A stretch of 64,000 bases of DNA from Saprospiraceae bacterium (GTDB lineage: Bacteria > Bacteroidota > Bacteroidia > Chitinophagales > Saprospiraceae): positions 186,001 to 250,000 of the forward strand of contig JABAQQ010000014.1 of assembly GCA_019187225.1 (NCBI GenBank). Reading direction: 5' to 3'. A program made the position numbers and the translations under genes. Under the pieces are notes generated by a model that was given only the letters and a program-made list of their open reading frames with translations, was not told where the DNA came from and ran no database searches. Below, one piece after another: positions 1-64,000 of this stretch; position 1 is the stretch's first letter; each line of letters opens with the position of its first letter.

Positions 1-92
1 TCTATTAAAACCTTTTCTGGATATCTTCTAAACAACCTGCTCCCAGCAACAAGCCCTCCCCCTGCGTGTTTCATCCCCAAAAGACCAATAAC

Positions 93-381
93 ATGCTCTC
101 CCAACCCTCGGAAGCCCGGATACGGGCTTTCATTAATTCCGAAAAAGAACGCCCGTTCAGTTATCCGGAAGTCGGGCAAACCCGGCAGACTGCACCTGTC
201 GTCGGCTACGACAACGATCTGAATACCATAAGAAGGCACCGTGCATTACGTCATTAAGGCCTTTTCCAGACCCCGCTTCTGGATGGCGCGGCTGGGTTAT
301 CCGTTGGCTCGCTGGTACCAGAAGAAGTTTGTGCGCGATTCCAAACGATCCACGTTGTCATTGTTACTCAGCAACGGCTAA
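93..381 (+). pseudogene. DUF1990 family protein, internally deleted remnant
   Basis: Two pieces of one DUF1990-family protein are readable in different frames. The first piece (ATG at 93) gives an N-terminus like the family's, with PFSYPEVGQTR followed by a GYDNDLNTIRR segment. The second, from about 241 to a stop at 379-381, gives the family's C-terminus (VHYVIKAFSRP, then ARLGYPLARWYQKKF). The central stretch of roughly 100 residues that normally joins them is missing and the frame changes at the joint near 230-243. The family has no firmly assigned biochemical role. The assignment is from remembered family motifs, not from a database search. Confidence 0.7.
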
Positions 382-522
382 GAGCATGTTGAAAACAATC
401 ATACCCATCATCACCTGGTTCCAATATCCCGAACATGAAACTATGGCACGGTACACTGAACGCTGCCGGGTTTGGGTGGATGGTTTTACACGGTTGGAAA
501 TCCGCTTTGATTTAAAAACAAT
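382..522. other. intergenic stretch with no recognisable gene
   Basis: Between the DUF1990 remnant and the 3' end of the DAHP synthase gene. Short open frames are present but none resembles a known protein, and no clear terminator hairpin for the minus-strand operon was found. Confidence 0.5.
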
Positions 523-1599
523 TCAATCCCGATGCGGCACTACCGCAACGCCATGCATCACCTCCTGCTGGTGCGCAATACTCTCCTGGTGCACCGCCGA
601 CAGGAATTTTTCGATAAATTCGTCGTTCAGCCCGCGTTCGCGCCCCTGCGCGAAGCCTTTTTCCAAAATCTCATTCCAGCGCACGGTCTGCAAAATTGAG
701 ATGTTGTTGCGCAGTTTATAGCGCCCGATGTCCTCGGCCACGCGCATGCGACGGGCGAGCAGGTTGAGCAATTCGAGGTCAATTTCGTCAATCTTGTGGC
801 GCAGGTTTTCGATGTTTTCCAAAAATTCGGCGTTGTCCGTCGTTTCGCGGCGCACGATCAGGCGGTCCACCAACTCGCTGTAAATGAAGGGCGTAATTTG
901 TTGTTTGGCGTCGCTCCAGGCAGTGTCGGGCGTGGGATGCACTTCGGTCATCAGTCCATCGTAGTTGAGGTCGAGCGCCTGTTGCGCCACTTCGAGCAGG
1001 TCTTCGCGGTTGCCGCAGATATGTGAGTTGTCGCAGATCAGCGGCAGATCGGGCATGCGGCGACTCAACTCGATGGGAATTTCCCAGTAAGGCGCGTTGC
1101 GGAATTTCGATTTCGCGTAGGCTGAAAAGCCGCGGTGAATTGCGCCGATCTGCGTCACGCCGGCATTCCGCACCCGTTCGATCGCTCCTATCCAGAGGTC
1201 GAGATCGGGATTGACAGGATTTTTCACCAGTACCGGAACATCCACGCCACGCAAGGCGTCGGCAATTTCCTGCACCGAAAAGGGGTTGACGGTAGAGCGG
1301 GCGCCGATCCATAGCACATCCACGCCGTGTTTCAGGGCTTCATAGACTTGATTGCCGGTAGCGACTTCGATGGTTGTGCGCAGGCCGGTCTCCTGCTTCA
1401 CGCGGCGCAGCCAGGGCAGCGCCACTGCGCCGTTGCCTTCGAAAGCGCCGGGTCGGGTACGCGGTTTCCACACGCCGGCGCGGAAAAGGTCAATACCCAA
1501 ACCGGCCAGGCCGTGGGCGGTATCCAAAACTTGTTCTTCAGTCTCCGCCGAGCAGGGGCCGGCGATAAGAAACGGGCGGGAGTTTGTTTTTCTAAACAT
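523..1599 (-). CDS. bifunctional 3-deoxy-7-phosphoheptulonate synthase / chorismate mutase
   Basis: A 358-residue protein. Residues about 1-260 are a type I-beta DAHP synthase (IAGPCSAE near the start, FRAGVWKPRTRPGAFEG, GARSTVNPF, VKNPVNPD, ICDNSHICG), which condenses PEP and erythrose-4-phosphate at the entry of the shikimate pathway. Residues about 265-350 form a helical AroQ-type chorismate mutase (IENLRHKIDEIDLELLNLLARR, then RWNEIL). This synthase-then-mutase fusion is characteristic of Bacteroidota, where the mutase domain can also mediate allosteric inhibition. It is the last gene of a minus-strand operon, 113 bp downstream of tyrA; that gap holds two 7-bp tandem repeats. Confidence 0.93.
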   Translation of the reverse strand: MFRKTNSRPFLIAGPCSAETEEQVLDTAHGLAGLGIDLFRAGVWKPRTRPGAFEGNGAVALPWLRRVKQETGLRTTIEVATGNQVYEALKHGVDVLWIGARSTVNPFSVQEIADALRGVDVPVLVKNPVNPDLDLWIGAIERVRNAGVTQIGAIHRGFSAYAKSKFRNAPYWEIPIELSRRMPDLPLICDNSHICGNREDLLEVAQQALDLNYDGLMTEVHPTPDTAWSDAKQQITPFIYSELVDRLIVRRETTDNAEFLENIENLRHKIDEIDLELLNLLARRMRVAEDIGRYKLRNNISILQTVRWNEILEKGFAQGRERGLNDEFIEKFLSAVHQESIAHQQEVMHGVAVVPHRD

Positions 1600-1610
1600 G
1601 AGATTGTAAC

Positions 1611-1631
1611 GATGAATGATGAACGATGAAT
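1611..1631. repeat. heptanucleotide tandem repeat, unit GATGAAY, 3 copies
   Basis: Three perfectly spaced 7-bp units (GATGAAT, GATGAAC, GATGAAT) lie just upstream of the DAHP synthase start. This is one of many period-7 arrays in the window. Confidence 0.7.
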
Positions 1632-1683
1632 GGTTGTCTATGGATTTGGTTATTTGTTTATCCTGGAATTGGAGGATGCCATT

Positions 1684-1711
1684 CCGAAATCCGAAATCCG
1701 AAATTTAAAAT
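1684..1711. repeat. heptanucleotide tandem repeat, unit CCGAAAT, 3 copies plus one degenerate
   Basis: Three identical 7-bp units and a fourth degenerate one end two bases from the tyrA stop codon (minus strand). It shares the period, but not the sequence, of the array at 1611-1631. Confidence 0.75.
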
Positions 1712-1712
1712 C

Positions 1713-2561
1713 TTACTTCGGGTCAATGATCCTGCGGATGTCGTTCGCATGCCGGATGAGTTCCTCAAACTTTCCGAAATCCTTCTTGATCAACAAAGTG
1801 CGAAAGCGGCTGACTGTATTGATGAACTCGTCGAGCACATCGAGCACATTGTCGCGGTTTTGCCGGAAAATAGGGATCCAGGTTTCCGGGCTGCTTTTGG
1901 CGAGGCGAACGGTGCTTTGAAAACCGCCGCTCGCCAGTTCGAATATCCGGTCTTCGTCTTTCTCTTTTTCCAACACCGTGAGCGCCAGTGCGAAGGACGC
2001 GATGTGCGATATATGGCTCACATAAGCCACGTGCAGGTCGTGGTCATTGCCGCCGAGGGTCGTGATGCGCATGCCGAGTGCGGCATAGAGTTGGTGGCAA
2101 ATACCGAGCGCATCGGGAGCGCTTTTTTCGATGTCGGTAAAAACGCAGCACTTTCCGGCAAACAGTCCGGGTATCGCTGCCTCCGGCCCGGAATATTCCG
2201 TGCCGGCCATCGGGTGCGTCGCCACAAAACGGGCGCGGTTCGGATGGTTTTCCACAGCTGCCAGAATGGGTGTTTTGGTAGAGCCAACATCGAGCACAAC
2301 TTTTTCATTGTCAATTATATTTAAGATGTGCGGCAATAATTTTGTCAAGCTGTCCACAGGGGTTGCAACGACGATAATCCGGCTTTTTTGCACGGCCTCT
2401 TCCAAGGGTCGCACTTCGTCCACGAGGCCGAGTTCGACGGCGCGGGCTGCGTGCGCAGGGTTGTTGTCCACGCCGATGACCCGCGCGGAGAAGCCGCTCT
2501 CCCTGAGTCCGATGGCGATAGAACCGCCGATAAGTCCGGGGCCGATAATGGTGACGATCAT
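1713..2561 (-). CDS. tyrA: prephenate dehydrogenase
   Basis: A 282-residue NAD(P)-dependent dehydrogenase that oxidatively decarboxylates prephenate to 4-hydroxyphenylpyruvate in tyrosine synthesis. The protein opens with the Rossmann dinucleotide-binding motif IIGPGLIGGS. Further family segments are VVATPVDS, VLDVGSTK and FVATHPMAGTE. The ATG at 2561 was chosen because it begins just before the Rossmann motif and overlaps the upstream aminotransferase stop in an ATGA arrangement; the open frame extends 70 codons further upstream inside the aminotransferase gene, which is not credible. Translational coupling with the aminotransferase is likely. Confidence 0.93.
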   Translation of the reverse strand: MIVTIIGPGLIGGSIAIGLRESGFSARVIGVDNNPAHAARAVELGLVDEVRPLEEAVQKSRIIVVATPVDSLTKLLPHILNIIDNEKVVLDVGSTKTPILAAVENHPNRARFVATHPMAGTEYSGPEAAIPGLFAGKCCVFTDIEKSAPDALGICHQLYAALGMRITTLGGNDHDLHVAYVSHISHIASFALALTVLEKEKDEDRIFELASGGFQSTVRLAKSSPETWIPIFRQNRDNVLDVLDEFINTVSRFRTLLIKKDFGKFEELIRHANDIRRIIDPK

Positions 2562-3739
2562 GGATTGGTTGTTGGTTGTTGGATAATAGAGGAAGAAATT
2601 CTTGAGTTTGCGTCTTGCAGTATTCCTACCGGACTGCACAATGAAATCCGCACATACCGATCGCCATTTGATCCGAAAATACTGCCGGGTGTAAGGAATA
2701 CATTTTTGCCGTGGAGCAGTTCGTCGCTCAGTTCGAAGCCGTCGCGGTAGCGATCGGGAATTTTTGCCCACACGAACATGCCCTGTTGCCGGCGGTCAAA
2801 TGCACAACCGAGGCTTTCCAATATTTCAAACGCCGCAAGTTGCCGCTCACGGTAGATAGAATTCAGATCGGTATACCAGCTTTCCGGTAGTCGAAGCGCC
2901 TGAACGGCGGCTTGCTGCACCGGCAGAAATTGTCCCGAATCCATGTTGCTTTTAAATCTCAGAACAGCTCTCAGGTAATCCGCGTGACCGGCTACCATGC
3001 CCACGCGCCAACCGGCCATGTTGTGCGATTTGGAAAGCGAGTTCAGTTCGAGCACGACTTCCTGAGCCCCCTTTGCATCGAGGATACTGCGCGGCGTATC
3101 GTTCAGGATAAAACTATAAGGATTGTCGTTGACAATGAGGATGTTGTGGCGTTTTCCAAAATCTACGAGCCGCTGAAAATCCGCCGCCGAACCTGGCGCC
3201 CCTGTTGGCATATGCGGATAGTTGGCCCACAGGACTTTTACCCGCGGCAGGGCGTTTTTTTCCAGGCTGTCCCAATCGGGCAACCAGCCGTTTGCTGCGT
3301 TCAGGTCGTAATATTGAACCTCCGCTCCGGCGAGCAACGAAGCCGCCCGGTAGGTCGGATAGCCCGGGTTTGGGACGAGCGCCACGTCGCCGGGTTCGAG
3401 AAATGCCATAGCGATGTGGACGATGCCCTCTTTCGAGCCGATGAGCGGAAGCACCTCGTTATCGGAATTTAAAGAGACACCGTAGAAGCGGGCGTACCAT
3501 TCCGCCCACGCCTCGCGCAGGGCCGGAATACCGGTGTAGGATTGATAACCGTGCGCTTTCAGATTGTCGGCACCTCCCTGGAGCGCTTCGGTGACCGAAG
3601 GATGCGGCGGCAGATCGGGCGAGCCGATGCCGAGGTTGAGCACGGGTTTGCCCTGGCGCTGCATCTGCGCGATTTCGCGGAGTTTTCCGGCGAAGTAGTA
3701 TTCCGAGACAAGTTCGAGGCGTTGAGCGGATTTTACCAT
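2558..3739 (-). CDS. PLP-dependent class I/II aminotransferase (aromatic amino acid operon)
   Basis: A fold-type I aminotransferase of 393 residues. Seen are NLGIGSPDLPP, GYQSYTGIPALREA, PNPGYPTY, the substrate-side NDNPYSF, and SLSKSHNMAGWRVG carrying the PLP lysine. In this operon it probably transaminates phenylpyruvate or hydroxyphenylpyruvate; an LL-diaminopimelate-type activity is an alternative. The ATG at 3739 is preferred over the TTG five codons upstream because that TTG lies inside a terminator-like hairpin. The last dozen residues (IIQQPTTNP) are encoded by a 7-bp repeat just before tyrA. No pheA prephenate dehydratase is present nearby. Confidence 0.88.
   Translation of the reverse strand: MVKSAQRLELVSEYYFAGKLREIAQMQRQGKPVLNLGIGSPDLPPHPSVTEALQGGADNLKAHGYQSYTGIPALREAWAEWYARFYGVSLNSDNEVLPLIGSKEGIVHIAMAFLEPGDVALVPNPGYPTYRAASLLAGAEVQYYDLNAANGWLPDWDSLEKNALPRVKVLWANYPHMPTGAPGSAADFQRLVDFGKRHNILIVNDNPYSFILNDTPRSILDAKGAQEVVLELNSLSKSHNMAGWRVGMVAGHADYLRAVLRFKSNMDSGQFLPVQQAAVQALRLPESWYTDLNSIYRERQLAAFEILESLGCAFDRRQQGMFVWAKIPDRYRDGFELSDELLHGKNVFLTPGSIFGSNGDRYVRISLCSPVGILQDANSRISSSIIQQPTTNP
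2562..2582. repeat. heptanucleotide tandem repeat at the aminotransferase/tyrA junction
   Basis: Three 7-bp units (GGATTGG, TTGTTGG, TTGTTGG) encode the C-terminal tail of the aminotransferase on the minus strand and end one base from the tyrA ATG, so the array also occupies the ribosome landing region of tyrA. Confidence 0.65.
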
Positions 3740-3752
3740 GATCGTCAAAATC

Positions 3753-3788
3753 AAAAAGGGAGTTCCCGGTGTCAGGAACTCCCTTTTT
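3753..3788 (-). terminator. terminator-like hairpin in the leader of the aromatic operon (possible attenuator)
   Basis: A perfect 14-bp stem (left arm 3753-3766, right arm 3775-3788, 8-nt loop) with T-runs at the end lies 13 bases upstream of the aminotransferase ATG, downstream of a promoter-like -7 box at 3928-3935. A strong terminator between promoter and first gene suggests attenuation. It is symmetric and could also act on plus-strand transcripts. No short leader peptide rich in Phe or Tyr codons was found. Confidence 0.6.
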
Positions 3789-3927
3789 GCTGCTGGTTTT
3801 CAATTTTTTAGATTTGAGCGAGCATGCATCGGCAATTCCTTTTTTCATTCCTGAAAAAGAAATAATAAAAGTAATAGCCGAAACAGGATGTGCTCTTGCT
3901 CATTTGTACTGTTGTACTGTTACGGTG

Positions 3928-3958
3928 CAAACGTAAGGGGTAAATCTGGACTTTGCAA
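3928..3958 (-). promoter_or_regulatory. Bacteroidetes-type promoter for the aromatic amino acid operon
   Basis: On the minus strand TACGTTTG (3928-3935) matches the TAnnTTTG -7 consensus, with a TTG-containing -33-like element at 3951-3958 about 15-20 bases upstream. It would start a leader of roughly 180 nt that contains the hairpin at 3753-3788. Confidence 0.55.
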
Positions 3959-3959
3959 G

Positions 3960-4180
3960 TGTTGCACCAATTTTTTCCTAAATTGTCGAAAGTGAAAAAT
4001 ATTCAAAAGCGAGCTAAGGGCGCAGTACTTATATCAGGCATTTCAAATAAAATTCAACACTATATTCTTTTCAGGTAAATTGTTCTAAAAATTTATACGG
4101 TTAAAATTTGGAGATTTCGTTATTTTTTTTTTATTTTGTGCTGCTTTCCTATTTTTTTATAACTAAACCATATCCAAGCC
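3960..4180. other. AT-rich intergenic region
   Basis: Divergent intergenic region between the aromatic operon and the Cys-rich lipoprotein gene. It is clearly richer in A+T than its surroundings. A TATTTTG near 4132 is one base short of the -7 consensus and may serve the plus-strand gene. No RNA gene or repeat was recognised. Confidence 0.4.
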
Positions 4181-4885
4181 ATGAAAGCGATCAAAATTAT
4201 TGTATTTGTTTTGTTAGTATTGAACATGGTTGCACCCATTTTCCAGTCATGCATCAAGGATACTCCAAAAACCGACAATCAAGTCCCACCGACTTTGGAA
4301 CAATTGGTGAACACGTACAACACCGGCGTTACGTTGGAACATGAAAAAGCGATTCTGCTGGAAGGAGATATGACGATAATGACATTGCCGTCAAAAGAAG
4401 TGCTTTTTTTCCTGAAAAGGGGCACGCAATCTTCTTATGATATTTTCCTGGGACAAGGCACAGAACTTAGTTCAGCAGTGCAAAAAGAGTTGGGCAAGGT
4501 AAAAGTGGCGTATCTGAGAGAGGCAATGGCAGTACAGACAGAAGATGGAAACATCTATACTTTTACTATCGGTGAAAGAAAAGGACACGAAGTTATTCAG
4601 AAATTATCGCCCGCTTGGACAGGCAAAGGCTACGGCTTGGCCTATTCATATAACGGGAACTTGAGCCCGAAAGATTTTAAAGGTTTATCTTCAACTAATG
4701 AGATTAGAGCATCTACCTGCAAATGCAGACGACAAGAGCCCAATACTGATTGGAGTGATTGCGATTCAGGCGGGGAAGGTGCCTCCAGTTGTTCAATAGG
4801 AGCTTCCGGCACTGATCCCGGATGCTCCGTCAGCTGCGCATCAAATTCTTATTCTACCTACTACGCCTGTTGTCAAAACGGATAA
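4181..4885 (+). CDS. predicted lipoprotein with Cys-rich C-terminus, function unknown
   Basis: A 234-residue protein not recognised as a named family. Residues 1-25 form a lipoprotein signal (hydrophobic VFVLLVLNMVAPIF followed by QSC), so export and lipid anchoring are likely. Residues about 30-175 are a soluble region without recognised motifs. The last 55 residues carry eight cysteines (STCKCRR, DWSDCDSGG, SSCSIG, PGCSVSCAS, YYACC), suggesting a disulfide-rich or metal-binding knob. Base composition is lower in G+C than the flanking genes, compatible with transfer. It is convergent with the C25 protease gene 30 bp downstream. Confidence 0.75.
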   Translation: MKAIKIIVFVLLVLNMVAPIFQSCIKDTPKTDNQVPPTLEQLVNTYNTGVTLEHEKAILLEGDMTIMTLPSKEVLFFLKRGTQSSYDIFLGQGTELSSAVQKELGKVKVAYLREAMAVQTEDGNIYTFTIGERKGHEVIQKLSPAWTGKGYGLAYSYNGNLSPKDFKGLSSTNEIRASTCKCRRQEPNTDWSDCDSGGEGASSCSIGASGTDPGCSVSCASNSYSTYYACCQNG

Positions 4886-4914
4886 GTGCTTTTTATTGCC
4901 GAGCCCTCCCATTT

Positions 4915-7900
4915 TCATTGTTTCACCACTTTCACCACCTTTTGCCCTGCTTTTTCCGTATTCACCTGGATAAAATATATACCGGAGGTGAAGCTGCTCA
5001 TATCAAACGGTTGAGTATGCCCCCCCGCCGGCAGGCGCGTTTCCGATTGCCAGGTATACACTTTATGTCCCAAACAATCGAAAATTTCGATTCCGACGAA
5101 TTGTTCTTCCGACATATCTACCGATAGCCGGAGCTGGCCTGAAGCGGGATTGGGCGAAATATTCACATCAAAGACATCTTTCTCCGGCACATCCGTTCCG
5201 ACCACGATTTCGTGCGGCGGAAGCAATATTTCATCTATCCAGGCGCGGTCTTGTCCTTCCGTTACGAATTCATCTTTTTCATAACTCCAGGTAAAGGTGT
5301 GATAGCCTGGCGTGACGGGATAGGAGACCACAGTCCAGGGAAGGTTGCCGCTCCAGCGTTCCAATTCCACGCCATCCATGGCGAAGCGCAGGAAATCGAA
5401 TTCCTGTTCGCAGTTGACTTTTCGGGCAAACGAAATATTGCCTTCATCGGATACAAGGAGCGTTATTTCCATCACCGATTGCTGGTTGTGGCTGATGTTG
5501 CCGGAGCGCGAACAGTACAAACCGGAGTAAGCGCCGGCCGAGGAAATCGCCCAGGGTTTGTTGCCACCCATCGTCCAGGGGAACATATTGAAGTCGTGGG
5601 TCTCAAATGTCTCCATGATCGGATTGATGATATGGGTGCCGAAGTCGGCTTCCTTGCCATAGTTGCCCGCGACCAGTTGATAGTGAAAATCAGCGGGGAC
5701 GACCTGCGGTGCATCGGAGGCGACAGTCACCTGAAACACAGCATCTTGCGAGCCATTTGAAGCGGAAATCGCGCCCAGCGAAGCCGGGTCGGATATGGTC
5801 AGCCACGGCGAATCGGTCGTCAGAATACCTTGCGCGTCAGGGCTGGGGCTGTGGCCATTATTGATATTGACAATCGTGATTTTTGCCGTTTCTCCGCTTT
5901 GCAGGTAGCCGTCGCCGTTGCCGTTTTGGGTGTCGTCGAGAACAAAACCGGCGACAGACAACTTTGGCGCGTTCAATTTGACCGGGATCAGCGCATCGAA
6001 ACTCAGCGAGTCATTGTATTCGATATGCAGGTTGAAATACACCGTGTGACCATCTTCCACCTCGTCATTCACCTGGAAAGCATATGCGGCAGGTTTTTCC
6101 ACCGAGGCGCCGGGATCAATGTCGCCGAAATTCTCGGTATTGTCGAGGATGAGCACATTTTCATCTGTTGTGCTCAATGTGGCAGCAGTAGCATTGGCAA
6201 TTTCCACGCCGACGTTCCCCAATTTGAGGTTCAGGTTTACCGTTTCGCCATAATCGGCCTGCTGGTTGTTGTTGCCCGCTGTGTCGTCGAGCGCGACAGT
6301 CTGGTGTACAACGAAAGCGCCTCCGGCTACTGTCACGGGTATGGTTCCCTGATACGGGATGTAATTAAACTGCGAGACAGTGACCGTGAGTTCGCCGACG
6401 TTGCTCAGGGCCGGGAATTCCAGGTTGGCCACGCCGTTTTCCACGGTCGCCACGGCCAGCGTCTGACCTTGCCAGTAAAGGCTTGCCAGTGCGCCTTCCG
6501 CGCCGGAGATGACGCTCAGGCTGGTGGCGCCGACATAAACGCCCGTCTGATGCGAAGCTGTCAGCGTTTGTGGTAATTTTGTACGCGGCACGGTGGATGG
6601 TTCTGCAAAGGGATTCCAGAAATCGGCCATTACTTCGCCGCCCTGGGCATAGGCTGCGATCATCAGCGCATTGCCGTAGGCCAGCATTCCGCCGATACTG
6701 GGGCGCAGCGTCACGCCGTCGGCATCCGCGAGGTATTGGTTCATGCCGTCCTGCCCTTCCATCGGCGGCGACCAGCTCTGATAATCGCTGGAGAAGAATC
6801 CGGCAATGCCGCCCCAGGGTTCGCCGGTGGCGAGGTCGCCGGCGCGTTGCCAGGCTTCGCCCAGGCATTCGCCGTTGGTAAAGTTGCCGGCGCAGCAGGC
6901 AACGGCGATCAGGATGGGATAACGGTGGTAATTGCGAAGGGCGGCTACGGCATCCACGTTGAAGTTGCCGCTGACGAGACCTTGCTCCCAGCCGTGACCC
7001 GTATAGTTGTAGAGGCTCACGCCCCGGTTGTTCATCAGATCCACGAGTTGAGTGTTCGCCGGATTGCCCGCCTGGTCGGCGCTGGCATCGCCGGGTGTGG
7101 GCGAATCGCTGCCATGCGTGCCGTCGTAAAACTCCCAGTATTGTTCATAACCGTCGGCTAAGTGTTTGGATTTCCATTCGTTGCCGTGCTGCCAGTCGGC
7201 CTGGTTGTCGTCGCCGATGCCAGCGCCTTCATTGGAGCAAGAGGCCATGCCGGTGGCACACCAGTTTTCGACAGCATCTGCGAGCGGCGTTTTTTCATAC
7301 TCTAAGTTGCGGTTCACCATGACTTGTAATTGCGCTTCGTTGCTCGCGTGAAGCCGCCCGACGAGGATTTCATTGAAATGGTCGTCGCCCTCCATGTATC
7401 CGAAGCAATTGTCGCAGGAATACAGCGTCCCACCACTGGGCCGCATTTCCGATTGGATGGCGTTTTCGTCGCCCACCAGCAGGAGGTAGGTAATGCCATT
7501 GTTCTGGTAAAAATCCTTTACAAAATTGTAAATAGCCGACGACTCGGAAGAGCCGATTTCCGAAAGGGATACGACGGTGGTGTGGATTCCTATCTGGCGT
7601 TTCCAGGTAACAAGTGGTTCGAGTGCAGGGATCAGTTCATCTTTGGCAATTACGAGCATTTTTTCCGGATCCAATACACTGCGGCTCGACAAACTTCCAT
7701 CGTAGTTCAGGAACGCCTTACGGTACATTTGTTCGAAGGCGGGGCTGCTGCGTCTGTCCGCAGCATTCGCGATCTCATTTTCGCCCGGTAACTCTGTGTT
7801 ATAAACACGCAGGGTGATCCGGGTGTACACGCGCATTACTTTTGTTACGGGATTGTATTGCACCGGGTATATCCAGAGCGCCTGTCCGCGTTTGTCGCGC

Positions 7901-8355
7901 AGAATGAATGCTTTTTGCAAGTCCGCCAATCGGCCGGGGAAAAAAGCGTCTTGCTGGTATATTTCGCCGTATTTATAAGGCAGCGTCGAAGGGTCCACGT
8001 TGCGTTTGATATCGCCTTTGGACGGCGCAACTTCCACGCCGGTAAAATCCTGGTATTCGGTTTCCTGAATCTCGATAGCCATATTGCCAGTCGCAGGGAT
8101 CATAAGTGCCGTGGCAAATTTAGCCAGATCGGGCTTGCCTGCCTGTAACAGTGGCGTCCCTTCGGGAAATGAAATGGTATACGCTTCGCCGGCGGGGGTC
8201 GTTACGGCGTGTTTGTCCGCACCGGTCAGCGACAGACGAAGCACTGTCCCGGTAGATGATTTGGACAAAACGGTGACGCGGGTTTCGTTGGCCACCTGAC
8301 CGATAACACCGGTGAGCGAGAGCAGGGAAAGCAGGAAAGTTATGATGTTCTTCAT
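4915..8355 (-). CDS. gingipain-like C25 family cysteine peptidase with T9SS sorting domain
   Basis: An 1146-residue exported protease. Residues 1-19 are a signal peptide ending VIGQ. Residues to about 225 look like the gingipain pro-region. Residues about 228-600 are the C25 catalytic domain, with His454 in NYTGHGWEQG and Cys487 in AVACCAGNF, aligning with the gingipain His/Cys dyad. CARDB/Ig-like beta domains follow (about 610-960), then a beta-sandwich segment. The last ~80 residues (SPNPASGQL, IFDCLGHKV, GIYFIQV, KVVKVVKQ) are a type A type IX secretion C-terminal domain. Cell-surface or secreted proteolysis is expected; cleavage specificity cannot be read from sequence. Confidence 0.92.
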   Translation of the reverse strand: MKNIITFLLSLLSLTGVIGQVANETRVTVLSKSSTGTVLRLSLTGADKHAVTTPAGEAYTISFPEGTPLLQAGKPDLAKFATALMIPATGNMAIEIQETEYQDFTGVEVAPSKGDIKRNVDPSTLPYKYGEIYQQDAFFPGRLADLQKAFILRDKRGQALWIYPVQYNPVTKVMRVYTRITLRVYNTELPGENEIANAADRRSSPAFEQMYRKAFLNYDGSLSSRSVLDPEKMLVIAKDELIPALEPLVTWKRQIGIHTTVVSLSEIGSSESSAIYNFVKDFYQNNGITYLLLVGDENAIQSEMRPSGGTLYSCDNCFGYMEGDDHFNEILVGRLHASNEAQLQVMVNRNLEYEKTPLADAVENWCATGMASCSNEGAGIGDDNQADWQHGNEWKSKHLADGYEQYWEFYDGTHGSDSPTPGDASADQAGNPANTQLVDLMNNRGVSLYNYTGHGWEQGLVSGNFNVDAVAALRNYHRYPILIAVACCAGNFTNGECLGEAWQRAGDLATGEPWGGIAGFFSSDYQSWSPPMEGQDGMNQYLADADGVTLRPSIGGMLAYGNALMIAAYAQGGEVMADFWNPFAEPSTVPRTKLPQTLTASHQTGVYVGATSLSVISGAEGALASLYWQGQTLAVATVENGVANLEFPALSNVGELTVTVSQFNYIPYQGTIPVTVAGGAFVVHQTVALDDTAGNNNQQADYGETVNLNLKLGNVGVEIANATAATLSTTDENVLILDNTENFGDIDPGASVEKPAAYAFQVNDEVEDGHTVYFNLHIEYNDSLSFDALIPVKLNAPKLSVAGFVLDDTQNGNGDGYLQSGETAKITIVNINNGHSPSPDAQGILTTDSPWLTISDPASLGAISASNGSQDAVFQVTVASDAPQVVPADFHYQLVAGNYGKEADFGTHIINPIMETFETHDFNMFPWTMGGNKPWAISSAGAYSGLYCSRSGNISHNQQSVMEITLLVSDEGNISFARKVNCEQEFDFLRFAMDGVELERWSGNLPWTVVSYPVTPGYHTFTWSYEKDEFVTEGQDRAWIDEILLPPHEIVVGTDVPEKDVFDVNISPNPASGQLRLSVDMSEEQFVGIEIFDCLGHKVYTWQSETRLPAGGHTQPFDMSSFTSGIYFIQVNTEKAGQKVVKVVKQ

Positions 8356-8418
8356 GCCGGAAGTTGTTTGAATGATTGGATTAGAAGAGTTGAGAGGGTT
8401 TAGAGGAGGCCTGTTGGA

Positions 8419-9087
8419 TTATCGTTGTATCAGGATTTGTTGCACCCGCCTTCCATCCATCACGTAGTAAATACCACCGGGCCAGGCACTTACGTCCACC
8501 ATTGCCTGTTCGCCGGCGGGTATCGCCAATTTATAAAGTTGTTGGCCGGCGGCGTTCATCAGTGTCGGCCAGCCGTGTTTTGTTCCGTTGTTCTCGAGGA
8601 ACAATACATCGAAGGCAGGGTTGGGGAAGATGTCTATTTTGGAAACGGGTGGTTCTGCCACGCCCGTAGTACCTGGAGTGTACAGGCTGAAATATACGTC
8701 TACGGCGTTTTCCTCATGGTCCTTTTCAAAAACGCGGAACCACAACCACGCCGAGCCGGGCGAAGTACCGGGTTGTACGATAAGTTTCAGGTAAGGTTGA
8801 ATGGTATCGTACACGGGATTCATCGTGCCGTTCGGTGGGATGCCTGCGTAGCAAAGGCCGTAGTCGCAAAGGTCAACAATCCAATCCTCCGGTTTGCTCA
8901 CGGAAAAACTGCGCCAGCGCAATTGCAGGGTGTCGCCGGAAGGGTTGTCGAAAAAAATATAGCATTCGTTGGCCTGCCCAAACGCGACTTCTTTTTCCAG
9001 CACCGGGCCAGGCAGGGGAAAAAAAGTCTGGGCAATAGCGGAATCCGCCCAAAAAAGCAGGAGCAGGAGAACAGAAATGAATCTCAT
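8419..9087 (-). CDS. secreted protein with T9SS C-terminal domain, function unknown
   Basis: A 222-residue protein. The ATG at 9087 starts a clean signal peptide (RFISVLLLLLFWADSAIAQ); the open frame extends further upstream but without sense. Residues about 22-140 form one beta-rich domain without a recognised family. Residues about 145-222 resemble a short type IX sorting domain (IDIFPNPAFDVLFL, NAAGQQLYKL, WPGGIYYV). It follows the C25 protease gene's upstream region on the same strand, 63 bp from it, and may be co-regulated. A near-consensus -7 box (TTACTTTG) lies about 20 bases upstream. Confidence 0.75.
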   Translation of the reverse strand: MRFISVLLLLLFWADSAIAQTFFPLPGPVLEKEVAFGQANECYIFFDNPSGDTLQLRWRSFSVSKPEDWIVDLCDYGLCYAGIPPNGTMNPVYDTIQPYLKLIVQPGTSPGSAWLWFRVFEKDHEENAVDVYFSLYTPGTTGVAEPPVSKIDIFPNPAFDVLFLENNGTKHGWPTLMNAAGQQLYKLAIPAGEQAMVDVSAWPGGIYYVMDGRRVQQILIQR

Positions 9088-9234
9088 ACCGTCGGTTTTG
9101 CGGCAACAAAGTAAATAGCCCCTGAGATTCAATGGTATGGGAAACATGGTTTTTGGACAAATGCGGACAGAAATCGGACGATGTACTCTACCTTCACCCT
9201 TCAGATTAATCCATACACAAGCAAAAAGTATCCG

Positions 9235-12159
9235 ATGCTGCAAAAACTGATCTTCACCGGAGCCATTATCGCAACCTGCATACTCTCCGCCTTCGCCCAA
9301 ACATCTGTAGCACGCCGCTGGAACGAGGTGTTGCTGCAGTCCATTCGCGAGGACTTTGCCCGGCCGCCTGTGCATGCCCGCAACCTGTTCCACGTTTCAT
9401 TAGCCTTGTACGACGCCTGGGCAGCCTACGACACGGTTGCCGAAACCTATTTGCTGGGCAAGACCGTTGGCGCCTATACCTGCCCTTTCGAAGGCATTCC
9501 TGTTCCTGCCGACATACAGGCGGCGCGGGAAGAAGCCATGAGTTATGCCGCATACCGGGTATTAAAAACGCGCTTTGTCTTTTCGCCCAATGCCGGTACC
9601 ACACTTGCCCGTTTCAACAACCTGATGGCGACGCTGGGCTACGACCCGAATTTTGTTTCCACCGATTATTCAGGCGGTTCGCCGGCGGCATTGGGCAATT
9701 ACCTCGGCCAATGCATCGTGCAAATGGGCTTGCAGGACGGCGCCAACGAGCAAAACAACTATGCGATCCAATACTACGAAACGGTGAACCCACCCCTCGT
9801 CATGGCCAATCCGGGCAACCCCACCCTGCTCGACCCGAACCGCTGGCAGCGGCTGACCCTGACGGTAGCGATTGATCAGAACGGCAATCCGATTCCCGGA
9901 ACCCAGGTATTCCAAAGTCCTGAATGGGGGAATGTGCAACCTTTCGCATTGACAACCAACGATTTGACTGTTTATCAGCGCGACGGAAACGACTACAGGG
10001 TGTACCACGATCCGGGGCCATTTCCAACGCTCGATACCGCGAATGGCGGCCTTTTGTCCGACGAATACAAATGGAATTTCGCCCTGGTAACGGCGTGGGG
10101 CGCGCACCACGATCCGAATGACGGCGTTCTATGGGACATTTCCCCGCGCTCTATCGGCAACGTGCAGTCGTTTCCGCAAACGCTGGCAGATTATCACACC
10201 TTTTACGATTTTGTCAACGGCGGCGATACCGGTATCGGTCGCGACACCAATCCGCGCACCGGCCAGCCTTATGTCCCACAGATCGTACCGCGCGGCGATT
10301 ACACGCGTGTGCTGGCTCAATACTGGGCCGATGGACCCAATTCAGAAACGCCGCCGGGACACTGGTTTGCCATTCTCAATTACGTCAGCGACCATCCGGA
10401 TTTTATCAGAAAATACAATGGAAAAGGCCCGGAGCTCGACCAGATGGAGTGGGATGTGAAAGCCTATTTTACCCTTGGCGGCGCAGTGCACGACGCCGCT
10501 ATTTCGGCCTGGGGCATCAAAGGTTGGTACGACGGCGTGCGGCCCGTTTCCGCGTTGCGCTATATGGCGGATTTGGGGCAATGTTCGGATTCTACGCTCG
10601 GCTCCTACAATCCGGATGGCATACCGTTGGTGCCGGGTTTTATCGAATTGGTGCAGGCGGGTGATCCATTGGCCGGGCCCGCCGATCAAAACGTCGGAAA
10701 AATAAAATTCTACACCTGGCGGGGGCCCGATTATGTGACCAACCCCGCCACGCAAATAGCCGGAGTGGGCTGGATACTGGCCGAAAACTGGTGGCCTTAC
10801 CAAAGAAAAACCTTCGTGACGCCGCCTTTCGCGGGCTATATTTCAGGACATTCCACTTATTCACGCGCCGCAGCCGAGACCCTGACGCTGCTGACAGGCG
10901 ACGAATATTTCCCCGGCGGCATGGGCGAATTTTATATCCCCGCCAACAGCGGTTTCCTCGGCCTGGAAAAAGGCCCCAGTGTGGACGTGCGGCTCCAATG
11001 GGCGACCTACCGCGACGCTTCCGACCAGACCAGCCTCTCGCGTATCTGGGGCGGTATCCACCCTCCGATGGATGATATTCCGGGGCGATTGATCGGCGCG
11101 GAAGTGGGAACGGATGCGTTTCATCTGGCTGAAACATACTTTTACAAAGACGCAGACAACGATGGCATTTATTCTTACGAAGACTGCGACGACGCCAATC
11201 CGGATGTCTACCCCGGCGCGCCGGAACGCTGCGACAACCTCGACAACGACTGCAACGGCCTGGCCGACGACATGCCTTTTTTCACCTATTATGCTGATCA
11301 GGACGGCGATGGATACGGTGCCGGCGCTCTGCCGCTGGATACCTGCCTGACCGAAGCACCCGCAGGATTCGCCGCCAATAACTTCGACTGCGACGACCAG
11401 GATGCGGCTGTCAACCCGGACGCTACGGAACTTTGCGACGGCCTCGACAACGACTGCAATGGCCTGGCCGACGACATGCCTTTTTTCACCTATTATGCTG
11501 ATCAGGACGGCGATGGATACGGTGCCGGCGCCCTGCCGCTGGATACCTGCCTGACCGAAGCGCCTGCAGGATTTGCTGCCAATAACTTCGACTGCGACGA
11601 CCAGGATGCGGCTGTCAACCCGGACGCTACGGAACTTTGCGACGGCCTCGACAACGACTGCAATGGCCTGGCCGACGACATGCCTTTTTTCACCTATTAT
11701 GCTGATCAGGACGGCGATGGATACGGTGCCGGCGCCCTGCCGCTGGATACCTGCCTGACCGAAGCGCCTGCAGGATTTGCTGCCAATGATCTCGATTGCG
11801 ACGACGATGACGCGGCCATCAACCCGGATGCGCAGGAAATTGTGGACAGCCTCGACAATGATTGCAACGGTTTTGTAGACGATGTGGTGGGTACGACAGA
11901 TCTCTTTCTGAATAATATCAGGGTATATCCCAATCCGGTGCGGGATCGCCTTCTCATTCATCATCCCGAAAATGCTGTATTGGGACTAAAAATCTTGGAC
12001 ATTTCCGGAAAAACGCTGCGGAATACGACTCTGAATTTTGGCGCGGAAGCCCAACCGCTTGATTTTTCTCCTTATCCGGCGGGGATGTATTTTTTGAATA
12101 TCCGCGATGTGAATACCGGACGGGAAATGTTTGTGAAAGTGGTCAAAACGGATGATTAA
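9235..12159 (+). CDS. vanadium-dependent haloperoxidase fused to MopE-type metal-binding repeats and a T9SS domain
   Basis: A 974-residue exported protein. The ATG at 9235 begins a good signal peptide (ending LSAFAQ) and is preferred over 9181. Residues about 25-640 are a PAP2-superfamily haloperoxidase: Lys429-x6-Arg436-Pro, ISGHS with His539, and [12 protein letters not shown] with His609 reproduce the full vanadate/phosphate-binding signature. From about residue 650 come MopE-like repeats ([35 protein letters not shown]) that probably bind divalent metal. The end ([19 protein letters not shown]) is a type IX sorting domain. Vanadium haloperoxidases oxidise halides with peroxide; phosphatase activity is an alternative for this fold. 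It overlaps truB tail-to-tail by 4 bp. Confidence 0.88.
11230..11841 (+). repeat. three tandem 204-bp coding repeats (68 aa, MopE-type)
   Basis: Units start at 11230, 11434 and 11638 with exactly 204-bp spacing; a terminal partial copy starts at 11842. Units 1 and 2 and most of unit 3 are nearly identical in DNA, including synonymous positions, while the last part of unit 3 diverges. This indicates recent duplication or homogenisation inside the haloperoxidase gene. Confidence 0.95.
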
Positions 12160-12995
12160 TGTGGGTCGGCGGAATAGGATGTACCTTCCCCGGCCTCGTC
12201 CCTGATCCAGTCAACCAATTCTTCCACCACCCAAGCCTCCTCCACTGAAAAACCTCCCGTCCGTGTGCGCCGCAGACTGCTCAGGTAGGCCCCACTGCCA
12301 GCAGCCTGGCCGAGATCGTGCGCCAGGGAGCGGATGTAGGTGCCTTTGCTGCATACCACCCGAAAATCAACTTGCATCCCTTCCATGTAATCCGGATAAA
12401 GGTGGATGGGGGCGCCTTTTTTGCTAATAGTGGACGGTGAACGGTGAACGGTGGACGGCACAGGACGCAATGGGCTTATTTCAAAGGATTCGATATGGAC
12501 GGGGCGTTCCGGCAGTTCGACTTCTTCGCCGGTTCGGGCATTTTTGTACAAACGCCTGCCATCCACTTTAACGGCAGAAAAAACAGGCGGTATCTGCCGG
12601 ATGGCGCCGACGAATTGCTGCCGGGTTTCGTCCAGCAGCGTATCAGTCAGGTGTGCAGTGGAAAAGGTGGCGTTCACCGGTTTTTCCAGGTCGGAAGATG
12701 CAGTCGTTGCACCAAAAGTGATAACGCCGGTGTATTCCTTCGGCATTGCCTGAAACTCTTCAATCTTTTTCGTGTATTCGCCCACGCAAAGTATGAGCAG
12801 GCCGGTAGCCAGTGGATCGAGCGTGCCTGCGTGTCCGATCTTCAGTTTTTTCACGCCGAGCCGCCGCGACAGCGCGTAGCGGATCTTATTCACCACGTCG
12901 AAGGAAGTCCAGCCCAAAGGTTTGTCCACCAGAAGCAGGGCGCCTTTGGGAAAAGGATCGGGAAACGGTTGATTTTTCGATAGAATGGCCAGCAT
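12156..12995 (-). CDS. truB: tRNA pseudouridine(55) synthase
   Basis: A 279-residue enzyme that isomerises U55 in the T-loop of tRNAs. Seen are [15 protein letters not shown], the catalytic motif [12 protein letters not shown] with Asp60, [32 protein letters not shown] and [15 protein letters not shown]. The ATG at 12995 is chosen because a perfect -7 box (TACTTTTG, 13000-13007) ends 5 bases upstream; the longer open frame from 13019 would start inside the promoter. A segment ([15 protein letters not shown]) absent from typical TruB proteins is encoded by a 7-bp tandem repeat at 12431-12458. Confidence 0.93.
12431..12458. repeat. heptanucleotide tandem repeat inside truB
   Basis: Four 7-bp units (TGGACGG, TGAACGG, TGAACGG, TGGACGG), 28 bp in all. 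It is read on the minus strand as part of an extra loop ([12 protein letters not shown]) in TruB. The unit is the same as that of the array at 55833-55916 and, in the opposite orientation, the one at 58292-58326. Confidence 0.85.
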
Positions 12996-12999
12996 GGGG

Positions 13000-13007
13000 C
13001 AAAAGTA
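13000..13007 (-). promoter_or_regulatory. -7 box of truB, near-leaderless
   Basis: TACTTTTG on the minus strand, followed by CCCC and then the ATG at 12995. The predicted transcription start would fall at or within a few bases of the start codon. Confidence 0.6.
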
Positions 13008-13071
13008 GAACGACGGCAACCTTTTTTATCATTTTGCAAAAATCCGTACGGTCTGTCCGGTAAGAAAGGCA

Positions 13072-14646
13072 TCACTCTTTCACCACTCTGACCGGCTGAC
13101 TTTTGAATTGTCCGTTCTGCGCTGTCAGCACATATATTCCTGCCGGAAGGGTTTCCAGATTCCCGAACACCGTCTGCGCTCCTGCGGCCTTTTTCTCCGA
13201 AATTATTCTGCCGGAAAAGTCAGTGAGCCATATCACAGTTGAGGGGTTGTTCCACCTGCTATGCAACGGCATTTCCACCGTCAGCCGGTCGGTAAACGGA
13301 GACGGTAGAACGCGGATATCATCTTCTTTGTCAATATTTTGCGTGGCGACCACTTCCTTTGCTAAGTGTAAATTCAGCATTGTCACTTGTCCGGTTTGTA
13401 GGGCAACTCCAGGGATCGTTTTTGTCTGATAACCCGCTTTCAGCGCCTGCACGGTATATACGCCGGGAAGTGCGGCGCCGGTTTTGTACTGACCATTGAA
13501 TTTGGAAGTGTCGGCGTTTGGCGTTCCGAGTACAAAAACTTTCGCTTCGCTGAGCGGCATGCCGGTGACAGAATCCGTCACCACACCCTCGAGCCAGGAA
13601 GCTTGTTGCCACGTAGGCTGGAAAACGAACAAGCCTTCGTTTTTGGCTGTGGCGAAAATAATTCCGGAAGGAAGATACGGATCGGCATCCCACACTAAGG
13701 AAGTGCCCACCACAGCCCAAGCCGTCTCGATGAGGTTATCGGGGCGGGTGGCATCCACGATGGTTAATTGTCCGCCATAAGAAGGGTTGACCAGAAAATT
13801 GCCTTTGACGCGCACGTTGTGCACCTCTTTATCGGGTTTTTGAGTGGGCAAATAAGTATCCAGCAGCGTAATATTGTTCAAATCCGAGACGTCAAAAGCG
13901 CCCAATGGCGCATTCGGCACTTCGTCGGTTGTAAACAGAATTTTACTGTCGTCCGAAAGTTCTGCATTGTGGTTAAAAGCACCAGGGGTCGGTTGCGTAG
14001 TGATCAATTGCGGGTCTGTCCGGTCAGAAATATCCACAACGCCGAACTGTTTTTCGTATATCTCGCTGGTCCACATCGTGTCGCCCCGGATAAAGCCATC
14101 GTGAACGTAATTAAGGGTGTATTTTCCGATAATGTGCGGGTTCCAGGGATCGTCGAGGTCGGCGATGGTGCAGCCGCTGGTCACGTTGCCGCCGCCAAAA
14201 ATATAAAGGTTGCCATCCACCGCCTGCACGGTATGACTGCGCTGCACGAGGCTGTCGTAGGCGCCGTCGCCATACCAGACTTTCCAGTAAACCGTGTCGG
14301 GCAGCTCGCGTAAGTCTACAATGGTGATGCCGCTCCCCACCGCTTCCGAGCCCACATATGCGAAACCGTTCCAGGTGCGCAATTCCCGCCAGTTGTTCGG
14401 CAGACCGGGTACGGCAAATCGTTCCACGGGTTGCGCCGGATCGTTCAAATCCACGATGCTCAGGCCGGCGCTCGTGCCGACCAGGGCCCATTCGCCGCCG
14501 GTACTGTCCACATAAGCCTTGCAGCCTGCCAGCGTCAGCGGCGCGTAAGGCAGGTGGCCGATTTGCTGGAGATTGAGTTGCGCATTCAGGTTTCGGGAAA
14601 GACAAATAATTGACAAACAGGCAATAACAGGGAGTAAATTCGGCAT
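13072..14646 (-). CDS. LVIVD-repeat (choice-of-anchor B) protein with T9SS domain
   Basis: A 524-residue exported protein. Residues 1-22 are a signal peptide ending LNAQ. Residues about 35-345 contain repeated beta-propeller blades of LVIVD type (GLSIVDLNDPAQP, ITIVDLRELPD, FGVVDISDRTDP, GAFDVSDLNN, LTIVDATRPDN). Residues about 353-430 are a carboxypeptidase-regulatory-like beta sandwich (EGVVTDSVTGMPLSEAKV). The last ~75 residues (VLPSPFTDRLTV, GIYVLTAQNG, VRVVKE) are a type IX sorting domain. A surface or secreted binding role is plausible; no catalytic motif is visible. Confidence 0.85.
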   Translation of the reverse strand: MPNLLPVIACLSIICLSRNLNAQLNLQQIGHLPYAPLTLAGCKAYVDSTGGEWALVGTSAGLSIVDLNDPAQPVERFAVPGLPNNWRELRTWNGFAYVGSEAVGSGITIVDLRELPDTVYWKVWYGDGAYDSLVQRSHTVQAVDGNLYIFGGGNVTSGCTIADLDDPWNPHIIGKYTLNYVHDGFIRGDTMWTSEIYEKQFGVVDISDRTDPQLITTQPTPGAFNHNAELSDDSKILFTTDEVPNAPLGAFDVSDLNNITLLDTYLPTQKPDKEVHNVRVKGNFLVNPSYGGQLTIVDATRPDNLIETAWAVVGTSLVWDADPYLPSGIIFATAKNEGLFVFQPTWQQASWLEGVVTDSVTGMPLSEAKVFVLGTPNADTSKFNGQYKTGAALPGVYTVQALKAGYQTKTIPGVALQTGQVTMLNLHLAKEVVATQNIDKEDDIRVLPSPFTDRLTVEMPLHSRWNNPSTVIWLTDFSGRIISEKKAAGAQTVFGNLETLPAGIYVLTAQNGQFKSQPVRVVKE

Positions 14647-14793
14647 GAAAAACGATTTGAAAGGGCAAAAGTCGTTGAAAGCGGCGAATTTTTTATTCAG
14701 GATGGGGCGTTTGCCAAAACAGTCAGAATTACCCTCCAGGTACTTACCTTAAAATTTTTGTAAAAATATTGCATAATTAAAACAGATTGTTCA

Positions 14794-14801
14794 TACCTTT
14801 G
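14794..14801 (+). promoter_or_regulatory. -7 box of the initiator tRNA gene
   Basis: TACCTTTG matches TAnnTTTG and ends 12 bases before tRNA position 1. A TTG at 14769-14771 is a possible -33 element. Confidence 0.65.
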
Positions 14802-14813
14802 CACCCGCTAAAT

Positions 14814-15295
14814 CGCGGAGTGGAGCAGTTGGTAGCTCGTCGGGCTCAATACTGTAAAATTAAAGCGGTTGATGAACACTAAACTAAAAGGAGACATCGC
14901 AGAACAAGCAGTTGTTCTGCAAGCACTGCGGCAAGGATGTGTTCATTAATTACGGCAGCGAAATACACTTAGTCGAAGCCGACAAGCGTCAACGGAAGCC
15001 AAATTCAGCGGCTTTCAGAAATGCTTGGGATTTAATTTTGCAAAGGGCTGTTCCGAAAGTAATTTCGGAATGAATATCTGTCAAATTCGGGGAAGCCTGT
15101 AGTGTGGTAATCCCGAGCCAAGTCCCGAAGAAATTCGGGGAAGGTGTAGAGACTTAATGGCAGACATCCTAATTCTGCAAAGAAAGGATGAAGAGAAAGT
15201 CCAGACCAGCAAACCCCGAAGGTTCGGGGGCAGCGAAAGTTGCAGTGGTATGCATAACCCGAAGGTCGTAGGTTCAAGTCCTGCCTCCGCCACCA
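14814..15295 (+). tRNA. initiator tRNA-Met (CAU), interrupted by a group I intron
   Basis: Exon 1 is 14814-14846 (positions 1-33) and exon 2 is 15253-15295 (positions 34-76, CCA encoded). Joined, they give a 76-nt cloverleaf with anticodon CAU. Initiator hallmarks are a mismatched first pair (C1 with C72), three consecutive G-C pairs at the base of the anticodon stem (GGG/CCC) and an A11-U24 pair. All arms pair once the 406-nt insert is removed. It is therefore functional only if the intron is spliced. A terminator follows directly. Confidence 0.95.
14847..15252 (+). other. group I intron (probably subgroup IC3) in the initiator tRNA anticodon loop
   Basis: The insert follows U33 and ends in G (15252), obeying the group I rule of a U before the 5' splice site and a terminal omega-G. 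The core is readable: P-like AATTCGGGGAAGCC (15084-15097), Q-like AATCCCGAGCCAAG (15109-15122), R-like GTGTAGAGACTTAA (15144-15157) and S-like AAGAGAAAGTCCAGACC (15191-15207). P7 pairs 15151-15155 with 15197-15201 and P8 pairs CATCCT with AGGATG (15164-15169, 15185-15190). GNRA-capped hairpins are at 15051-15070 (GTAA loop) and 15124-15139 (GAAA loop), and a CAGC-GAAA-GTTG hairpin lies near 15231-15242. No homing endonuclease frame is inside. A candidate P1 partner near 14867-14872 is only weakly supported. Confidence 0.93.
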
Positions 15296-15296
15296 C

Positions 15297-15331
15297 AAAA
15301 GCCCCTGACTGTTGCAGTCGGGGGCTTTTTT
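15297..15331 (+). terminator. rho-independent terminator of the initiator tRNA gene
   Basis: Stem of about 14 bp (15297-15310 with 15316-15329, one G-T wobble), 5-nt loop, and a run of T. It begins one base after the encoded CCA. Confidence 0.85.
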
Positions 15332-15343
15332 AATTTTCGCAAT

Positions 15344-16153
15344 ATGACCTGGCTTTCCATCCACTTTTATCCACTCGAAACGGAAAATGTTTTTCTCACC
15401 CGGGCTGTCAAGCCTTTTCTGGAACAATACATCTGGCCCAGACAGGGAGCGCGGTCGTTTTTCGTTCGTTTTGAGGATGAAAAGGGGCGCCATATACGCC
15501 TGAGACTGCGCGGCGATGCAGATTGGTTGGAAGAAACGTTGCGCCCGGCGCTGACGGGTTGGTTTGAAGGACGGGGAGAATGGAAAGAGGTCGTATATGA
15601 GCCCGAAACGGCGCGTTTTGGCGGCGAACACGGGCTGGCACTGGCAGAGGAATATTTCCATGTATCCACCAGGGTCGCGCTGGAGCGCTTGTCGCGGGAT
15701 CAGTTTACTTACGGCGATGCCATGTTCGATGCGCTGCGTATGCACGCCATCACTGCATTTGCCGCGGGTTTCGACCGGAAGAAAGCATCCTGGTATTACG
15801 GACAATTGTGCGACCAATGGTTAAGCGCATTTTTTCGCGATGAAGAAGACGTGCCGACATCTGCAGAATTACATACAGAGGTAAAAGCCGGTTTTGAGCA
15901 AGTCTTCAACCCTCAAAAAGAGAATCTGCAACAGGCATTAAATGAGTTGTGGAAGGCGCTGGAGGTCGAAAAGTTCGACAAAAAACAACCCGAATGGGTG
16001 CGCTGGTTGCGCGGCAATCAGTTGATCCTGCATGAATTTGGAGAATATCTGGAAAAATCTCTTCCAAGTCTTCTCCATCTGACCAACAACCGCCTGGGGA
16101 TCAACAACCAGGACGAAGTTTACCTGAACTACATTTTATCGAAGGCGCTCTGA
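15344..16153 (+). CDS. stand-alone lantibiotic dehydratase C-terminal (SpaB_C / thiopeptide-type) domain protein
   Basis: A 269-residue protein that is essentially one SpaB_C-like domain. It has WLSIHFYPLETENVFL at the N-terminus, FFVRFEDEKGRHIRLRLRG, and VYEPETARFGGEHGLALAEEYFHVST, the family's signature block. In split LanB systems this domain catalyses glutamate elimination from glutamylated Ser/Thr; in thiopeptides a related domain forms the pyridine ring. No glutamylating LanB partner, cyclase, transporter or obvious precursor lies beside it, so it is an orphan here. It starts 13 bp after the tRNA terminator and overlaps the hydrolase gene tail-to-tail by 18 bp. Confidence 0.8.
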   Translation: MTWLSIHFYPLETENVFLTRAVKPFLEQYIWPRQGARSFFVRFEDEKGRHIRLRLRGDADWLEETLRPALTGWFEGRGEWKEVVYEPETARFGGEHGLALAEEYFHVSTRVALERLSRDQFTYGDAMFDALRMHAITAFAAGFDRKKASWYYGQLCDQWLSAFFRDEEDVPTSAELHTEVKAGFEQVFNPQKENLQQALNELWKALEVEKFDKKQPEWVRWLRGNQLILHEFGEYLEKSLPSLLHLTNNRLGINNQDEVYLNYILSKAL

Positions 16154-17011
16154 GCGAATAAACGATACCACTGCCCGAACGACAGATTTGTCCTGCATCC
16201 TGTGGCCCAGTCTTTCCGTTTCCAGATAGCGGGCCTGCCACGATTCCGCGATCAGGCGGCCTTCCTGCACCGGCGCCACGTCGTCGTCGCGATCGTGCAG
16301 TACAAGGCCCTGTACATCCGTCAGCAAAGCAGCCTTCCGGGCTACCGAATACTCCTCTATCGGGATTCCGCTGCGGCGCTCTATTTCGCGGTATACCTGT
16401 TTCAACACGGCTTCATTCACGCCAAGGATACTGCTAAAATCGCGTATCACCCTCGATGATTCGGCAAATACGCCGAGCAACACCATTTTTTCCGGACGCG
16501 GCGCCTCCAGCATGGCCGCGCTCATCACGGCCGCCGCTCCGCCGAGCGAGTGCGCCACAATGGCATAAGGCGCGCCTTTTTCAACGATAAATCTTTTAAC
16601 TACCCGGCTGTACAACAGCACATTGAGCACTTTGCCGTCCGAATGGCCGCTTGCCGGGGCATCGAAAGCGTGAACGGTGAAGCCCGCTTCGAGCAATCCC
16701 TTCACATACCGGCGCCACCGGGCACTGTTTGATTCCCAGCCATGCAGGCACAGCACTTCCGGCGCCCCTTGCTCTTCGGACTGCCAGGTGTAGCCGCGAA
16801 TCCGCAGTTTCTTTTCTGCATAAAAATCAAAATGGCTGGCTGTGGAAAGAAATTCCCGGTCTTCTTCCCGCAACGGCAGGCGACGCGGCGAACAGAAAAT
16901 ACGGAACGCCACCCGGCCGGCCAACGAGGGCGACACGGCGGCGAGCGCATTGAGCGTTTTTCCAACACGCCGGATTTTTTTCAGGGCTGCGTCGGGAAGT
17001 TGTTGTGGCAT
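16136..17011 (-). CDS. alpha/beta hydrolase
   Basis: A 291-residue protein with the hydrolase fold. It has an oxyanion-region LCLHGWESNSARW, the nucleophile elbow AHSLGG with Ser155, a candidate acid Asp in LVLHDRDDDVAP, and a candidate catalytic His in ETERLGHRMQD near the C-terminus. The N-terminal ~60 residues are helical and basic with no signal peptide, so it is probably cytoplasmic. Substrate is unknown; esterase or lipase-type activity is a generic inference. Confidence 0.8.
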   Translation of the reverse strand: MPQQLPDAALKKIRRVGKTLNALAAVSPSLAGRVAFRIFCSPRRLPLREEDREFLSTASHFDFYAEKKLRIRGYTWQSEEQGAPEVLCLHGWESNSARWRRYVKGLLEAGFTVHAFDAPASGHSDGKVLNVLLYSRVVKRFIVEKGAPYAIVAHSLGGAAAVMSAAMLEAPRPEKMVLLGVFAESSRVIRDFSSILGVNEAVLKQVYREIERRSGIPIEEYSVARKAALLTDVQGLVLHDRDDDVAPVQEGRLIAESWQARYLETERLGHRMQDKSVVRAVVSFIRSERLR

Positions 17012-17015
17012 GATC

Positions 17016-17064
17016 AGTGGGCAGTGGCAGTGGGCAGGGGGCAGTGGCAGTGGCAGTGGGCGGG
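17016..17064. repeat. G-rich GGCAGT/GGGCAGT tandem repeat (left arm)
   Basis: Mixed 6- and 7-bp units of GGCAGT and GGGCAGT. It lies immediately left of the MITE-like element and is the inverse of the long array at 17299-17430. Confidence 0.8.
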
Positions 17065-17272
17065 ACTGTTCAAAAGTATGTGTAGACGATGTTCAAAAAT
17101 CTGTGTCAATAACAATTTTTGTTACTGAAAATCAACGACTTGAAAATTTTTGACACAGATTTTCAAGAAAACTCTATGTGTAAAATTTACAAAATTAAAA
17201 TATTCAAGCAGCTTATAATCATCTCTTTAAATAACTAAACAACGAACAAAAACACAATATTTTGAACAGTCC
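17063..17272. mobile_element. 210-bp MITE-like element with 13-bp terminal inverted repeats
   Basis: Perfect 13-bp terminal inverted repeats (GGACTGTTCAAAA at 17063-17075 and its complement at 17260-17272). An inner inverted repeat of about 14 bp (AAAATCTGTGTCAA and its complement) lies near 17096-17110 and 17147-17160. No open frame for a transposase. The AT-rich body contrasts with the GC-rich repeats on both sides, so the element appears to have entered or split a simple repeat. The terminal sequence resembles ends of insertion sequences seen in Bacteroidota, but the family is not certain. Confidence 0.7.
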
Positions 17273-17298
17273 TCTGTGGGCAGTGGGCAATTGCGGTG

Positions 17299-17430
17299 CC
17301 CACTGCCACTGCCACTGCTACTGCCACTGCTACTGCTACTGCTACTGCCACTGCTACTGCCACTGCTACTGCTACTGCCACTGCTACTGCCACTGCCACT
17401 GCCACTGCCACTGCCACTGCCCACTGCCCA
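17299..17430. repeat. hexanucleotide tandem repeat CYACTG, about 20 copies
   Basis: Uninterrupted CCACTG/CTACTG units, flanked by CCCACTGCC variants. It ends 7 bases before the stop codon of the outer membrane protein gene (minus strand). Long open frames across it (Ala-Thr, Gly-Ser or Val-Ala repeats) are low-complexity artefacts. Confidence 0.9.
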
Positions 17431-17436
17431 CCGCTG

Positions 17437-18765
17437 TTACTCAAACCGGCGTTTATAGAACCACGAATTATCGTTCAGCGTGAAGCCGACGGTAATGCGA
17501 AAATACGTTTCTTCGATGGTCGTATTGGCGCCGAAACGGCCTAGTTCGAACGCCGCGTTGACAAAAGAAGTTTGCTGACGCGGCAGGATGACCGGGAGCC
17601 CGAAGCCGAAGGATATACCAACATCGTCCAGCCCTTTCCCGTTGACGAGGCGCGGATCCTGGCGGTAGTAGGCGCCCAGCCGGTAGCGGATACGCTTACC
17701 GTAGTTGTTGTAGGAAGCGAAATCGGGGATGTATTCCACACCCGCTGAAACGGAACTTGTGTTGCGCATCTCTTCCGGGCGCGCTTCGTTGCGATAAGCC
17801 GACCATGCGCCATAATCGAACTGCGCACCAAGTTTCAGTTTGGATGTCCTGACATATTGAATGCCAATCCCAAAGGTAGCTGGCAGGGTGATCGTCCGGG
17901 AGACGTCGAGTGCAGATTGAAGCGTGTCGGCATCAATGTAGTTTCCATTGGAAGATATGCCGCGACTGCGGATAAAAAGCACGTCGTTGATGACGTCGAG
18001 GTTGTGTTGTCCTTCGCCGGTAATGCCGACGGTGATCCATCGCAACGGAATTGATTTGTCATTCTCAAGGGATTTCAACACAAAATCGTGTTGAAATCCG
18101 GCATTCCATACAAAGCCGTTCGTCCGCAGATCCTCGCGCCGGTTGGTTTGGAAAGTCGGAAAGCTGTCAACAAAATTGGTAGTGGCAGAATAGACGGACT
18201 TACCGAATACCCATCCGAGGTTGAGTCCCAATGCAGTGTGTTTGTGTTTGACCGCTCCGCTCCAGTTAAAACGATAAGTACCACCCGAACCCTCGAACGA
18301 ATTTTCCACTTCCCCCAGCCCGTCCAGGTTTTCGTCCGTTAGGATATTGTAACCCACAAGGGTGTAGGGCGTCAGGGAGAAGCCCATGCCGTAATTCCAG
18401 GGCGATTTGATTTTGTCCAACACTTCGTTGATCGGGCTTTTCAGGGTAAAGCCGAGCGCGAGATAGGCGAGGTTGCCGCTCCAGAAGCTGGCTTCAGAAT
18501 TATTGGTGGAGAGATTGCTGTATTTGGCGTACAATCCCGTTTCCAAAGAGGTGGAACGGAGGTACGCGTAGGATGCCGGATTGACCAGGTTGAGGTGAAA
18601 CGGGTCGTTAAATGCCACCGTTTGCCCGCCCCATCCGACCTGGTTGGCGAAAAATTGGTTCAGGCGGTCGCCGATCCCGTATTTGGAATAGGGAGAGTTC
18701 TGTTTCGGTTGCGCCAAAAGGGCAAGACTGGTCAACAGAATCGAAAAAATCAGAAGAAATCTCAT
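17437..18765 (-). CDS. outer membrane beta-barrel protein
   Basis: A 442-residue exported protein. The ATG at 18765 opens a signal peptide ending LALLAQ. The rest has alternating amphipathic strands (YGMGFSLTPYTLVGYNI, RYRLGAYYRQDPRLVN, GISFGFGLPVILP) and ends in an aromatic residue-rich C-terminus, as in FadL/OmpP1-like Bacteroidota barrels. It lies 23 bp downstream of coaX on the same strand; this pairing is common in the phylum, but the substrate is unknown. Confidence 0.78.
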   Translation of the reverse strand: MRFLLIFSILLTSLALLAQPKQNSPYSKYGIGDRLNQFFANQVGWGGQTVAFNDPFHLNLVNPASYAYLRSTSLETGLYAKYSNLSTNNSEASFWSGNLAYLALGFTLKSPINEVLDKIKSPWNYGMGFSLTPYTLVGYNILTDENLDGLGEVENSFEGSGGTYRFNWSGAVKHKHTALGLNLGWVFGKSVYSATTNFVDSFPTFQTNRREDLRTNGFVWNAGFQHDFVLKSLENDKSIPLRWITVGITGEGQHNLDVINDVLFIRSRGISSNGNYIDADTLQSALDVSRTITLPATFGIGIQYVRTSKLKLGAQFDYGAWSAYRNEARPEEMRNTSSVSAGVEYIPDFASYNNYGKRIRYRLGAYYRQDPRLVNGKGLDDVGISFGFGLPVILPRQQTSFVNAAFELGRFGANTTIEETYFRITVGFTLNDNSWFYKRRFE

Positions 18766-18788
18766 GGATGTTGGTAAAATAAGGCTGA

Positions 18789-19538
18789 TCAAGGGTTGAC
18801 TGAAGTAGTTGAAGATGAGTTGTATTGCAAAATATGGTTCAGACCGATCAATGTCAGATCGGGCACAGGGATCAATTTCCTGATGGCGCTCAAGTGCGGC
18901 TGAAAAAACACGGCATCACCTCCGGTTAAAATCACGTGTAACACGCCATACTCCAATTCATAAAGTGATGTAAATCCCTGTATTTCAAGCACCGCGCCCC
19001 GCAATGCGCCGTTCTGCAGGGCAGTTTCGGTACTAAAACCGGTGAAATCATCCGGCATCCGCATCTCCACTTCCGGCAAACGGGCAGTAAAATGATGCAT
19101 GGCCGCAATGCGCATCCTCGCGCCCGGCGCGATGTTGCCGCCGTGATATACCCCGTCGCCCGTCAGCATATCATATTTAATACAGGTGCCGCAATCCACC
19201 ACGAGACAGTTTTTCCCGGGATACAACGCTTGGGCGCCTGCAACGCCGGCCAGGCGATCTTTGCCCAGGGTTTCCGGAGTTTTATAGTGGTTTTTGAAAG
19301 GCAGGGGCGTCCTGTGGGTTAGTTCCAGCACCTTAAAATTCCCGGCCAGCATTACCTGCAGGGACTCATCGGGTTCTGCTACCGACGATACAATGACGTT
19401 TTCAACACCGGACCGGTTGCCGAACTCCTGCAATTCCGCTAACGCTGGGCTTGTCCAAATCGCTTGCTCTGCCAATTCATTTCCGCGAAAAAGGCCGGCT
19501 TTTATGCGTGTGTTGCCAATATCGAGCGCGAGATTCAT
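18789..19538 (-). CDS. coaX: type III pantothenate kinase
   Basis: A 249-residue enzyme catalysing the first step of coenzyme A synthesis, phosphorylation of pantothenate. Seen are the N-terminal phosphate-binding motif LALDIGNTRIKAG, GKDRLAGVAGAQALYPG, LVVDCGTCIKYD, and HGGNIAPGARMR followed by the ribose/pantothenate segment VILTGGDA. Length and order match the ASKHA-fold family. It probably begins a two-gene operon with the downstream barrel protein. Confidence 0.93.
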   Translation of the reverse strand: MNLALDIGNTRIKAGLFRGNELAEQAIWTSPALAELQEFGNRSGVENVIVSSVAEPDESLQVMLAGNFKVLELTHRTPLPFKNHYKTPETLGKDRLAGVAGAQALYPGKNCLVVDCGTCIKYDMLTGDGVYHGGNIAPGARMRIAAMHHFTARLPEVEMRMPDDFTGFSTETALQNGALRGAVLEIQGFTSLYELEYGVLHVILTGGDAVFFQPHLSAIRKLIPVPDLTLIGLNHILQYNSSSTTSVNP

Positions 19539-19606
19539 ACTTAGCAGGGTTTTGAGGCTTCGAGGTTACGCGGTTTCAGGGTTGATACTGTTCTCAAAAA
19601 CGGGCG

Positions 19607-19614
19607 CAAAGGTA
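19607..19614 (-). promoter_or_regulatory. -7 box upstream of coaX
   Basis: TACCTTTG on the minus strand, about 70 bases upstream of the coaX ATG. Confidence 0.5.
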
Positions 19615-19668
19615 CATTGCTGCGGTGCGAAATTCATTTGGAGGGAAAACTTTCGACCTGAAATGAAA

Positions 19669-19702
19669 AAACGAGGATTTGCAGCAAGCAAAATCCTCGT
19701 TC
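19669..19702 (-). terminator. rho-independent terminator downstream of rpoD
   Basis: Arms 19671-19680 and 19691-19700 pair perfectly over 10 bp with a 10-nt loop, followed on the minus strand by a run of T. It lies about 50 bp past the rpoD stop codon. Confidence 0.8.
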
Positions 19703-19751
19703 TTCCTATTTAAAGCCGGCCCCGGAAACCTTGCGCCCCTGAAGCCTTAAT

Positions 19752-20621
19752 TTATCCCAGGTATGATTTCAGCACATCCCGGTTATATGCCTTGCGCAAA
19801 CGGCGAATGGCGCGCTCTTTGATTTGGCGCACCCGTTCTCGGGTGAGGCCATAAAGTTCGGCGATCTCCTCCAGCGTAAGCGGTTTGTAGCCATTGAGGC
19901 CATAATAAGAGGCGATCACCTCCATTTCGCGGGGCGAAAGAATGTTGAGACCCTGGGCAACTTCGTCGCGGAGCGACTCGGCCATGAGTTCGAGGTCGGG
20001 TTCGTCGGCATCAGTAGGTACCATTACGTCGAGCATGGTCGCATCGCCTTCTTCGGCCCCGGCAAGAGGGGCATCGAGGGAGACGTGGCGCGAGCCGCTG
20101 CGCAGCATGGTTTGCACTTCTTTTTCGCTCATACCCAGCAGATCAGCCAATTCCTCATCGGAAGGCTCGCGTTCGAATTCCTGCACGAAAGAGATATAGG
20201 CTTCGTTCACTTTGTTGTAGGACCCCACTTTGTTGAGCGGCATCCGCACGATGCGGCTGTTCTCTACAATAGCTTGAAGGATACTTTGCCGGATCCACCA
20301 GACAGCATAAGAAATAAATTTAAAACCTTTCGTCTCGTCGAAACGTTTGGCAGCTTTGATCAGACCTACGTTGCCTTCATTGATCAGATCGGAGAGACTC
20401 AATCCCTGGTTCTGGTATTGTTTGGCGACGGACACGACAAAACGCAGGTTGGCGCGGGTCATTTCATCCAGCGCATCCTGGTCGCCTTCCCGGATCCGTT
20501 GCGCCAGGCGAACTTCTTCCTCGGGTGTGAGCATCGGTATTTTGCCGATGTCGTTGAGGTACTTGTCCAGCGCAAGGCTTTCGCGGGTCGTGATTTTGTG
20601 GGCAATCTTCAGCTGGCGCAT
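19752..20621 (-). CDS. rpoD: RNA polymerase primary sigma factor, Bacteroidetes type
   Basis: A 289-residue sigma-70. Region 1.2 ([18 protein letters not shown]), region 2 ([27 protein letters not shown], then the -10-recognition/melting block [15 protein letters not shown]), region 3 and region 4 ([29 protein letters not shown]) are complete. The long acidic N-terminal region of proteobacterial sigma-70 is absent, as is usual in Bacteroidota. It would recognise the TAnnTTTG boxes seen throughout the window. Confidence 0.95.
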
Positions 20622-20918
20622 AAGGCAGAAATATTGAAGTAGTCAGACGAATTTGTTTGTGTTTTCCAAAAGTTTTGTTTGAAACGGGTTTGTCGGACCA
20701 CTGAAAATGCACTTCGTTAAAACGTTTTTAAAGCAGAAAGTTTCTTTTGGGGCGAAAAATTAGGTAAAATCTTTTATTTATGTCAAACATTTGCGAAACA
20801 TTAAATGCCTCAGCCGACGAATCTCCCGGAAAGGCTGTTTTTCCAGAAGCGCAGCTTCTTCATTTCAACGCGCAAACCTAAGCCTTCGCAGCGGTGTTCA
20901 AACGATGGTATTGATAAA

Positions 20919-21821
20919 ATGCTGAAAATTGCCTGGTCGCCTGTTTACAAATATGAATTGCCTGAGGGGCATCGCTTCCCGATGCTCAAATACGAACTCA
21001 TTCCGGAACAATTGCTGTACGAAGGTACGGTAACAGGCGACAATTTTTTTCATCCCGATCCGCTTCCTGAGCCGGTCGCGCTGCGCACTCATACCAAAGA
21101 ATATTGGGACAAATTGACACAAGTGCGTCTCAGCGACCGCGAAATCCGTGCCATTGGGTTCCCGGTCAACGAAAAATTCGTCGAACGCGGGCGACACATT
21201 TCCAACGGCACCATTCAATGCGCCCGGTTCGCTATCGAGCATGGTTGCGCGCTGAACGTTGCAGGTGGGACGCACCACGCCTATGCCGACCGCGGCGAAG
21301 GTTATTGTTGTTTCAACGACCAGGCAGTGGCAGCCAACTACCTGCTGGACAATGGGTTGGCGCAAAAAATTCTGATTGTTGATCTGGACGTTCATCAGGG
21401 CAACGGCACAGCGCACATATTCCGGGAAGAGCCCCGCGTATTTACCTTCTCCATGCATGGAGAACGCAACTACCCGCTGCGCAAAGAAAAGTCAGACCTC
21501 GACGTCGGACTGCCCGATGGCACAGAGGATGGTCCATATCTGAAAATCCTGCGCGAAACCCTGCCGCATCTTGCGGATGCATTCCAACCCGATTTTATTT
21601 TTTATCAAAGCGGTGTGGATGTGCTGGCTTCCGACAAATTGGGCAGGCTCCATCTCAGCCGGGAAGCTTGCCGCGAACGCGACAGGATTGTCCTGTCATT
21701 TTGTAAACGCAACGGAATACCCGTCGCCGTGAGCATGGGCGGCGGTTATTCGCCCCGCATCGCCGACATTGTGGAAGCCCACGCCAATACTTTCCGGATA
21801 GCGCAGGAAGTGTTTTTTTGA
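20919..21821 (+). CDS. histone deacetylase family (acetylpolyamine/acetoin-type) hydrolase
   Basis: A 300-residue arginase-fold zinc amidohydrolase. The ATG at 20919 (MLKIAWSP) is chosen because family proteins start here; the open frame upstream is nonsense. Active-site His119-His120 (GGTHHAYAD), zinc ligands Asp157 and His159 (VDLDVHQGNG) and Asp234 (QSGVDVLASDKLG) are all present, as is the C-terminal SMGGGYSP. In bacteria, relatives deacetylate small amines; the substrate here is not known. Confidence 0.9.
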   Translation: MLKIAWSPVYKYELPEGHRFPMLKYELIPEQLLYEGTVTGDNFFHPDPLPEPVALRTHTKEYWDKLTQVRLSDREIRAIGFPVNEKFVERGRHISNGTIQCARFAIEHGCALNVAGGTHHAYADRGEGYCCFNDQAVAANYLLDNGLAQKILIVDLDVHQGNGTAHIFREEPRVFTFSMHGERNYPLRKEKSDLDVGLPDGTEDGPYLKILRETLPHLADAFQPDFIFYQSGVDVLASDKLGRLHLSREACRERDRIVLSFCKRNGIPVAVSMGGGYSPRIADIVEAHANTFRIAQEVFF

Positions 21822-21841
21822 AACCGCTGTTTCAAATGAAG

Positions 21842-21849
21842 TAAGTTTG
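21842..21849 (+). promoter_or_regulatory. promoter of the first metalloprotease gene
   Basis: TAAGTTTG matches the -7 consensus, with TTTG at 21817-21820 as the -33 element and a 21-base spacer. The ATG at 21875 follows after about 25 bases. Confidence 0.6.
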
Positions 21850-21874
21850 CACCCTCAATCAATTGCTTCGCTTC

Positions 21875-23407
21875 ATGCGCCTGACTACTCTGCTCGTACT
21901 GCTTTTCATCTGCTGCTCCGCCTTCGCCCAGGAACCCGCCAAATCCGAACTCGCCCGTTGCGGGACACCGCCGGGAATTTCTCCCTGGCTAAGGGACTAC
22001 AGCTCCCGGCCCCAAGACTTTGCCGTTGACCGCTCTTCAGATACCCTGTACGTCGGGTTGCAAGTGCATTTATTGGCCAAAGACAACGGCGTGGGGCGCT
22101 TCGCACCCGCCCGCCTGCTCGACGCCTTTTGCAGACTCAATGCGGATTTTGCTCCCGCCCGCGTTTGGTTCTATTTCAAAAATGACTGGAACGAGATTGA
22201 CAGCACAGCCTGGTATCAGCACCCCGACATCGTCCAGGGCATTGAAATGATGTTGGCAAATAATGTACCCGGGGCGTTGAACACCTATTTTGCCGCCAAT
22301 GTAGCGGGCAACTGCGGCTACAACCTGCCTTATGCAGGCGTGGCGATGGCGCACAATTGTTCCGGCCCCAACGACCACGTTTGGGCGCACGAAGTAGGGC
22401 ACGCACTGTCACTCCAACACACCTTCCTCGGTTGGGATGGTAAAGTCTACAATGCACAAAATCCCACGCCCGATACCCTGACCTACGACTACACGTACTT
22501 CCACGATACGCTCGATACACAGATCCCCGCCCCATTGGACACGGCATTGGTGGAATATGTAGACGGCAGCAACTGTACTGTTGCCGCAGACCTGTTTTGC
22601 GACACCAAACCTGATTATCTGAGTTATGGTTGGGACTGCGACGGCCAGGGATACAGTTTGGTTCAGCAGAAAGACCCCGCAGGCGCGGTATTCTATTCTG
22701 ATGGTACGCTTTTTATGTCGTATGCAAATGACGCCTGCCAAAACCGCTTTTCCGACGAGCAGATCGCTGCGCTGCGCGCCAACCTGCTCACGGAAAAATC
22801 CGGCTGGCTCGCCGCAGGGCCGCCGCAGGGCGACATCATTGAAACGCCGGAATTGCTTTCTCCCACCGACGGCCAGTTGGTGCCTGCGGATGGTACGGTA
22901 CTGGAATGGTCGGCTGTCCCCAACGCGACGAAATACATCGTACAGGTATCCCGTTTCTCCAACTTCTTTGTCAAGGAAATTGAGACGGTGACCACCGGGA
23001 CTTCGTTAGCCACGGGACCTATGATCAACAATTTGACTTACTACTGGCGTGTGCGCCCTTTTAACGACTGGTTTGCCTGCACGAACCTGACCCCATCGGC
23101 GAGTTTCAAAACAGCCGATCTCTCTTCGGCCATTCAGCCCGGTACAGAGGAATGGCGATGCTACCCTACCCTTCTGGCGCCCGGTCAACCGCTTTTTTTA
23201 GAAATACCCGGACACCGGTTCAACCAACTGACGCGTTGTACGGTTTATGACGCGGCCGGACGTGCGATGTGGGTAAATGAAGATTTTCCCGATGCGGCTA
23301 CTATCCAAATTGATCTGCCATCGGTCTCATGGCCTGCCGGTATTTACCGGATCGTTCTCGTGCAAGAAAAGGGTGTGAATAGTCTGCCTGTTTTGCTGAT
23401 CCGCTAA
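21875..23407 (+). CDS. secreted zincin metalloprotease with T9SS-like C-terminus
   Basis: A 510-residue exported protease. The ATG at 21875 starts a signal peptide ending SAFAQ. The catalytic zinc site is WAHEVGHALSLQH: His172, Glu173, His176 and third ligand His182, in metzincin spacing. A Met-turn candidate (LFMSYAND) follows about 100 residues later. Several Cys pairs suggest disulfides. Residues about 325-415 form a fibronectin III-like domain (YYWRVRPFNDW). The end resembles a type IX sorting domain (WPAGIYRIVLVQ). It is a paralogue of the next gene, which has the same layout. Confidence 0.85.
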   Translation: MRLTTLLVLLFICCSAFAQEPAKSELARCGTPPGISPWLRDYSSRPQDFAVDRSSDTLYVGLQVHLLAKDNGVGRFAPARLLDAFCRLNADFAPARVWFYFKNDWNEIDSTAWYQHPDIVQGIEMMLANNVPGALNTYFAANVAGNCGYNLPYAGVAMAHNCSGPNDHVWAHEVGHALSLQHTFLGWDGKVYNAQNPTPDTLTYDYTYFHDTLDTQIPAPLDTALVEYVDGSNCTVAADLFCDTKPDYLSYGWDCDGQGYSLVQQKDPAGAVFYSDGTLFMSYANDACQNRFSDEQIAALRANLLTEKSGWLAAGPPQGDIIETPELLSPTDGQLVPADGTVLEWSAVPNATKYIVQVSRFSNFFVKEIETVTTGTSLATGPMINNLTYYWRVRPFNDWFACTNLTPSASFKTADLSSAIQPGTEEWRCYPTLLAPGQPLFLEIPGHRFNQLTRCTVYDAAGRAMWVNEDFPDAATIQIDLPSVSWPAGIYRIVLVQEKGVNSLPVLLIR

Positions 23408-23580
23408 AAACAAACGCGATGTGCGCAAAAACTGTCGTCGGTTGGCGCTAACTGAACAGGTTTTTTAAAAATATCCAAACGAAATCGGACATTTGCGATG
23501 CAAAACCAATTCCCGATCGTTTGGCACCCCGGTCTTAATCTGCCGGTATTAGAATTCGTTTTTCAAACCTTCTGTGTTCA

Positions 23581-25086
23581 ATGCAAATCAAGCATTACCT
23601 TCTGCCTTTCCTGCTTATTCTTTTTTATCAGAATACTGCCTTTGCCCAAAAACCACTCTCCGACCGTCTTTGCGGTTATACAGGAAAATCCCCCTGGTTG
23701 GAATGGTATCAGCACCACCGGCATGAGCTGGCGCAAGAGCGCGGTGTTGATACGACATGGTTGTATGTGCCAATGACCTTGCATTTGGTCGGTACAGACC
23801 AGGGCACAGGACATTTTAAACTGGAACAGGCATTGCGCGCGGTCTGTGAAATGAACGAACAGTTTGCGGAGGCGCACATTCGTTTTTATCTGTTGCCCGG
23901 CGACCCTGTGCGCTATCACAACAATTCATCGTGGTACGATCATGAGTTTTACCCCGGCGGCGATGAAATGATCAACGAAAATCATTTGGACGGTCGCATG
24001 AATACCTTTGTGGTGGCCAACCCGGCTGGCAACTGCGGCTATTCCTGGCAGGATGCCATTGTTCTGGGGACCAATTGCTCCACAGCAGGCAATACCACCT
24101 GGGCGCATGAAGCCGGCCACCATTTGTCGCTTCCACACCCTTTTTCAGGCTGGGAAGGATTCGAATGGGACTATAGCGAACCCGCACCGGAAGAGATTGA
24201 TGACCATTTGGTGGAAAAAACCGACAGTTCCAATTGTTACCTCGCCGGCGACGGCTTTTGCGACACCCGCCCCGATTATTTGAATTACCGTTGGGTGTGT
24301 GATGCCAATAAGGAAAGCAATGTGCTGCAACTCGACCCCAATGGAGTGGAATTCCGTTCGGATGCCACACTCATCATGGGTTATGCCCTGGACGAATGCG
24401 CGTCGCGATTTAGTCCGGAGCAAATTGAGGCCATGCGTTCAAACCTGTATTTCGAGCATGCCGAATACCTGCAGATCACAGAACCCTTACAGGATGTCCC
24501 GGATGATATAGCGGTGGAACTGGTCAGTCCGATTGATTCCCAAAACGTGCAGTTCAATAACATTACACTTACCTGGAATCCGGTTCCCGGCGCAACGTTG
24601 TACAACGTGGAAGTAGGTCTTGCACCGGGCTTTTCTCCGAAGTTTTACAACCAAACGCTGTACAACACGACTTCGGTCACCATCAGCAGCGGCATCCCCA
24701 ACAACCGGGTGCTCAAATGGCGCGTACGGGCATTCAACGAATGGGATGTTTGCCATACCAATACGAACGTTCAGACGGGTATTTTTAAAACCAAAAACCT
24801 GAGCGCGACCAACGACCTGGAACAAATCGTCGTCGCCGAATTGTCGCCCAATCCGGTGGCTGCAGGCATTCCCGCTATTTTAAGCGTCACTTCCGATGAA
24901 TACATGGATGCTGTTTTGTCTGTCTCGGATGCATCCGGACGGTTGTGCGTCACCCGTGAAGTCCGCCTCACACCGGGTGAAAACCGCCTCGATATCGCCA
25001 CCGACGGCTTGAGCGCGGGTTTTTACGTCGTTACAATGCGCAATGAAAAAGGTGCGCTCGTAAAGCGGCTGGCGGTTACGGAGTGA
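23581..25086 (+). CDS. secreted zincin metalloprotease with T9SS-like C-terminus (paralogue)
   Basis: A 501-residue protein parallel to its upstream neighbour in every domain. It has a signal peptide ending AFAQ, NCGYSWQDAI, zinc site WAHEAGHHLSLPH with His176, Glu177, His180 and His186, Met-turn candidate LIMGYALDEC, a fibronectin-like domain ending LKWRVRAFNEWDVC, and a C-terminal sorting domain (LSPNPVAAG, GFYVVTMRNEKG). Sequence divergence indicates an old tandem duplication. Its stop codon lies inside a 9-bp tandem repeat. Confidence 0.85.
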   Translation: MQIKHYLLPFLLILFYQNTAFAQKPLSDRLCGYTGKSPWLEWYQHHRHELAQERGVDTTWLYVPMTLHLVGTDQGTGHFKLEQALRAVCEMNEQFAEAHIRFYLLPGDPVRYHNNSSWYDHEFYPGGDEMINENHLDGRMNTFVVANPAGNCGYSWQDAIVLGTNCSTAGNTTWAHEAGHHLSLPHPFSGWEGFEWDYSEPAPEEIDDHLVEKTDSSNCYLAGDGFCDTRPDYLNYRWVCDANKESNVLQLDPNGVEFRSDATLIMGYALDECASRFSPEQIEAMRSNLYFEHAEYLQITEPLQDVPDDIAVELVSPIDSQNVQFNNITLTWNPVPGATLYNVEVGLAPGFSPKFYNQTLYNTTSVTISSGIPNNRVLKWRVRAFNEWDVCHTNTNVQTGIFKTKNLSATNDLEQIVVAELSPNPVAAGIPAILSVTSDEYMDAVLSVSDASGRLCVTREVRLTPGENRLDIATDGLSAGFYVVTMRNEKGALVKRLAVTE

Positions 25087-25118
25087 GAGGCGTGAGAGAT
25101 GTGAGAGGCGTGAGAAAA
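25083..25118. repeat. nonanucleotide tandem repeat GTGAGAGRY, 4 copies, overlapping a stop codon
   Basis: Units at 25083, 25092, 25101 and 25110 (GTGAGAGGC, GTGAGAGAT, GTGAGAGGC, and a degenerate last one). The array starts on the stop codon TGA (25084-25086) of the second metalloprotease. Confidence 0.75.
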
Positions 25119-25131
25119 CGAAAGTCTGCAT

Positions 25132-25139
25132 TAACTTTG
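25132..25139 (+). promoter_or_regulatory. -7 box upstream of the flippase gene
   Basis: TAACTTTG matches TAnnTTTG. Transcription would start near 25146, within the hairpin that follows. Confidence 0.5.
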
Positions 25140-25140
25140 C

Positions 25141-25178
25141 ACCGCTCCGAAGGTCACGCACTTTCGGAGCGGTTTAAT
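25141..25178 (+). terminator. hairpin between metalloprotease and flippase genes
   Basis: An 11-bp perfect stem (25141-25151 with 25163-25173) and an 11-nt loop, followed by a short T-rich tail. It can terminate the upstream transcript; it also sits just after a -7 box, so a leader role is possible. Confidence 0.55.
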
Positions 25179-25207
25179 TTACAATAGCCCCCTCACTCCT
25201 TTCACTC

Positions 25208-26698
25208 ATGGGCGTTATCCGGAGGCAAAGTCTGAAACATTCGGCGGTCAATCTTGCAGGGTTGTTCATTGGAGCAGTCAGCACTTTGTTCGTATATCCC
25301 CATGCGCTGGAAGCCTATGGTCTGGTTCAGGTATTGATTTCGGTAGGAGTGATTGGCTTGCCTCTTTTGTCGCTCGGAGGAAACACGGTTGCCATTCGTT
25401 TTTTTCCACGGTTTCAGGACAAAGGTACGGGCCACAATGGGTTTCTACCTTTGTTGCTGGCGATGTGTTGGGTGGGCTGCGTGTTGACCGCTTTGGTCGC
25501 GGGAATATTCTGGCAGCCGCTCACGGCATTTTTTGCTGCGAAGGCTAAAAGTGGCGCCAACTTATTGTCGCAATACCTCTGGATGGCTATTCCCATGGCC
25601 TTTTTCTACGTAATGGGGGTGGTGATGAGCTTATACTCGTCCAATTTCAAACGCATTGTCGTTCCTTCCCTACTGATTGATTTTTCTCAAAAAATTGTAG
25701 TGCCCGCCCTACTGATCTCAGTATGGCAGCAATGGTTACCATTGGAAACGGCGTTGTGGGGATTGCTCCTGCACTCCTTTTTGGTCATGACCGGAATGGC
25801 ATTTTACCTACGTTGGCTGGGCGAATGGCATTGGCGCCCTAATCTGCATTTCCTGACGCCGGAATTGAGAAAGGAATTGTGGCAGTTCATCGGATTCGGG
25901 GCTTTGGGTGGCTTTGCCTTACAAATGGCTTCGAAGATTGACGTATTCATGGTCGGTTCGCTCGGCTCGCTCCAATCGGCAGGTGTCTATTCCATTGCTG
26001 CCTATATCGCTGCCGCCATTGATATTCCGACCAAAAGCCTGTACGCAGCCAGCGCTTCTTCCGTAGCCAGGTATTTGGCCGACGACAACCGGGTGGAACT
26101 GGAAAATCTTTACAAGAGAGTATCCATCAACCTTTTGGTAGCTGGGCTGCTTTTATTCGGAGCGGTATGGATTTCAGTGGACAGCTTGTTTCAGATCGTT
26201 CCGAACGGCCGCGAAGTATCGGCGGGAAAATTTGTTTTACTTTTCATCGGTTTGTCGCGCATAGTGGAAATGGCCACAGGGCTGAATAATTATATGGTAT
26301 ACTACTCGCGGTATTACCTCTGGTCGCTGGTGTCGTTGGGCGTTTTGGGTATTGCCAATCTCGTGCTGAATATTTTACTCATTCCGCGGTTCGGCATGAA
26401 CGGAGCAGCCGTCGCCACCTTGCTTTCCGTCACATGTTACAACACCGTAAGCGTCGGTTTGGTGTGGTTGAAATTCAGGCTCCTGCCTTTTTCAAAAAAT
26501 ACGCTGCTCGCGACCGGATTGGCTCTGGGTAGTTTTCTGGCGGCACAATTGATCCCCCGAACCGGTTATGACCTGTTCGACATTGCACTGCGGTCGGGAT
26601 CGTATGTGCTGATTTTCGGGTTGGCAGTGCTGCGGTTCCGGGTATCGCCTGATATAAACGCCACAGTGAATGTGCTGAAGGCAAAGTATTTGAAATGA
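25208..26698 (+). CDS. MOP-superfamily polysaccharide flippase (Wzx-like)
   Basis: A 496-residue integral membrane protein with about 12-14 hydrophobic segments spread over its whole length (for instance LPLLLAMCWVGCVLTALVAGIFW, YLWMAIPMAFFYVMGVVMSL, VLGIANLVLNILLIP). The N-terminal NLAGLFIGAVSTLFVYPHALEAYGLVQVLIS and the internal FGALGGFALQMASKIDVFMVGSLGSLQSAGVYSIA are typical of O-antigen/polysaccharide exporters. It would move lipid-linked glycan repeats across the inner membrane. No polymerase is beside it. The stop codon lies two bases before a repeat array. Confidence 0.85.
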   Translation: MGVIRRQSLKHSAVNLAGLFIGAVSTLFVYPHALEAYGLVQVLISVGVIGLPLLSLGGNTVAIRFFPRFQDKGTGHNGFLPLLLAMCWVGCVLTALVAGIFWQPLTAFFAAKAKSGANLLSQYLWMAIPMAFFYVMGVVMSLYSSNFKRIVVPSLLIDFSQKIVVPALLISVWQQWLPLETALWGLLLHSFLVMTGMAFYLRWLGEWHWRPNLHFLTPELRKELWQFIGFGALGGFALQMASKIDVFMVGSLGSLQSAGVYSIAAYIAAAIDIPTKSLYAASASSVARYLADDNRVELENLYKRVSINLLVAGLLLFGAVWISVDSLFQIVPNGREVSAGKFVLLFIGLSRIVEMATGLNNYMVYYSRYYLWSLVSLGVLGIANLVLNILLIPRFGMNGAAVATLLSVTCYNTVSVGLVWLKFRLLPFSKNTLLATGLALGSFLAAQLIPRTGYDLFDIALRSGSYVLIFGLAVLRFRVSPDINATVNVLKAKYLK

Positions 26699-26700
26699 AG

Positions 26701-26871
26701 ACGTTGGATTGTTGGACGTTGGATTGTTGGACGTTGGATTGTTGGACGTTGGATTGTTGGACGTTGGACGTTGGATTGTTGGACAGTGGATTCGCTGATT
26801 GTCATGGTCTAAAATCCAAGGCCCAACAATCCAACGTCCACCGTCCAACGTCCACCGTCCAACAATCCAAC
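26701..26871. repeat. large inverted repeat built of TTGGAYN-type tandem units
   Basis: The left arm (26701-26789) has four perfect 15-bp units (ACGTTGGATTGTTGG) at 26701-26760, then a 7-mer, another 15-mer and a degenerate 7-mer. The right arm (26823-26871) carries the complement, including an exact complement of the 15-mer at 26823-26837, interspersed with CCACCGT-type 7-mers. It fills the gap between two converging genes, touching both stop codons within 2 bases, and could fold as a giant hairpin acting as a bidirectional terminator. Confidence 0.85.
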
Positions 26872-26873
26872 AT

Positions 26874-27365
26874 CTATTTCTGTGAAAAAACGAGGAGCAG
26901 GGTACTTTGCTCCGGGCTGACAACCCGGTCTACGCGAACGAAAACGCCGGGGTCTACTTCCCGGTCTTCGCCCAGTCTCATGTCGCCCCGGCGTGCTTCA
27001 ATGACATCGGCCCATGCCTTCAACGGCGCTTGTTTGGGAGAGAACGAACTGAGGAATACCAGTTGCCGCGACGCTTCTTTCAGCCAAAGAGAGTCGGGGT
27101 ACTGGCTGAAATCCCCCTGCACTTTGAAGCGATACTCCTGGCGTGTTTCCGTACAGACATCCTGACTGATCTCCAGCAGCACGTTGGTATCGAGCAGGAG
27201 GCTTTCGAGCGACTGCTGCCCCTGGATTTCAAAATTGTATTGCAGCACGTGCGGCAGTCCGGCCTCAAACACCGGCGCAGGTTTGTACTTGCAGGTTTTC
27301 TTCGTTTCGCAGGAAAGGAACAGCACAACAAAGAGAATGACAAGGACAATCAGGTTCTTGTTCAT
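26874..27365 (-). CDS. predicted lipoprotein, function unknown
   Basis: A 163-residue protein. The ATG at 27365 gives a lipoprotein signal (NLIVLVILFVVLFLSC) with Cys19 as the lipidation site; the frame upstream of it is not coding. The mature part is a single soluble domain with mixed alpha/beta character and a second early Cys. No family recognised. It is transcribed divergently from hutI, apparently from a shared promoter region. Confidence 0.7.
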   Translation of the reverse strand: MNKNLIVLVILFVVLFLSCETKKTCKYKPAPVFEAGLPHVLQYNFEIQGQQSLESLLLDTNVLLEISQDVCTETRQEYRFKVQGDFSQYPDSLWLKEASRQLVFLSSFSPKQAPLKAWADVIEARRGDMRLGEDREVDPGVFVRVDRVVSPEQSTLLLVFSQK

Positions 27366-27440
27366 GGCAAAATTTTGATTTTCAGAAAAATGAGCACTCC
27401 GAATGTTGACAACTTTAAGGTAATGGACGGAATAGACCGG

Positions 27441-27458
27441 CAAAAGTACATAGTTTTG
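27441..27458. promoter_or_regulatory. back-to-back -7 boxes for the lipoprotein gene and hutI
   Basis: TACTTTTG on the minus strand (27441-27448) and TAGTTTTG on the plus strand (27451-27458) face outwards, separated by two bases, forming a near-palindrome. Both match TAnnTTTG. TTTG on the minus strand at 27465-27468 may be its -33. Confidence 0.6.
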
Positions 27459-27514
27459 CCCCCCCAAACGCCCCGTTGATCCCCCGTTTGACCCTTCCTT
27501 CCCCTTCCTAAAAT

Positions 27515-28768
27515 ATGTCCAGTCTGCTGATTCGCAACATTAAAACCCTCGTGCAAGCGGAAAACCAACCCCGCCAGGTGGTGAAAGGCGCCGATATGGC
27601 CACACTGCCCGTTGTGCACGATGCATTCATATTGATTGAAAATGACAGGATTGCGGCATTCGGCCCCATGTCCGGATGCCCTGAACGCGCCGATACGGTG
27701 TTGGACGCTTCCGGACGTATGGTTTTTCCCTCCTGGTGCGATTCGCACACGCATATCGTGTTTGCCGCCAGCCGTGAGGAGGAGTTTGTTGACAGAATAC
27801 GCGGCCTGACATACGAAGAAATAGCCCGGCGCGGTGGCGGCATACTGAACTCTGCGCGGCGACTACAGGAAGTTTCGGAAGAGCATTTGTTCGACAACGC
27901 ATGGCAACGCTTGCAGGAGGTCATCGGCTATGGTACCGGCGCGATCGAGATCAAAAGCGGCTATGGTCTTTCTCTGGAGAGCGAGTTGAAAATGTTGCGG
28001 GTCATCCGCCGCCTCAAAGAAACAAGTCCTATCCCGGTCAAAGCCACCTTCCTCGGAGCGCATGCCGTACCGGCCGAGTACAGGGATAGACGCAACGAAT
28101 ACATCGCTTTGATCATCCATAAAATGCTACCCCGGGTAGCCGGAGAGGGATTGGCGGACTATTGCGATGTATTTTGCGACAAGGGCTTTTTTACCCCGGA
28201 AGAAACAGAACAAATACTGAAAGCAGGTTGGCGTTATGGCTTGAAACCCAAAATACACGCCAACGAACTGGGCTATACCGGCGGTGTGCAGGTCGGTGTA
28301 GCCAACCATGCGATTTCGGTAGACCACCTGGAATATACGGGCGATGCGGAAATAGCCGTTTTGACCAAGAGCGACACTTTGCCCACTTTGTTGCCTTCCT
28401 GCGCCTTTTTTCTCGGCATTCCCTACGCGCCGGCGCGAAAAATGATGGATGCCGGCTTGCCGGTCGTGCTCGCGACGGACTACAATCCCGGCTCTTCTCC
28501 TTCGGGGAAAATGCCTTTTGTGATTGCTTTGGCCTGCATTAAGATGAAAATGCTGCCTGAAGAGGCCATCAACGCCGCTACCGTCAATGGAGCAAAAGCC
28601 ATGGAACTGGAGGCCGGATATGGCAGTATAGCTGTCGGCAAAATGGCAAATTTGTTCATTTCCGCGCCAATTCCGTCTCTTGCATATCTGCCGTACGCTT
28701 TTGGCAGCAATATTGTTGAGACGGTGGTGCTTCGAGGCAAAGTATGGGAGCCGCCGTCCCGGCAATAA
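27515..28768 (+). CDS. hutI: imidazolonepropionase
   Basis: A 417-residue amidohydrolase-superfamily enzyme converting 4-imidazolone-5-propanoate to N-formimino-L-glutamate in histidine degradation. The metal-binding CDSHTHIVFAASRE, RGGGILNSARR, GYGTGAIEIKSGYGL, FLGAHAVP, IHANELGYTGGVQVG, HLEYTGD and LATDYNPGSSPSGKMPF motifs are all present and length is normal. No other hut gene is in the window. Confidence 0.95.
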   Translation: MSSLLIRNIKTLVQAENQPRQVVKGADMATLPVVHDAFILIENDRIAAFGPMSGCPERADTVLDASGRMVFPSWCDSHTHIVFAASREEEFVDRIRGLTYEEIARRGGGILNSARRLQEVSEEHLFDNAWQRLQEVIGYGTGAIEIKSGYGLSLESELKMLRVIRRLKETSPIPVKATFLGAHAVPAEYRDRRNEYIALIIHKMLPRVAGEGLADYCDVFCDKGFFTPEETEQILKAGWRYGLKPKIHANELGYTGGVQVGVANHAISVDHLEYTGDAEIAVLTKSDTLPTLLPSCAFFLGIPYAPARKMMDAGLPVVLATDYNPGSSPSGKMPFVIALACIKMKMLPEEAINAATVNGAKAMELEAGYGSIAVGKMANLFISAPIPSLAYLPYAFGSNIVETVVLRGKVWEPPSRQ

Positions 28769-28866
28769 AAAAAGTTAAGATGTCGTTTTGTCGCGGCTTC
28801 CGGACGGCGGCTTTTTTTTTACAAACATTTATTTTGCGACAATATGTCGGAAAATCGCACTTTCCA

Positions 28867-28874
28867 TACTTTTG
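28867..28874 (+). promoter_or_regulatory. -7 box upstream of the SprB-repeat gene
   Basis: TACTTTTG. It implies a 5' leader of about 170 nt before the ATG at 29048. No clear -33 element at the right spacing. Nothing else recognisable lies in 28769-29047. Confidence 0.45.
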
Positions 28875-29047
28875 CGCCCACTGTCCCGCAACCGGTCGCG
28901 AAATAATCCCGCTGCATCCCCATTCAAGTGTTAAAACCGCCCGCCGCAGACAGCAATAACCCTCAAATCTGCATCATTCACCCGTTTTTTTGTTGAATCC
29001 CTTTTTTGAACGTATCCATCAACCTTTGTTAAATTTTTACTCTCGCA

Positions 29048-32000
29048 ATGCACAAGTTTCTAATCCTGCTCGTCGTGTGCTTTATCGGCACGGCCACGCT
29101 TATCCACGCCCAGGTTCCTAAGGTAATCTCCGTTCCTTTCCAGTTCGACCCCAACGCCGCATTTTCATCGCCAGATGCATTGCCCTGCAACGCTGCCGGT
29201 ACTTTCACCTTGGGGACATTCACGGGACAAAGCAACGACACAGACCTCGACACGATCTACCTCTGCGAAGGCGACCAGATTTTCATTGACCACAATGGCG
29301 ACTACGATTTGAGCGGCGACCCCGTTCCGGCGACCCCTCCTGGCGTCGCATGGGCTTTTTACACCTGCGCTCCGACCGTTATGGGCGACAGTTATCAGAC
29401 CCTTCTGGCCAACGAACCATGTCTCTTGCTCGGCCCCACCGGAGCGCCCACATTGGCCTTCGGTCAGCCCAACGGGGATATTACGTTCACCAATAATGGT
29501 AATTTGCAGGACACCTACAACGGCGGCCTTCCCATCCTTTTCCATTTTGCCCCCATTACAGTGGACAATTTCGACCCGGTACAGACCTACGAAAACAACA
29601 TCGTCGGCGCGCCGCCCGGCCCTTGCCTCAATGTCAATACCGCTGCCGCTTTCCAGGTGGTGTATTTGAATGCCATCCAGGAAAGTGGCGTTCTGAGCAA
29701 TTTCGGCAACGATTGTATCGGAAAATTCCGCATCAGCGGAGGATACCCGCAATGGGATGCGCAGGCCCGCTACTCCATAGATATTTCACTGGATGGCAAT
29801 CCAAGCGTAAAAGCGCTGATCCACAATAATACCAATCAGATCGGGAACAATACGGACGTTATTTTTTCCGTAACGCAACCTGGCACCTACAACGTAACGG
29901 TCGAGGACGGCAAGAGTTGCGGGCACACCTTCCAGATTACGATGAACGGATGCAATCCCTCCGACAATATCGTGATCATAATGCCCGACACCATTGCGCC
30001 GCCCAACTCGCAAATTTGTATCCCGGTGACCGTGGAGAATTTCCAATTGATCGGCGCTTCTTTTTCCCTTCAATGGGACCCCACTATTCTGCAATACAAC
30101 GGCGTTCAGAACCCGAGCGACTCCATCGGGACGTTCAACGCCACCAACCTGAATACGCTGGAAACAGGCCAGGGAAATTTGGGCCTCATCATTTATCACC
30201 AGGACATATTGGGCAAGGTGATTGCCATTCCCGATGGCGGAACTTTGCTTGAAATTTGTTTTACCGTTATTGGTCCGCTCGATTCCTGCTCGGCACTGAA
30301 TACAACCAGTAGTCCGACCTTCATCAACTTCGACAATGCTACCGGCTCCATATCTGCAGGCTCTACCGTACCTGGCCAGGTATGCGTCGGTTTTCTGCCA
30401 CTCGACATCGCAATAGAAGTAATTGATACCACCTGTACCGGCACAGCATCTATTAAGGTGACCGCAACCGGCGGGGGGCCGGGGTACGATGTGCTGATAA
30501 CGAACATCAATACCGGACTGAACTTTCCGGGCGCTATCAGCAATGCGGGTGGCTCCTTCATTCGCACAGGCGTTCAGAGCGGCACCTACGAAGTATGCGT
30601 CACGGATTCCACTAATTTAACGATCTGTGATACCATCACACTCGATATTCCTATCATTGGGGCCTCATTGCAGAATACAAAACAGCCGACCTGTTTCGGT
30701 TACTCTGACGGTACTGTAACGGCAGTCGTTACGCTTAATGGAGTCGCACAACCCAATCCCGGGCCGAACTTCACCTTTACGTGGTCGCCGGTCAACCCGG
30801 CGGGCAACGTCCAGGTATTCAACAATGCTTCTGCCGGTCAATATGACGTCACCATTACCGAAACGAACTCCGGTTGTACGGCTTTCGCTTCCGGCACGCT
30901 TGGCCAGCCGGCCAATCTGATCATCCCGCTGGCCGGCATCACCGTCACGCCCACTACCTGTACCGGCGTATTCGACGGTGCCATTTCTCTGGATCCCCTG
31001 GGAGGAACGCCTTTTCCCGGCAACGAATACCAATACAACTGGGAATATACCTGCAATCCCAGCGACCCACCGTCGCAAGGCCCTGTCGGCCAGGACAGTG
31101 TGATCACGATCCTCAATCTGCAGGATTGTTCTTATTTCGTCACCATCACCGATGCCCTGGGATGCACGGTTACGGATGAGATAGAAGTGACTACACTGCG
31201 CGCCATTGAAGTTCAATTGACCAGCCCCACGCCCCTTGAAACGAACTGTCTGGGAGACAGTTCTGCCTCTATCTGCGTCCGGGTAGTCGAAACCCCTGCC
31301 TCCGCGAACCCGAACTATTCTTTCTTCTGGACCCCCGTCGGTTTTCCGCAAACCACCCCCAGCGGAACCGAATCGTGTTATGAAGACCTGCCGGCAGGGA
31401 CGTATAATGTGCTGGCTATAGATGCTTCCGGTTGTGTGGATACGGCAACCTTCGTGGTCGAATCTCCCGACTCGCTGTACATGCAGGCTACCATCACCCA
31501 ACCCAATTGTACGTTCCAGAACAACGGCTCCATCAGCGTGCAGGGTTTTGGTGGCACCAACACCGGTCCGGGCAGTTATACCTACAACTGGACGCCTGCC
31601 GCTACCGGCCCGACAATTTCCAACCTCTCTCCCGGTGATTACACGGTAACGGTCTCGGATTTGAGGGGGTGCGAAGACTCGATGACGTTCACGCTGATGC
31701 TTCCGCCACCGCCCGTCATTTCTCAGGTGGACTCCGTCTCTGTCAAGTGCGGCAGCGACGGTAGTTTGTCGGTCACTTCGCCGACAGCAGTTTCTTACGA
31801 ATGGTACACCATTGGCGGCACTTTCGTGGGCGACTCCTCGGCTATTTTCAACCTGCAGGGCGACACCTTTGTCGTTACTGTCATGGACGATCAGGGCTGC
31901 ACGACAATGGATACATTCTCTCTCGCCCCTGTCACGCCGATGTCGTTCTCCGATACAACTTTTACCGAACCGGCCTGCTACGGCTATTCGGATGGTATCA

Positions 32001-33685
32001 TCAGCATTGGGGTCATGGATGGCAATCCTACCTACACCTATGACTGGAGCGTTGACTCGACAGGGCAGGGAACACCCACGCTCTTCGATATTCCGGCCGG
32101 CGACTATACTGTCACCGTCACCGACCAGGAAGGATGTACCCTGGTCGGCACCTTCACCCTGGGTCAGCCTCAACAGATATTGATTACCTTGAGCGTACCC
32201 GATTCGGTTTCATGCTTCGGAGTATGCGATGGCGCCATCATGGCTTCCGCGGCGTATGCGGATGGATCCGGTGGCACTTTCAATTTTGTTTGGTCGGACG
32301 GCGGTACGAACGCCAACCGCACCAATTTATGCGCCGATACTGTTAGTCTCATTGTCATTGACAGCGTCAACTGTTTCTCCACTGATACGATCGTAATCCC
32401 GGGTCCGCCCGAAGTGTCTTACGACACGCTCTACACCTTGCCTGCTACCTGCAACGGCGGTAGCGACGGCCAGGCCTTTGTGGAAGGCGCGGGCGGCAAC
32501 GGCGCTCCTTTCACGTATGAATGGAGCAATGGTGATATGGGCCCCGTAGCCAGCAACCTGAACGCCCAGGAATGGGAAGTGACCATTACCGACCGCGATG
32601 GTTGCACGGCGGAGTATACAGCGGAAGTGACACAGCCTGAACCGATTGTGGTGTTGCAAAATGACGCTGAAAGCGAAGATGTCAAGTGTTTTGGCGGCAG
32701 CGACGGCAAATTAGGCGTCACTGCCTCCGGCGGCAACGCGGGCGGGTACACATATTCGTGGATGGATCAGGACAGTATGATCGTAGGCAGTATGCAAAAC
32801 GAAGGCGATCTTCCTGCCGGTACGTATTCTGTCACGGTGACCGATTTACTGGGTTGCACCGGCGTTCTGCAAAACCTGGTCGTAGTGGAGCCACCGCCCG
32901 TGCAGGGCAGTTACCTGCCCTTCGAGCCCTTGTTGTGCAATGGGGACGAAACGATCCTTTACATCGACACCATCACCGGCGGATCAGGTGGCCCATACCA
33001 GTTCAGTCTTGACTTCGGCGTGAAACTCGATGCCGGCTTCCCGGTCTCGATGGGTGGAGGCGAACATTACATCACTTACTACGACCGTTTCGACTGCGAA
33101 TTTACGGACACTATTGACGTCCCCGAACCCGACCCGATCGTGATTACGTTCAATCCGGCAACTTATGAGATCGAATTGGGCGATACCACCTACCAGTTGA
33201 AACCATTCATCACCGGTGCGGTGGTTGACACCTTCACCTGGTTCCCGGCCGAAACGTTGCGCGATCCCGACGATTTGTCGCCATTCGTCCATACGTATGA
33301 AACGGAAACCTACACGCTGACGGTATTTGATGTGAACGGCTGCGAAGGTTCCGGCTCCATTACCATCGAAGTGGACCCGAACCGCAACGTATTCATTCCC
33401 AATGTATTCAAACCCGGAAATACGGCCGGTCTGAACGACTACTTCTATCCGATCGTAGGTTTGGGTGTCGAACACGTCAATTACATGCGCATTTACGACC
33501 GCTGGGGCGGGTTGATGTACGAACAAAATGATTTCTATCCCAATCCCGACAACCTTGCCCAGGGCTGGGATGGACGGTACAACGGCGATTACGTGAATCC
33601 GGCCGTTTTCGTTTACGTCATTGAAGTGCGTTTTCTTGACGGAAAAGTGCTCACCTATCGCGGCGACGTGACGGTAGTGCGCTAA
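29048..33685 (+). CDS. giant SprB-repeat surface protein with cohesin-like domain and gliding-motility-type C-terminus
   Basis: A 1545-residue exported protein with a signal peptide ending LIHAQ. Residues about 305-410 resemble a cohesin domain (PPNSQICIPVTVENFQLIGASFSLQWDP), unusual in this setting. From about 450 to 1380 come SprB-type repeats, each with a Cys-containing entry (PTCFGYSDG, PNCTFQNNGS, VSCFGVCDG, VKCFGGSDG) and a PAGxYxVTVTDxxGC block. The last ~90 residues (NVFIPNVFKPG, IYDRWGGLMYE, WDGRYNGDYVNPAVFVYVIEV) are the gliding-motility-associated type B type IX domain. Related repeats occur in the SprB adhesin. A surface adhesin role is likely. Confidence 0.88.
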   Translation: MHKFLILLVVCFIGTATLIHAQVPKVISVPFQFDPNAAFSSPDALPCNAAGTFTLGTFTGQSNDTDLDTIYLCEGDQIFIDHNGDYDLSGDPVPATPPGVAWAFYTCAPTVMGDSYQTLLANEPCLLLGPTGAPTLAFGQPNGDITFTNNGNLQDTYNGGLPILFHFAPITVDNFDPVQTYENNIVGAPPGPCLNVNTAAAFQVVYLNAIQESGVLSNFGNDCIGKFRISGGYPQWDAQARYSIDISLDGNPSVKALIHNNTNQIGNNTDVIFSVTQPGTYNVTVEDGKSCGHTFQITMNGCNPSDNIVIIMPDTIAPPNSQICIPVTVENFQLIGASFSLQWDPTILQYNGVQNPSDSIGTFNATNLNTLETGQGNLGLIIYHQDILGKVIAIPDGGTLLEICFTVIGPLDSCSALNTTSSPTFINFDNATGSISAGSTVPGQVCVGFLPLDIAIEVIDTTCTGTASIKVTATGGGPGYDVLITNINTGLNFPGAISNAGGSFIRTGVQSGTYEVCVTDSTNLTICDTITLDIPIIGASLQNTKQPTCFGYSDGTVTAVVTLNGVAQPNPGPNFTFTWSPVNPAGNVQVFNNASAGQYDVTITETNSGCTAFASGTLGQPANLIIPLAGITVTPTTCTGVFDGAISLDPLGGTPFPGNEYQYNWEYTCNPSDPPSQGPVGQDSVITILNLQDCSYFVTITDALGCTVTDEIEVTTLRAIEVQLTSPTPLETNCLGDSSASICVRVVETPASANPNYSFFWTPVGFPQTTPSGTESCYEDLPAGTYNVLAIDASGCVDTATFVVESPDSLYMQATITQPNCTFQNNGSISVQGFGGTNTGPGSYTYNWTPAATGPTISNLSPGDYTVTVSDLRGCEDSMTFTLMLPPPPVISQVDSVSVKCGSDGSLSVTSPTAVSYEWYTIGGTFVGDSSAIFNLQGDTFVVTVMDDQGCTTMDTFSLAPVTPMSFSDTTFTEPACYGYSDGIISIGVMDGNPTYTYDWSVDSTGQGTPTLFDIPAGDYTVTVTDQEGCTLVGTFTLGQPQQILITLSVPDSVSCFGVCDGAIMASAAYADGSGGTFNFVWSDGGTNANRTNLCADTVSLIVIDSVNCFSTDTIVIPGPPEVSYDTLYTLPATCNGGSDGQAFVEGAGGNGAPFTYEWSNGDMGPVASNLNAQEWEVTITDRDGCTAEYTAEVTQPEPIVVLQNDAESEDVKCFGGSDGKLGVTASGGNAGGYTYSWMDQDSMIVGSMQNEGDLPAGTYSVTVTDLLGCTGVLQNLVVVEPPPVQGSYLPFEPLLCNGDETILYIDTITGGSGGPYQFSLDFGVKLDAGFPVSMGGGEHYITYYDRFDCEFTDTIDVPEPDPIVITFNPATYEIELGDTTYQLKPFITGAVVDTFTWFPAETLRDPDDLSPFVHTYETETYTLTVFDVNGCEGSGSITIEVDPNRNVFIPNVFKPGNTAGLNDYFYPIVGLGVEHVNYMRIYDRWGGLMYEQNDFYPNPDNLAQGWDGRYNGDYVNPAVFVYVIEVRFLDGKVLTYRGDVTVVR

Positions 33686-33706
33686 TTTTCAGTTTCTTTA
33701 TGTATT

Positions 33707-33743
33707 AAAAAGCCCTCTGCGACGACATCGCGGAGGGCTTTTT
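33707..33743 (+). terminator. rho-independent terminator of the SprB-repeat gene
   Basis: A 16-bp stem (33707-33722 with 33728-33743, one wobble), 5-nt loop and T-run, 22 bp after the stop codon. Confidence 0.88.
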
Positions 33744-33891
33744 GATAAAAAGTGAGGTGTATTTTTTAGCGGAACTACCCTTCTTGTGGCATAGTTTATG
33801 CTAATTAACATTTGACAGACAACTCGAATCCATCTGCTTGCGTTCGATCTACAATCCACACTCAACAATCGGTTACCTCCCCCGTCTCCCT

Positions 33892-33984
33892 ATGATGATC
33901 ACTTATCTCATCCTTTTTCTCGCACTTTCCCTTACTGCCTTTTATGGCCTTTCCGATGACCGTCCGACCGATACGGAACCTTAA
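33892..33984 (+). CDS. possible 30-aa single-span membrane peptide
   Basis: An open frame of 30 residues: a hydrophobic stretch (ITYLILFLALSLTAFYGL) followed by a short acidic, hydrophilic tail. It lies alone in the gap between the SprB-repeat gene and the convergent fucosidase gene, whose stop it overlaps by 4 bp. Such small hydrophobic peptides are often missed, but nothing beyond composition supports expression. Confidence 0.3.
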   Translation: MMITYLILFLALSLTAFYGLSDDRPTDTEP

Positions 33985-35393
33985 ATCCGAAAAACCCGGA
34001 CTTCATTGAGTACCGGCGGCGCTTTTGCCGCCAGCACTGCTATCCTCAGCTTCCTGGCTTTTACTTGCGGGAAGCTGAGGATTTTTCGGGCGCCTATTGT
34101 GGTGGAACGGGCAATCTCCCGCCATTTGTTTTTTTCCCAAATTTTTACGGAAAAGACCTGCACCCGCTGGCCATAGTTTTCAATTTTTTCCCGGATGATC
34201 AGCGTATTAAACTTTTTTTTCTTTTTAAGATCAATCTCGAAAAAGGACTCCTCCGGTACTACGTCGAATTCTGCGAAGGTGTTCCGGTTTTCATCGGTGA
34301 TGCCAGCTTCAAACCAATGCCTTCCCTGGCCTAAACGGCAAGGCTTTCCCTCTGCCAGGTTTTTGTCGAATGCCTTCCGCAATTTTTCTCCAAAGGCAAC
34401 CAATGAGGCCGAATCGCGTTCGTGTATCCTTCCACGGCGATCAGGCGGCACGTTGAGGATCAGGTTGGCGCCCCGACCTACGGATTTCAGGTAAATGTCC
34501 CACAACTGCTCCGGCGTTTTTACTTTGTCGTCTTCCTCCGGATGGTAAAACCAGCCAGGGCGGATGCTCACATCGCATTCGGCGGGTATCCACAAAGCCC
34601 CGTTGACATTTCCCTGGTTTAAAGTATCTGTAGGCGGCGCTCCCAACCCGCGCTGAAAACCCGCTGTGTCGAGTGTGCACCAATTCGTTTCGGTCAGGAT
34701 AAGGCCGCGTTCGTTGCCCGCCCAACGGCAACCGGGCCCGATATCGCTGAAAATCACTGCCTTGGGCTGCAATTGCGCCGCTACTTTTTCAAAACGATGG
34801 AAGTCGTAAACCTGTTTCCTGCCATTCGGCCCCTCGCCGTTGGCGCCGTCCCACCATATCTCGAACAATTCGCCATAACCGGTGAGCAATTCAGTCAGGG
34901 TATTGACGTACACGTCGTTGTATTCCGGTGTGCCGTATTGGGGATGGTTGCGATCCCAGGGACTCAGGTAAAAACCGAGTTTGAGACCGTGCCGTTTGCA
35001 TGCTTCCGACAATTCGCGCAATACATCGCCCTTGCCATCGCGCCATTTGCTCTCGCGCACGGTATGACCGGAGTATTTCGACGGCCAAAGGCAAAAGCCA
35101 TCGTGGTGCTTGGCCGTGATCACCACACCGTGCGCACCCGCTTGTTTGGCGATCCGGCACCATTGGTCGCAGTCGAGCGCCGTCGGATTAAAAACGTCTT
35201 CCGGCTCAGTCCCGTGCCCCCATTCCAGGTTGGTGAATGTGTTGGGACCAAAATGGAAGAACAGATAAAATTCTGTATCGTGCCACGCAAGTTGAGCGGC
35301 CGTGGGCACTGGAAATTTGTGAAGATCGGATTGAGCAGAAAGGATCGGGGCACACAGGCTGAAAAACAGCGCAAAAACGAGCAAACGGATCAT
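33981..35393 (-). CDS. alpha-L-fucosidase, GH29
   Basis: A 470-residue exported glycosidase with a signal peptide ending ILSAQ. The (beta/alpha)8 domain shows FYLFFHFGPNTFTNLEWGHG, VITAKHHDGFCLWPSKYSGHTV, GFYLSPWDRN and the nucleophile motif FEIWWDGANGEG with Asp182. Residues about 350-470 form a C-terminal beta sandwich. The sequence resembles the GH29-B type that cleaves alpha-1,3/4-fucosides, but linkage cannot be proven. No sulfatase or SusCD genes flank it. It is convergent to the tiny frame at 33892. Confidence 0.9.
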   Translation of the reverse strand: MIRLLVFALFFSLCAPILSAQSDLHKFPVPTAAQLAWHDTEFYLFFHFGPNTFTNLEWGHGTEPEDVFNPTALDCDQWCRIAKQAGAHGVVITAKHHDGFCLWPSKYSGHTVRESKWRDGKGDVLRELSEACKRHGLKLGFYLSPWDRNHPQYGTPEYNDVYVNTLTELLTGYGELFEIWWDGANGEGPNGRKQVYDFHRFEKVAAQLQPKAVIFSDIGPGCRWAGNERGLILTETNWCTLDTAGFQRGLGAPPTDTLNQGNVNGALWIPAECDVSIRPGWFYHPEEDDKVKTPEQLWDIYLKSVGRGANLILNVPPDRRGRIHERDSASLVAFGEKLRKAFDKNLAEGKPCRLGQGRHWFEAGITDENRNTFAEFDVVPEESFFEIDLKKKKKFNTLIIREKIENYGQRVQVFSVKIWEKNKWREIARSTTIGARKILSFPQVKARKLRIAVLAAKAPPVLNEVRVFRI

Positions 35394-35517
35394 ATGTTTT
35401 TTCAGTTTTTTTGAAAATGCAGTTACTTCGCAGAGATGTATATTATAGAGTGGGTTTCAAAGGTTCGACCAAATTCACATTTGAAGGAATATAATTTCAA
35501 AAAACATCAGGGATTCA

Positions 35518-38500
35518 ATGATGAAAAAGACTGAAGCCGGATCAATGCATTCTGCATCACACAAAGTTATCCGAAAACCCCGGAAATACGAAGTTGTCAT
35601 ACTCCGGTTTCTAATATTGGGAGGTTTTTTTTCAATGTTTCAATTTCTGTGGTGGTATTTCGATAGCGATTTTATAGGACATCGGGTGTTGTATTGGCTG
35701 CTGCTTGTCTCTCTGGGTTACAAGATGCTCCATCTCGGCTACGAATGGTATTATCTTGGGGCAATTGGAAAAACACCTCAATGGCAACCGCCTGAAAACA
35801 CATGGAAGGCAGATATGCTGACCACTTTTGTGCCGGGCGAGCCTTATGCAGTGGTAGAGAAAACCCTGCGGGCGATGGTGAAGGTACGCTATCCGCATAC
35901 CACATACTTGTGCGACGAAGGAGACGATCCTTACCTGAAGAAATTATGCACCGAGATCGGAGCGGTTCACGTCTACCGGGGGAAGGACAAAACCGGCGCG
36001 AAAGCGGGCAACATCAATTACACCTTGCGCAACTTCGCCACTGGGGATATTTGCGTCATTCTCGACCCCGACCACGAGCCGGTACCCGAGTTCCTCGACC
36101 GGACGCTGCCTTATTTTGATGACCCGCGCGTTGGTTACGTTCAGTGTATCCAGGGTTACTCGAACGCTGGAGAAAGCCTGGTGGCCAAGGGTGCAGCGGA
36201 ACAAACTTATCTGTTCTATGGCCCGATGATGATGGGAATGCACCGGCAGGGGACGGTGCAGGCGATTGGCGCTAATTGCACCTTTCGCCGGGCCGCACTG
36301 AATAGCATCGGCGGGCACGCGATCGGTCTTTGCGAGGATATGCATACTTCCATGCAATTGCACGCCCAAAAATGGACTTCGGTTTATGTGCCCGAATTGT
36401 TGACTCGCGGCCTCACCCCCTCCTCATTATCTGCATTTTACAAACAACAACTTAAATGGAGCAGGGGTAGTTTTGAATTGTTGTTCGAAGTATATCCGAA
36501 GTTGTTCGGCTGCTTCAATTGGCGACAGCGCCTTCATTATTTGCTCACGCCACTGTATTTTTTAAGCGGGCTGATCGTGCTCATTGATTTGGTCGTACCG
36601 GTTGCTTCGCTGGTTTCTTCTCAAGTGCCTTTATTTATCAGTTTTACAGCGTTTCTGCTGCATGGCATACCACTGTTTTTAAGCGCAACAGTAATACGGC
36701 ATTACGCGCAACATTTCTTATTGGATCAACATGAAAAAGGTTTCCATGTTATGGGAAGCATTTTGCGCATGGGTACATGGTGGATCTATCTGTTGGGTAT
36801 GGTCTATGCTGTTTTCCGGATCAAAGTCCCCTATATTCCAACGCCGAAAGAGAGCGATCTGACGAATGAATGGAAAATCTGCATACCTAACCTGATTGTC
36901 ATTGCACTGAATATCACAGCAGTCGTTTACGGATTATACCGGGATTGGACGCCTTTCTCCTGGTTGATGGCAGGATTTGCCGGTATCAATGCGGTCTTGC
37001 TTGGATTGGCGGTATTGATGGGGCAACAATACTGGATCGCCCAATTGTTCCGAAGCAGATTTTCCATATTGCGTGCCTTTTGGTTCAACTTCCGGCATCG
37101 CCTTCTTTACCGTTTTATCCAACACGATGGAGTCGTCATTCTCTGCACTTTTTTTGCATTTGGAATATCCGCTATGCATATGGTCAGGAGTGGATTGCCC
37201 GTTACACTGGCTTCCGTGGATGAAATACCCGACACAAAAAGAATGCCCTGGGTACTGACTGCAAATGACTTTTCGGGGCATTCCGCAACAAGCTCCATTG
37301 ATAACTGGCAGCATAAAAAACTGGCGGCATTCCGGTTGGAAGCGGAAACCCCGGATAGCGCTTTGCAGAAAGTGGCCAAAATCCTGTCAATATGCCATCG
37401 CACTGACCAATTGCCACTTATCCTATGGAATATTCGGTCGCCGGCAACCAAAGGATTGCTTTCAAAAGGAACCGGCAAATCCCTGAGCCGCCCATTGGCA
37501 GAATTACTAAGGGACTATCAATTGCCCGTTATCATCAGTCAGTGCCATGTTGAATATGATACCGTCCAACCGGGTAATCCGGCCAGCCTTGAATCACCGC
37601 AGATGATGAAAGAAATGCTCGATTCGATCGGAGCAAGCAATGTAAGCTGGGCGGGAGTATTGCCGGCAGATTCCCTTCAAAATGGCTATCACAAACGATT
37701 TACGTCATTCGACTTAATCCTGGTGCAACTAAAAAACACTGATAATCAATATATTGATTCCCTATCAGCCCGTATTCACGCAAATCGCCCTGTTTTGTTC
37801 TTTACGGAAAATTTGCGTGAAAAGCAATTTTTCGACCGGCTCGTCGCTCAACTGCGAAGGGCAGAGAAACCTGTGTTAGGCTGGTTCGACAAATCACAGT
37901 TGCTCGAAATCCCGGCAGACTCTAAAATTGATGACGCCGCCGGCACCGGCTGGAAGTTTGCAAAACAGGAGAAAAACATTCCACAGAAAAAATACAGCCG
38001 CGGAATCAGGTTTGACTCCGTTACCTGCCAGTACCAATGGATGGTGAACGGTAGCCCCTTCTATGTGAAAGGCGTCGTTTATAATCCTGAACATGACTGG
38101 CGCGATGGCAGATGGCCTCCCACCCGTCGCCAGCTGGAAACAGATTTCAGCCGCATCAAATCAATGGGGGGCAATACCATCATCCGGGAGGGGCATTCCG
38201 TTTATGACCGCAATATCCTGAATTTAGCCGCAGAATACGACCTGAAAGTGCTGTTCGGCTTTTGGTGTGATCCATCCATTGACTATGCTGCCGAAACTGA
38301 AAAAGCCGGACATTTGAAAAAAGAAATACTGGCATTGGTAAATGACCATCGCAACCACCCTGCTCTGCTGGCCTGGGTGGTAAGCAATGGAACCTGGAAC
38401 GGATTGGGCAATCATTTTCACCAACCCTATCTCACCCAAACACGCCTCGCTTATGTCGAATGGCTCGAACATCTGGTTTCTGAAATCAAAAACGTTGATG

Positions 38501-39351
38501 ATCAACGCCTTGTCATAAAATCCATTTATGGCGACCGGGAATTTTCCGGCGCCCTCGACGACCTCCGCCTGGTGGCGCCATCCATTGACATCATCGCTTT
38601 CAATGCCAGCACCCTGGAACAATTGGAAACTTTCGACCAAACCATGCGAAGATGGAAAGGCGGCCAACCTTATTTGATCAGCGGATTCGGCGGAAAAGCC
38701 CTCTGGGACACACTCGTGAGTGGTGTGGGACGGAATGAAATTTTACCAGACAAAAGCAGTTTTGAGAAGGCCCGTTCGTATGCGCAACTCTGGACTCACG
38801 GCATCGAGAAGAAACGCGGTGCCAACCTTGGCGGCGCAGCGTATTGCTGGCGCGACCGAATGGAAGGGACAGCTACTATGTCGGGTATAACCGATTACAA
38901 GGGGCGGCTTAAACCCGCTTATTTTACATTGAAACAATTGTGGACCGGTGAATCCCAGGCATTTCCACTGGCCGATCTGTGGCTGAAATGCGATGTTTTT
39001 TTTGAAAACAACAAAAATTATTTCATCTTCTCCGCTTTGACCCCTAACAATACGATGCCCGATCTCGATTATGAATGGTATATCTGCCGTGAAGAGTATC
39101 TCGAACATCTGGAGGAAGTGACCATCAACTACCAGCAATTGGGCCATCGCCGATTTTACTTCTTAAGTAATTATTACGAGCACATCCGGGGAAAATTCTC
39201 CCCGCAGGCCAATGGCACCAAAATCAAATTTCTGACCAAACGAGCCGACGCTTTGCAACGCGTCTATCTGCACATCTCCGACAAACAGGGACACGTTGTC
39301 ACAGCGTCATTCCCCATTCACCCGGAACGGTTGATACAGCGAACAAAATGA
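35518..39351 (+). CDS. membrane GT2 glycosyltransferase fused to a degenerate GH-like TIM-barrel domain
   Basis: A 1277-residue fusion. Two membrane segments lie near residues 27-72. A cellulose-synthase-like GT2 domain follows with Asp133 (CDEGDD), DPDHEP at 183-188, the Glu273-Asp274 pair (CEDMHTS) and QQLKWSRG at 310-317. About six further membrane segments span 340-590. Residues about 600-835 are alpha/beta without a known motif. Residues about 842-1130 resemble a clan-A glycosidase (FYVKGVVYNPEHDWRDG, HPALLAWVVSNGTWN), but the acid/base Glu is Gly958 and the nucleophile position in YLISGFGG is Gly1056. It probably makes and extrudes a beta-glycan while the barrel binds it. It is 7 bp upstream of the intact glycosidase gene. 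Confidence 0.82.
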   Translation: MMKKTEAGSMHSASHKVIRKPRKYEVVILRFLILGGFFSMFQFLWWYFDSDFIGHRVLYWLLLVSLGYKMLHLGYEWYYLGAIGKTPQWQPPENTWKADMLTTFVPGEPYAVVEKTLRAMVKVRYPHTTYLCDEGDDPYLKKLCTEIGAVHVYRGKDKTGAKAGNINYTLRNFATGDICVILDPDHEPVPEFLDRTLPYFDDPRVGYVQCIQGYSNAGESLVAKGAAEQTYLFYGPMMMGMHRQGTVQAIGANCTFRRAALNSIGGHAIGLCEDMHTSMQLHAQKWTSVYVPELLTRGLTPSSLSAFYKQQLKWSRGSFELLFEVYPKLFGCFNWRQRLHYLLTPLYFLSGLIVLIDLVVPVASLVSSQVPLFISFTAFLLHGIPLFLSATVIRHYAQHFLLDQHEKGFHVMGSILRMGTWWIYLLGMVYAVFRIKVPYIPTPKESDLTNEWKICIPNLIVIALNITAVVYGLYRDWTPFSWLMAGFAGINAVLLGLAVLMGQQYWIAQLFRSRFSILRAFWFNFRHRLLYRFIQHDGVVILCTFFAFGISAMHMVRSGLPVTLASVDEIPDTKRMPWVLTANDFSGHSATSSIDNWQHKKLAAFRLEAETPDSALQKVAKILSICHRTDQLPLILWNIRSPATKGLLSKGTGKSLSRPLAELLRDYQLPVIISQCHVEYDTVQPGNPASLESPQMMKEMLDSIGASNVSWAGVLPADSLQNGYHKRFTSFDLILVQLKNTDNQYIDSLSARIHANRPVLFFTENLREKQFFDRLVAQLRRAEKPVLGWFDKSQLLEIPADSKIDDAAGTGWKFAKQEKNIPQKKYSRGIRFDSVTCQYQWMVNGSPFYVKGVVYNPEHDWRDGRWPPTRRQLETDFSRIKSMGGNTIIREGHSVYDRNILNLAAEYDLKVLFGFWCDPSIDYAAETEKAGHLKKEILALVNDHRNHPALLAWVVSNGTWNGLGNHFHQPYLTQTRLAYVEWLEHLVSEIKNVDDQRLVIKSIYGDREFSGALDDLRLVAPSIDIIAFNASTLEQLETFDQTMRRWKGGQPYLISGFGGKALWDTLVSGVGRNEILPDKSSFEKARSYAQLWTHGIEKKRGANLGGAAYCWRDRMEGTATMSGITDYKGRLKPAYFTLKQLWTGESQAFPLADLWLKCDVFFENNKNYFIFSALTPNNTMPDLDYEWYICREEYLEHLEEVTINYQQLGHRRFYFLSNYYEHIRGKFSPQANGTKIKFLTKRADALQRVYLHISDKQGHVVTASFPIHPERLIQRTK

Positions 39352-39358
39352 GCGAATT

Positions 39359-40693
39359 ATGAATCGCATCCCTACTATCTCCCCGCATGCTCTTTTAGCG
39401 GCATTATGTTGCCTTGCCTGCTGTGAAAACCCGGCACGGGAAACCAACGCTTTCATGACAATTACTGCCGGCAACGAACCAAAAGTTCGCATCCATAAAA
39501 CGGCCGGCGGCTTTCAGCTGTACCGAAATGGTTCGCCCTATTTCATTAAAGGCGCTGCTGGTACCGAACACCTCGAATTGCTGAAAGCAGCAGGCGGCAA
39601 TTCTTTCCGCACTTACACCACCGATGGGCTTGACTCCCTGCTCGATCGGGCGGAAGCGCTTGGTCTCACCGTAATGGCCGGAATCTGGATCGGCAGGGCA
39701 TATGAAGGATTCGACTACAGCGATGCAGTAGCTGTTGCGCGGCAAAAAGAAGAAGTACGAAATATCGTCCGCCGTTACAAATCTCATCCTGCCTTGCTTT
39801 GCTGGGCAATAGGCAATGAGCCCAATAATGGAATGGAAAGATCAGACGATCTCTGGCCCGCCCTGCACGATCTGATTGACATGGTGCATGAAGAAGATCC
39901 TGACCATCCGGTTACCGTTCCTATTTATCCTTTTGCAGCAACGGAACTCGCGGATAAATGCCCCAATATTGACTTCATTTCGGTCAACGCATTTGCCAAT
40001 ATCATTGCCTTCGCCAACGATTACAAATTGGACAAACCCTTTCTGTTCACCGAATTGGGCATCGAAGGCCCCTGGGAAGCCAAAACAACACCCTGGTATG
40101 CCGTTGTTGAAAACCATATGGGCAGAAAGTGCGAAAAAGTGGAAGCGCATTACCAATACGTCGGTCGGGAAAAAGCCCGGTGTCTTGGGAGTTATGTTTT
40201 CTATTGGGGACAAAAGCAAGAGTATACACCGACCTGGTTCAGTTTTTATACGGAAAACGGCGACAAAACGGCACTTGTTGACCTTATGTGGCGACTCTGG
40301 AGCAATCTGCAGCCTGCCAACCGCGCTCCTTTGCTCGAAGATCTTAAGGTGCACGGATGGGACAATTCCGCCAATCTTCAACTTAGTGCCGGCAGTACCT
40401 GCCAGGCCTCCGTAAAAGCAAGCGACCCGGATGGGGATCCACTTCGGTTTCAATGGGAAATCCTGCCCGACGGGCCGTTTTTTACCTACCTGCCCGGACG
40501 CGGCAAAACGGAAATTCGTCCCAGACAATTGGAAGAACTGTTCATCGAAGAAAATGGTGGGCAGATCATATTCCGGGCACCAGCCAATTTCGGACCTTTC
40601 AGGTTGTTCGTATATGCTTTCGACGGTCAGGGCAATGCCTGCTCCGCCAATTTGCCATTTTTTGTGACCAACCACTCCCTTACTGAAGACTGA
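39359..40693 (+). CDS. clan-A (GH2/GH5-like) glycoside hydrolase, predicted lipoprotein
   Basis: A 444-residue protein. The N-terminus (ALLAALCCLACCENPA) is a lipoprotein-type signal. The catalytic barrel has FYFIKGAAGTEHLELLKAAGGNSFRTY-like strands, the acid/base motif CWAIGNEPNN with Asn153-Glu154 and the nucleophile motif FLFTELGIEGPWE with Glu232; the 78-residue spacing fits clan GH-A. Residues about 345-440 are a C-terminal beta-sandwich domain (ASDPDGDPLRFQWEI). It lies 7 bp after the GT2 fusion, whose barrel it resembles, and 32 bp before galK, so one operon is likely. Substrate is unknown. Confidence 0.82.
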   Translation: MNRIPTISPHALLAALCCLACCENPARETNAFMTITAGNEPKVRIHKTAGGFQLYRNGSPYFIKGAAGTEHLELLKAAGGNSFRTYTTDGLDSLLDRAEALGLTVMAGIWIGRAYEGFDYSDAVAVARQKEEVRNIVRRYKSHPALLCWAIGNEPNNGMERSDDLWPALHDLIDMVHEEDPDHPVTVPIYPFAATELADKCPNIDFISVNAFANIIAFANDYKLDKPFLFTELGIEGPWEAKTTPWYAVVENHMGRKCEKVEAHYQYVGREKARCLGSYVFYWGQKQEYTPTWFSFYTENGDKTALVDLMWRLWSNLQPANRAPLLEDLKVHGWDNSANLQLSAGSTCQASVKASDPDGDPLRFQWEILPDGPFFTYLPGRGKTEIRPRQLEELFIEENGGQIIFRAPANFGPFRLFVYAFDGQGNACSANLPFFVTNHSLTED

Positions 40694-40725
40694 TTGATTT
40701 TTCTTTGCCCGCGTATCATCCCGTC

Positions 40726-41904
40726 ATGACAAACAACCAATATCCGGAATCAGTCATCCAGGCATTCCGCCGGCACACAGGCTCCGATCCGGCCATTCTC
40801 GTTCGCGCCCCCGGTCGCATCAACCTCATCGGCGAGCATACTGACTACAATGAAGGATTCGTACTGCCCGCCGCCATTGACAAAGCCGTTTGGTTCGCCG
40901 TATCGGCGCGCAACGACGATCTGCTTCATTTTCAATCAATTAATTTTCAGGATGTGTATTCCGGGGAAATCAAACATTTCAACATAACTGAAAAGCGCTG
41001 GCCAAATTATCTGCTTGGCACCATTTCCGAACTCCGGAAAGATGGCTTCCTGCCCCATGGCATCAATGTCGTTTTTGGCGGCGATATTCCGACCGGGGCG
41101 GGATTGTCCAGTTCAGCGGCTGTTGAAAGCGGGATGCTTTTTGCGCTGAACGATTTGTTCGGTTTTGGAATTTCACGCCCTGATCTCGCCCGCCTCGCCC
41201 AACGTGCCGAAAACAACTTCGTCGGCATGAATTGCGGCATCATGGATATGTTTGCCTCCCTGATGGGACGCGCCGATCATGCGCTCAAACTTGACTGCCG
41301 CAGCCTTGAATTTGAATATTTCCCGGTCAATTTGCCGGACCACACCTTCGTACTCTGCGATTCGGGCGTTAAACACCAATTGGTAGATTCGGAATACAAC
41401 ACACGCCGCCGGGAGTGTGAAGCGGGCGTTGCGGTGTTAAAAACCGTTTTTCCGGACATACAAAGCCTCCGGGATGTGGAGTTGGAAATGATACTTTCGG
41501 AAAAAAAACGGCTCACCGAGGTAGTATATAAGCGCTGCCTGTTCGTCGTGGAAGAGAATAAAAGGGTGCTATCTGCCTGCAACGCCCTGAAAAACAATGA
41601 CCTGAAGCGATTCGGAGAACTCTTGTACCAATCGCACCAGGGATTGCAGCACGGTTACCAAGTCACTTGTCCCGAAACAGATTTTTTGGTAGAACACGCG
41701 CTTTCCGATCCGGACGTACCCGGCGCGCGACAAATGGGCGGCGGATTCGGCGGCTGCACCCTCAATTTGGTGCGGCGGGAAGCCGTTGCCGGTTTTCAGG
41801 AAAAAATGAGGGTACTTTATAAAGAAAAACTAAAGCGGTCGCTTGTATGTTATTCCGTCGAAATTACCGACGGTATCGAAAAAGTTGATTTTGATGCAAT
41901 ATGA
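40726..41904 (+). CDS. galK: galactokinase
   Basis: A 392-residue GHMP kinase phosphorylating galactose to galactose-1-phosphate. Signature GRINLIGEHTDYNEGFVLP, ATP-binding DIPTGAGLSSSAAVESG and C-terminal ARQMGGGFGGCTLN are intact. The ATG at 40726 is preferred over a TTG seven codons upstream. Its TGA overlaps the galT ATG by 4 bp, indicating translational coupling in a galK-galT-galE operon. Confidence 0.95.
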   Translation: MTNNQYPESVIQAFRRHTGSDPAILVRAPGRINLIGEHTDYNEGFVLPAAIDKAVWFAVSARNDDLLHFQSINFQDVYSGEIKHFNITEKRWPNYLLGTISELRKDGFLPHGINVVFGGDIPTGAGLSSSAAVESGMLFALNDLFGFGISRPDLARLAQRAENNFVGMNCGIMDMFASLMGRADHALKLDCRSLEFEYFPVNLPDHTFVLCDSGVKHQLVDSEYNTRRRECEAGVAVLKTVFPDIQSLRDVELEMILSEKKRLTEVVYKRCLFVVEENKRVLSACNALKNNDLKRFGELLYQSHQGLQHGYQVTCPETDFLVEHALSDPDVPGARQMGGGFGGCTLNLVRREAVAGFQEKMRVLYKEKLKRSLVCYSVEITDGIEKVDFDAI

Positions 41905-42995
41905 CGCATGAACAACAACCCATGGCAATACCGGGGGACATACCACCTTCGCCGCACCGCCGGTTCAATCCACTTACCGGACAATGGATACTCGTCTCGC
42001 CACAACGTGCCAACCGGCCCTGGCAGGGGCAGGTAGAAAATTTGCCGCCGGAACAACGCCCCGCTTTCGATCCTTCCTGCTATCTATGCCCGGGAAATAC
42101 CCGCGCCAATGGAGAAAAAACACCTGAATATCAGGATGTTTTTGCCTTTACGAATGACTTTTCGGCCTTGTTGCCAGACCCTCCCCAGCCTCCTCCTGGG
42201 GGTGCCGGTGGAGGCCTCTTCCGCGCTGCTCCCGAACGCGGCATCTGCCGTGTCATTTGTTTCTCTCCGCGCCATGATCTGACCATTCCGGAAATGGATC
42301 TTGCCGACATCCGCCGTGTCGTGGATTTGTGGCGGAATGAATACGCGGAATTGGGTAAAAATTCGTTCATTCGTTACGTGCAGATATTTGAAAATAAAGG
42401 AGAGATCATGGGTTGTTCCAACCCGCACCCACACGGGCAGATATGGGCGCAGGAGCATGTCCCGGATGAACCTTTGAAAAAACAACAGCACCAAGCCCGC
42501 TATTTCAAAAAGCACAACCGGACGCTGCTGAGTGATTATTTGAGGGATGAAACCGCCTTATCTACCCGAATTATTTTTGAAAATCAACATTTTGTCATAC
42601 TTGTCCCCTTCTGGGCCGTGTGGCCGTTCGAAGCGATGATCGTACCTGTGCGGCCTTTGCCGCGCATCACCGACCTGACTGATGTCGAATGCGACGCTTT
42701 TGCCGATGCGTACAAACGGCTCACTGTTTGTTATGACAACCTGTTCGGTATTTCGTTCCCTTATTCCGCAGGGATACACCAGGCCCCAACTGACGGGAAG
42801 GAACACCCGGAATGGCATTGGCATATGGTCTTTTTCCCACCTTTGCTGCGTTCGGCGACGGTGAAAAAATTTATGGTAGGCTACGAAATGCTTGCAGGGC
42901 CGCAACGCGACATTACGCCGGAACGGGCAGCGGAAATATTACGCGGATTGCCGGCAGAGCATTACAGGATAAATATCACCAAAAGAAAGTTTTAA
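41901..42995 (+). CDS. galT: galactose-1-phosphate uridylyltransferase
   Basis: A 364-residue HIT-superfamily enzyme exchanging UMP between UDP-glucose and galactose-1-phosphate. It has RFNPLTGQWILVSPQRANRPWQG, the zinc-site CYLCPG, catalytic SNPHPHGQIWA, and HWHMVFFPP. A proline/glycine segment (PDPPQPPPGGAGGG) at about residues 93-106, encoded by a GC-rich palindromic stretch (42180-42215), is not typical of the family and looks like an in-frame insertion. Confidence 0.95.
   Translation: MTHEQQPMAIPGDIPPSPHRRFNPLTGQWILVSPQRANRPWQGQVENLPPEQRPAFDPSCYLCPGNTRANGEKTPEYQDVFAFTNDFSALLPDPPQPPPGGAGGGLFRAAPERGICRVICFSPRHDLTIPEMDLADIRRVVDLWRNEYAELGKNSFIRYVQIFENKGEIMGCSNPHPHGQIWAQEHVPDEPLKKQQHQARYFKKHNRTLLSDYLRDETALSTRIIFENQHFVILVPFWAVWPFEAMIVPVRPLPRITDLTDVECDAFADAYKRLTVCYDNLFGISFPYSAGIHQAPTDGKEHPEWHWHMVFFPPLLRSATVKKFMVGYEMLAGPQRDITPERAAEILRGLPAEHYRINITKRKF
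42180..42216. repeat. GC-rich palindromic insert within galT
   Basis: CCCCAG and CTGGGG form a perfect 6-bp stem around a 7-nt loop, nested within CCTCC/GGAGG repeats. It encodes the Pro/Gly-rich loop of GalT in frame. Confidence 0.5.
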
Positions 42996-43029
42996 AACCG
43001 GTTTTAATCAACAAAAACAGACACATTTC

Positions 43030-44049
43030 ATGAACATCCTGGTAACCGGCGGAGCCGGATTTATTGGCTCGCACACAGTTATTGCCCTTTCGGAGGCGGG
43101 ATTCACTCCCATTATTGTGGACGATTTTTCCAATTCCAATCACGTCGTATTGCGCGGTATTGAAAAAATATTGGGACAAAAGCCGCGCTATTACCCCGAC
43201 AATTGCCACGACGCCGAGGTATTGCGGCGCATTTTCAGGGAAAAAGAAATCGGAGGTGTGATCCATTTTGCGGCGTTTAAAGCCGTCGGCGAATCCATGC
43301 GCGAACCGCTTAAATACTATGCCAACAACATTGGTTCGCTTATTGTCTTGTTGGAAACGATGCTGGAATTCGACATTCCGAACATCATTTTTTCATCCTC
43401 CGCTACCGTTTACGGAGAGCCGGAAACGCTTCCCGTCACAGAGGACTCCCGCATCCCGCCGGCAGAATCGGTTTACGGCAACACCAAACAGATCGGTGAA
43501 GAGATCATCCGCGACACTGCCGCTGCCGGTAAACCGCTGAAAGGCATTTCCCTGCGCTATTTTAATCCTATCGGCGCCCACCCATCGGCTTACATCGGCG
43601 AACTGCCAATTGGGGTACCCAACAACCTTGTGCCTTTTATCACCCAGACGGCCGTCGGGCTGCGTCCCGCCTTGACCGTATTTGGCAATAATTATCCTAC
43701 TCCAGATGGCACGTGTGTACGTGATTTCATTCATGTAATGGATCTGGCAGAAGCCCACGTCGCAGCTTTGAAATACCTGATCAACCATACAGCACCTACC
43801 ATTTACGAAGTATACAACGTCGGCACCGGACACGGGAACAGTGTTATGGAGATCATCCAATTGTTTGAAGCGGTGAGTGGTCAGAGGCTCAATTACCGCA
43901 TAGGTGAGCGCCGTGCCGGCGATGTGGCTGCTGTATATGCCGATGTTTCCAAAATAGAACAACAACTTGGCTGGACGGCTCAACGAACATTGCGCGAAGC
44001 ATTGGAGGATGCCTGGCGTTGGCAGCAGACCCTGGGGATTGGAAATTAG
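43030..44049 (+). CDS. galE: UDP-glucose 4-epimerase
   Basis: A 339-residue short-chain dehydrogenase-fold epimerase interconverting UDP-glucose and UDP-galactose. NAD-binding TGGAGFIGSH, the VIHFAAFKAVGES segment, catalytic SSSATVYG and YGNTKQ (Tyr/Lys), and RYFNPIGAHPS are present. It completes the Leloir set begun by galK and galT. The last codons and the stop (TAG 44047-44049) are part of a 7-bp repeat array. Confidence 0.95.
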   Translation: MNILVTGGAGFIGSHTVIALSEAGFTPIIVDDFSNSNHVVLRGIEKILGQKPRYYPDNCHDAEVLRRIFREKEIGGVIHFAAFKAVGESMREPLKYYANNIGSLIVLLETMLEFDIPNIIFSSSATVYGEPETLPVTEDSRIPPAESVYGNTKQIGEEIIRDTAAAGKPLKGISLRYFNPIGAHPSAYIGELPIGVPNNLVPFITQTAVGLRPALTVFGNNYPTPDGTCVRDFIHVMDLAEAHVAALKYLINHTAPTIYEVYNVGTGHGNSVMEIIQLFEAVSGQRLNYRIGERRAGDVAAVYADVSKIEQQLGWTAQRTLREALEDAWRWQQTLGIGN

Positions 44050-44072
44050 AAGTTGGAAATTGGAAATTGGTC
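44038..44072. repeat. heptanucleotide tandem repeat ATTGGAA, 5 copies, overlapping the galE stop codon
   Basis: Units at 44038, 44045, 44052, 44059 and 44066 (ATTGGAA, ATTAGAA, GTTGGAA, ATTGGAA, ATTGGTC). The galE stop TAG is within the second unit. Confidence 0.85.
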
Positions 44073-44107
44073 AGAGAGGTTATTTTTGGAAAGATGATTG
44101 CCTTAAA

Positions 44108-45832
44108 ATGAACCGCGATCAATACATACACCGCCTTCAAAAGGAGACATTTGACCTCTGCATCATCGGCGGCGGCGCTTCAGGTGCGGGTTGCGCCTTG
44201 GATGCAGCGCTGCGCGGCCTGAAAGTGGCGTTGATAGAAAAAACCGATTTTGCCGCCGAAACCTCGTCCAAAAGCACTAAACTCGTACACGGCGGTGTGC
44301 GCTACCTCGAACAGGCCTTTAAAAGTCTGGACTTCGCCCAATTGCGCCAGGTTCAGCACGGCCTCGAAGAAAGGCACATCGTCCTGCAAAATGCGCCGCA
44401 TTTGGCACGCCCTCTGGCACTCATCACTCCGGTATTCAATTGGTGGGAGAACCTGTATTTTTCCATTGGGCTGAAACTATACGATTGGTTCGCATCACGG
44501 AAAGATAACTTGCCCAAAAGCCGCCGGCTTTCCAAATCAGACACACTGCGCCGGATGCCGGGGCTCACCCGGAAAATACACAGCGCTGTATTGTATTACG
44601 ATGGGCAGATAGACGACGCCCGCTATTGCCTCGCCCTCGTTCAAAGCGCGGCCGCTGCGGGCGCCATTGTATCCAACCACCTCGAAGTGATTGGTTTTCA
44701 AAAAAATGAAGCAGGAAAATTGTCGGCTGCCCTCGTAAAGGATCATCTTTCAAAAGAAGATTTCACTATTAAATCCAACTTGTTTTTGAATTGCACGGGG
44801 CCATTTGCCGATCGGGTGCGACAGTTGGCCAATCCCGGACTTACCCCTCGCATCCGTCCGTCCAAAGGTGTTCACGTGATTTTACCGCATGCAACATTGG
44901 ACAGTGGGGAAGCCCTGCTGATTCCTGAAACCAGAGACGGGCGGGTTGTTTTCGCCATTCCCTTCGAAAGCGAGCTCCTGCTTGGCACAACCGACGACGA
45001 ATATAATGACCTGGACAAAGAGCCAGCACTCTTAGGAGGGGAAGTGGATTTTTTACTGGAAACTTTGCAGCCTTTTCTGGAAAAACAGATTGACCGGAGG
45101 CATATAAAGGCCGGATTCGGCGGATTGCGGCCACTCGTGGCTCCCCCCATGAGAGAAAGAAATGGCTCCGCCCCCGGCACTTCCACCTCAGGAAAGGATG
45201 CCTCTCCCCTCCCCGTGGGGGGAGCGGAGAGGGCCACCAAATCTCTCCTCCGCGACCATGAGGTGGAGCACGACGGAGCCTCCAACCTGCTGAGTCTGCT
45301 CGGCGGCAAGTGGACAACTTACAGGCTGATGGCCAAAGATGCGGTGGATGTTGCCTGTAAATTGCTGGACATCCGGGCCGAATGCCGCACTGCGACGCAT
45401 TTATTGGTTGGTGCGGAAGGCTGGGACAACGCATTTTGGAAAAAAATTATGACAGACTTTGGTTTCGATGCGGATATTTCCCAACATTTGGCGCAGAAAT
45501 ACGGTACACGGGCGGTGATACCTGCAACTTTGGCCGCTGAATATGCTGAACTGGCCGAACGCCTCATCCCGGGTTTCCCCTACCTGAAAGCCGAAGTTAT
45601 TTATGCCGTCCGGGAAGAAATGGCTTGCACAATCAGGGACTTTCTGGCCCGTCGCATCCGGTTGGAAATAACCGATTGGGAAGCCGCTTTAGACGCCGCA
45701 CCCCGTGTCGCAAAGCTGATGGGGGACGAACTGGGCTGGACAACCAATCGGCAGTCGGACGCAGCGGCCGCTTATGCAGATTTGCTGAAAAGTTTTCAAA
45801 AAATGGCCGATACAGATCATACAGGAAAGTGA
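44108..45832 (+). CDS. glpD: FAD-dependent glycerol-3-phosphate dehydrogenase
   Basis: A 574-residue enzyme oxidising glycerol-3-phosphate to DHAP and passing electrons to quinone. The FAD-binding motif FDLCIIGGGASGAGCALDAALRG, SSKSTKLVHGGVRYLEQ, YYDGQIDDARYCLALVQSA, GVHVILP and LLGTTDDEY are seen. The ATG at 44108 is chosen because the frame upstream is galE overlap. Between GGLRPLV and TKSLLRDHEVEHDG is an extra ~28-residue stretch, Ser/Gly/Pro-rich (GSAPGTSTSGKDASPLPVGG), encoded by a palindromic GC-rich segment. Confidence 0.92.
   Translation: MNRDQYIHRLQKETFDLCIIGGGASGAGCALDAALRGLKVALIEKTDFAAETSSKSTKLVHGGVRYLEQAFKSLDFAQLRQVQHGLEERHIVLQNAPHLARPLALITPVFNWWENLYFSIGLKLYDWFASRKDNLPKSRRLSKSDTLRRMPGLTRKIHSAVLYYDGQIDDARYCLALVQSAAAAGAIVSNHLEVIGFQKNEAGKLSAALVKDHLSKEDFTIKSNLFLNCTGPFADRVRQLANPGLTPRIRPSKGVHVILPHATLDSGEALLIPETRDGRVVFAIPFESELLLGTTDDEYNDLDKEPALLGGEVDFLLETLQPFLEKQIDRRHIKAGFGGLRPLVAPPMRERNGSAPGTSTSGKDASPLPVGGAERATKSLLRDHEVEHDGASNLLSLLGGKWTTYRLMAKDAVDVACKLLDIRAECRTATHLLVGAEGWDNAFWKKIMTDFGFDADISQHLAQKYGTRAVIPATLAAEYAELAERLIPGFPYLKAEVIYAVREEMACTIRDFLARRIRLEITDWEAALDAAPRVAKLMGDELGWTTNRQSDAAAAYADLLKSFQKMADTDHTGK
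45201..45233. repeat. GC-rich palindrome within glpD
   Basis: CCTCTCC and GGAGAGG (45201-45207 and 45225-45231) flank an inner CTCCCC/GGGGAG pairing. It encodes ASPLPVGGAERA of GlpD, a stretch not expected in the family. Confidence 0.55.
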
Positions 45833-45911
45833 TCTTCATTGTCGTCCGATTGCTCCCACAGGTTGAATTTTGCAACAAAAACCACTTTATTCAATTAAAA
45901 ATCAATACAAT

Positions 45912-46307
45912 ATGGCCAACCACGCTAAAAACTTTGCCTACATCACCGACCTTCACTACGAACACCGTCTGTGGCTGAATGAATTGAAATTTTACAAGGA
46001 AGAACTGGGCATTCTTCAGGAACGTTTGGGCGAAATCGTATCAAAAAATACCAACAACGAAGTGGAAGCCGGCGTCGAGTCTTTCCAGAACCGCTTCGAC
46101 CTGCAGCGCGAACATATCAGCGAACTCAAACACCGCATCAAAAAACACGAATCCTATATCGCGGATTACGCCAAGGATCATCCGATTGCAGTTGACCACG
46201 TCCACTTTACGGATCATACCGATATCCGGGAAAATTTTGAACGCTTCCGCGAGTTGTACCAGGAAATGAAAACGGATTTCAACCGCTTCGCGGTGAAGTG
46301 GTTGTGA
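45912..46307 (+). CDS. conserved small coiled-coil protein, function unknown
   Basis: A 131-residue soluble protein, almost entirely helical, with Leu/Glu/Lys heptads (LNELKFYKEELGILQERLGEIV; LQREHISELKHRIKKHESYI). The ATG at 45912 is chosen because the upstream part of the frame looks noncoding. No signal peptide, no cysteines. It sits between glpD and the aquaglyceroporin gene. No function is inferred. Confidence 0.72.
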   Translation: MANHAKNFAYITDLHYEHRLWLNELKFYKEELGILQERLGEIVSKNTNNEVEAGVESFQNRFDLQREHISELKHRIKKHESYIADYAKDHPIAVDHVHFTDHTDIRENFERFRELYQEMKTDFNRFAVKWL

Positions 46308-46351
46308 TCATTTGATGAAAACAGCCTGCACTTTTACCACACCTGCGACCT

Positions 46352-47062
46352 ATGAACAACTTCTTCGCCGAACTCTTCGGAACCGCTCTCCTTATTCTGC
46401 TTGGCGATGGCGTCGTGGCAGGTGTGGTGCTCAAAGGCACCAAAAATGAAAATTCGGGCTGGATCGTCATTACTGTCGGGTGGGCGCTGGCTGTAACGTT
46501 CGCGGTGTATGCCGTCGGCCGCATCAGCGGCGCCCATCTGAATCCTGCGGTGACCATTGCCCTGGCCGCTACCGGGCAGTTTGAATGGTCCAACGTCGGC
46601 GCTTATGTAGTGGCTCAAATACTCGGCGCCATGCTCGGCGCCGTACTCGTATGGCTGCACTACCTGCCGCATTGGAGCCGCACACCCGATCAAGGCGCCA
46701 AGCTTGCCGTTTTTTGCACGGCGCCCGCGATGCGTCATACCGCCGGCAATTGCATCAGCGAATTTCTGGGGACCTTCGTATTGTTGTTCGGTTTGTCGGC
46801 TTTGGGCGCCAACCGTTTTGCCGAAGGATTGAACCCGCTCGCAGTCGGTTTGCTCGTACTCGCCATCGGTCACTCCTTGGGCGGCACGACGGGATATGCC
46901 ATCAATCCGGCCCGTGATCTGGGGCCACGTATCGCGCATTTTTTGCTGCCCATTCCCGGTAAAGGCGGCTCGGACTGGGGATATGCCTGGATACCCGTCG
47001 TCGCACCGGTGTTGGGGGGAGTTTGCGGTGCAGTGACATACCGGGCGCTTTTGGGGGCTTAA
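46352..47062 (+). CDS. aquaglyceroporin, MIP family
   Basis: A 236-residue channel with six membrane segments and two re-entrant NPA loops: SGAHLNPAVTIALAA and GYAINPARDLGPR. The Asp after the second NPAR, as in GlpF, favours glycerol transport over pure water. With glpD 520 bp upstream this suggests glycerol uptake and oxidation, though no glycerol kinase is in the window. Confidence 0.92.
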   Translation: MNNFFAELFGTALLILLGDGVVAGVVLKGTKNENSGWIVITVGWALAVTFAVYAVGRISGAHLNPAVTIALAATGQFEWSNVGAYVVAQILGAMLGAVLVWLHYLPHWSRTPDQGAKLAVFCTAPAMRHTAGNCISEFLGTFVLLFGLSALGANRFAEGLNPLAVGLLVLAIGHSLGGTTGYAINPARDLGPRIAHFLLPIPGKGGSDWGYAWIPVVAPVLGGVCGAVTYRALLGA

Positions 47063-47077
47063 GCTGTTTTTTCTGCG

Positions 47078-47085
47078 TAAATTTG
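47078..47085 (+). promoter_or_regulatory. -7 box upstream of the 47159 gene
   Basis: TAAATTTG matches TAnnTTTG and lies about 70 bases before the ATG. Confidence 0.5.
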
Positions 47086-47158
47086 CGGGGAAATTTGGAT
47101 CACCCACAGGGAATTTTTCCGGTAAAAGAATTTGTTGCCCGCACAAAGGACTTTTACC

Positions 47159-48109
47159 ATGAACAAAAACATTCATGACCGGCTCTCCGTCGAAACCGGC
47201 ATTCCCAACCTCGTTCAAATCCTTGCCGGGCAACTTTCCGCTTCCGATCTGAACTCCCTCTTGCTGGAAGTTTTCTCCCAAAAAACCTCCAAAACTACTC
47301 CCGCCGAATTGCTTCGTACCTACCGGCAAAACCGCTTTGTGCAACCCGCACCGGTAGATGCCATCGCCTTTGCCGAATGCTGCCTGGAATGGCTGAAAGC
47401 AGCGCAAATCGCAGGCTTTCAGCCATTGCAACTTTCGCCCGTGTGTCCGCTCGGCACCTGTTCCGTCGTGGCGACGGCGCACCAGGACAAAATCCTGACC
47501 GCCCTGCGCGGCACAGAGGTAGTGGCCGATGCGACCAATGTATTGGCCCTGGAAAGCGCAGTTCGGCGGCAAAAGCAGGGTTATCCTGCCACGCCGCTTC
47601 ATTTCAGTGCAGTGCACCGCCACGTACGGGCGCAGGAGGTGCCGAAGGCGCCGGGGTTCAGCGCCCATTTCGGCGTGTTGTGTTTGACCTCAGCGGGACG
47701 CGACACAGGTAGTTTCAGTTTTGAAACAGAAAACCTGCGGCGGCACATTGGTTTTTACAAAACTGTTTTTGAAAAGAATTTCAATCTCTCACCGGTAAAA
47801 ATCCGCCTGATAGCACTCGACGCAGCGGGCGAGGAAAACCGTTTGTTCCATACCGTATTGTCATTTCTGAGAAAAAACGAACCCGATTGGCCCCTCGAAA
47901 TAATAAGAAGCAAACAATCAGAGCAGGAATATTACCGGCGTTTGCAGTTCAAAGTCGTCATCCCCGGAGCAGGCGGCCGGGAACTTGAAATTGCCGACGG
48001 CGGCTTCACCGACTGGACGCAACGCATGAGCGGCAACCGGAAGGAGCGGCTGCTGATCAGCGGCATGGGATTGGAATTGTTGTATAAGTTAAGGAATGGA
48101 TTGATTTAG
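47159..48109 (+). CDS. conserved hypothetical protein, possibly class II synthetase-like
   Basis: A 316-residue cytoplasmic protein not assigned to a named family. The segments CPLGTCSVVATAHQDKILTALRGTEVVADATNVLALESA and VHRHVRAQEV recall class II aminoacyl-tRNA synthetase-like catalytic cores (motif 2 being RHxRxxE-like), and the end ISGMGLELLYKLR recalls motif 3, but conserved arginines are not convincingly aligned. The ATG at 47159 is preferred over nine upstream codons. The fold idea is an inference only. Confidence 0.65.
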   Translation: MNKNIHDRLSVETGIPNLVQILAGQLSASDLNSLLLEVFSQKTSKTTPAELLRTYRQNRFVQPAPVDAIAFAECCLEWLKAAQIAGFQPLQLSPVCPLGTCSVVATAHQDKILTALRGTEVVADATNVLALESAVRRQKQGYPATPLHFSAVHRHVRAQEVPKAPGFSAHFGVLCLTSAGRDTGSFSFETENLRRHIGFYKTVFEKNFNLSPVKIRLIALDAAGEENRLFHTVLSFLRKNEPDWPLEIIRSKQSEQEYYRRLQFKVVIPGAGGRELEIADGGFTDWTQRMSGNRKERLLISGMGLELLYKLRNGLI

Positions 48110-48240
48110 CAACGGACTGTGTTGGTCTTAGTTCCAGGCAGGCTTGTCCGGAAGCATAAAACAGCCGGCGATATTTTTTTAATAAATACTTGTGCAGAAA
48201 ATTGCCCGCCCTGCATCCTCCCCGAAAAATCTTCCTTGTT

Positions 48241-51200
48241 ATGCTGCACCCAATCACAATGCTACTGTGGGCTTTGCTTTCCGCAAGCCCGGCCACTGCG
48301 CCTCTCAATCCGCAATCCACAATCCGCAATCCGCAATTCATCCGCGGCGACAGTCTGATCTTCCATGACCTGAAAGCCAAACTCGACCGCCGTCAGAAAG
48401 AAATCGCACCCGAAAAACTTTACCTGCAGCTCGACCGCACCCTGTATCAACCCGGAGAAACCGCCTGGTTCAGTGCGTACGTCCGCAATGCGGGCGACCT
48501 TTTGCCCTCTTTACAAAGCCAGATCCTATACGTCGAACTGCTCGACCCGCGCGGCGCTATTGTACAGCAAAAAACCGTGCTCGCCCTGTTCGGAGTGGCT
48601 GCCGGCGAATTCGATTTCCCGGCGGACGTACCCGGCGGTTTGTACAAGATCAAAGCTTACACGCACTGGATGCAAAACACCAGCGAAGTCTTCGAGCGCA
48701 CGCTCACGCTCCAGAAAGTAGTGTTACCCAGGCTCAACCTGAAACTCGAATTTGAGCGCAAAGCCTTCGGCCCCGGCGACGTCGCTATCGCGCGCTTCGA
48801 TGCGTTCAGCCTCGATAACCAAGCACTCGCACATCGGGAAATCGGTTTTACCGCTGCCGCAAGCGGCCGGCAATTCGCCGAAGGCCAGGCGCAAACCGAC
48901 GTCAACGGACGCGCTTACATCCGCTTCCAATTGCCGGAAAACCTGGAAAGCGCCGATGGCCTGCTCAATATACAGATCGAACACAACGGACAGACGGAAG
49001 CAATATCGCGGGCAATTCCAATCGTGCTGAATAAAATTGATCTGCAATTCTTCCCCGAAGGCGGCGACGCGGTGGCGGGGCTGCCGTGCCGCATGGCCTT
49101 CAAAGCCGTCAACGAATTCGGCAAACCTGCCGACGTGGAAGGTTTGGTGTTCGACAGCCACGGTGTCGAGGTCGCGGCATTCAGCAGTTACCACCACGGC
49201 ATGGGCGCCTTCGACTTCATACCGATAGCCGGGGAGCATTACGAAGCGCGGCTGACCAAACCGTTTTCATCGGAAAAAACATACGCGCTGCCTGAAATCC
49301 AAAAAACGGGTTACGGCTTGCGGCTCCAGGAACGCGATGCCGATAAACTGACTTTTGAAGTTTCGGCAAAACGCCCTGGCAAAGCCTGGTTGGTAGGGCA
49401 AAGCCGCGACAAGTTGTTCTTTTTCAGTGAAATAAACTTTGAAACGAATAATGTCGCCAAAGTTGTCGTGCCGGTGAAAAACCTGCCCATCGGCATAGCC
49501 CGCTTCACACTTTTCGATAAAAATAAAGACGAACAGGCTGAGCGGCTCGTCTTTCTGCACCGCGACAAAGGTCTGAAAATAGAGATCCAAACGGATAAAT
49601 CCGAATACCTCCCGCGCGAAAAAGCCGGCCTGAGCATTCGCGTCACCGACCATGCAGGGCGCCCCGTGCAAGGCAATTTTTCGCTGGCCGTGACCGACGA
49701 AAACCTGCTCACTTTTGCCGACGACAAACAAGGGCATTTGGTAGCCAGTCTCCTGCTCGAGCAGGACGTGAAAGGCCGCATCGAAGAACCCAATTTTTAT
49801 TTCGACCCGGCAGAACCCAGGTCCGGACAAGCGCTCGACTACCTGCTGATGACGCAGGGTTGGCGGCGTTTCGCATGGAAGGAAGTAATGGAAGGACAAG
49901 CGGTCGCCTACCAGTACGCTCCCGAACGCGCCGCCATAGCAGGCCAACTGCTCCGCCCCAATGGCAAACCCTGGAAAGATACCGAAGTGTCGCTCTATCC
50001 CAACGGCCCGAGTGTAAAAACCGATAAAGATGGGCGGTATTCATTCCAAAATGTGGACATTCAGCAGTATAGCCACTTGAAATATTGGGGCGAGTACAAG
50101 CCTTTGTTCGGGTATTCTGACAACTTCGTGTTTCGCGCCATGTCAGGCCCGATGCCTCAGCAGGCAAGAATTTACCGGCAGGCGAACGCCGGCAACGCCA
50201 CGGTATTGCAAGGGAGGGTAATGGACGAGAATGGCGAACCGCTCATCGGCGCAACAGTTAAAGTGTTGAAAGGGAGCGACTTCGTGCGCGGCACGATCAC
50301 CGATTTTGACGGCAATTACCGGATCACTCCGCTCGATCCGGGTACATACAATCTGGAGATCAGTTACACGGGTTATGCCAGCAGCCGTGTGGCGGGGGTA
50401 AAAGTTTTGGACAAACAAAATACCGCTGCTGAGATAATGCTCGGTGTGGGGCCAACATTGGAAGAGGTAAGCGTAAAGGCGTTCATTGTGCCGCTCATCG
50501 AACAAGACAAAACGCAAGCCGCTCAGACGATCACTGCCGACCAGATACGCAATTTGCCTACCCGAAATGTAAACGCTATTGTTGCCGCTACCGCCGGAAC
50601 GAAAACCGGTGAAGGGGTTGTAAGGGATGACGATGAGGTAGTAATTGTCACAGGCGGTGCGGCAGCCGACCTGCAAGCGTCTGAAATCGTCGCGTTCAAA
50701 GTCCCGATCATTCAGATGGACAAAATGGAAACCGGGCAGGTGCTCACCCGCGAACAACTGGAGCCGCGCTCTTTCGCCGATCGGAGCGTATGGGCAGGAG
50801 CAGAAAAAAAGAAAATAGCGTCCAGGCCCTACCCTGACCGGCCAGCGTTCGTCCGTGCACGCCAATTTTATGTGCCACGGTACGACACGCTGGCGCAACA
50901 GCCCGCGCAACGGAGCGACTTCCGCTCCACCATCTACTGGAACCCGAATATTCAAACCGACAGCAAGGGCGAAGCGCGGGTTGAATTTTTCACCTCCGAC
51001 GCCATCACCAATTTCCGCGCCACTATGGAAGGCATTGGCGCACAGGGTGAAGTGGGCCGCGCGGAGCATAAATTTTTTGTTCAAAAACCCGTCGGCATCG
51101 CAGTAAAAGTGCCGCATTCGGTGATTGCTGGCGATACCCTGCAATTGCATATTGCGGTTTCCAATAAGACGAAATTTCCATCAGGGGGCCATTTGAGTAT

Positions 51201-52992
51201 CGCCGCACCCGGACATTTTTCGCTCAATAATGAAATTCCGCCGGCCGTTCAATTGGCTGCAGGCGAAACAAAGGTCATCACCGTTCAATACGCCATCGGT
51301 CAGCAAAAAACGGCCGACTCACCCTCTACCCTCAACCCTCCACCATCCACCCTCTCCATCCGCTTCTCTGCCGATGAAAACGTGCTGGATGCCTTCGAGA
51401 CGACCATCCGCACGCTCGACCGCGGCTTTCCTGTGCGGCTGGTCGCCGGTGGCGCAGCCGCTCAAAACATGTTCAACATCCGTCTGAACGAGCCGGTGCC
51501 AGGCACAGTTTCCGCTACCCTCACCGCCTATCCCAATGCGCTCGAAGACGTGCTCAAGGGCATGGAGCGGATGATGCGCCAACCCAGCGGTTGCTTCGAA
51601 CAGGTGAGCAGCAGCAACTATCCCAACCTGCTCGTGCTCGACCTGCTGCGCCAAACCGGCACGGCCAAACCGGAAGTGGAGAGCCGCGCCACAACCCTTC
51701 TGGAAGACGGCTACAAAAAACTCACCGCCTATGAGTGCAAGTCCGGCGGCTTCGACTGGTGGGGCCGCGACCCGGCCCACGAGGGACTGACCGCCTACGG
51801 CATCCTCGAATTTACAGACATGGCGAAGGTGTTTGACGTAGATAAAAAGCTCATTGACCGGACAGTGCAATGGATGCTCAGCCGCCGCGATGGAAAGGGC
51901 GGCTGGCAAGTGAACCCTCATAGCCTGCACGGCTGGCAAAAAGACGGCGTACTGGATGCCTACATCGCCTGGACTTTGGCGGAAGCGGGGTATGGCCAAC
52001 AGTTTTCCGCCGAGATCGAGCGCGCCCACGAGCAGGCCATGAACAGCAACGACCCTTATCAACAGGCTCTGCTCGCCAATGCGCTGCTTGCCATGAACGA
52101 CCCGCGCGGTCATTCCCTGATCTCCCACCTCCGCGACAGGCAACAGGACGATGGCTCCTGGACCGGCACGACGCACTCCGTTCTGCATGCGCAGGGTAAA
52201 TGTTTCAGTATCGAAACGACGGCGTTAGTGGCTTTGGCACTGATGAAGTCCGGTGCAAAAACCGCCGCGCTGCAAAAGGCAATGGACTATATCATCCAAT
52301 CGAAAAATGAATACGGCTACGGCAGCACCCAGAGTACTGTACTCGCCCTGAAAGCCCTCGTCGAATACGCCAAAACCGGCAACCGATCTGCAGCTGACGG
52401 CACCCTCGTCGTGATGGTGGACGGCCGCCGTGTGGCGGAGCAAGCCTATTCGACCAAAGACCCGAAACGCATCGAAATCAGGAACTTAGAGCAGTTTTTT
52501 ACAAATAACAACCCGCGTTTGGAAGTCTTTTTTGAAAATACGAATGCCGTTGTCCCCTTCGACCTGGAAATCAGATACGCCTCGCGGCAACCGCGCAACG
52601 CGGCAAATTGCCCGATCGCTTTCCAAACGACCCTGGATCAAAACACTGCCAGGATCGGCGAAACCGTCCGGCTCAGCGCCGTTTTGGAAAATACAAGCGC
52701 CGAAACCCAGGCTTCCCCGATGGTCGTGCTCGGTATTCCCGCCGGTTTGACCCTGCAACCCTGGCAGTTGAAACAACTCATAGACGAAAAAAAATGCGAT
52801 TTTTATGAATTGTGGGACGGATTCGCGGTGTTCCACTTTGAAAAACTCGCCGCCGGCGAAAGCCGCGCGTTGCATCTCGACCTCAGGGCCGACATTGCCG
52901 GCACCTTTGAGGCGCCGGCAAGCCAGGCGTTCCTGTACTACTCGAATGACCAGCGGGTTTGGAGCAAGCCGGAAAGGGTGGTGATCAAGTGA
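48241..52992 (+). CDS. alpha-2-macroglobulin-family protein with SusC-like carboxypeptidase-regulatory insert
   Basis: A 1583-residue exported protein. A signal-like N-terminus (MLHPITMLLWALLSASPATA) is followed by a 7-bp repeat-encoded stretch. Residues about 60-640 are macroglobulin (MG) domains (KLYLQLDRTLYQPGETAWFSAYVRN). Residues about 654-740 are a carboxypeptidase-regulatory-like domain (LQGRVMDENGEPLIGATVKV) followed by a TonB-plug-like piece, both resembling SusC N-termini. From about 920 come the A2M and thioester domains; the thioester site reads GCFEQ (Cys1118, Gln1121) where GCGEQ is classic, so the bond could still form. The end is the terpenoid-cyclase-like helical domain and a receptor-binding-like sandwich. 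Probably a periplasmic or surface protease trap. Confidence 0.85.
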   Translation: MLHPITMLLWALLSASPATAPLNPQSTIRNPQFIRGDSLIFHDLKAKLDRRQKEIAPEKLYLQLDRTLYQPGETAWFSAYVRNAGDLLPSLQSQILYVELLDPRGAIVQQKTVLALFGVAAGEFDFPADVPGGLYKIKAYTHWMQNTSEVFERTLTLQKVVLPRLNLKLEFERKAFGPGDVAIARFDAFSLDNQALAHREIGFTAAASGRQFAEGQAQTDVNGRAYIRFQLPENLESADGLLNIQIEHNGQTEAISRAIPIVLNKIDLQFFPEGGDAVAGLPCRMAFKAVNEFGKPADVEGLVFDSHGVEVAAFSSYHHGMGAFDFIPIAGEHYEARLTKPFSSEKTYALPEIQKTGYGLRLQERDADKLTFEVSAKRPGKAWLVGQSRDKLFFFSEINFETNNVAKVVVPVKNLPIGIARFTLFDKNKDEQAERLVFLHRDKGLKIEIQTDKSEYLPREKAGLSIRVTDHAGRPVQGNFSLAVTDENLLTFADDKQGHLVASLLLEQDVKGRIEEPNFYFDPAEPRSGQALDYLLMTQGWRRFAWKEVMEGQAVAYQYAPERAAIAGQLLRPNGKPWKDTEVSLYPNGPSVKTDKDGRYSFQNVDIQQYSHLKYWGEYKPLFGYSDNFVFRAMSGPMPQQARIYRQANAGNATVLQGRVMDENGEPLIGATVKVLKGSDFVRGTITDFDGNYRITPLDPGTYNLEISYTGYASSRVAGVKVLDKQNTAAEIMLGVGPTLEEVSVKAFIVPLIEQDKTQAAQTITADQIRNLPTRNVNAIVAATAGTKTGEGVVRDDDEVVIVTGGAAADLQASEIVAFKVPIIQMDKMETGQVLTREQLEPRSFADRSVWAGAEKKKIASRPYPDRPAFVRARQFYVPRYDTLAQQPAQRSDFRSTIYWNPNIQTDSKGEARVEFFTSDAITNFRATMEGIGAQGEVGRAEHKFFVQKPVGIAVKVPHSVIAGDTLQLHIAVSNKTKFPSGGHLSIAAPGHFSLNNEIPPAVQLAAGETKVITVQYAIGQQKTADSPSTLNPPPSTLSIRFSADENVLDAFETTIRTLDRGFPVRLVAGGAAAQNMFNIRLNEPVPGTVSATLTAYPNALEDVLKGMERMMRQPSGCFEQVSSSNYPNLLVLDLLRQTGTAKPEVESRATTLLEDGYKKLTAYECKSGGFDWWGRDPAHEGLTAYGILEFTDMAKVFDVDKKLIDRTVQWMLSRRDGKGGWQVNPHSLHGWQKDGVLDAYIAWTLAEAGYGQQFSAEIERAHEQAMNSNDPYQQALLANALLAMNDPRGHSLISHLRDRQQDDGSWTGTTHSVLHAQGKCFSIETTALVALALMKSGAKTAALQKAMDYIIQSKNEYGYGSTQSTVLALKALVEYAKTGNRSAADGTLVVMVDGRRVAEQAYSTKDPKRIEIRNLEQFFTNNNPRLEVFFENTNAVVPFDLEIRYASRQPRNAANCPIAFQTTLDQNTARIGETVRLSAVLENTSAETQASPMVVLGIPAGLTLQPWQLKQLIDEKKCDFYELWDGFAVFHFEKLAAGESRALHLDLRADIAGTFEAPASQAFLYYSNDQRVWSKPERVVIK
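48306..48340. repeat. heptanucleotide tandem repeat CAATCCG, 5 copies, in the macroglobulin-like gene
   Basis: Units CAATCCG, CAATCCA, CAATCCG, CAATCCG, CAATTCA. It lies just after the signal-peptide codons and is translated as LNPQSTIRNPQF. Confidence 0.85.
51321..51355. repeat. heptanucleotide tandem repeat ACCCTCN, 5 copies, in the macroglobulin-like gene
   Basis: Units ACCCTCT, ACCCTCA, ACCCTCC, ACCATCC, ACCCTCT. Translated as PSTLNPPPSTLS in an MG-domain linker. It is a second array in the same gene, with a different 7-mer. Confidence 0.85.
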
Positions 52993-53004
52993 TTGATTCA
53001 GCGT

Positions 53005-53012
53005 TACCTTTG
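53005..53012 (+). promoter_or_regulatory. -7 box of the rRNA methyltransferase gene, near-leaderless
   Basis: TACCTTTG followed by CCCCCCG and then the ATG at 53020. Transcription would start at about the start codon. Confidence 0.55.
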
Positions 53013-53019
53013 CCCCCCG

Positions 53020-54156
53020 ATGCAACAACTGATCGCCAAAACCCTCGCGGGACTCGAACCCGTTCTGGAGGACGAGCTACGCACCCTGGGCGCTACCGGT
53101 ATCCGTCCACTCAAACGCGCCGTCGCCTTCGACGGCGACATGCGAATGCTCTACCGCGCCAACTACGAACTCCGCACTGCACTGCGTATCCTGGTCCCCA
53201 TTCATTCGTTCCCGGCCTACAATGAGCGCAATTACTACGCTGCCGTACGGGAAATAGATTGGTCGGAATACATGCGCGTGGACGATACGCTGGCCGTGGA
53301 TGCCGTTGCGCAGGGAGAGGTATTCCGCCATTCGCAATACGTGGGTTTGATGACCAAAGATGCCATCGTGGATCAGTTCCGCGACCGTTACGGCCGCCGT
53401 CCAAACGTGAACACCGTCGCTCCTGCGTTGCGCATTAACGTGCATGTGCAGGGGACGCACTGTGACATATCGCTCGACGCCAGCGGAGATTCGCTGCACC
53501 GGCGCAACTACCGCCGCGACACGGTGGAAGCGCCCCTCAACGAAGTGCTGGCGGCAGGTATGGTACTGCTCTCCGGCTGGAACGGACGCGGCGCTTTTGT
53601 GGACCCCATGTGCGGGAGCGGTACCCTGCCGATAGAAGCGGCAATGATCGCCACCGCTACGCCACCTCAGCACAAACGCGAAGGATTCGGTTTCTTCAAA
53701 TGGCCCGATTTCAACCGCAAACTGTGGGATGCCGTAAAAAAAGAAGCCGACGGCCGCATCCAGTCTTTTGAATTCCCGGTTTGGGCATCGGACAAAGACA
53801 GCCGCGCCCGCAACGCCGCCGCCATCAACGTGATGTCGGCCGGACTGGAAAACGTCGTGCGGGTGGAAAAACTGCCTTTTGAAAAATTGCTACCGCCAGA
53901 ACCACCCGGAACGCTCATCGCCAACCCACCCTACGATGAGCGCCTGAAAATGGAAGACATTGAAGCTTTCTACAAAAGCATCGGCGACCGGCTGAAACAA
54001 CAATGGTCGGGCTGGGACGCCTGGCTGATCTCCTCGAACCGGGAGGCGCTGAAACGCGTGGGTTTGCGGCCAAGCCGGAAAATCACCTTGTTCAACGGCG
54101 CGCTGGAGTGCAGTTTTCAAAAATTTGAATTGTATGAGGGCACCAAAAAGGGTTAG
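53020..54156 (+). CDS. THUMP-domain class I SAM RNA methyltransferase (RlmL N-terminal type)
   Basis: A 378-residue enzyme. The N-terminal ~155 residues carry a THUMP RNA-binding domain (KTLAGLEPVLEDEL, KDAIVDQFRDRYGRRPNV). The methyltransferase domain has motif I FVDPMCGSGTLPIEAA, WASDKDSRARNAAAIN and the catalytic LIANPPYDERL. This corresponds to the part of RlmL that makes m2G2445 in 23S rRNA; the position is by analogy. The ATG at 53020 is chosen because a -7 box ends 7 bases upstream. The next gene starts 23 bp before its stop. Confidence 0.9.
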   Translation: MQQLIAKTLAGLEPVLEDELRTLGATGIRPLKRAVAFDGDMRMLYRANYELRTALRILVPIHSFPAYNERNYYAAVREIDWSEYMRVDDTLAVDAVAQGEVFRHSQYVGLMTKDAIVDQFRDRYGRRPNVNTVAPALRINVHVQGTHCDISLDASGDSLHRRNYRRDTVEAPLNEVLAAGMVLLSGWNGRGAFVDPMCGSGTLPIEAAMIATATPPQHKREGFGFFKWPDFNRKLWDAVKKEADGRIQSFEFPVWASDKDSRARNAAAINVMSAGLENVVRVEKLPFEKLLPPEPPGTLIANPPYDERLKMEDIEAFYKSIGDRLKQQWSGWDAWLISSNREALKRVGLRPSRKITLFNGALECSFQKFELYEGTKKG

Positions 54157-55834
54157 CATTATCTCCTTCCTGTTATTTCCTGCGTTGCTGCACGCTCAGT
54201 CGAGCGGCATTCCTTTGCACGCACCCACCTATCATATCCTCGACCGGCTGGATATTATGAGTGGAGTGAACAGCCCGATCCATCCGGAATTGAAGTTTTA
54301 TGCCCGCCAGGATGCGGCCGGTTATGCGGTGGCGGTAGATACACTTTCGACACGGCTGAGCTGGCGCGACTATGCGGACCTTCAGTATATTTTCGACGAT
54401 AACAACGATTGTATTGCCGATTCGGGGCTTTTCTGCCGGCGCAACGACAGAGGCCTGTTCAAAGTGTTTTACAGGACACCCGCCCACTTTTTTGAAGTAA
54501 ACACTAAGGATTTTACGATGCGCGTCAATCCGATGTTCAACTTTCACATAGCGCAGCAAAAAGACGATCCTGAACTGACTTTTATGAACCAGCGCGGACT
54601 CGAAGTGCGCGGTGAAGTGGACGACAAAGTATTCTTTTACACCAACATCGTGGAGTCGCAGGCGCGTTTTGCCGACTACGTGACACAACGTGTGGAAATG
54701 TACAACGCCATCCCTTACGCAGGAAATTATAAAACCTACAGCCCGCGTATTCCCGACGTCACAAACGCCTACGATTTCAATCAGGCGACCGCTTATGTGG
54801 GATTCAGGGCAACCAAACATGTTGGGGTACAATTGGGGCATGGCAAACACTTTATTGGCAACGGCTACCGCTCGGTGTTCCTGAGCGATTTCAGCAACTA
54901 CGCTTTTTATCTCAAGCTCAATGTGCGCGTCTGGCGCTTCCACTACCAGAGCATCTTCCAGGAACTCAGCGCGCTGGGCGCCAACAACTCCGGCGGGCCC
55001 AATCTCCGCATCCCTCAGAAATACGTCGCCGCACACTACCTGAACTACCGTATCACCCCCCGCTTAGCCGTCGGATTGTTCGAAGCGACCGTGTTCAACC
55101 GGAGCGAACAGTTTGAATTGCAATATCTTAATCCGGTCATCCTTTACCGCACCGTGGAAGGTATGATCGGCAGTCCCGACAACGTTTTGGTCGGATTCGA
55201 CGCCCGATGGAATTTTCTCAACCGCTTCCAGTTGTACAGCCAGTTTCTGCTCGACGAATTCCTTTTTTCATCGCTCGTGGACCCGGAAGAAGAAGGATGG
55301 TGGGGCAACAAATACAGTTGGCAGGCGGGGTTGAAATACATCAACGCCTTTGGAGCGGACCACCTCGATATCCAGATGGAATACAACACAGTCCGCCCTT
55401 ACACCTACTCGCACGACGATCCTTACAACAGTTATACCCACTACAATCAACCTTTGGCGCATCCTTTGCTGTCCAATTTTAAGGAGTTCATCGGGCAGGT
55501 GCGGTACCAACCGGTGCCTCGATTGATTTTATCTGCTCGATACATTCGTTCAAAGCTCGGAGAAAACACCCTGACGGAGAATTGGGGCGCCGATCCGCTG
55601 ATCAGCAACCGCAACCGGGTGCGGGATTACGGCAACGTGACCGGGCAGGGCGTACCTGCCACGCTCGATTTGCTGGGGCTCGATGCCTCCTGGATGCTGT
55701 ACCACAACTTGTTTGCGGATTTCAAACTTTTGTTCCGCAACAAAAACAGCGACGACGACACAAGGGATTTAAAGACAAGCCTGTTCGGATTCGGCCTGCG
55801 AATGAATATGTGGAATGGGAATCCGGATTTTTAG
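54134..55834 (+). CDS. capsule assembly Wzi-like outer membrane protein
   Basis: A 566-residue exported protein with signal peptide ending LLHAQ and a beta-barrel composition. Characteristic blocks include GVQLGHGKHFIGNGYRSVFLSDFSNYAFYLKLNVRVWRFHYQ, YLNPVILYRTVEGMIGSPDNVLVGFDARWN and HPLLSNFKEFIGQVRYQP, typical of Bacteroidota Wzi-family proteins linked to capsule assembly or surface polysaccharide anchoring. The ATG at 54134 overlaps the methyltransferase gene. The stop TAG (55832-55834) is the first part of a 7-bp repeat array. Confidence 0.82.
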   Translation: MRAPKRVSIISFLLFPALLHAQSSGIPLHAPTYHILDRLDIMSGVNSPIHPELKFYARQDAAGYAVAVDTLSTRLSWRDYADLQYIFDDNNDCIADSGLFCRRNDRGLFKVFYRTPAHFFEVNTKDFTMRVNPMFNFHIAQQKDDPELTFMNQRGLEVRGEVDDKVFFYTNIVESQARFADYVTQRVEMYNAIPYAGNYKTYSPRIPDVTNAYDFNQATAYVGFRATKHVGVQLGHGKHFIGNGYRSVFLSDFSNYAFYLKLNVRVWRFHYQSIFQELSALGANNSGGPNLRIPQKYVAAHYLNYRITPRLAVGLFEATVFNRSEQFELQYLNPVILYRTVEGMIGSPDNVLVGFDARWNFLNRFQLYSQFLLDEFLFSSLVDPEEEGWWGNKYSWQAGLKYINAFGADHLDIQMEYNTVRPYTYSHDDPYNSYTHYNQPLAHPLLSNFKEFIGQVRYQPVPRLILSARYIRSKLGENTLTENWGADPLISNRNRVRDYGNVTGQGVPATLDLLGLDASWMLYHNLFADFKLLFRNKNSDDDTRDLKTSLFGFGLRMNMWNGNPDF

Positions 55835-55916
55835 ACGGTGGACGGTGGACGGTAGACGGTAGACGGTAGACGGTGGACGGTGGACGGTGGACGGTGGACG
55901 GTGGACGGTGGACGGT
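55833..55916. repeat. heptanucleotide tandem repeat RGACGGT, 12 copies, starting on a stop codon
   Basis: Twelve consecutive 7-bp units (AGACGGT or GGACGGT) from 55833. The array begins on the last two bases of the Wzi-like gene's stop codon and ends 46 bp before the acetyltransferase ATG. It is the longest perfect-period array of the 7-bp class here. Confidence 0.95.
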
Positions 55917-55962
55917 GGAAAAAATGGTTTTCAAAATTAAAAGCATTAATATAAAATCAAAT

Positions 55963-56595
55963 ATGAGCAATCAACAACCCGAAGCCAGCGAACCGAAGCC
56001 TTATTACGCACATCCCACCGCCGTCATTGATGAAGGTTGCGTGATCGGCAAAGGCTCGAAAATATGGCACTTCAGCCATGTGATGCCCAACAGCGAGATG
56101 GGTGAGAATTGTATCCTGGGGCAGAACGTACTCGTTTCCCCCCGCGTGAAACTCGGCAACAACGTAAAGGTGCAGAACAACGTGTCTATTTACACCGGTG
56201 TTATTTGTGAGGACGACACATTCCTCGGGCCGAGCATGGTGTTTACCAATGTCATCAACCCCCGCAGTTTTCTGGAGCGCAAAAATGAGTTCCGCACCAC
56301 GCTGGTCAAAAAAGGCGCCAGCATCGGCGCCAACGCGACGGTGATCTGCGGCGTCACACTGGGCGAATATTGCCTCATCGGCGCTGGCGCGGTGGTGACG
56401 AAGGACGTGCCGGCTTTTGCGCTCGTGGTCGGCAATCCGGCCAGGCAGATCGGTTGGGTGAGCCGCTATGGTATCCGGCTCCATTTTGATAAAAACGGAG
56501 AGGCCGTTTGTGCGGAAAGCGGTGAGCGGTACAAAATGGAAAATGGAACTGTTCATTTAGAGGAAGAGAACGTAATCAACGGGAAAGGGCTCTAA
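55963..56595 (+). CDS. left-handed beta-helix sugar N-acetyltransferase (WbpD/WlbB-like)
   Basis: A 210-residue hexapeptide-repeat protein. [44 protein letters not shown] and [43 protein letters not shown] match UDP-2-acetamido-3-amino-2,3-dideoxy-D-glucuronate N-acetyltransferases. It would acetylate an amino-sugar nucleotide for a surface glycan. The ATG at 55963 is chosen because the frame upstream is the repeat array. A UDP-HexNAc dehydrogenase (63379) that could act earlier in such a pathway lies 7 kb away. Confidence 0.85.
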
Positions 56596-56607
56596 ATCGC
56601 ACGACCC

Positions 56608-57414
56608 ATGTTTCGCTATTTTTTACTCATATCGTTCGCGATATCCGCTTGTCGCGTTTTGCACCACGACCCTGACCAAGCGGGCCCCATTCAGAAAGGT
56701 TTGCCGGGCACTATTCTGCTGCGAGACAGTCTTTGGCTCGACCGGTATGAAATCACCAACGTTGCCTGGCGCGAATACACCGGGTGGACAGCCCGGCAAT
56801 ACGGCATCGGTTCGCCTGAATACAGGGCGACTTTGCCCGATAGTGTTTTTTGGCTGACCATGCACGACCTCTCTACCGAGCCGATGCATGAAACTTACTT
56901 TCGCTCCCCCCGATACGACGACTACCCCATCACCGGCATCACCTACGACCAGGCAGTCGCTTATTGCCGGTGGCGCACCGAAAGGGTACGGGAGGCTATT
57001 TGTATGGAACCTACAGAAAAGGCCCGGATGCCCAAAAATTTTCAATACCGACTGCCGACAATTGCCGAATGGGAATACGCCGCTGCTGCCGGCCTCGACC
57101 TCCGAAAATATCCATACGGCTATGAAGAAATTCGAATAAAATCAACCCGTTATAAAATAATCATCCAAGAAACCCTGCCTTCCGATACTTATCCGGAAAC
57201 GACATTCGGTGTGCCGGGCGGCTCCGGCGCGGCAAACCGCCTGGGCTTTTATGACCTCATTGGCAACGCCGCCGAAATGGTCGCCGAACGCGGTATTGCC
57301 AAAGGCGGCAGTTACGCGCATACGCTCGCTGAAAGCCGCGTGACCAACGATATCCGATACGACCGGCCCATGCCCTGGCTGGGTTTCCGTTGTATTTGCG
57401 AAGTCAAAAAATAG
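56608..57414 (+). CDS. formylglycine-generating-enzyme-fold lipoprotein (non-catalytic)
   Basis: A 268-residue protein. The N-terminus (FRYFLLISFAISAC) is a lipoprotein signal. The domain fold matches the FGE-sulfatase/SUMF1 family: DRYEITNVAWREYTGW, YPITGITYDQAVAYCRWR, YRLPTIAEWEYAAAAG, GFYDLIGNAAEMVAERG and GGSY, then WLGFRCI. The cysteine pair needed for sulfatase activation is absent, as in GldJ/GldK-type proteins. It is 12 bp after the acetyltransferase gene, so probably cotranscribed. Role not known. Confidence 0.82.
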   Translation: MFRYFLLISFAISACRVLHHDPDQAGPIQKGLPGTILLRDSLWLDRYEITNVAWREYTGWTARQYGIGSPEYRATLPDSVFWLTMHDLSTEPMHETYFRSPRYDDYPITGITYDQAVAYCRWRTERVREAICMEPTEKARMPKNFQYRLPTIAEWEYAAAAGLDLRKYPYGYEEIRIKSTRYKIIIQETLPSDTYPETTFGVPGGSGAANRLGFYDLIGNAAEMVAERGIAKGGSYAHTLAESRVTNDIRYDRPMPWLGFRCICEVKK

Positions 57415-57463
57415 GCGCCATATTGCGCCACCTTTGGGAAAGAGGCTGTATCTAATTATGCGA

Positions 57464-57549
57464 ACATTGGATTTTTGACCTTGGACGTTGAACATTTGAC
57501 CTTGGCAACCAATCATTTAGTCAAATGCCCAAGGTCAAAAATCCAATGT
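57464..57549. repeat. long nested inverted repeat between lipoprotein and Vat-like genes
   Basis: A perfect 21-bp inverted repeat (arms 57464-57484 and 57529-57549) containing a second 8-bp pair (57493-57500 with 57520-57527). The arms use the words TTGGAC/TTGAAC/TTGACC seen in the repeat arrays elsewhere. It may act as a transcription terminator. Confidence 0.85.
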
Positions 57550-57593
57550 CAATTTATTTTGCCCACATACTTATTGCAGAAAAACACCATCCG

Positions 57594-58223
57594 ATGACAG
57601 GACCGAATCCGAACACCCTTTATCCCCTCGCCAATTACGAGCGAATGTGTTTTTTAAAAAACGTCGTGAAAAATCCGCTCATCGAGGTGGGCGATTACAC
57701 CTATTACGATGATTTTGAGGACGTTGCCAATTTTGAAAAAAACGTGAAGTACCTGTTCGACTTCACGGGCGACCGGCTCATCATCGGAAAATTCTGCGCC
57801 ATTGCCTCCGGGGTCACCTTTTTGATGAACGGCGGCAATCACCTCGTTGAGGCCGTCTCTACTTTTCCATTTGCCATTTTTGGCAACGGCTGGGAACATG
57901 CCATGGACGGGAAAAACTATCCCACAAAAGGCAACACCACCGTCGGCAACGACGTCTGGATCGGTTACAATTCGGTCATCATGCCGGGCGTCACCATCGG
58001 CGACGGCGCGGTGATCGCTTCCTGTTCGGTCGTCGCCAAAGACGTGGAGCCCTATTCCATTGTCGGCGGGAATCCCGCCCGCGAGATCCGCAAGCGGTTT
58101 TCGGATGCGCACATCCAGGCGCTGCTGGAAGTGAAATGGTGGAACTGGGAGTTGGGAAAAATCACCCGAAACCTGCATTTTTTGACCGGCAACGACGTGA
58201 ATGCGCTCCTGATGGCAAGTTGA
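57594..58223 (+). CDS. Vat-type hexapeptide acetyltransferase (streptogramin A / xenobiotic acetyltransferase family)
   Basis: A 209-residue left-handed beta-helix enzyme. Family blocks include [32 protein letters not shown] with catalytic His83, [37 protein letters not shown] and [12 protein letters not shown], plus [11 protein letters not shown]. The closest remembered relatives are Vat streptogramin acetyltransferases. Chromosomal homologues are widespread and do not prove resistance. The ATG at 57594 is used because the open frame before it is made of the inverted-repeat region. Confidence 0.85.
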
Positions 58224-58248
58224 CCGGGATTTTTCTCAAATTTGCCCC

Positions 58249-58863
58249 ATGCCGTCCACCGTTTTCACCCGCCGAAAGAATGAAGGCGGGCAACCGTCCA
58301 CCGTCCACCGTCAACCGTCCACCGTTCCGGTTATCAATCACCTGCACGACACCGAGCCGCGGTGGTTCGCCGTGCATACCCGGTCCAAAAGCGAAAAATT
58401 CGTGCAACGTATGCTCGAAAAAAAAGGCATTCACGCCTGGCTGCCCCTGCAAAAACTCATGCGCCGCTACACCCGCAGCACCCGGCTGACGGAGAAACCG
58501 CTCATCAACTGCTACATTTTTGTAAAAATCGCGAAAGAAAAGTACGTGCCGGTACTGGAGACGGAAAATGTGGCTGGTTTTGTAAAATTCGGCAAAAATC
58601 TCGTTTCTATTCCCGAGTCCGAAATTGAAATGCTCAAACGCATCACCCTTGAAGATGGCCTCGATGTCGAAGCGGTGAAAGGCAGTTTTACCGAAGGCGA
58701 TCCCGTCGAAATCGCGGCAGGAAACCTTGCAGGCTTAAAAGGCCGCATTGTGAAAGTGGAAGGCAAACGCAAATTCCAGGTGGAACTCGATTATTTATTT
58801 CACAGCCTTCTGATCACAGTAGACGCAGCTTTTTTGGAAAAGACGAAGTTGAAAGTTGATTGA
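58249..58863 (+). CDS. NusG-like transcription antitermination factor (UpxY/RfaH type)
   Basis: A 204-residue protein. From about residue 38 it is a NusG N-terminal domain (PRWFAVHTRSKSEKFVQRMLEKKGIHAWLPL, INCYIFVKI), then a KOW domain near 145-185 (GDPVEIAAGNLAGLKGRIVKVEGK). Specialised NusG paralogues of this kind in Bacteroidota usually control capsule or other surface-glycan operons. The N-terminal ~35 residues (PSTVFTRRKNEGGQPSTVHRQPST split by a 7-bp array) are not family-like; no alternative in-frame ATG lies between them and the domain, and the ATG is preceded at a leaderless distance by CAAATTTG. Confidence 0.85.
   Translation: MPSTVFTRRKNEGGQPSTVHRQPSTVPVINHLHDTEPRWFAVHTRSKSEKFVQRMLEKKGIHAWLPLQKLMRRYTRSTRLTEKPLINCYIFVKIAKEKYVPVLETENVAGFVKFGKNLVSIPESEIEMLKRITLEDGLDVEAVKGSFTEGDPVEIAAGNLAGLKGRIVKVEGKRKFQVELDYLFHSLLITVDAAFLEKTKLKVD
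58292..58326. repeat. heptanucleotide tandem repeat CACCGTC, 5 copies, in the NusG-like gene
   Basis: Units AACCGTC, CACCGTC, CACCGTC, AACCGTC, CACCGTT, inside codons 15-26. This is the complement of the array at 55833-55916. Confidence 0.85.
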
Positions 58864-58890
58864 GTGCAACTCTGAGCGAGCTCAAACGTT

Positions 58891-58898
58891 TACCTTTG
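58891..58898 (+). promoter_or_regulatory. -7 box upstream of metH
   Basis: TACCTTTG lies within a GTTTAC...GTAAAC inverted repeat (58889-58909), which may be an operator. A small CGGAG/CTCCG hairpin follows at 58922-58937. No cobalamin riboswitch was recognised. Confidence 0.5.
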
Positions 58899-58952
58899 CT
58901 TTCGTAAACTAAATTTCTGCCCGGAGCCGTAACTCCGAGGTGCCTCTTGCCC

Positions 58953-61900
58953 GTGACAAAAGATATTTTCACCTCCCTTACCGCAGCAGCCCGCGAGCGG
59001 ATCCTCGTCATTGATGGTTCGATGGGCGTCTTTCTGCAATCATACAACCTGTCGGAAGCTGATTTCCGCGGCGAGCGTTTCGCCGCGCACCACCGCGACC
59101 TCAAAGGCGACTTCGATGTGTTGTGTCTGACCCGACCCGACATCATCGGGGACATCCACCGCGCCTACCTCGACGCCGGCGCCGATATCATCGAGACCAA
59201 TACGTTCAACGCCACGGCTGTTTCGCAGGCCGAGTTCGACATGCCGGCGGGCGTTTGTTACGATATCAATCTGGCGGCTGCTCAGATCGCCCGCCGCGCT
59301 GCCGATGAATATACAGCGAAAGACCCGGCAAAGCCGCGCTGGGTGGCGGGCTCCATCGGCCCGCTCAACAAAACCCTGTCGCTCTCGCCCGATGTGAACG
59401 ATCCCGGCTTTCGCGCGCTCACTTTCGACGAAGCAAAAAATGCCTACGCGGAACAGGCACGCGGCCTTCTGGATGGCGGCGCTGATATATTATTGGTCGA
59501 AACCATTTTCGATACGCTGAATGCGAAAGCCGCCCTGTACGCCCTCGACGAAGTTTTTGAAGAAAAAGGCTTGAAACTGCCGGTCATTATCTCCGGCACC
59601 ATCACCGACGCTTCAGGGCGCACGCTCAGCGGCCAAACGGTGGAAGCGTTCTGGATCTCGGTGAAACATGCCAAACCTTTCGCCGTCGGCCTCAACTGTG
59701 CTTTGGGCGCCGAAGAAATGCGACCGCACCTGGAGGCCTTGTCCGAAATCGCCGACTGTTTTGTCAGCGCCTATCCCAACGCGGGTTTGCCCAATGAATT
59801 CGGGGAATACGACCAGACCGCGCACGAAATGTGCGTTTTTATGGAAGATTTTGCCCGTTCGGGTTTTGTCAACATCGTCGGCGGATGCTGCGGTACAAGG
59901 CCGGAACACATCCGTCACATTGCCGAACACGTAAAAGGAGTTCCGCCGCGAAAACCCGTCAAACATTCAGATTACAGCATGTACAGCGGCCTTGAGCCGC
60001 TCATCGTGCGCGAAAACACCAATTTTATCAATATCGGCGAACGCACCAACGTGACGGGCTCGTCTAAATTCGCACAACTCATTAAAAGCGGTAACTACGC
60101 AGACGCCCTCGATGTGGCGCGCCAGCAGGTGGAAGGCGGCGCGCAGATCATTGACGTGAACATGGATGAAGGTTTGCTCGATTCGGAAGCGGCGATGGTC
60201 AGATTCCTGCATTTGTTGTCTGCCGAACCGGATATTGCAAAACTCCCGGTGATGGTGGATTCTTCCAAATTCCACGTCATCGAAGCGGGTTTGAAGTGCT
60301 TGCAGGGCAAAAGCATTGTCAATTCCATTTCGCTGAAAGAAGGTGAGGCGGAATTTATCCGTCAGGCTAAAATATGCCGTCGCTTCGGAGCTGCCGTTGT
60401 GGTCATGGCGTTCGACGAACAAGGACAGGCAGACACCATCGAACGAAAGGTGGAAATTTGCCAAAGGGCTTATAAAATACTGTCGGAGCAAATTGGCTTC
60501 GACCCGACAGACATCATTTTCGATCCCAATATTTTCGCCGTCGCGACGGGTATAGAGGAACATAACAACTACGCCATCAACTACATAGAGGCGACGCGCA
60601 TCATCAAACAAACTTGTCCCGGCGTAAAAGTGAGCGGCGGCGTGAGCAATTTGTCCTTCTCTTTCCGCGGCAACAACGTCGTGCGCGAAGCCATGCACTC
60701 CGCTTTTCTGTACCATGCCATCCGCGCCGGTATGGACATGGGCATCGTGAACGCAGGCATGATCGAGGTGTACGAAGAGATACCCAAAGAACTGCTGCAA
60801 CGCATAGAAGACGTGCTTTTCAACCGACATCCCGACGCAACGGAGGAATTGGTCAAACTCGCCGAATCTTTCAAAACCACCGGCGGGAAAGTCCTCGGCG
60901 AAGACCTCGCCTGGCGCTCCGGCAGTGTGCAGGAACGCATCACGCACGCGTTGGTGAAAGGTATAGACAAATACATCGAGGAAGACGCCGAAGAAGCCCG
61001 TCGCCTCTACCCTGCCCCCTTACAGGTCATCGAAGGCCCGCTCATGGACGGCATGAACGTAGTGGGCGATCTGTTCGGGTCGGGTAAAATGTTCCTGCCG
61101 CAGGTGGTGAAAAGTGCACGTGTAATGAAAAAAGCGGTGGCTTACCTCGAACCCTACATTCAGGCTGAAAAAGGCGACACCGTCACAACAAAAGGTAAAA
61201 TCCTCATGGCGACGGTGAAAGGCGACGTGCACGACATCGGTAAGAACATTGTCGGTGTGGTGCTCGGTTGCAACAATTACGACATCGTTGATCTGGGCGT
61301 CATGGTGCCTGCAGAAAAAATCCTGAAAACTGCCGTCGAGGAAAATGTGGACGTCATCGGTCTGTCCGGCTTGATCACCCCTTCGCTCGACGAAATGGTG
61401 CACGTCGCCAGGGAAATGCAACGCATGGGACTAAAATTCCCGCTGCTTATCGGCGGCGCGACAACTTCCAAAACCCACACCGCCGTCAAAGTGGAACCTC
61501 AATATTCCAACGCCCCGGTGGTACACGTGCTCGACGCGAGCCGGAGCGTGGCCGTCGTGAGTTCGCTGCTGACAAAAAACCAGGCGGAAAATGAGGCATT
61601 TGTAAAAAATATTAAAACCGAGTACGAGCAGATCCGCATCCAGCGCGCAAGCCGTCAATCGGCGAAGCAATACCTGACGCTGGAACAAGCCCGTGCCAAC
61701 AAACTCCGGCTCGATTGGGACAACTACACCCCGCCCATACCCAAATTTGCGGGGATCAAAACCTTCGGGCAATACCCGCTCGATGAGCTGTCGGCGTATA
61801 TTGACTGGACGCCTTTTTTCCAAAGCTGGCAACTCGCCGGAAAATACCCCGCCATACTCGATGATGAAATAGTAGGGGCTGAGGCCCAAAAACTATACCG

Positions 61901-62666
61901 CGATGCCCAGTCAATGCTTCGCAGGATCATTGACGAGAAATGGGTGACAGCGCGTGCAGTGATCGGGGTTTTCCCGGCCAATTCGGTGAATGACGACGAT
62001 ATTCAGGTTTTCAGGGACGAAAGCCGGACGGAAGTGGTGGCCACCTTGCGGAATCTGCGGCAGCAGAATTTGAAAGCGGCAGGACAGGCGAATTACTGTC
62101 TGTCGGATTTTGTTGCGCCATTATCTTCTCCCTTGAAGGGGGCTAAATCCGATTACATCGGCGCCTTCGCCGTCACTGCCGGCATCGGCATCGAGCCCCA
62201 CATCGCGCGCTTCGAAGCTGCCCACGACGACTACTCTGCCATTATGCTCAAGGCGCTTGCCGACCGTCTGGCCGAAGCCTTCGCTGAGCGCATGCACGAG
62301 CGCGTCCGCAAAGAATTCTGGGGGTACGTTTCCGATGAAGACCTTGACAATGAGGCGCTTATTTCTGAGAAATACCAGGGAATCCGCCCGGCGCCCGGTT
62401 ACCCCGCCTGCCCGGAACACACGGAAAAAAGAACGCTGTGGCAGTTGCTCGACCCGGAGAAAAATGCCGGTATTCACCTGACGGAAAGTTGCGCCATGTA
62501 TCCTGCGGCTTCGGTGAGCGGCTGGTATTTCAGCCATCCGGAATCCAAATATTTCGGCTTGGGGCAGATAGGAAAAGACCAGGTGGAAGATTATGCCCGT
62601 CGAAAGGGTATGCTGCTGGGCGAGGCGGAACGCTGGCTGACGCCGGTATTGAACTATGACGTTTAA
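58953..62666 (+). CDS. metH: cobalamin-dependent methionine synthase
   Basis: A 1237-residue enzyme making methionine from homocysteine and methyltetrahydrofolate. Domains in order: homocysteine-binding with zinc ligands in GLNCALG and [10 protein letters not shown], pterin-binding ([32 protein letters not shown]), cap and B12-binding domain with [13 protein letters not shown] carrying His760, then the reactivation domain (RFSPAYPACPEH-like [25 protein letters not shown]). Start: no ATG is available; GTG 58953 is used, TTG 58947 is an alternative. A short SPLKGAK stretch near residue 1053 is encoded by a small palindrome (62128-62143). Confidence 0.95.
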
Positions 62667-62675
62667 AGTCGGCAT

Positions 62676-62683
62676 TAATTTTG
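62676..62683 (+). promoter_or_regulatory. -7 box upstream of the winged-helix gene
   Basis: TAATTTTG matches TAnnTTTG, 55 bases upstream of the ATG at 62739. Confidence 0.45.
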
Positions 62684-62738
62684 CCGACACGCCTTGCAGC
62701 TTCCACACTTTGAGTAATTTTGCTGCTCATTCTTGAGC

Positions 62739-63293
62739 ATGATTGACGCACTCATCTCTTCTAAAACCCGCATCAAATTGCTGTTGAAATTCTTTCTCAA
62801 CAGCAACGCCACGGCGTACCTGCGCAGCTTAGAAAGCGAGTTTGGTGAGTCGTCCAACGGTATACGGCTGGAACTCAACCGTTTGGAAAATGCCGGTTTG
62901 CTCAGTTCAGAAAGTGAGGGCAACAAAAAAATTTTCCGGGCTAACACCGCCCATCCCCTTTTCCAGGAAATTCACAACATTGTCATGAAACACGTCGGCC
63001 TCGACCGGGTGGTGGAAAATGTCGTTCAGCGCCTGGGCGATGTACAGTCGGTATACCTCGTCGGCGATTTTTCAAAAGGCATGGACAACGGTGTGATTGA
63101 CCTGGTTTTTATCGGCGATTTTGATAAAACATATTTGACCTCCCTGGTGGAAAAAGCCGAAAAAATTGTCGGTCGAAAAATCCGGTATCTGCTATATGAT
63201 ACGGAAGACGCGGGGAGTATTGATTGGAAAAAATATGACCCTGCGCCGCTCCTGTTGTGGAACCACAGTACGCTGACAGGTAAAGAAACGTGA
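62739..63293 (+). CDS. winged-helix (ArsR-like) protein with nucleotidyltransferase-like C-terminal half
   Basis: A 184-residue protein. Residues 1-85 form a winged helix (KTRIKLLLKFFLN, YLRSLESEFGESSNGIRLELNRLENAGLLSS). Residues about 95-160 resemble a minimal nucleotidyltransferase fold (VQSVYLVGDFSKGMDNGVIDLVFIG), but the GSxxxG-type metal site looks degenerate. It precedes the UDP-HexNAc dehydrogenase gene by 85 bp and may regulate a surface-polysaccharide operon. The ATG at 62739 is preferred over the TTG two codons upstream. Confidence 0.78.
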   Translation: MIDALISSKTRIKLLLKFFLNSNATAYLRSLESEFGESSNGIRLELNRLENAGLLSSESEGNKKIFRANTAHPLFQEIHNIVMKHVGLDRVVENVVQRLGDVQSVYLVGDFSKGMDNGVIDLVFIGDFDKTYLTSLVEKAEKIVGRKIRYLLYDTEDAGSIDWKKYDPAPLLLWNHSTLTGKET

Positions 63294-63378
63294 TTTCTCA
63301 ACTTTTCTCAACTTCATATCCACAATCATTTTTTCCCCCTGTCACTCAACTAAATGTAAAATCTTAATCTAAAGCACC

Positions 63379-64000
63379 ATGTATCAGGCACTTAAAAGCA
63401 AAAAGAAAACCATTGCAGTTGTTGGCCTCGGTTATGTCGGCCTGCCGATTGCGTTGGAATTCGCCCGCCACTTCCGCGTCATCGGTTTCGACATCAACAA
63501 AACGCGCTTGGAAATGATGCGCAGAGGGGAAGACCCCAGCCGGGAACTCGAACCGGAGGCTTTTCACAACACGGACATTACGTTCACCGATGAAATAGAC
63601 GAACTGCGCAAAGCCAATTTCTTCGTCATCGCCGTCCCGACGGATATTGACGAGCACAAGGTACCCGACCTCAACCCGCTCAAAAAAGCCTCCGCCAGCG
63701 TCGGTAAAGCCTTGAAAAAAGGCGATTATGTCATTTATGAATCCACGGTCTATCCCGGTTGTACGGAAGAAGACTGCCTACCCATACTGGAAGAGATTTC
63801 CGGGCTGAAATCGGGCAAAGACTTCAAACTCGGTTACTCACCGGAGCGCATCAATCCCGGTGACAAATCGCGGCCGCTGACCAAAATCCTCAAAATCGTA
63901 AGCGGCTCCGACGATGAGGCGCTCGAAGAGATCGCACAGACATACGCCCACATCATCGAAGCGGGCGTTTACAAAGCCAGTAGCATCAAAGTGGCCGAAG
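63379..64000 (+). CDS. UDP-N-acetyl-hexosamine 6-dehydrogenase (WbpA/TviB-like), truncated by window end
   Basis: The first 207 residues of an open frame that runs off the window. The N-terminal Rossmann domain (IAVVGLGYVGLPIALEFA), GFDINKTRLEMM, AVPTDIDEHKVPDLNPL, and YESTVYPGCTEEDCLPILEE with KLGYSPERINPGDK are typical of the UDP-GlcNAc/UDP-GalNAc dehydrogenases that make uronic acid precursors for capsule and O-antigen. Probably the first gene of a polysaccharide cluster continuing beyond the window. Confidence 0.9.
   Translation, partial: MYQALKSKKKTIAVVGLGYVGLPIALEFARHFRVIGFDINKTRLEMMRRGEDPSRELEPEAFHNTDITFTDEIDELRKANFFVIAVPTDIDEHKVPDLNPLKKASASVGKALKKGDYVIYESTVYPGCTEEDCLPILEEISGLKSGKDFKLGYSPERINPGDKSRPLTKILKIVSGSDDEALEEIAQTYAHIIEAGVYKASSIKVAE

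Follow-up and report, generated by a model that had tools for sequence, protein, structure and literature searches.

A group I intron with the remains of a homing endonuclease gene interrupts the only initiator tRNA gene found in a Saprospiraceae draft genome

Introduction

How does a bacterium supply itself with initiator tRNA when the only gene found for this tRNA is cut in two? The question is raised by positions 14814-15295 of the window (the whole 64,000-nucleotide stretch of Saprospiraceae DNA that was analysed), where the gene for the initiator tRNA-fMet is interrupted by a 406-nt group I intron. The intron is a member of the known Synechocystis tRNA-fMet intron family. We consider it very probable that an essential initiator gene here carries a self-splicing intron of the Synechocystis/I-Ssp6803I family, which was acquired by homing and whose endonuclease has since died; splicing in the cell, homing activity and the order of events are read from sequence comparison.

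The split initiator tRNA gene

The preliminary description of this DNA recognized an initiator tRNA-Met in two exons that lie 406 nt apart and placed the junction after U33. ARAGORN, with introns allowed, reads the same gene as a tRNA-Met(cat) with a 406-nt intron and a break at loop position 34. A standard tRNA search of the window without introns allowed finds no tRNA, which illustrates that routine annotation can miss split tRNA genes. The locus consists of the following elements.

14794..14801, + strand: promoter-like -7 element of the TAnnTTTG type, TACCTTTG (read from the sequence; a type outside the sigma-70 scan)
14814..14846, + strand: 5' exon of tRNA-fMet, C1 to U33 (ARAGORN with introns, join rules, BLAST at 100% over query positions 1-35)
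14847..15252, + strand: group I intron, 406 nt, between U33 and C34, last base G (RF00028, ARAGORN i(34,406), covariation)
15253..15295, + strand: 3' exon of tRNA-fMet, C34 to the encoded CCA (BLAST, ARAGORN, join rules)
15297..15329, + strand: intrinsic terminator, a 15-bp stem followed by a T run (terminator search)

The sequence alone permits the join to shift by 1-2 bases rightward because CA starts both the intron and the 3' exon. Group I rules, by which U ends the 5' exon and G ends the intron, fix the join at U33/C34 and uphold the junction first proposed; in the relative L142, the intron starts with U and the ambiguity is thus absent. The promoter-like element TACCTTTG lies 12 nt upstream of the tRNA and also occurs upstream of the split genes of two congeners, L171 (G031) and L172 (G455). 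We take TAnnTTTG to be the Bacteroidota promoter consensus. With its promoter-like element, terminator, both exons and ribozyme core all intact, the locus gives no impression of being a dead copy.

Ribozyme anatomy and covariation

Does the insert have the structure of a ribozyme? The preliminary description named it a group I intron and suggested a covariance model as the check. Rfam RF00028 matches positions 15006-15220 with 69.2 bits (E 1.8e-15; cut-off 50), and this match together with the conserved columns lies far beyond chance. tRNA group I introns are usually placed in subgroup IC3. The following elements, all on the + strand, are recognized in the window intron.

14853..14864, + strand: 5' arm of the P1 extension, 12 bp with 15031-15042, with the endonuclease relic in the loop (within- versus between-intron stem comparison)
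15031..15042, + strand: 3' arm of the P1 extension (within- versus between-intron stem comparison, 81 introns)
15045..15050, + strand: internal guide sequence GGGCUG, which pairs with exon GGCU, U33 (U14846) lying opposite G15046 (GGGC pattern)
15051..15070, + strand: P2 hairpin with a GUAA loop (8 of 8 pairs with double-sided changes, 66 sequences)
15077..15164, + strand: P3, 15077-15083 with 15158-15164 (RF00028, alignment, covariation)
15087..15092 with 15111..15116, + strand: P4, inside P3 (RF00028, alignment, covariation)
within 15077..15164, + strand: P5 and P6, inside P3 (RF00028, alignment, covariation)
15123..15129 with 15134..15140, + strand: P6a, inside P3 (RF00028, alignment, covariation)
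15151..15201, + strand: P7 pseudoknot, the guanosine-binding helix, 15151-15155 with 15197-15201 (covariation)
15165..15170 with 15185..15190, + strand: P8 (covariation)
15205..15252, + strand: P9 (15205-15208 with 15246-15249), P9.1, P9.2 with a GAAA loop, and the terminal G at 15252 (alignment and covariation, P9.1 left out)

The terminal G (G15252), the complementary strands of P7 and of P8 and the GNRA-capped hairpins (GUAA in P2, GAAA in P6a and in P9.2) agree with the features first reported for this intron. The U14846-G15046 pair, the terminal G15252 and the guide sequence are all present, as in group I introns; the 5'-exon U and the terminal G chose the join and hence are not independent support, and the guide is independent. 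A GGGC at P2, shortly 5' of P3, is found in 81 of 81 introns (GGGC pattern at most 70 nt before P3; two overlapping choices in L153). The base before the guide is A in 15 of the 81 introns, that is, in the window intron and 14 others, and U in 61, so the P10 helix would be weaker in the window intron. The Synechocystis salina intron (L163) likewise has no U before the guide. Within the same 81 introns, the longest stem of the P1 extension averages 7.8 bp, versus 5.6 bp (sd 0.14) for stems formed between halves taken from different introns.

Covariation was counted in 66 tRNA-fMet intron cores, from the guide to the last G, on the structure drawn on the window sequence (P2, P3, P4, P5, P6, P6a, P7, P8, P9 and P9.2); P9.1 was excluded because its alignment is ragged. 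L088 and L089, which share their contigs with L061 and L067, are left out of the guide and core counts. A row was dropped when it shared at least 90% identity with one already included, which reduced the 81 introns to 67; L093, with its short core, was omitted from the core alignment, and both L093 and L120 were omitted from the core tree. Standard pairs occupy 95.7% of 3234 cells, versus 29.0-42.5% in slid-partner controls, and 34 of the 49 pairs show a double-sided change. Double-change cells number 451 versus 120.7 in shuffles, a value reached in 0 of 500 shuffles, with a significance that is overstated because the structure was taken from one row and the rows are related; further pair types number 89 versus 71.9. 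Such a variety of pair types is hard to get without a real structure. The P3-P9 core characteristic of group I introns, including the P7 pseudoknot, is supported by covariation, with P9 as its weakest helix (84.5% paired). Four pairs of P7 are invariant in 66 of 66 cores, and the fifth changes from U-A to G-C, A-U or C-G in 22.

We propose that, in the pre-tRNA, the intron folds into a ribozyme whose guide GGGC (15045-15048) would pair with the 3' portion of the 5' exon, with U33 and G forming a wobble pair at the cleavage site. The P7-bound guanosine would attack after U33, and the freed exon would in turn attack after G15252, joining U33 to C34 to yield a normal initiator tRNA.

Search for another initiator tRNA

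The cell would depend on this splicing reaction unless a second intact gene exists, as the preliminary description pointed out. The genome is a draft of 7,183,558 bases in 73 contigs (completeness 100, contamination 1.84). A genome-wide search with a covariance model, BLAST, a sequence pattern and ARAGORN found no intact initiator tRNA in this 7.18-Mb draft, whose 73 contigs leave gaps in which a second initiator gene could lie. The tRNA covariance model gave 50 matches at E <=10, of which 44 exceed the cut-off. ARAGORN was applied to 30 loci and to 15 stretches that cover the other matches; the one remaining place is the window's own 3' exon. Three CAU tRNAs were read, one of them (L045) below the cut-off, and all three are without the GGG:CCC anticodon stem of initiators. 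At L043, L044, L046 and L047, ARAGORN read no tRNA; L043 lies above the model cut-off. BLAST with the spliced tRNA returned only the two halves at 100%, followed by a 77% piece at a tRNA-Asn.

Could the intron have decayed beyond splicing, leaving a pseudogene while another initiator tRNA serves the cell? We regard this as highly improbable. The broken endonuclease inside the intron and the draft state of the assembly would suit such a scenario, but neither the covariance model nor BLAST nor the pattern revealed another initiator tRNA, and the exons are undamaged and match the uninterrupted genes of eleven congeners exactly: the spliced tRNA of the window equals the G013 gene in 76 of 76 bases and the genes of ten others in 74 of 74. 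Moreover, 92 of the 93 columns in which at least 90% of 66 relatives agree are retained in the window's ribozyme core, and the sole departing column changes the P2 loop from GAAA to GUAA. A splicing intron in a working gene is thus the reading that we retain; with no intact reserve gene found, translation start very probably depends on a parasitic ribozyme.

The same genome contains a second group I intron that the preliminary description overlooked. It measures 236 nt and lies in the only tRNA-Leu(UAA) gene seen (L002, G000:C2:142997-143206). Group I introns of tRNA-Leu(UAA) are known from cyanobacteria and plastids. At a separate locus (L034, G000:C3:351569-351902), between tRNA-Ser(GCT) and tRNA-Pro(TGG), there are four tandem, near-identical tRNA-like genes whose anticodon loop has eight bases (CCAU); they resemble tRNA-Pro copies with an altered anticodon arm. 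Elsewhere in the window, a short repeat tract at 17227-17483 would encode runs of Gly-Ser, Ala-Val or Ala-Thr dipeptides, depending on which of several frames is read.

Endonuclease relic in the P1 loop

The P1 loop of the window intron holds a further feature missing from the preliminary description, namely two out-of-frame pieces of the Pfam family PDDEXK_5 (PF11645), the I-Ssp6803I family, each of which scores individually under the PF11645 gathering score.

14872..14940, + strand: N-terminal relic, PD-(D/E)XK homing endonuclease residues 1-23 (PF11645 positions 1-23, E 6.6e-4)
14936..15070, + strand: C-terminal relic, residues 105-149, in a different frame, with the stop at 15071-15073 (PF11645 positions 105-137, E 2.9e-4)

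The frame of the N-terminal relic stops after 25 codons, and its sequence is 83% identical to residues 1-23 of P0002. The C-terminal relic is 82% identical to P0002 (E 5.9e-18), and its 3' end overlaps the guide sequence and P2. The relic retains the Synechocystis-type arrangement of a PD-(D/E)XK endonuclease gene that lies in P1 and overlaps P1/P2, with the gene itself broken. An intact I-Ssp6803I-type ORF is absent from the window, where residues 24-104 are missing and the frame is shifted, and present in the congener introns L061 and L067. The window intron is 245 nt shorter than both of these full-length introns, a difference not divisible by three. D36, Q49 and K51, which are invariant, all fall within the missing part; we take these three to be the catalytic residues.

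How old is the loss? The 3' end of the endonuclease gene must be kept because its last codons encode the guide and P2. Compared with the G032 gene, the relic differs at 4 of 45 bases in this RNA part, at 20 of 93 in the preceding C-terminal part and at 18 of 69 in the N-terminal part. For both pieces outside the RNA part, dN/dS relative to this sister gene is ~0.07 (dS 1.7). Given this low ratio and the well-conserved C-terminal relic, the loss of the endonuclease looks recent, or the remaining piece may have some residual function. Five Bacteroidota pairs of stop-free endonucleases give dN/dS values of 0.11-0.17, with dS >1 in four of them: 0.15 for G024-G032 (L088, L089), 0.11-0.13 for three other Saprospiraceae pairs and 0.17 for one. 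The eight pairs computed also include two that are undefined because dS is saturated, and L172-L091 at 0.067 with a dS of 3.8.

We propose that the intron arrived by endonuclease-driven homing into an intron-less gene and that the endonuclease gene in the P1 loop later lost ~245 nt and died. The ribozyme, the guide and P2 would stay intact because the initiator gene is essential. The window intron would thus represent a stage after the death of the homing enzyme at which the ribozyme is intact.

Empty, loaded, stopped and deleted states in the genus

In a set of 42 genomes from the genus, the initiator tRNA is in one piece in 31, split in five (the window's own genome G000, G024, G031, G032 and G455) and cut by contig ends in one (G001); the other five gave no match. 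Apart from the eleven intact congener genes identical to the window's spliced tRNA, the other 20 are 92-99% identical to it.

G024 and G032 (L061, L067) show the loaded state: a full 149-codon endonuclease gene occupies the same loop. The encoded proteins match PF11645 with E values of 3.1e-48 and 2.3e-48 and PDB 2ost with an E value of 2.4e-60. The 2ost entry describes a putative endonuclease, and we take it to be I-Ssp6803I. The cores of these two introns are 85% identical to that of the window intron with gaps counted and 89% over 201 columns, form one clade with it (SH-aLRT 95) and share a matching P1 extension, whereas the two introns differ from it in their length of 651 nt and their complete endonuclease gene.

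The introns of G031 and G455 (L171, L172) occupy the same site in the same genus, but their cores lie elsewhere in the tree. In the 384-nt G031 intron, the endonuclease is likewise internally deleted, from about codon 9, with deletion ends unlike those in the window. The G455 gene is full length and has one premature in-frame stop; a second stop near its end also occurs in G031 and probably marks the regular terminus of the gene. In addition, an intact tRNA of 86% identity is present in G455, on a small contig whose sequence looks foreign. Two separate intron arrivals in the genus are hinted at by the tree, but we do not adopt them, since a single clade is not rejected (p-AU 0.383, from a quick tree with the group chosen after tree inspection).

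Could splicing instead be a control point, at which folding or the GTP level sets the supply of initiator tRNA and translation initiation? This idea draws on the retention of a ribozyme in the sole initiator gene detected and of another in the sole tRNA-Leu(UAA) gene detected. The scattered presence of the intron, in 5 of 42 genus genomes, argues against it, no extra regulatory domain was noticed in passing, and need by itself would lead one to expect purifying selection on the ribozyme; we therefore judge the control-point idea very unlikely and retain the reading of a homing-acquired intron that the cell must splice.

Other elements were observed in the genus. In L173 (G007:C1) and L174 (G457:C68), a small gene that is GIY-YIG-like by eye lies 3' of an intact tRNA-fMet and is followed by a repeated tRNA 3' end. 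These two loci look like another endonuclease element that exploits the same tRNA gene, and similar tRNA fragments occur in G016, G029 and G033. G032 also has a 682-nt group I intron (L060, G032:C4:32779-33073) whose ORF is HNH-type endonuclease-like by eye; it resides in what is probably a CAU tRNA, split after the anticodon and labelled Gln(CTG) by ARAGORN.

Distribution of the intron and its endonuclease

How widely is the U33/C34 site used? A scan with one genome per species yielded 136 endonuclease relatives, and 80 of the 136 were examined. At 75 of these 80 loci, the endonuclease gene is in or beside a tRNA-fMet that is split at U33/C34 under rules requiring a 5' exon that ends in U, an intron that ends in G and a 3' exon that starts with CAU; at each of the 75, only a single join gives a tRNA that ARAGORN reads as tRNA-Met(cat). 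Under the same rules, 83 of 91 loci including the window have the U33/C34 insertion, or 81 of 89 without the repeat contigs L088 and L089, which are the same contigs as L061 and L067 and are counted in 83/91 and 75/80. The start of the intron usually repeats the 3' exon, with CA in 65 and CG in 15 of 81 introns. Of 83 endonuclease loci, namely the 80 just mentioned and the viral L168-L170, eight have no joined tRNA. In L107 and L149 the contig breaks off within the intron, and the other six (L100, L138, L148 and L168-L170) are without a split tRNA; L100 has not even a tRNA fragment before the gene. ARAGORN labels such as Leu(caa), Ser(cga) and Ala(cgc) were rejected as misreadings, as the U33/C34 join gives tRNA-Met(cat), and where it gives Gln(ctg), the gene is probably a CAU tRNA with its break after the anticodon, a reading made by eye and for L060 alone. 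At L138 and L148, only a stretch like a tRNA 3' fragment precedes the endonuclease gene, as if the two had moved together.

The 75 loci come from records named for 17 phyla, with 4 of the 75 lacking a phylum and with phylum labels of MAGs that may be wrong. In the Acidobacteriota MAG contig L120, the endonuclease has exactly the sequence seen in the congener G455, probably owing to a binning error. Scans for every kind of group I intron were positive in 17 of 395 genomes of the class, six of which have the tRNA-fMet intron, and in 9 of 60 nearer relatives, the own genome being included both times; these scans use stricter filters that lose weak matches, and the G031 intron was missed among the 60. 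On the intron tree, the clade of the window intron and two congeners (95) falls inside a 16-row set (SH-aLRT 97) that comprises 15 Bacteroidota or window's-class genomes and one Desulfococcaceae record. A recent cyanobacterial donor is thus unsupported, as the window intron groups with congeners in this mainly Bacteroidota set. The preliminary description knew of no such intron from this part of the Bacteroidota. The Bacteroidota member itself stands, but tRNA-fMet introns are widespread at this site, Bacteroidota included, and the novelty is therefore smaller than first thought.

The endonuclease gene is inside the P1 loop at 44 of the 75 loci and outside the intron at 31, of which 30 have it downstream of the tRNA (26 at 51-136 nt and 4 at 237-1186 nt) and one has it upstream. 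Switches between inside and outside number at least 5 on the endonuclease tree and at least 10 on the intron tree, both being quick trees with open forks at 49 of 83 and 33 of 78 inner branches, respectively. If the gene moves between the P1 loop and the flank, the intron would often be carried by an enzyme encoded outside it. In the viral contigs L168, L169 and L170, an I-Ssp6803I-type gene stands free between phage tRNAs, and the next tRNA after the gene is a tRNA-Met, 2, 4 and 36 nt on; such free-standing genes are a possible source of the intron's enzyme. Plasmids gave no endonuclease match, and known phages gave 17 matching records, all below 60% identity and none covering 80% of the query.

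These arrangements raise the possibility that the shortened window intron can still move with the help of an endonuclease encoded elsewhere, by collaborative homing as in phages. Trans-acting phage enzymes move ORF-less or defunct introns, according to PMC3984707; endonuclease-less introns with the gene outside make up the 31 loci just described, mostly with the gene shortly beyond the tRNA; and congeners with an intact tRNA-fMet would be potential targets. However, P0002 as a query against the whole genome matched the tRNA-fMet locus alone, with no second endonuclease copy, and we consider continued mobility of this particular intron unlikely. An intron that is spliced and stranded by the death of its own enzyme is the reading that we prefer.

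More tentatively, and as a possibility that we would rate somewhat short of even, the initiator tRNA may be a bacteria-wide homing site at which the endonuclease shuttles between P1 loop and flank, with collaborative homing on chromosomes and with the whole cycle displayed in one genus. If so, one endonuclease and one intron family would have met repeatedly at U33/C34, and phages would hold free copies beside tRNA-Met. The genus would show the cycle as empty, loaded, stopped and deleted in two ways, with the ribozyme locked in an essential single gene. Since every stage is present in one genus, the homing cycle would be testable in bacteria by ordinary methods.

Comparison with known systems

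Which parts of this system are new? No report of tRNA group I introns in Bacteroidota/Bacteroidetes was found in the open-access literature by title or beginning of abstract, and none of a flanking endonuclease beside bacterial tRNA genes among the literature matches listed, judged by the listing. A tRNAscan-SE survey (PMC8450103) invokes group I introns to account for 36 bacterial genomes in which an fMet or Ile2 gene is missing. The Synechocystis intron and its enzyme are already published (PMC1995217, PMC3073962). The window intron is a well-supported member of this known family. It stands out by its dead endonuclease, in the sole initiator gene detected, and the distribution and gene arrangement of the family go beyond what the literature found describes.

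The tRNA-Leu(UAA) introns, including L002, resemble the window intron as group I ribozymes in an anticodon loop but belong to another tRNA, and L002 is 236 nt long. The closest known system is the tRNA-fMet intron of Synechocystis sp. PCC 6803 with I-Ssp6803I. The host gene is the same, the join is that of its kin Synechocystis salina (L163, 655 nt), and the congeners' enzyme is 63% identical to the 2ost chain. The endonuclease gene likewise lies in P1 and runs into P2, and in Synechocystis it overlaps P1/P2 by 61 nt, as given in PMC3073962. In contrast to the PCC 6803 intron, whose length is given as 655 nt in PMC1995217, the window intron measures 406 nt, resides in a Saprospiraceae host and retains its endonuclease as two out-of-frame pieces.
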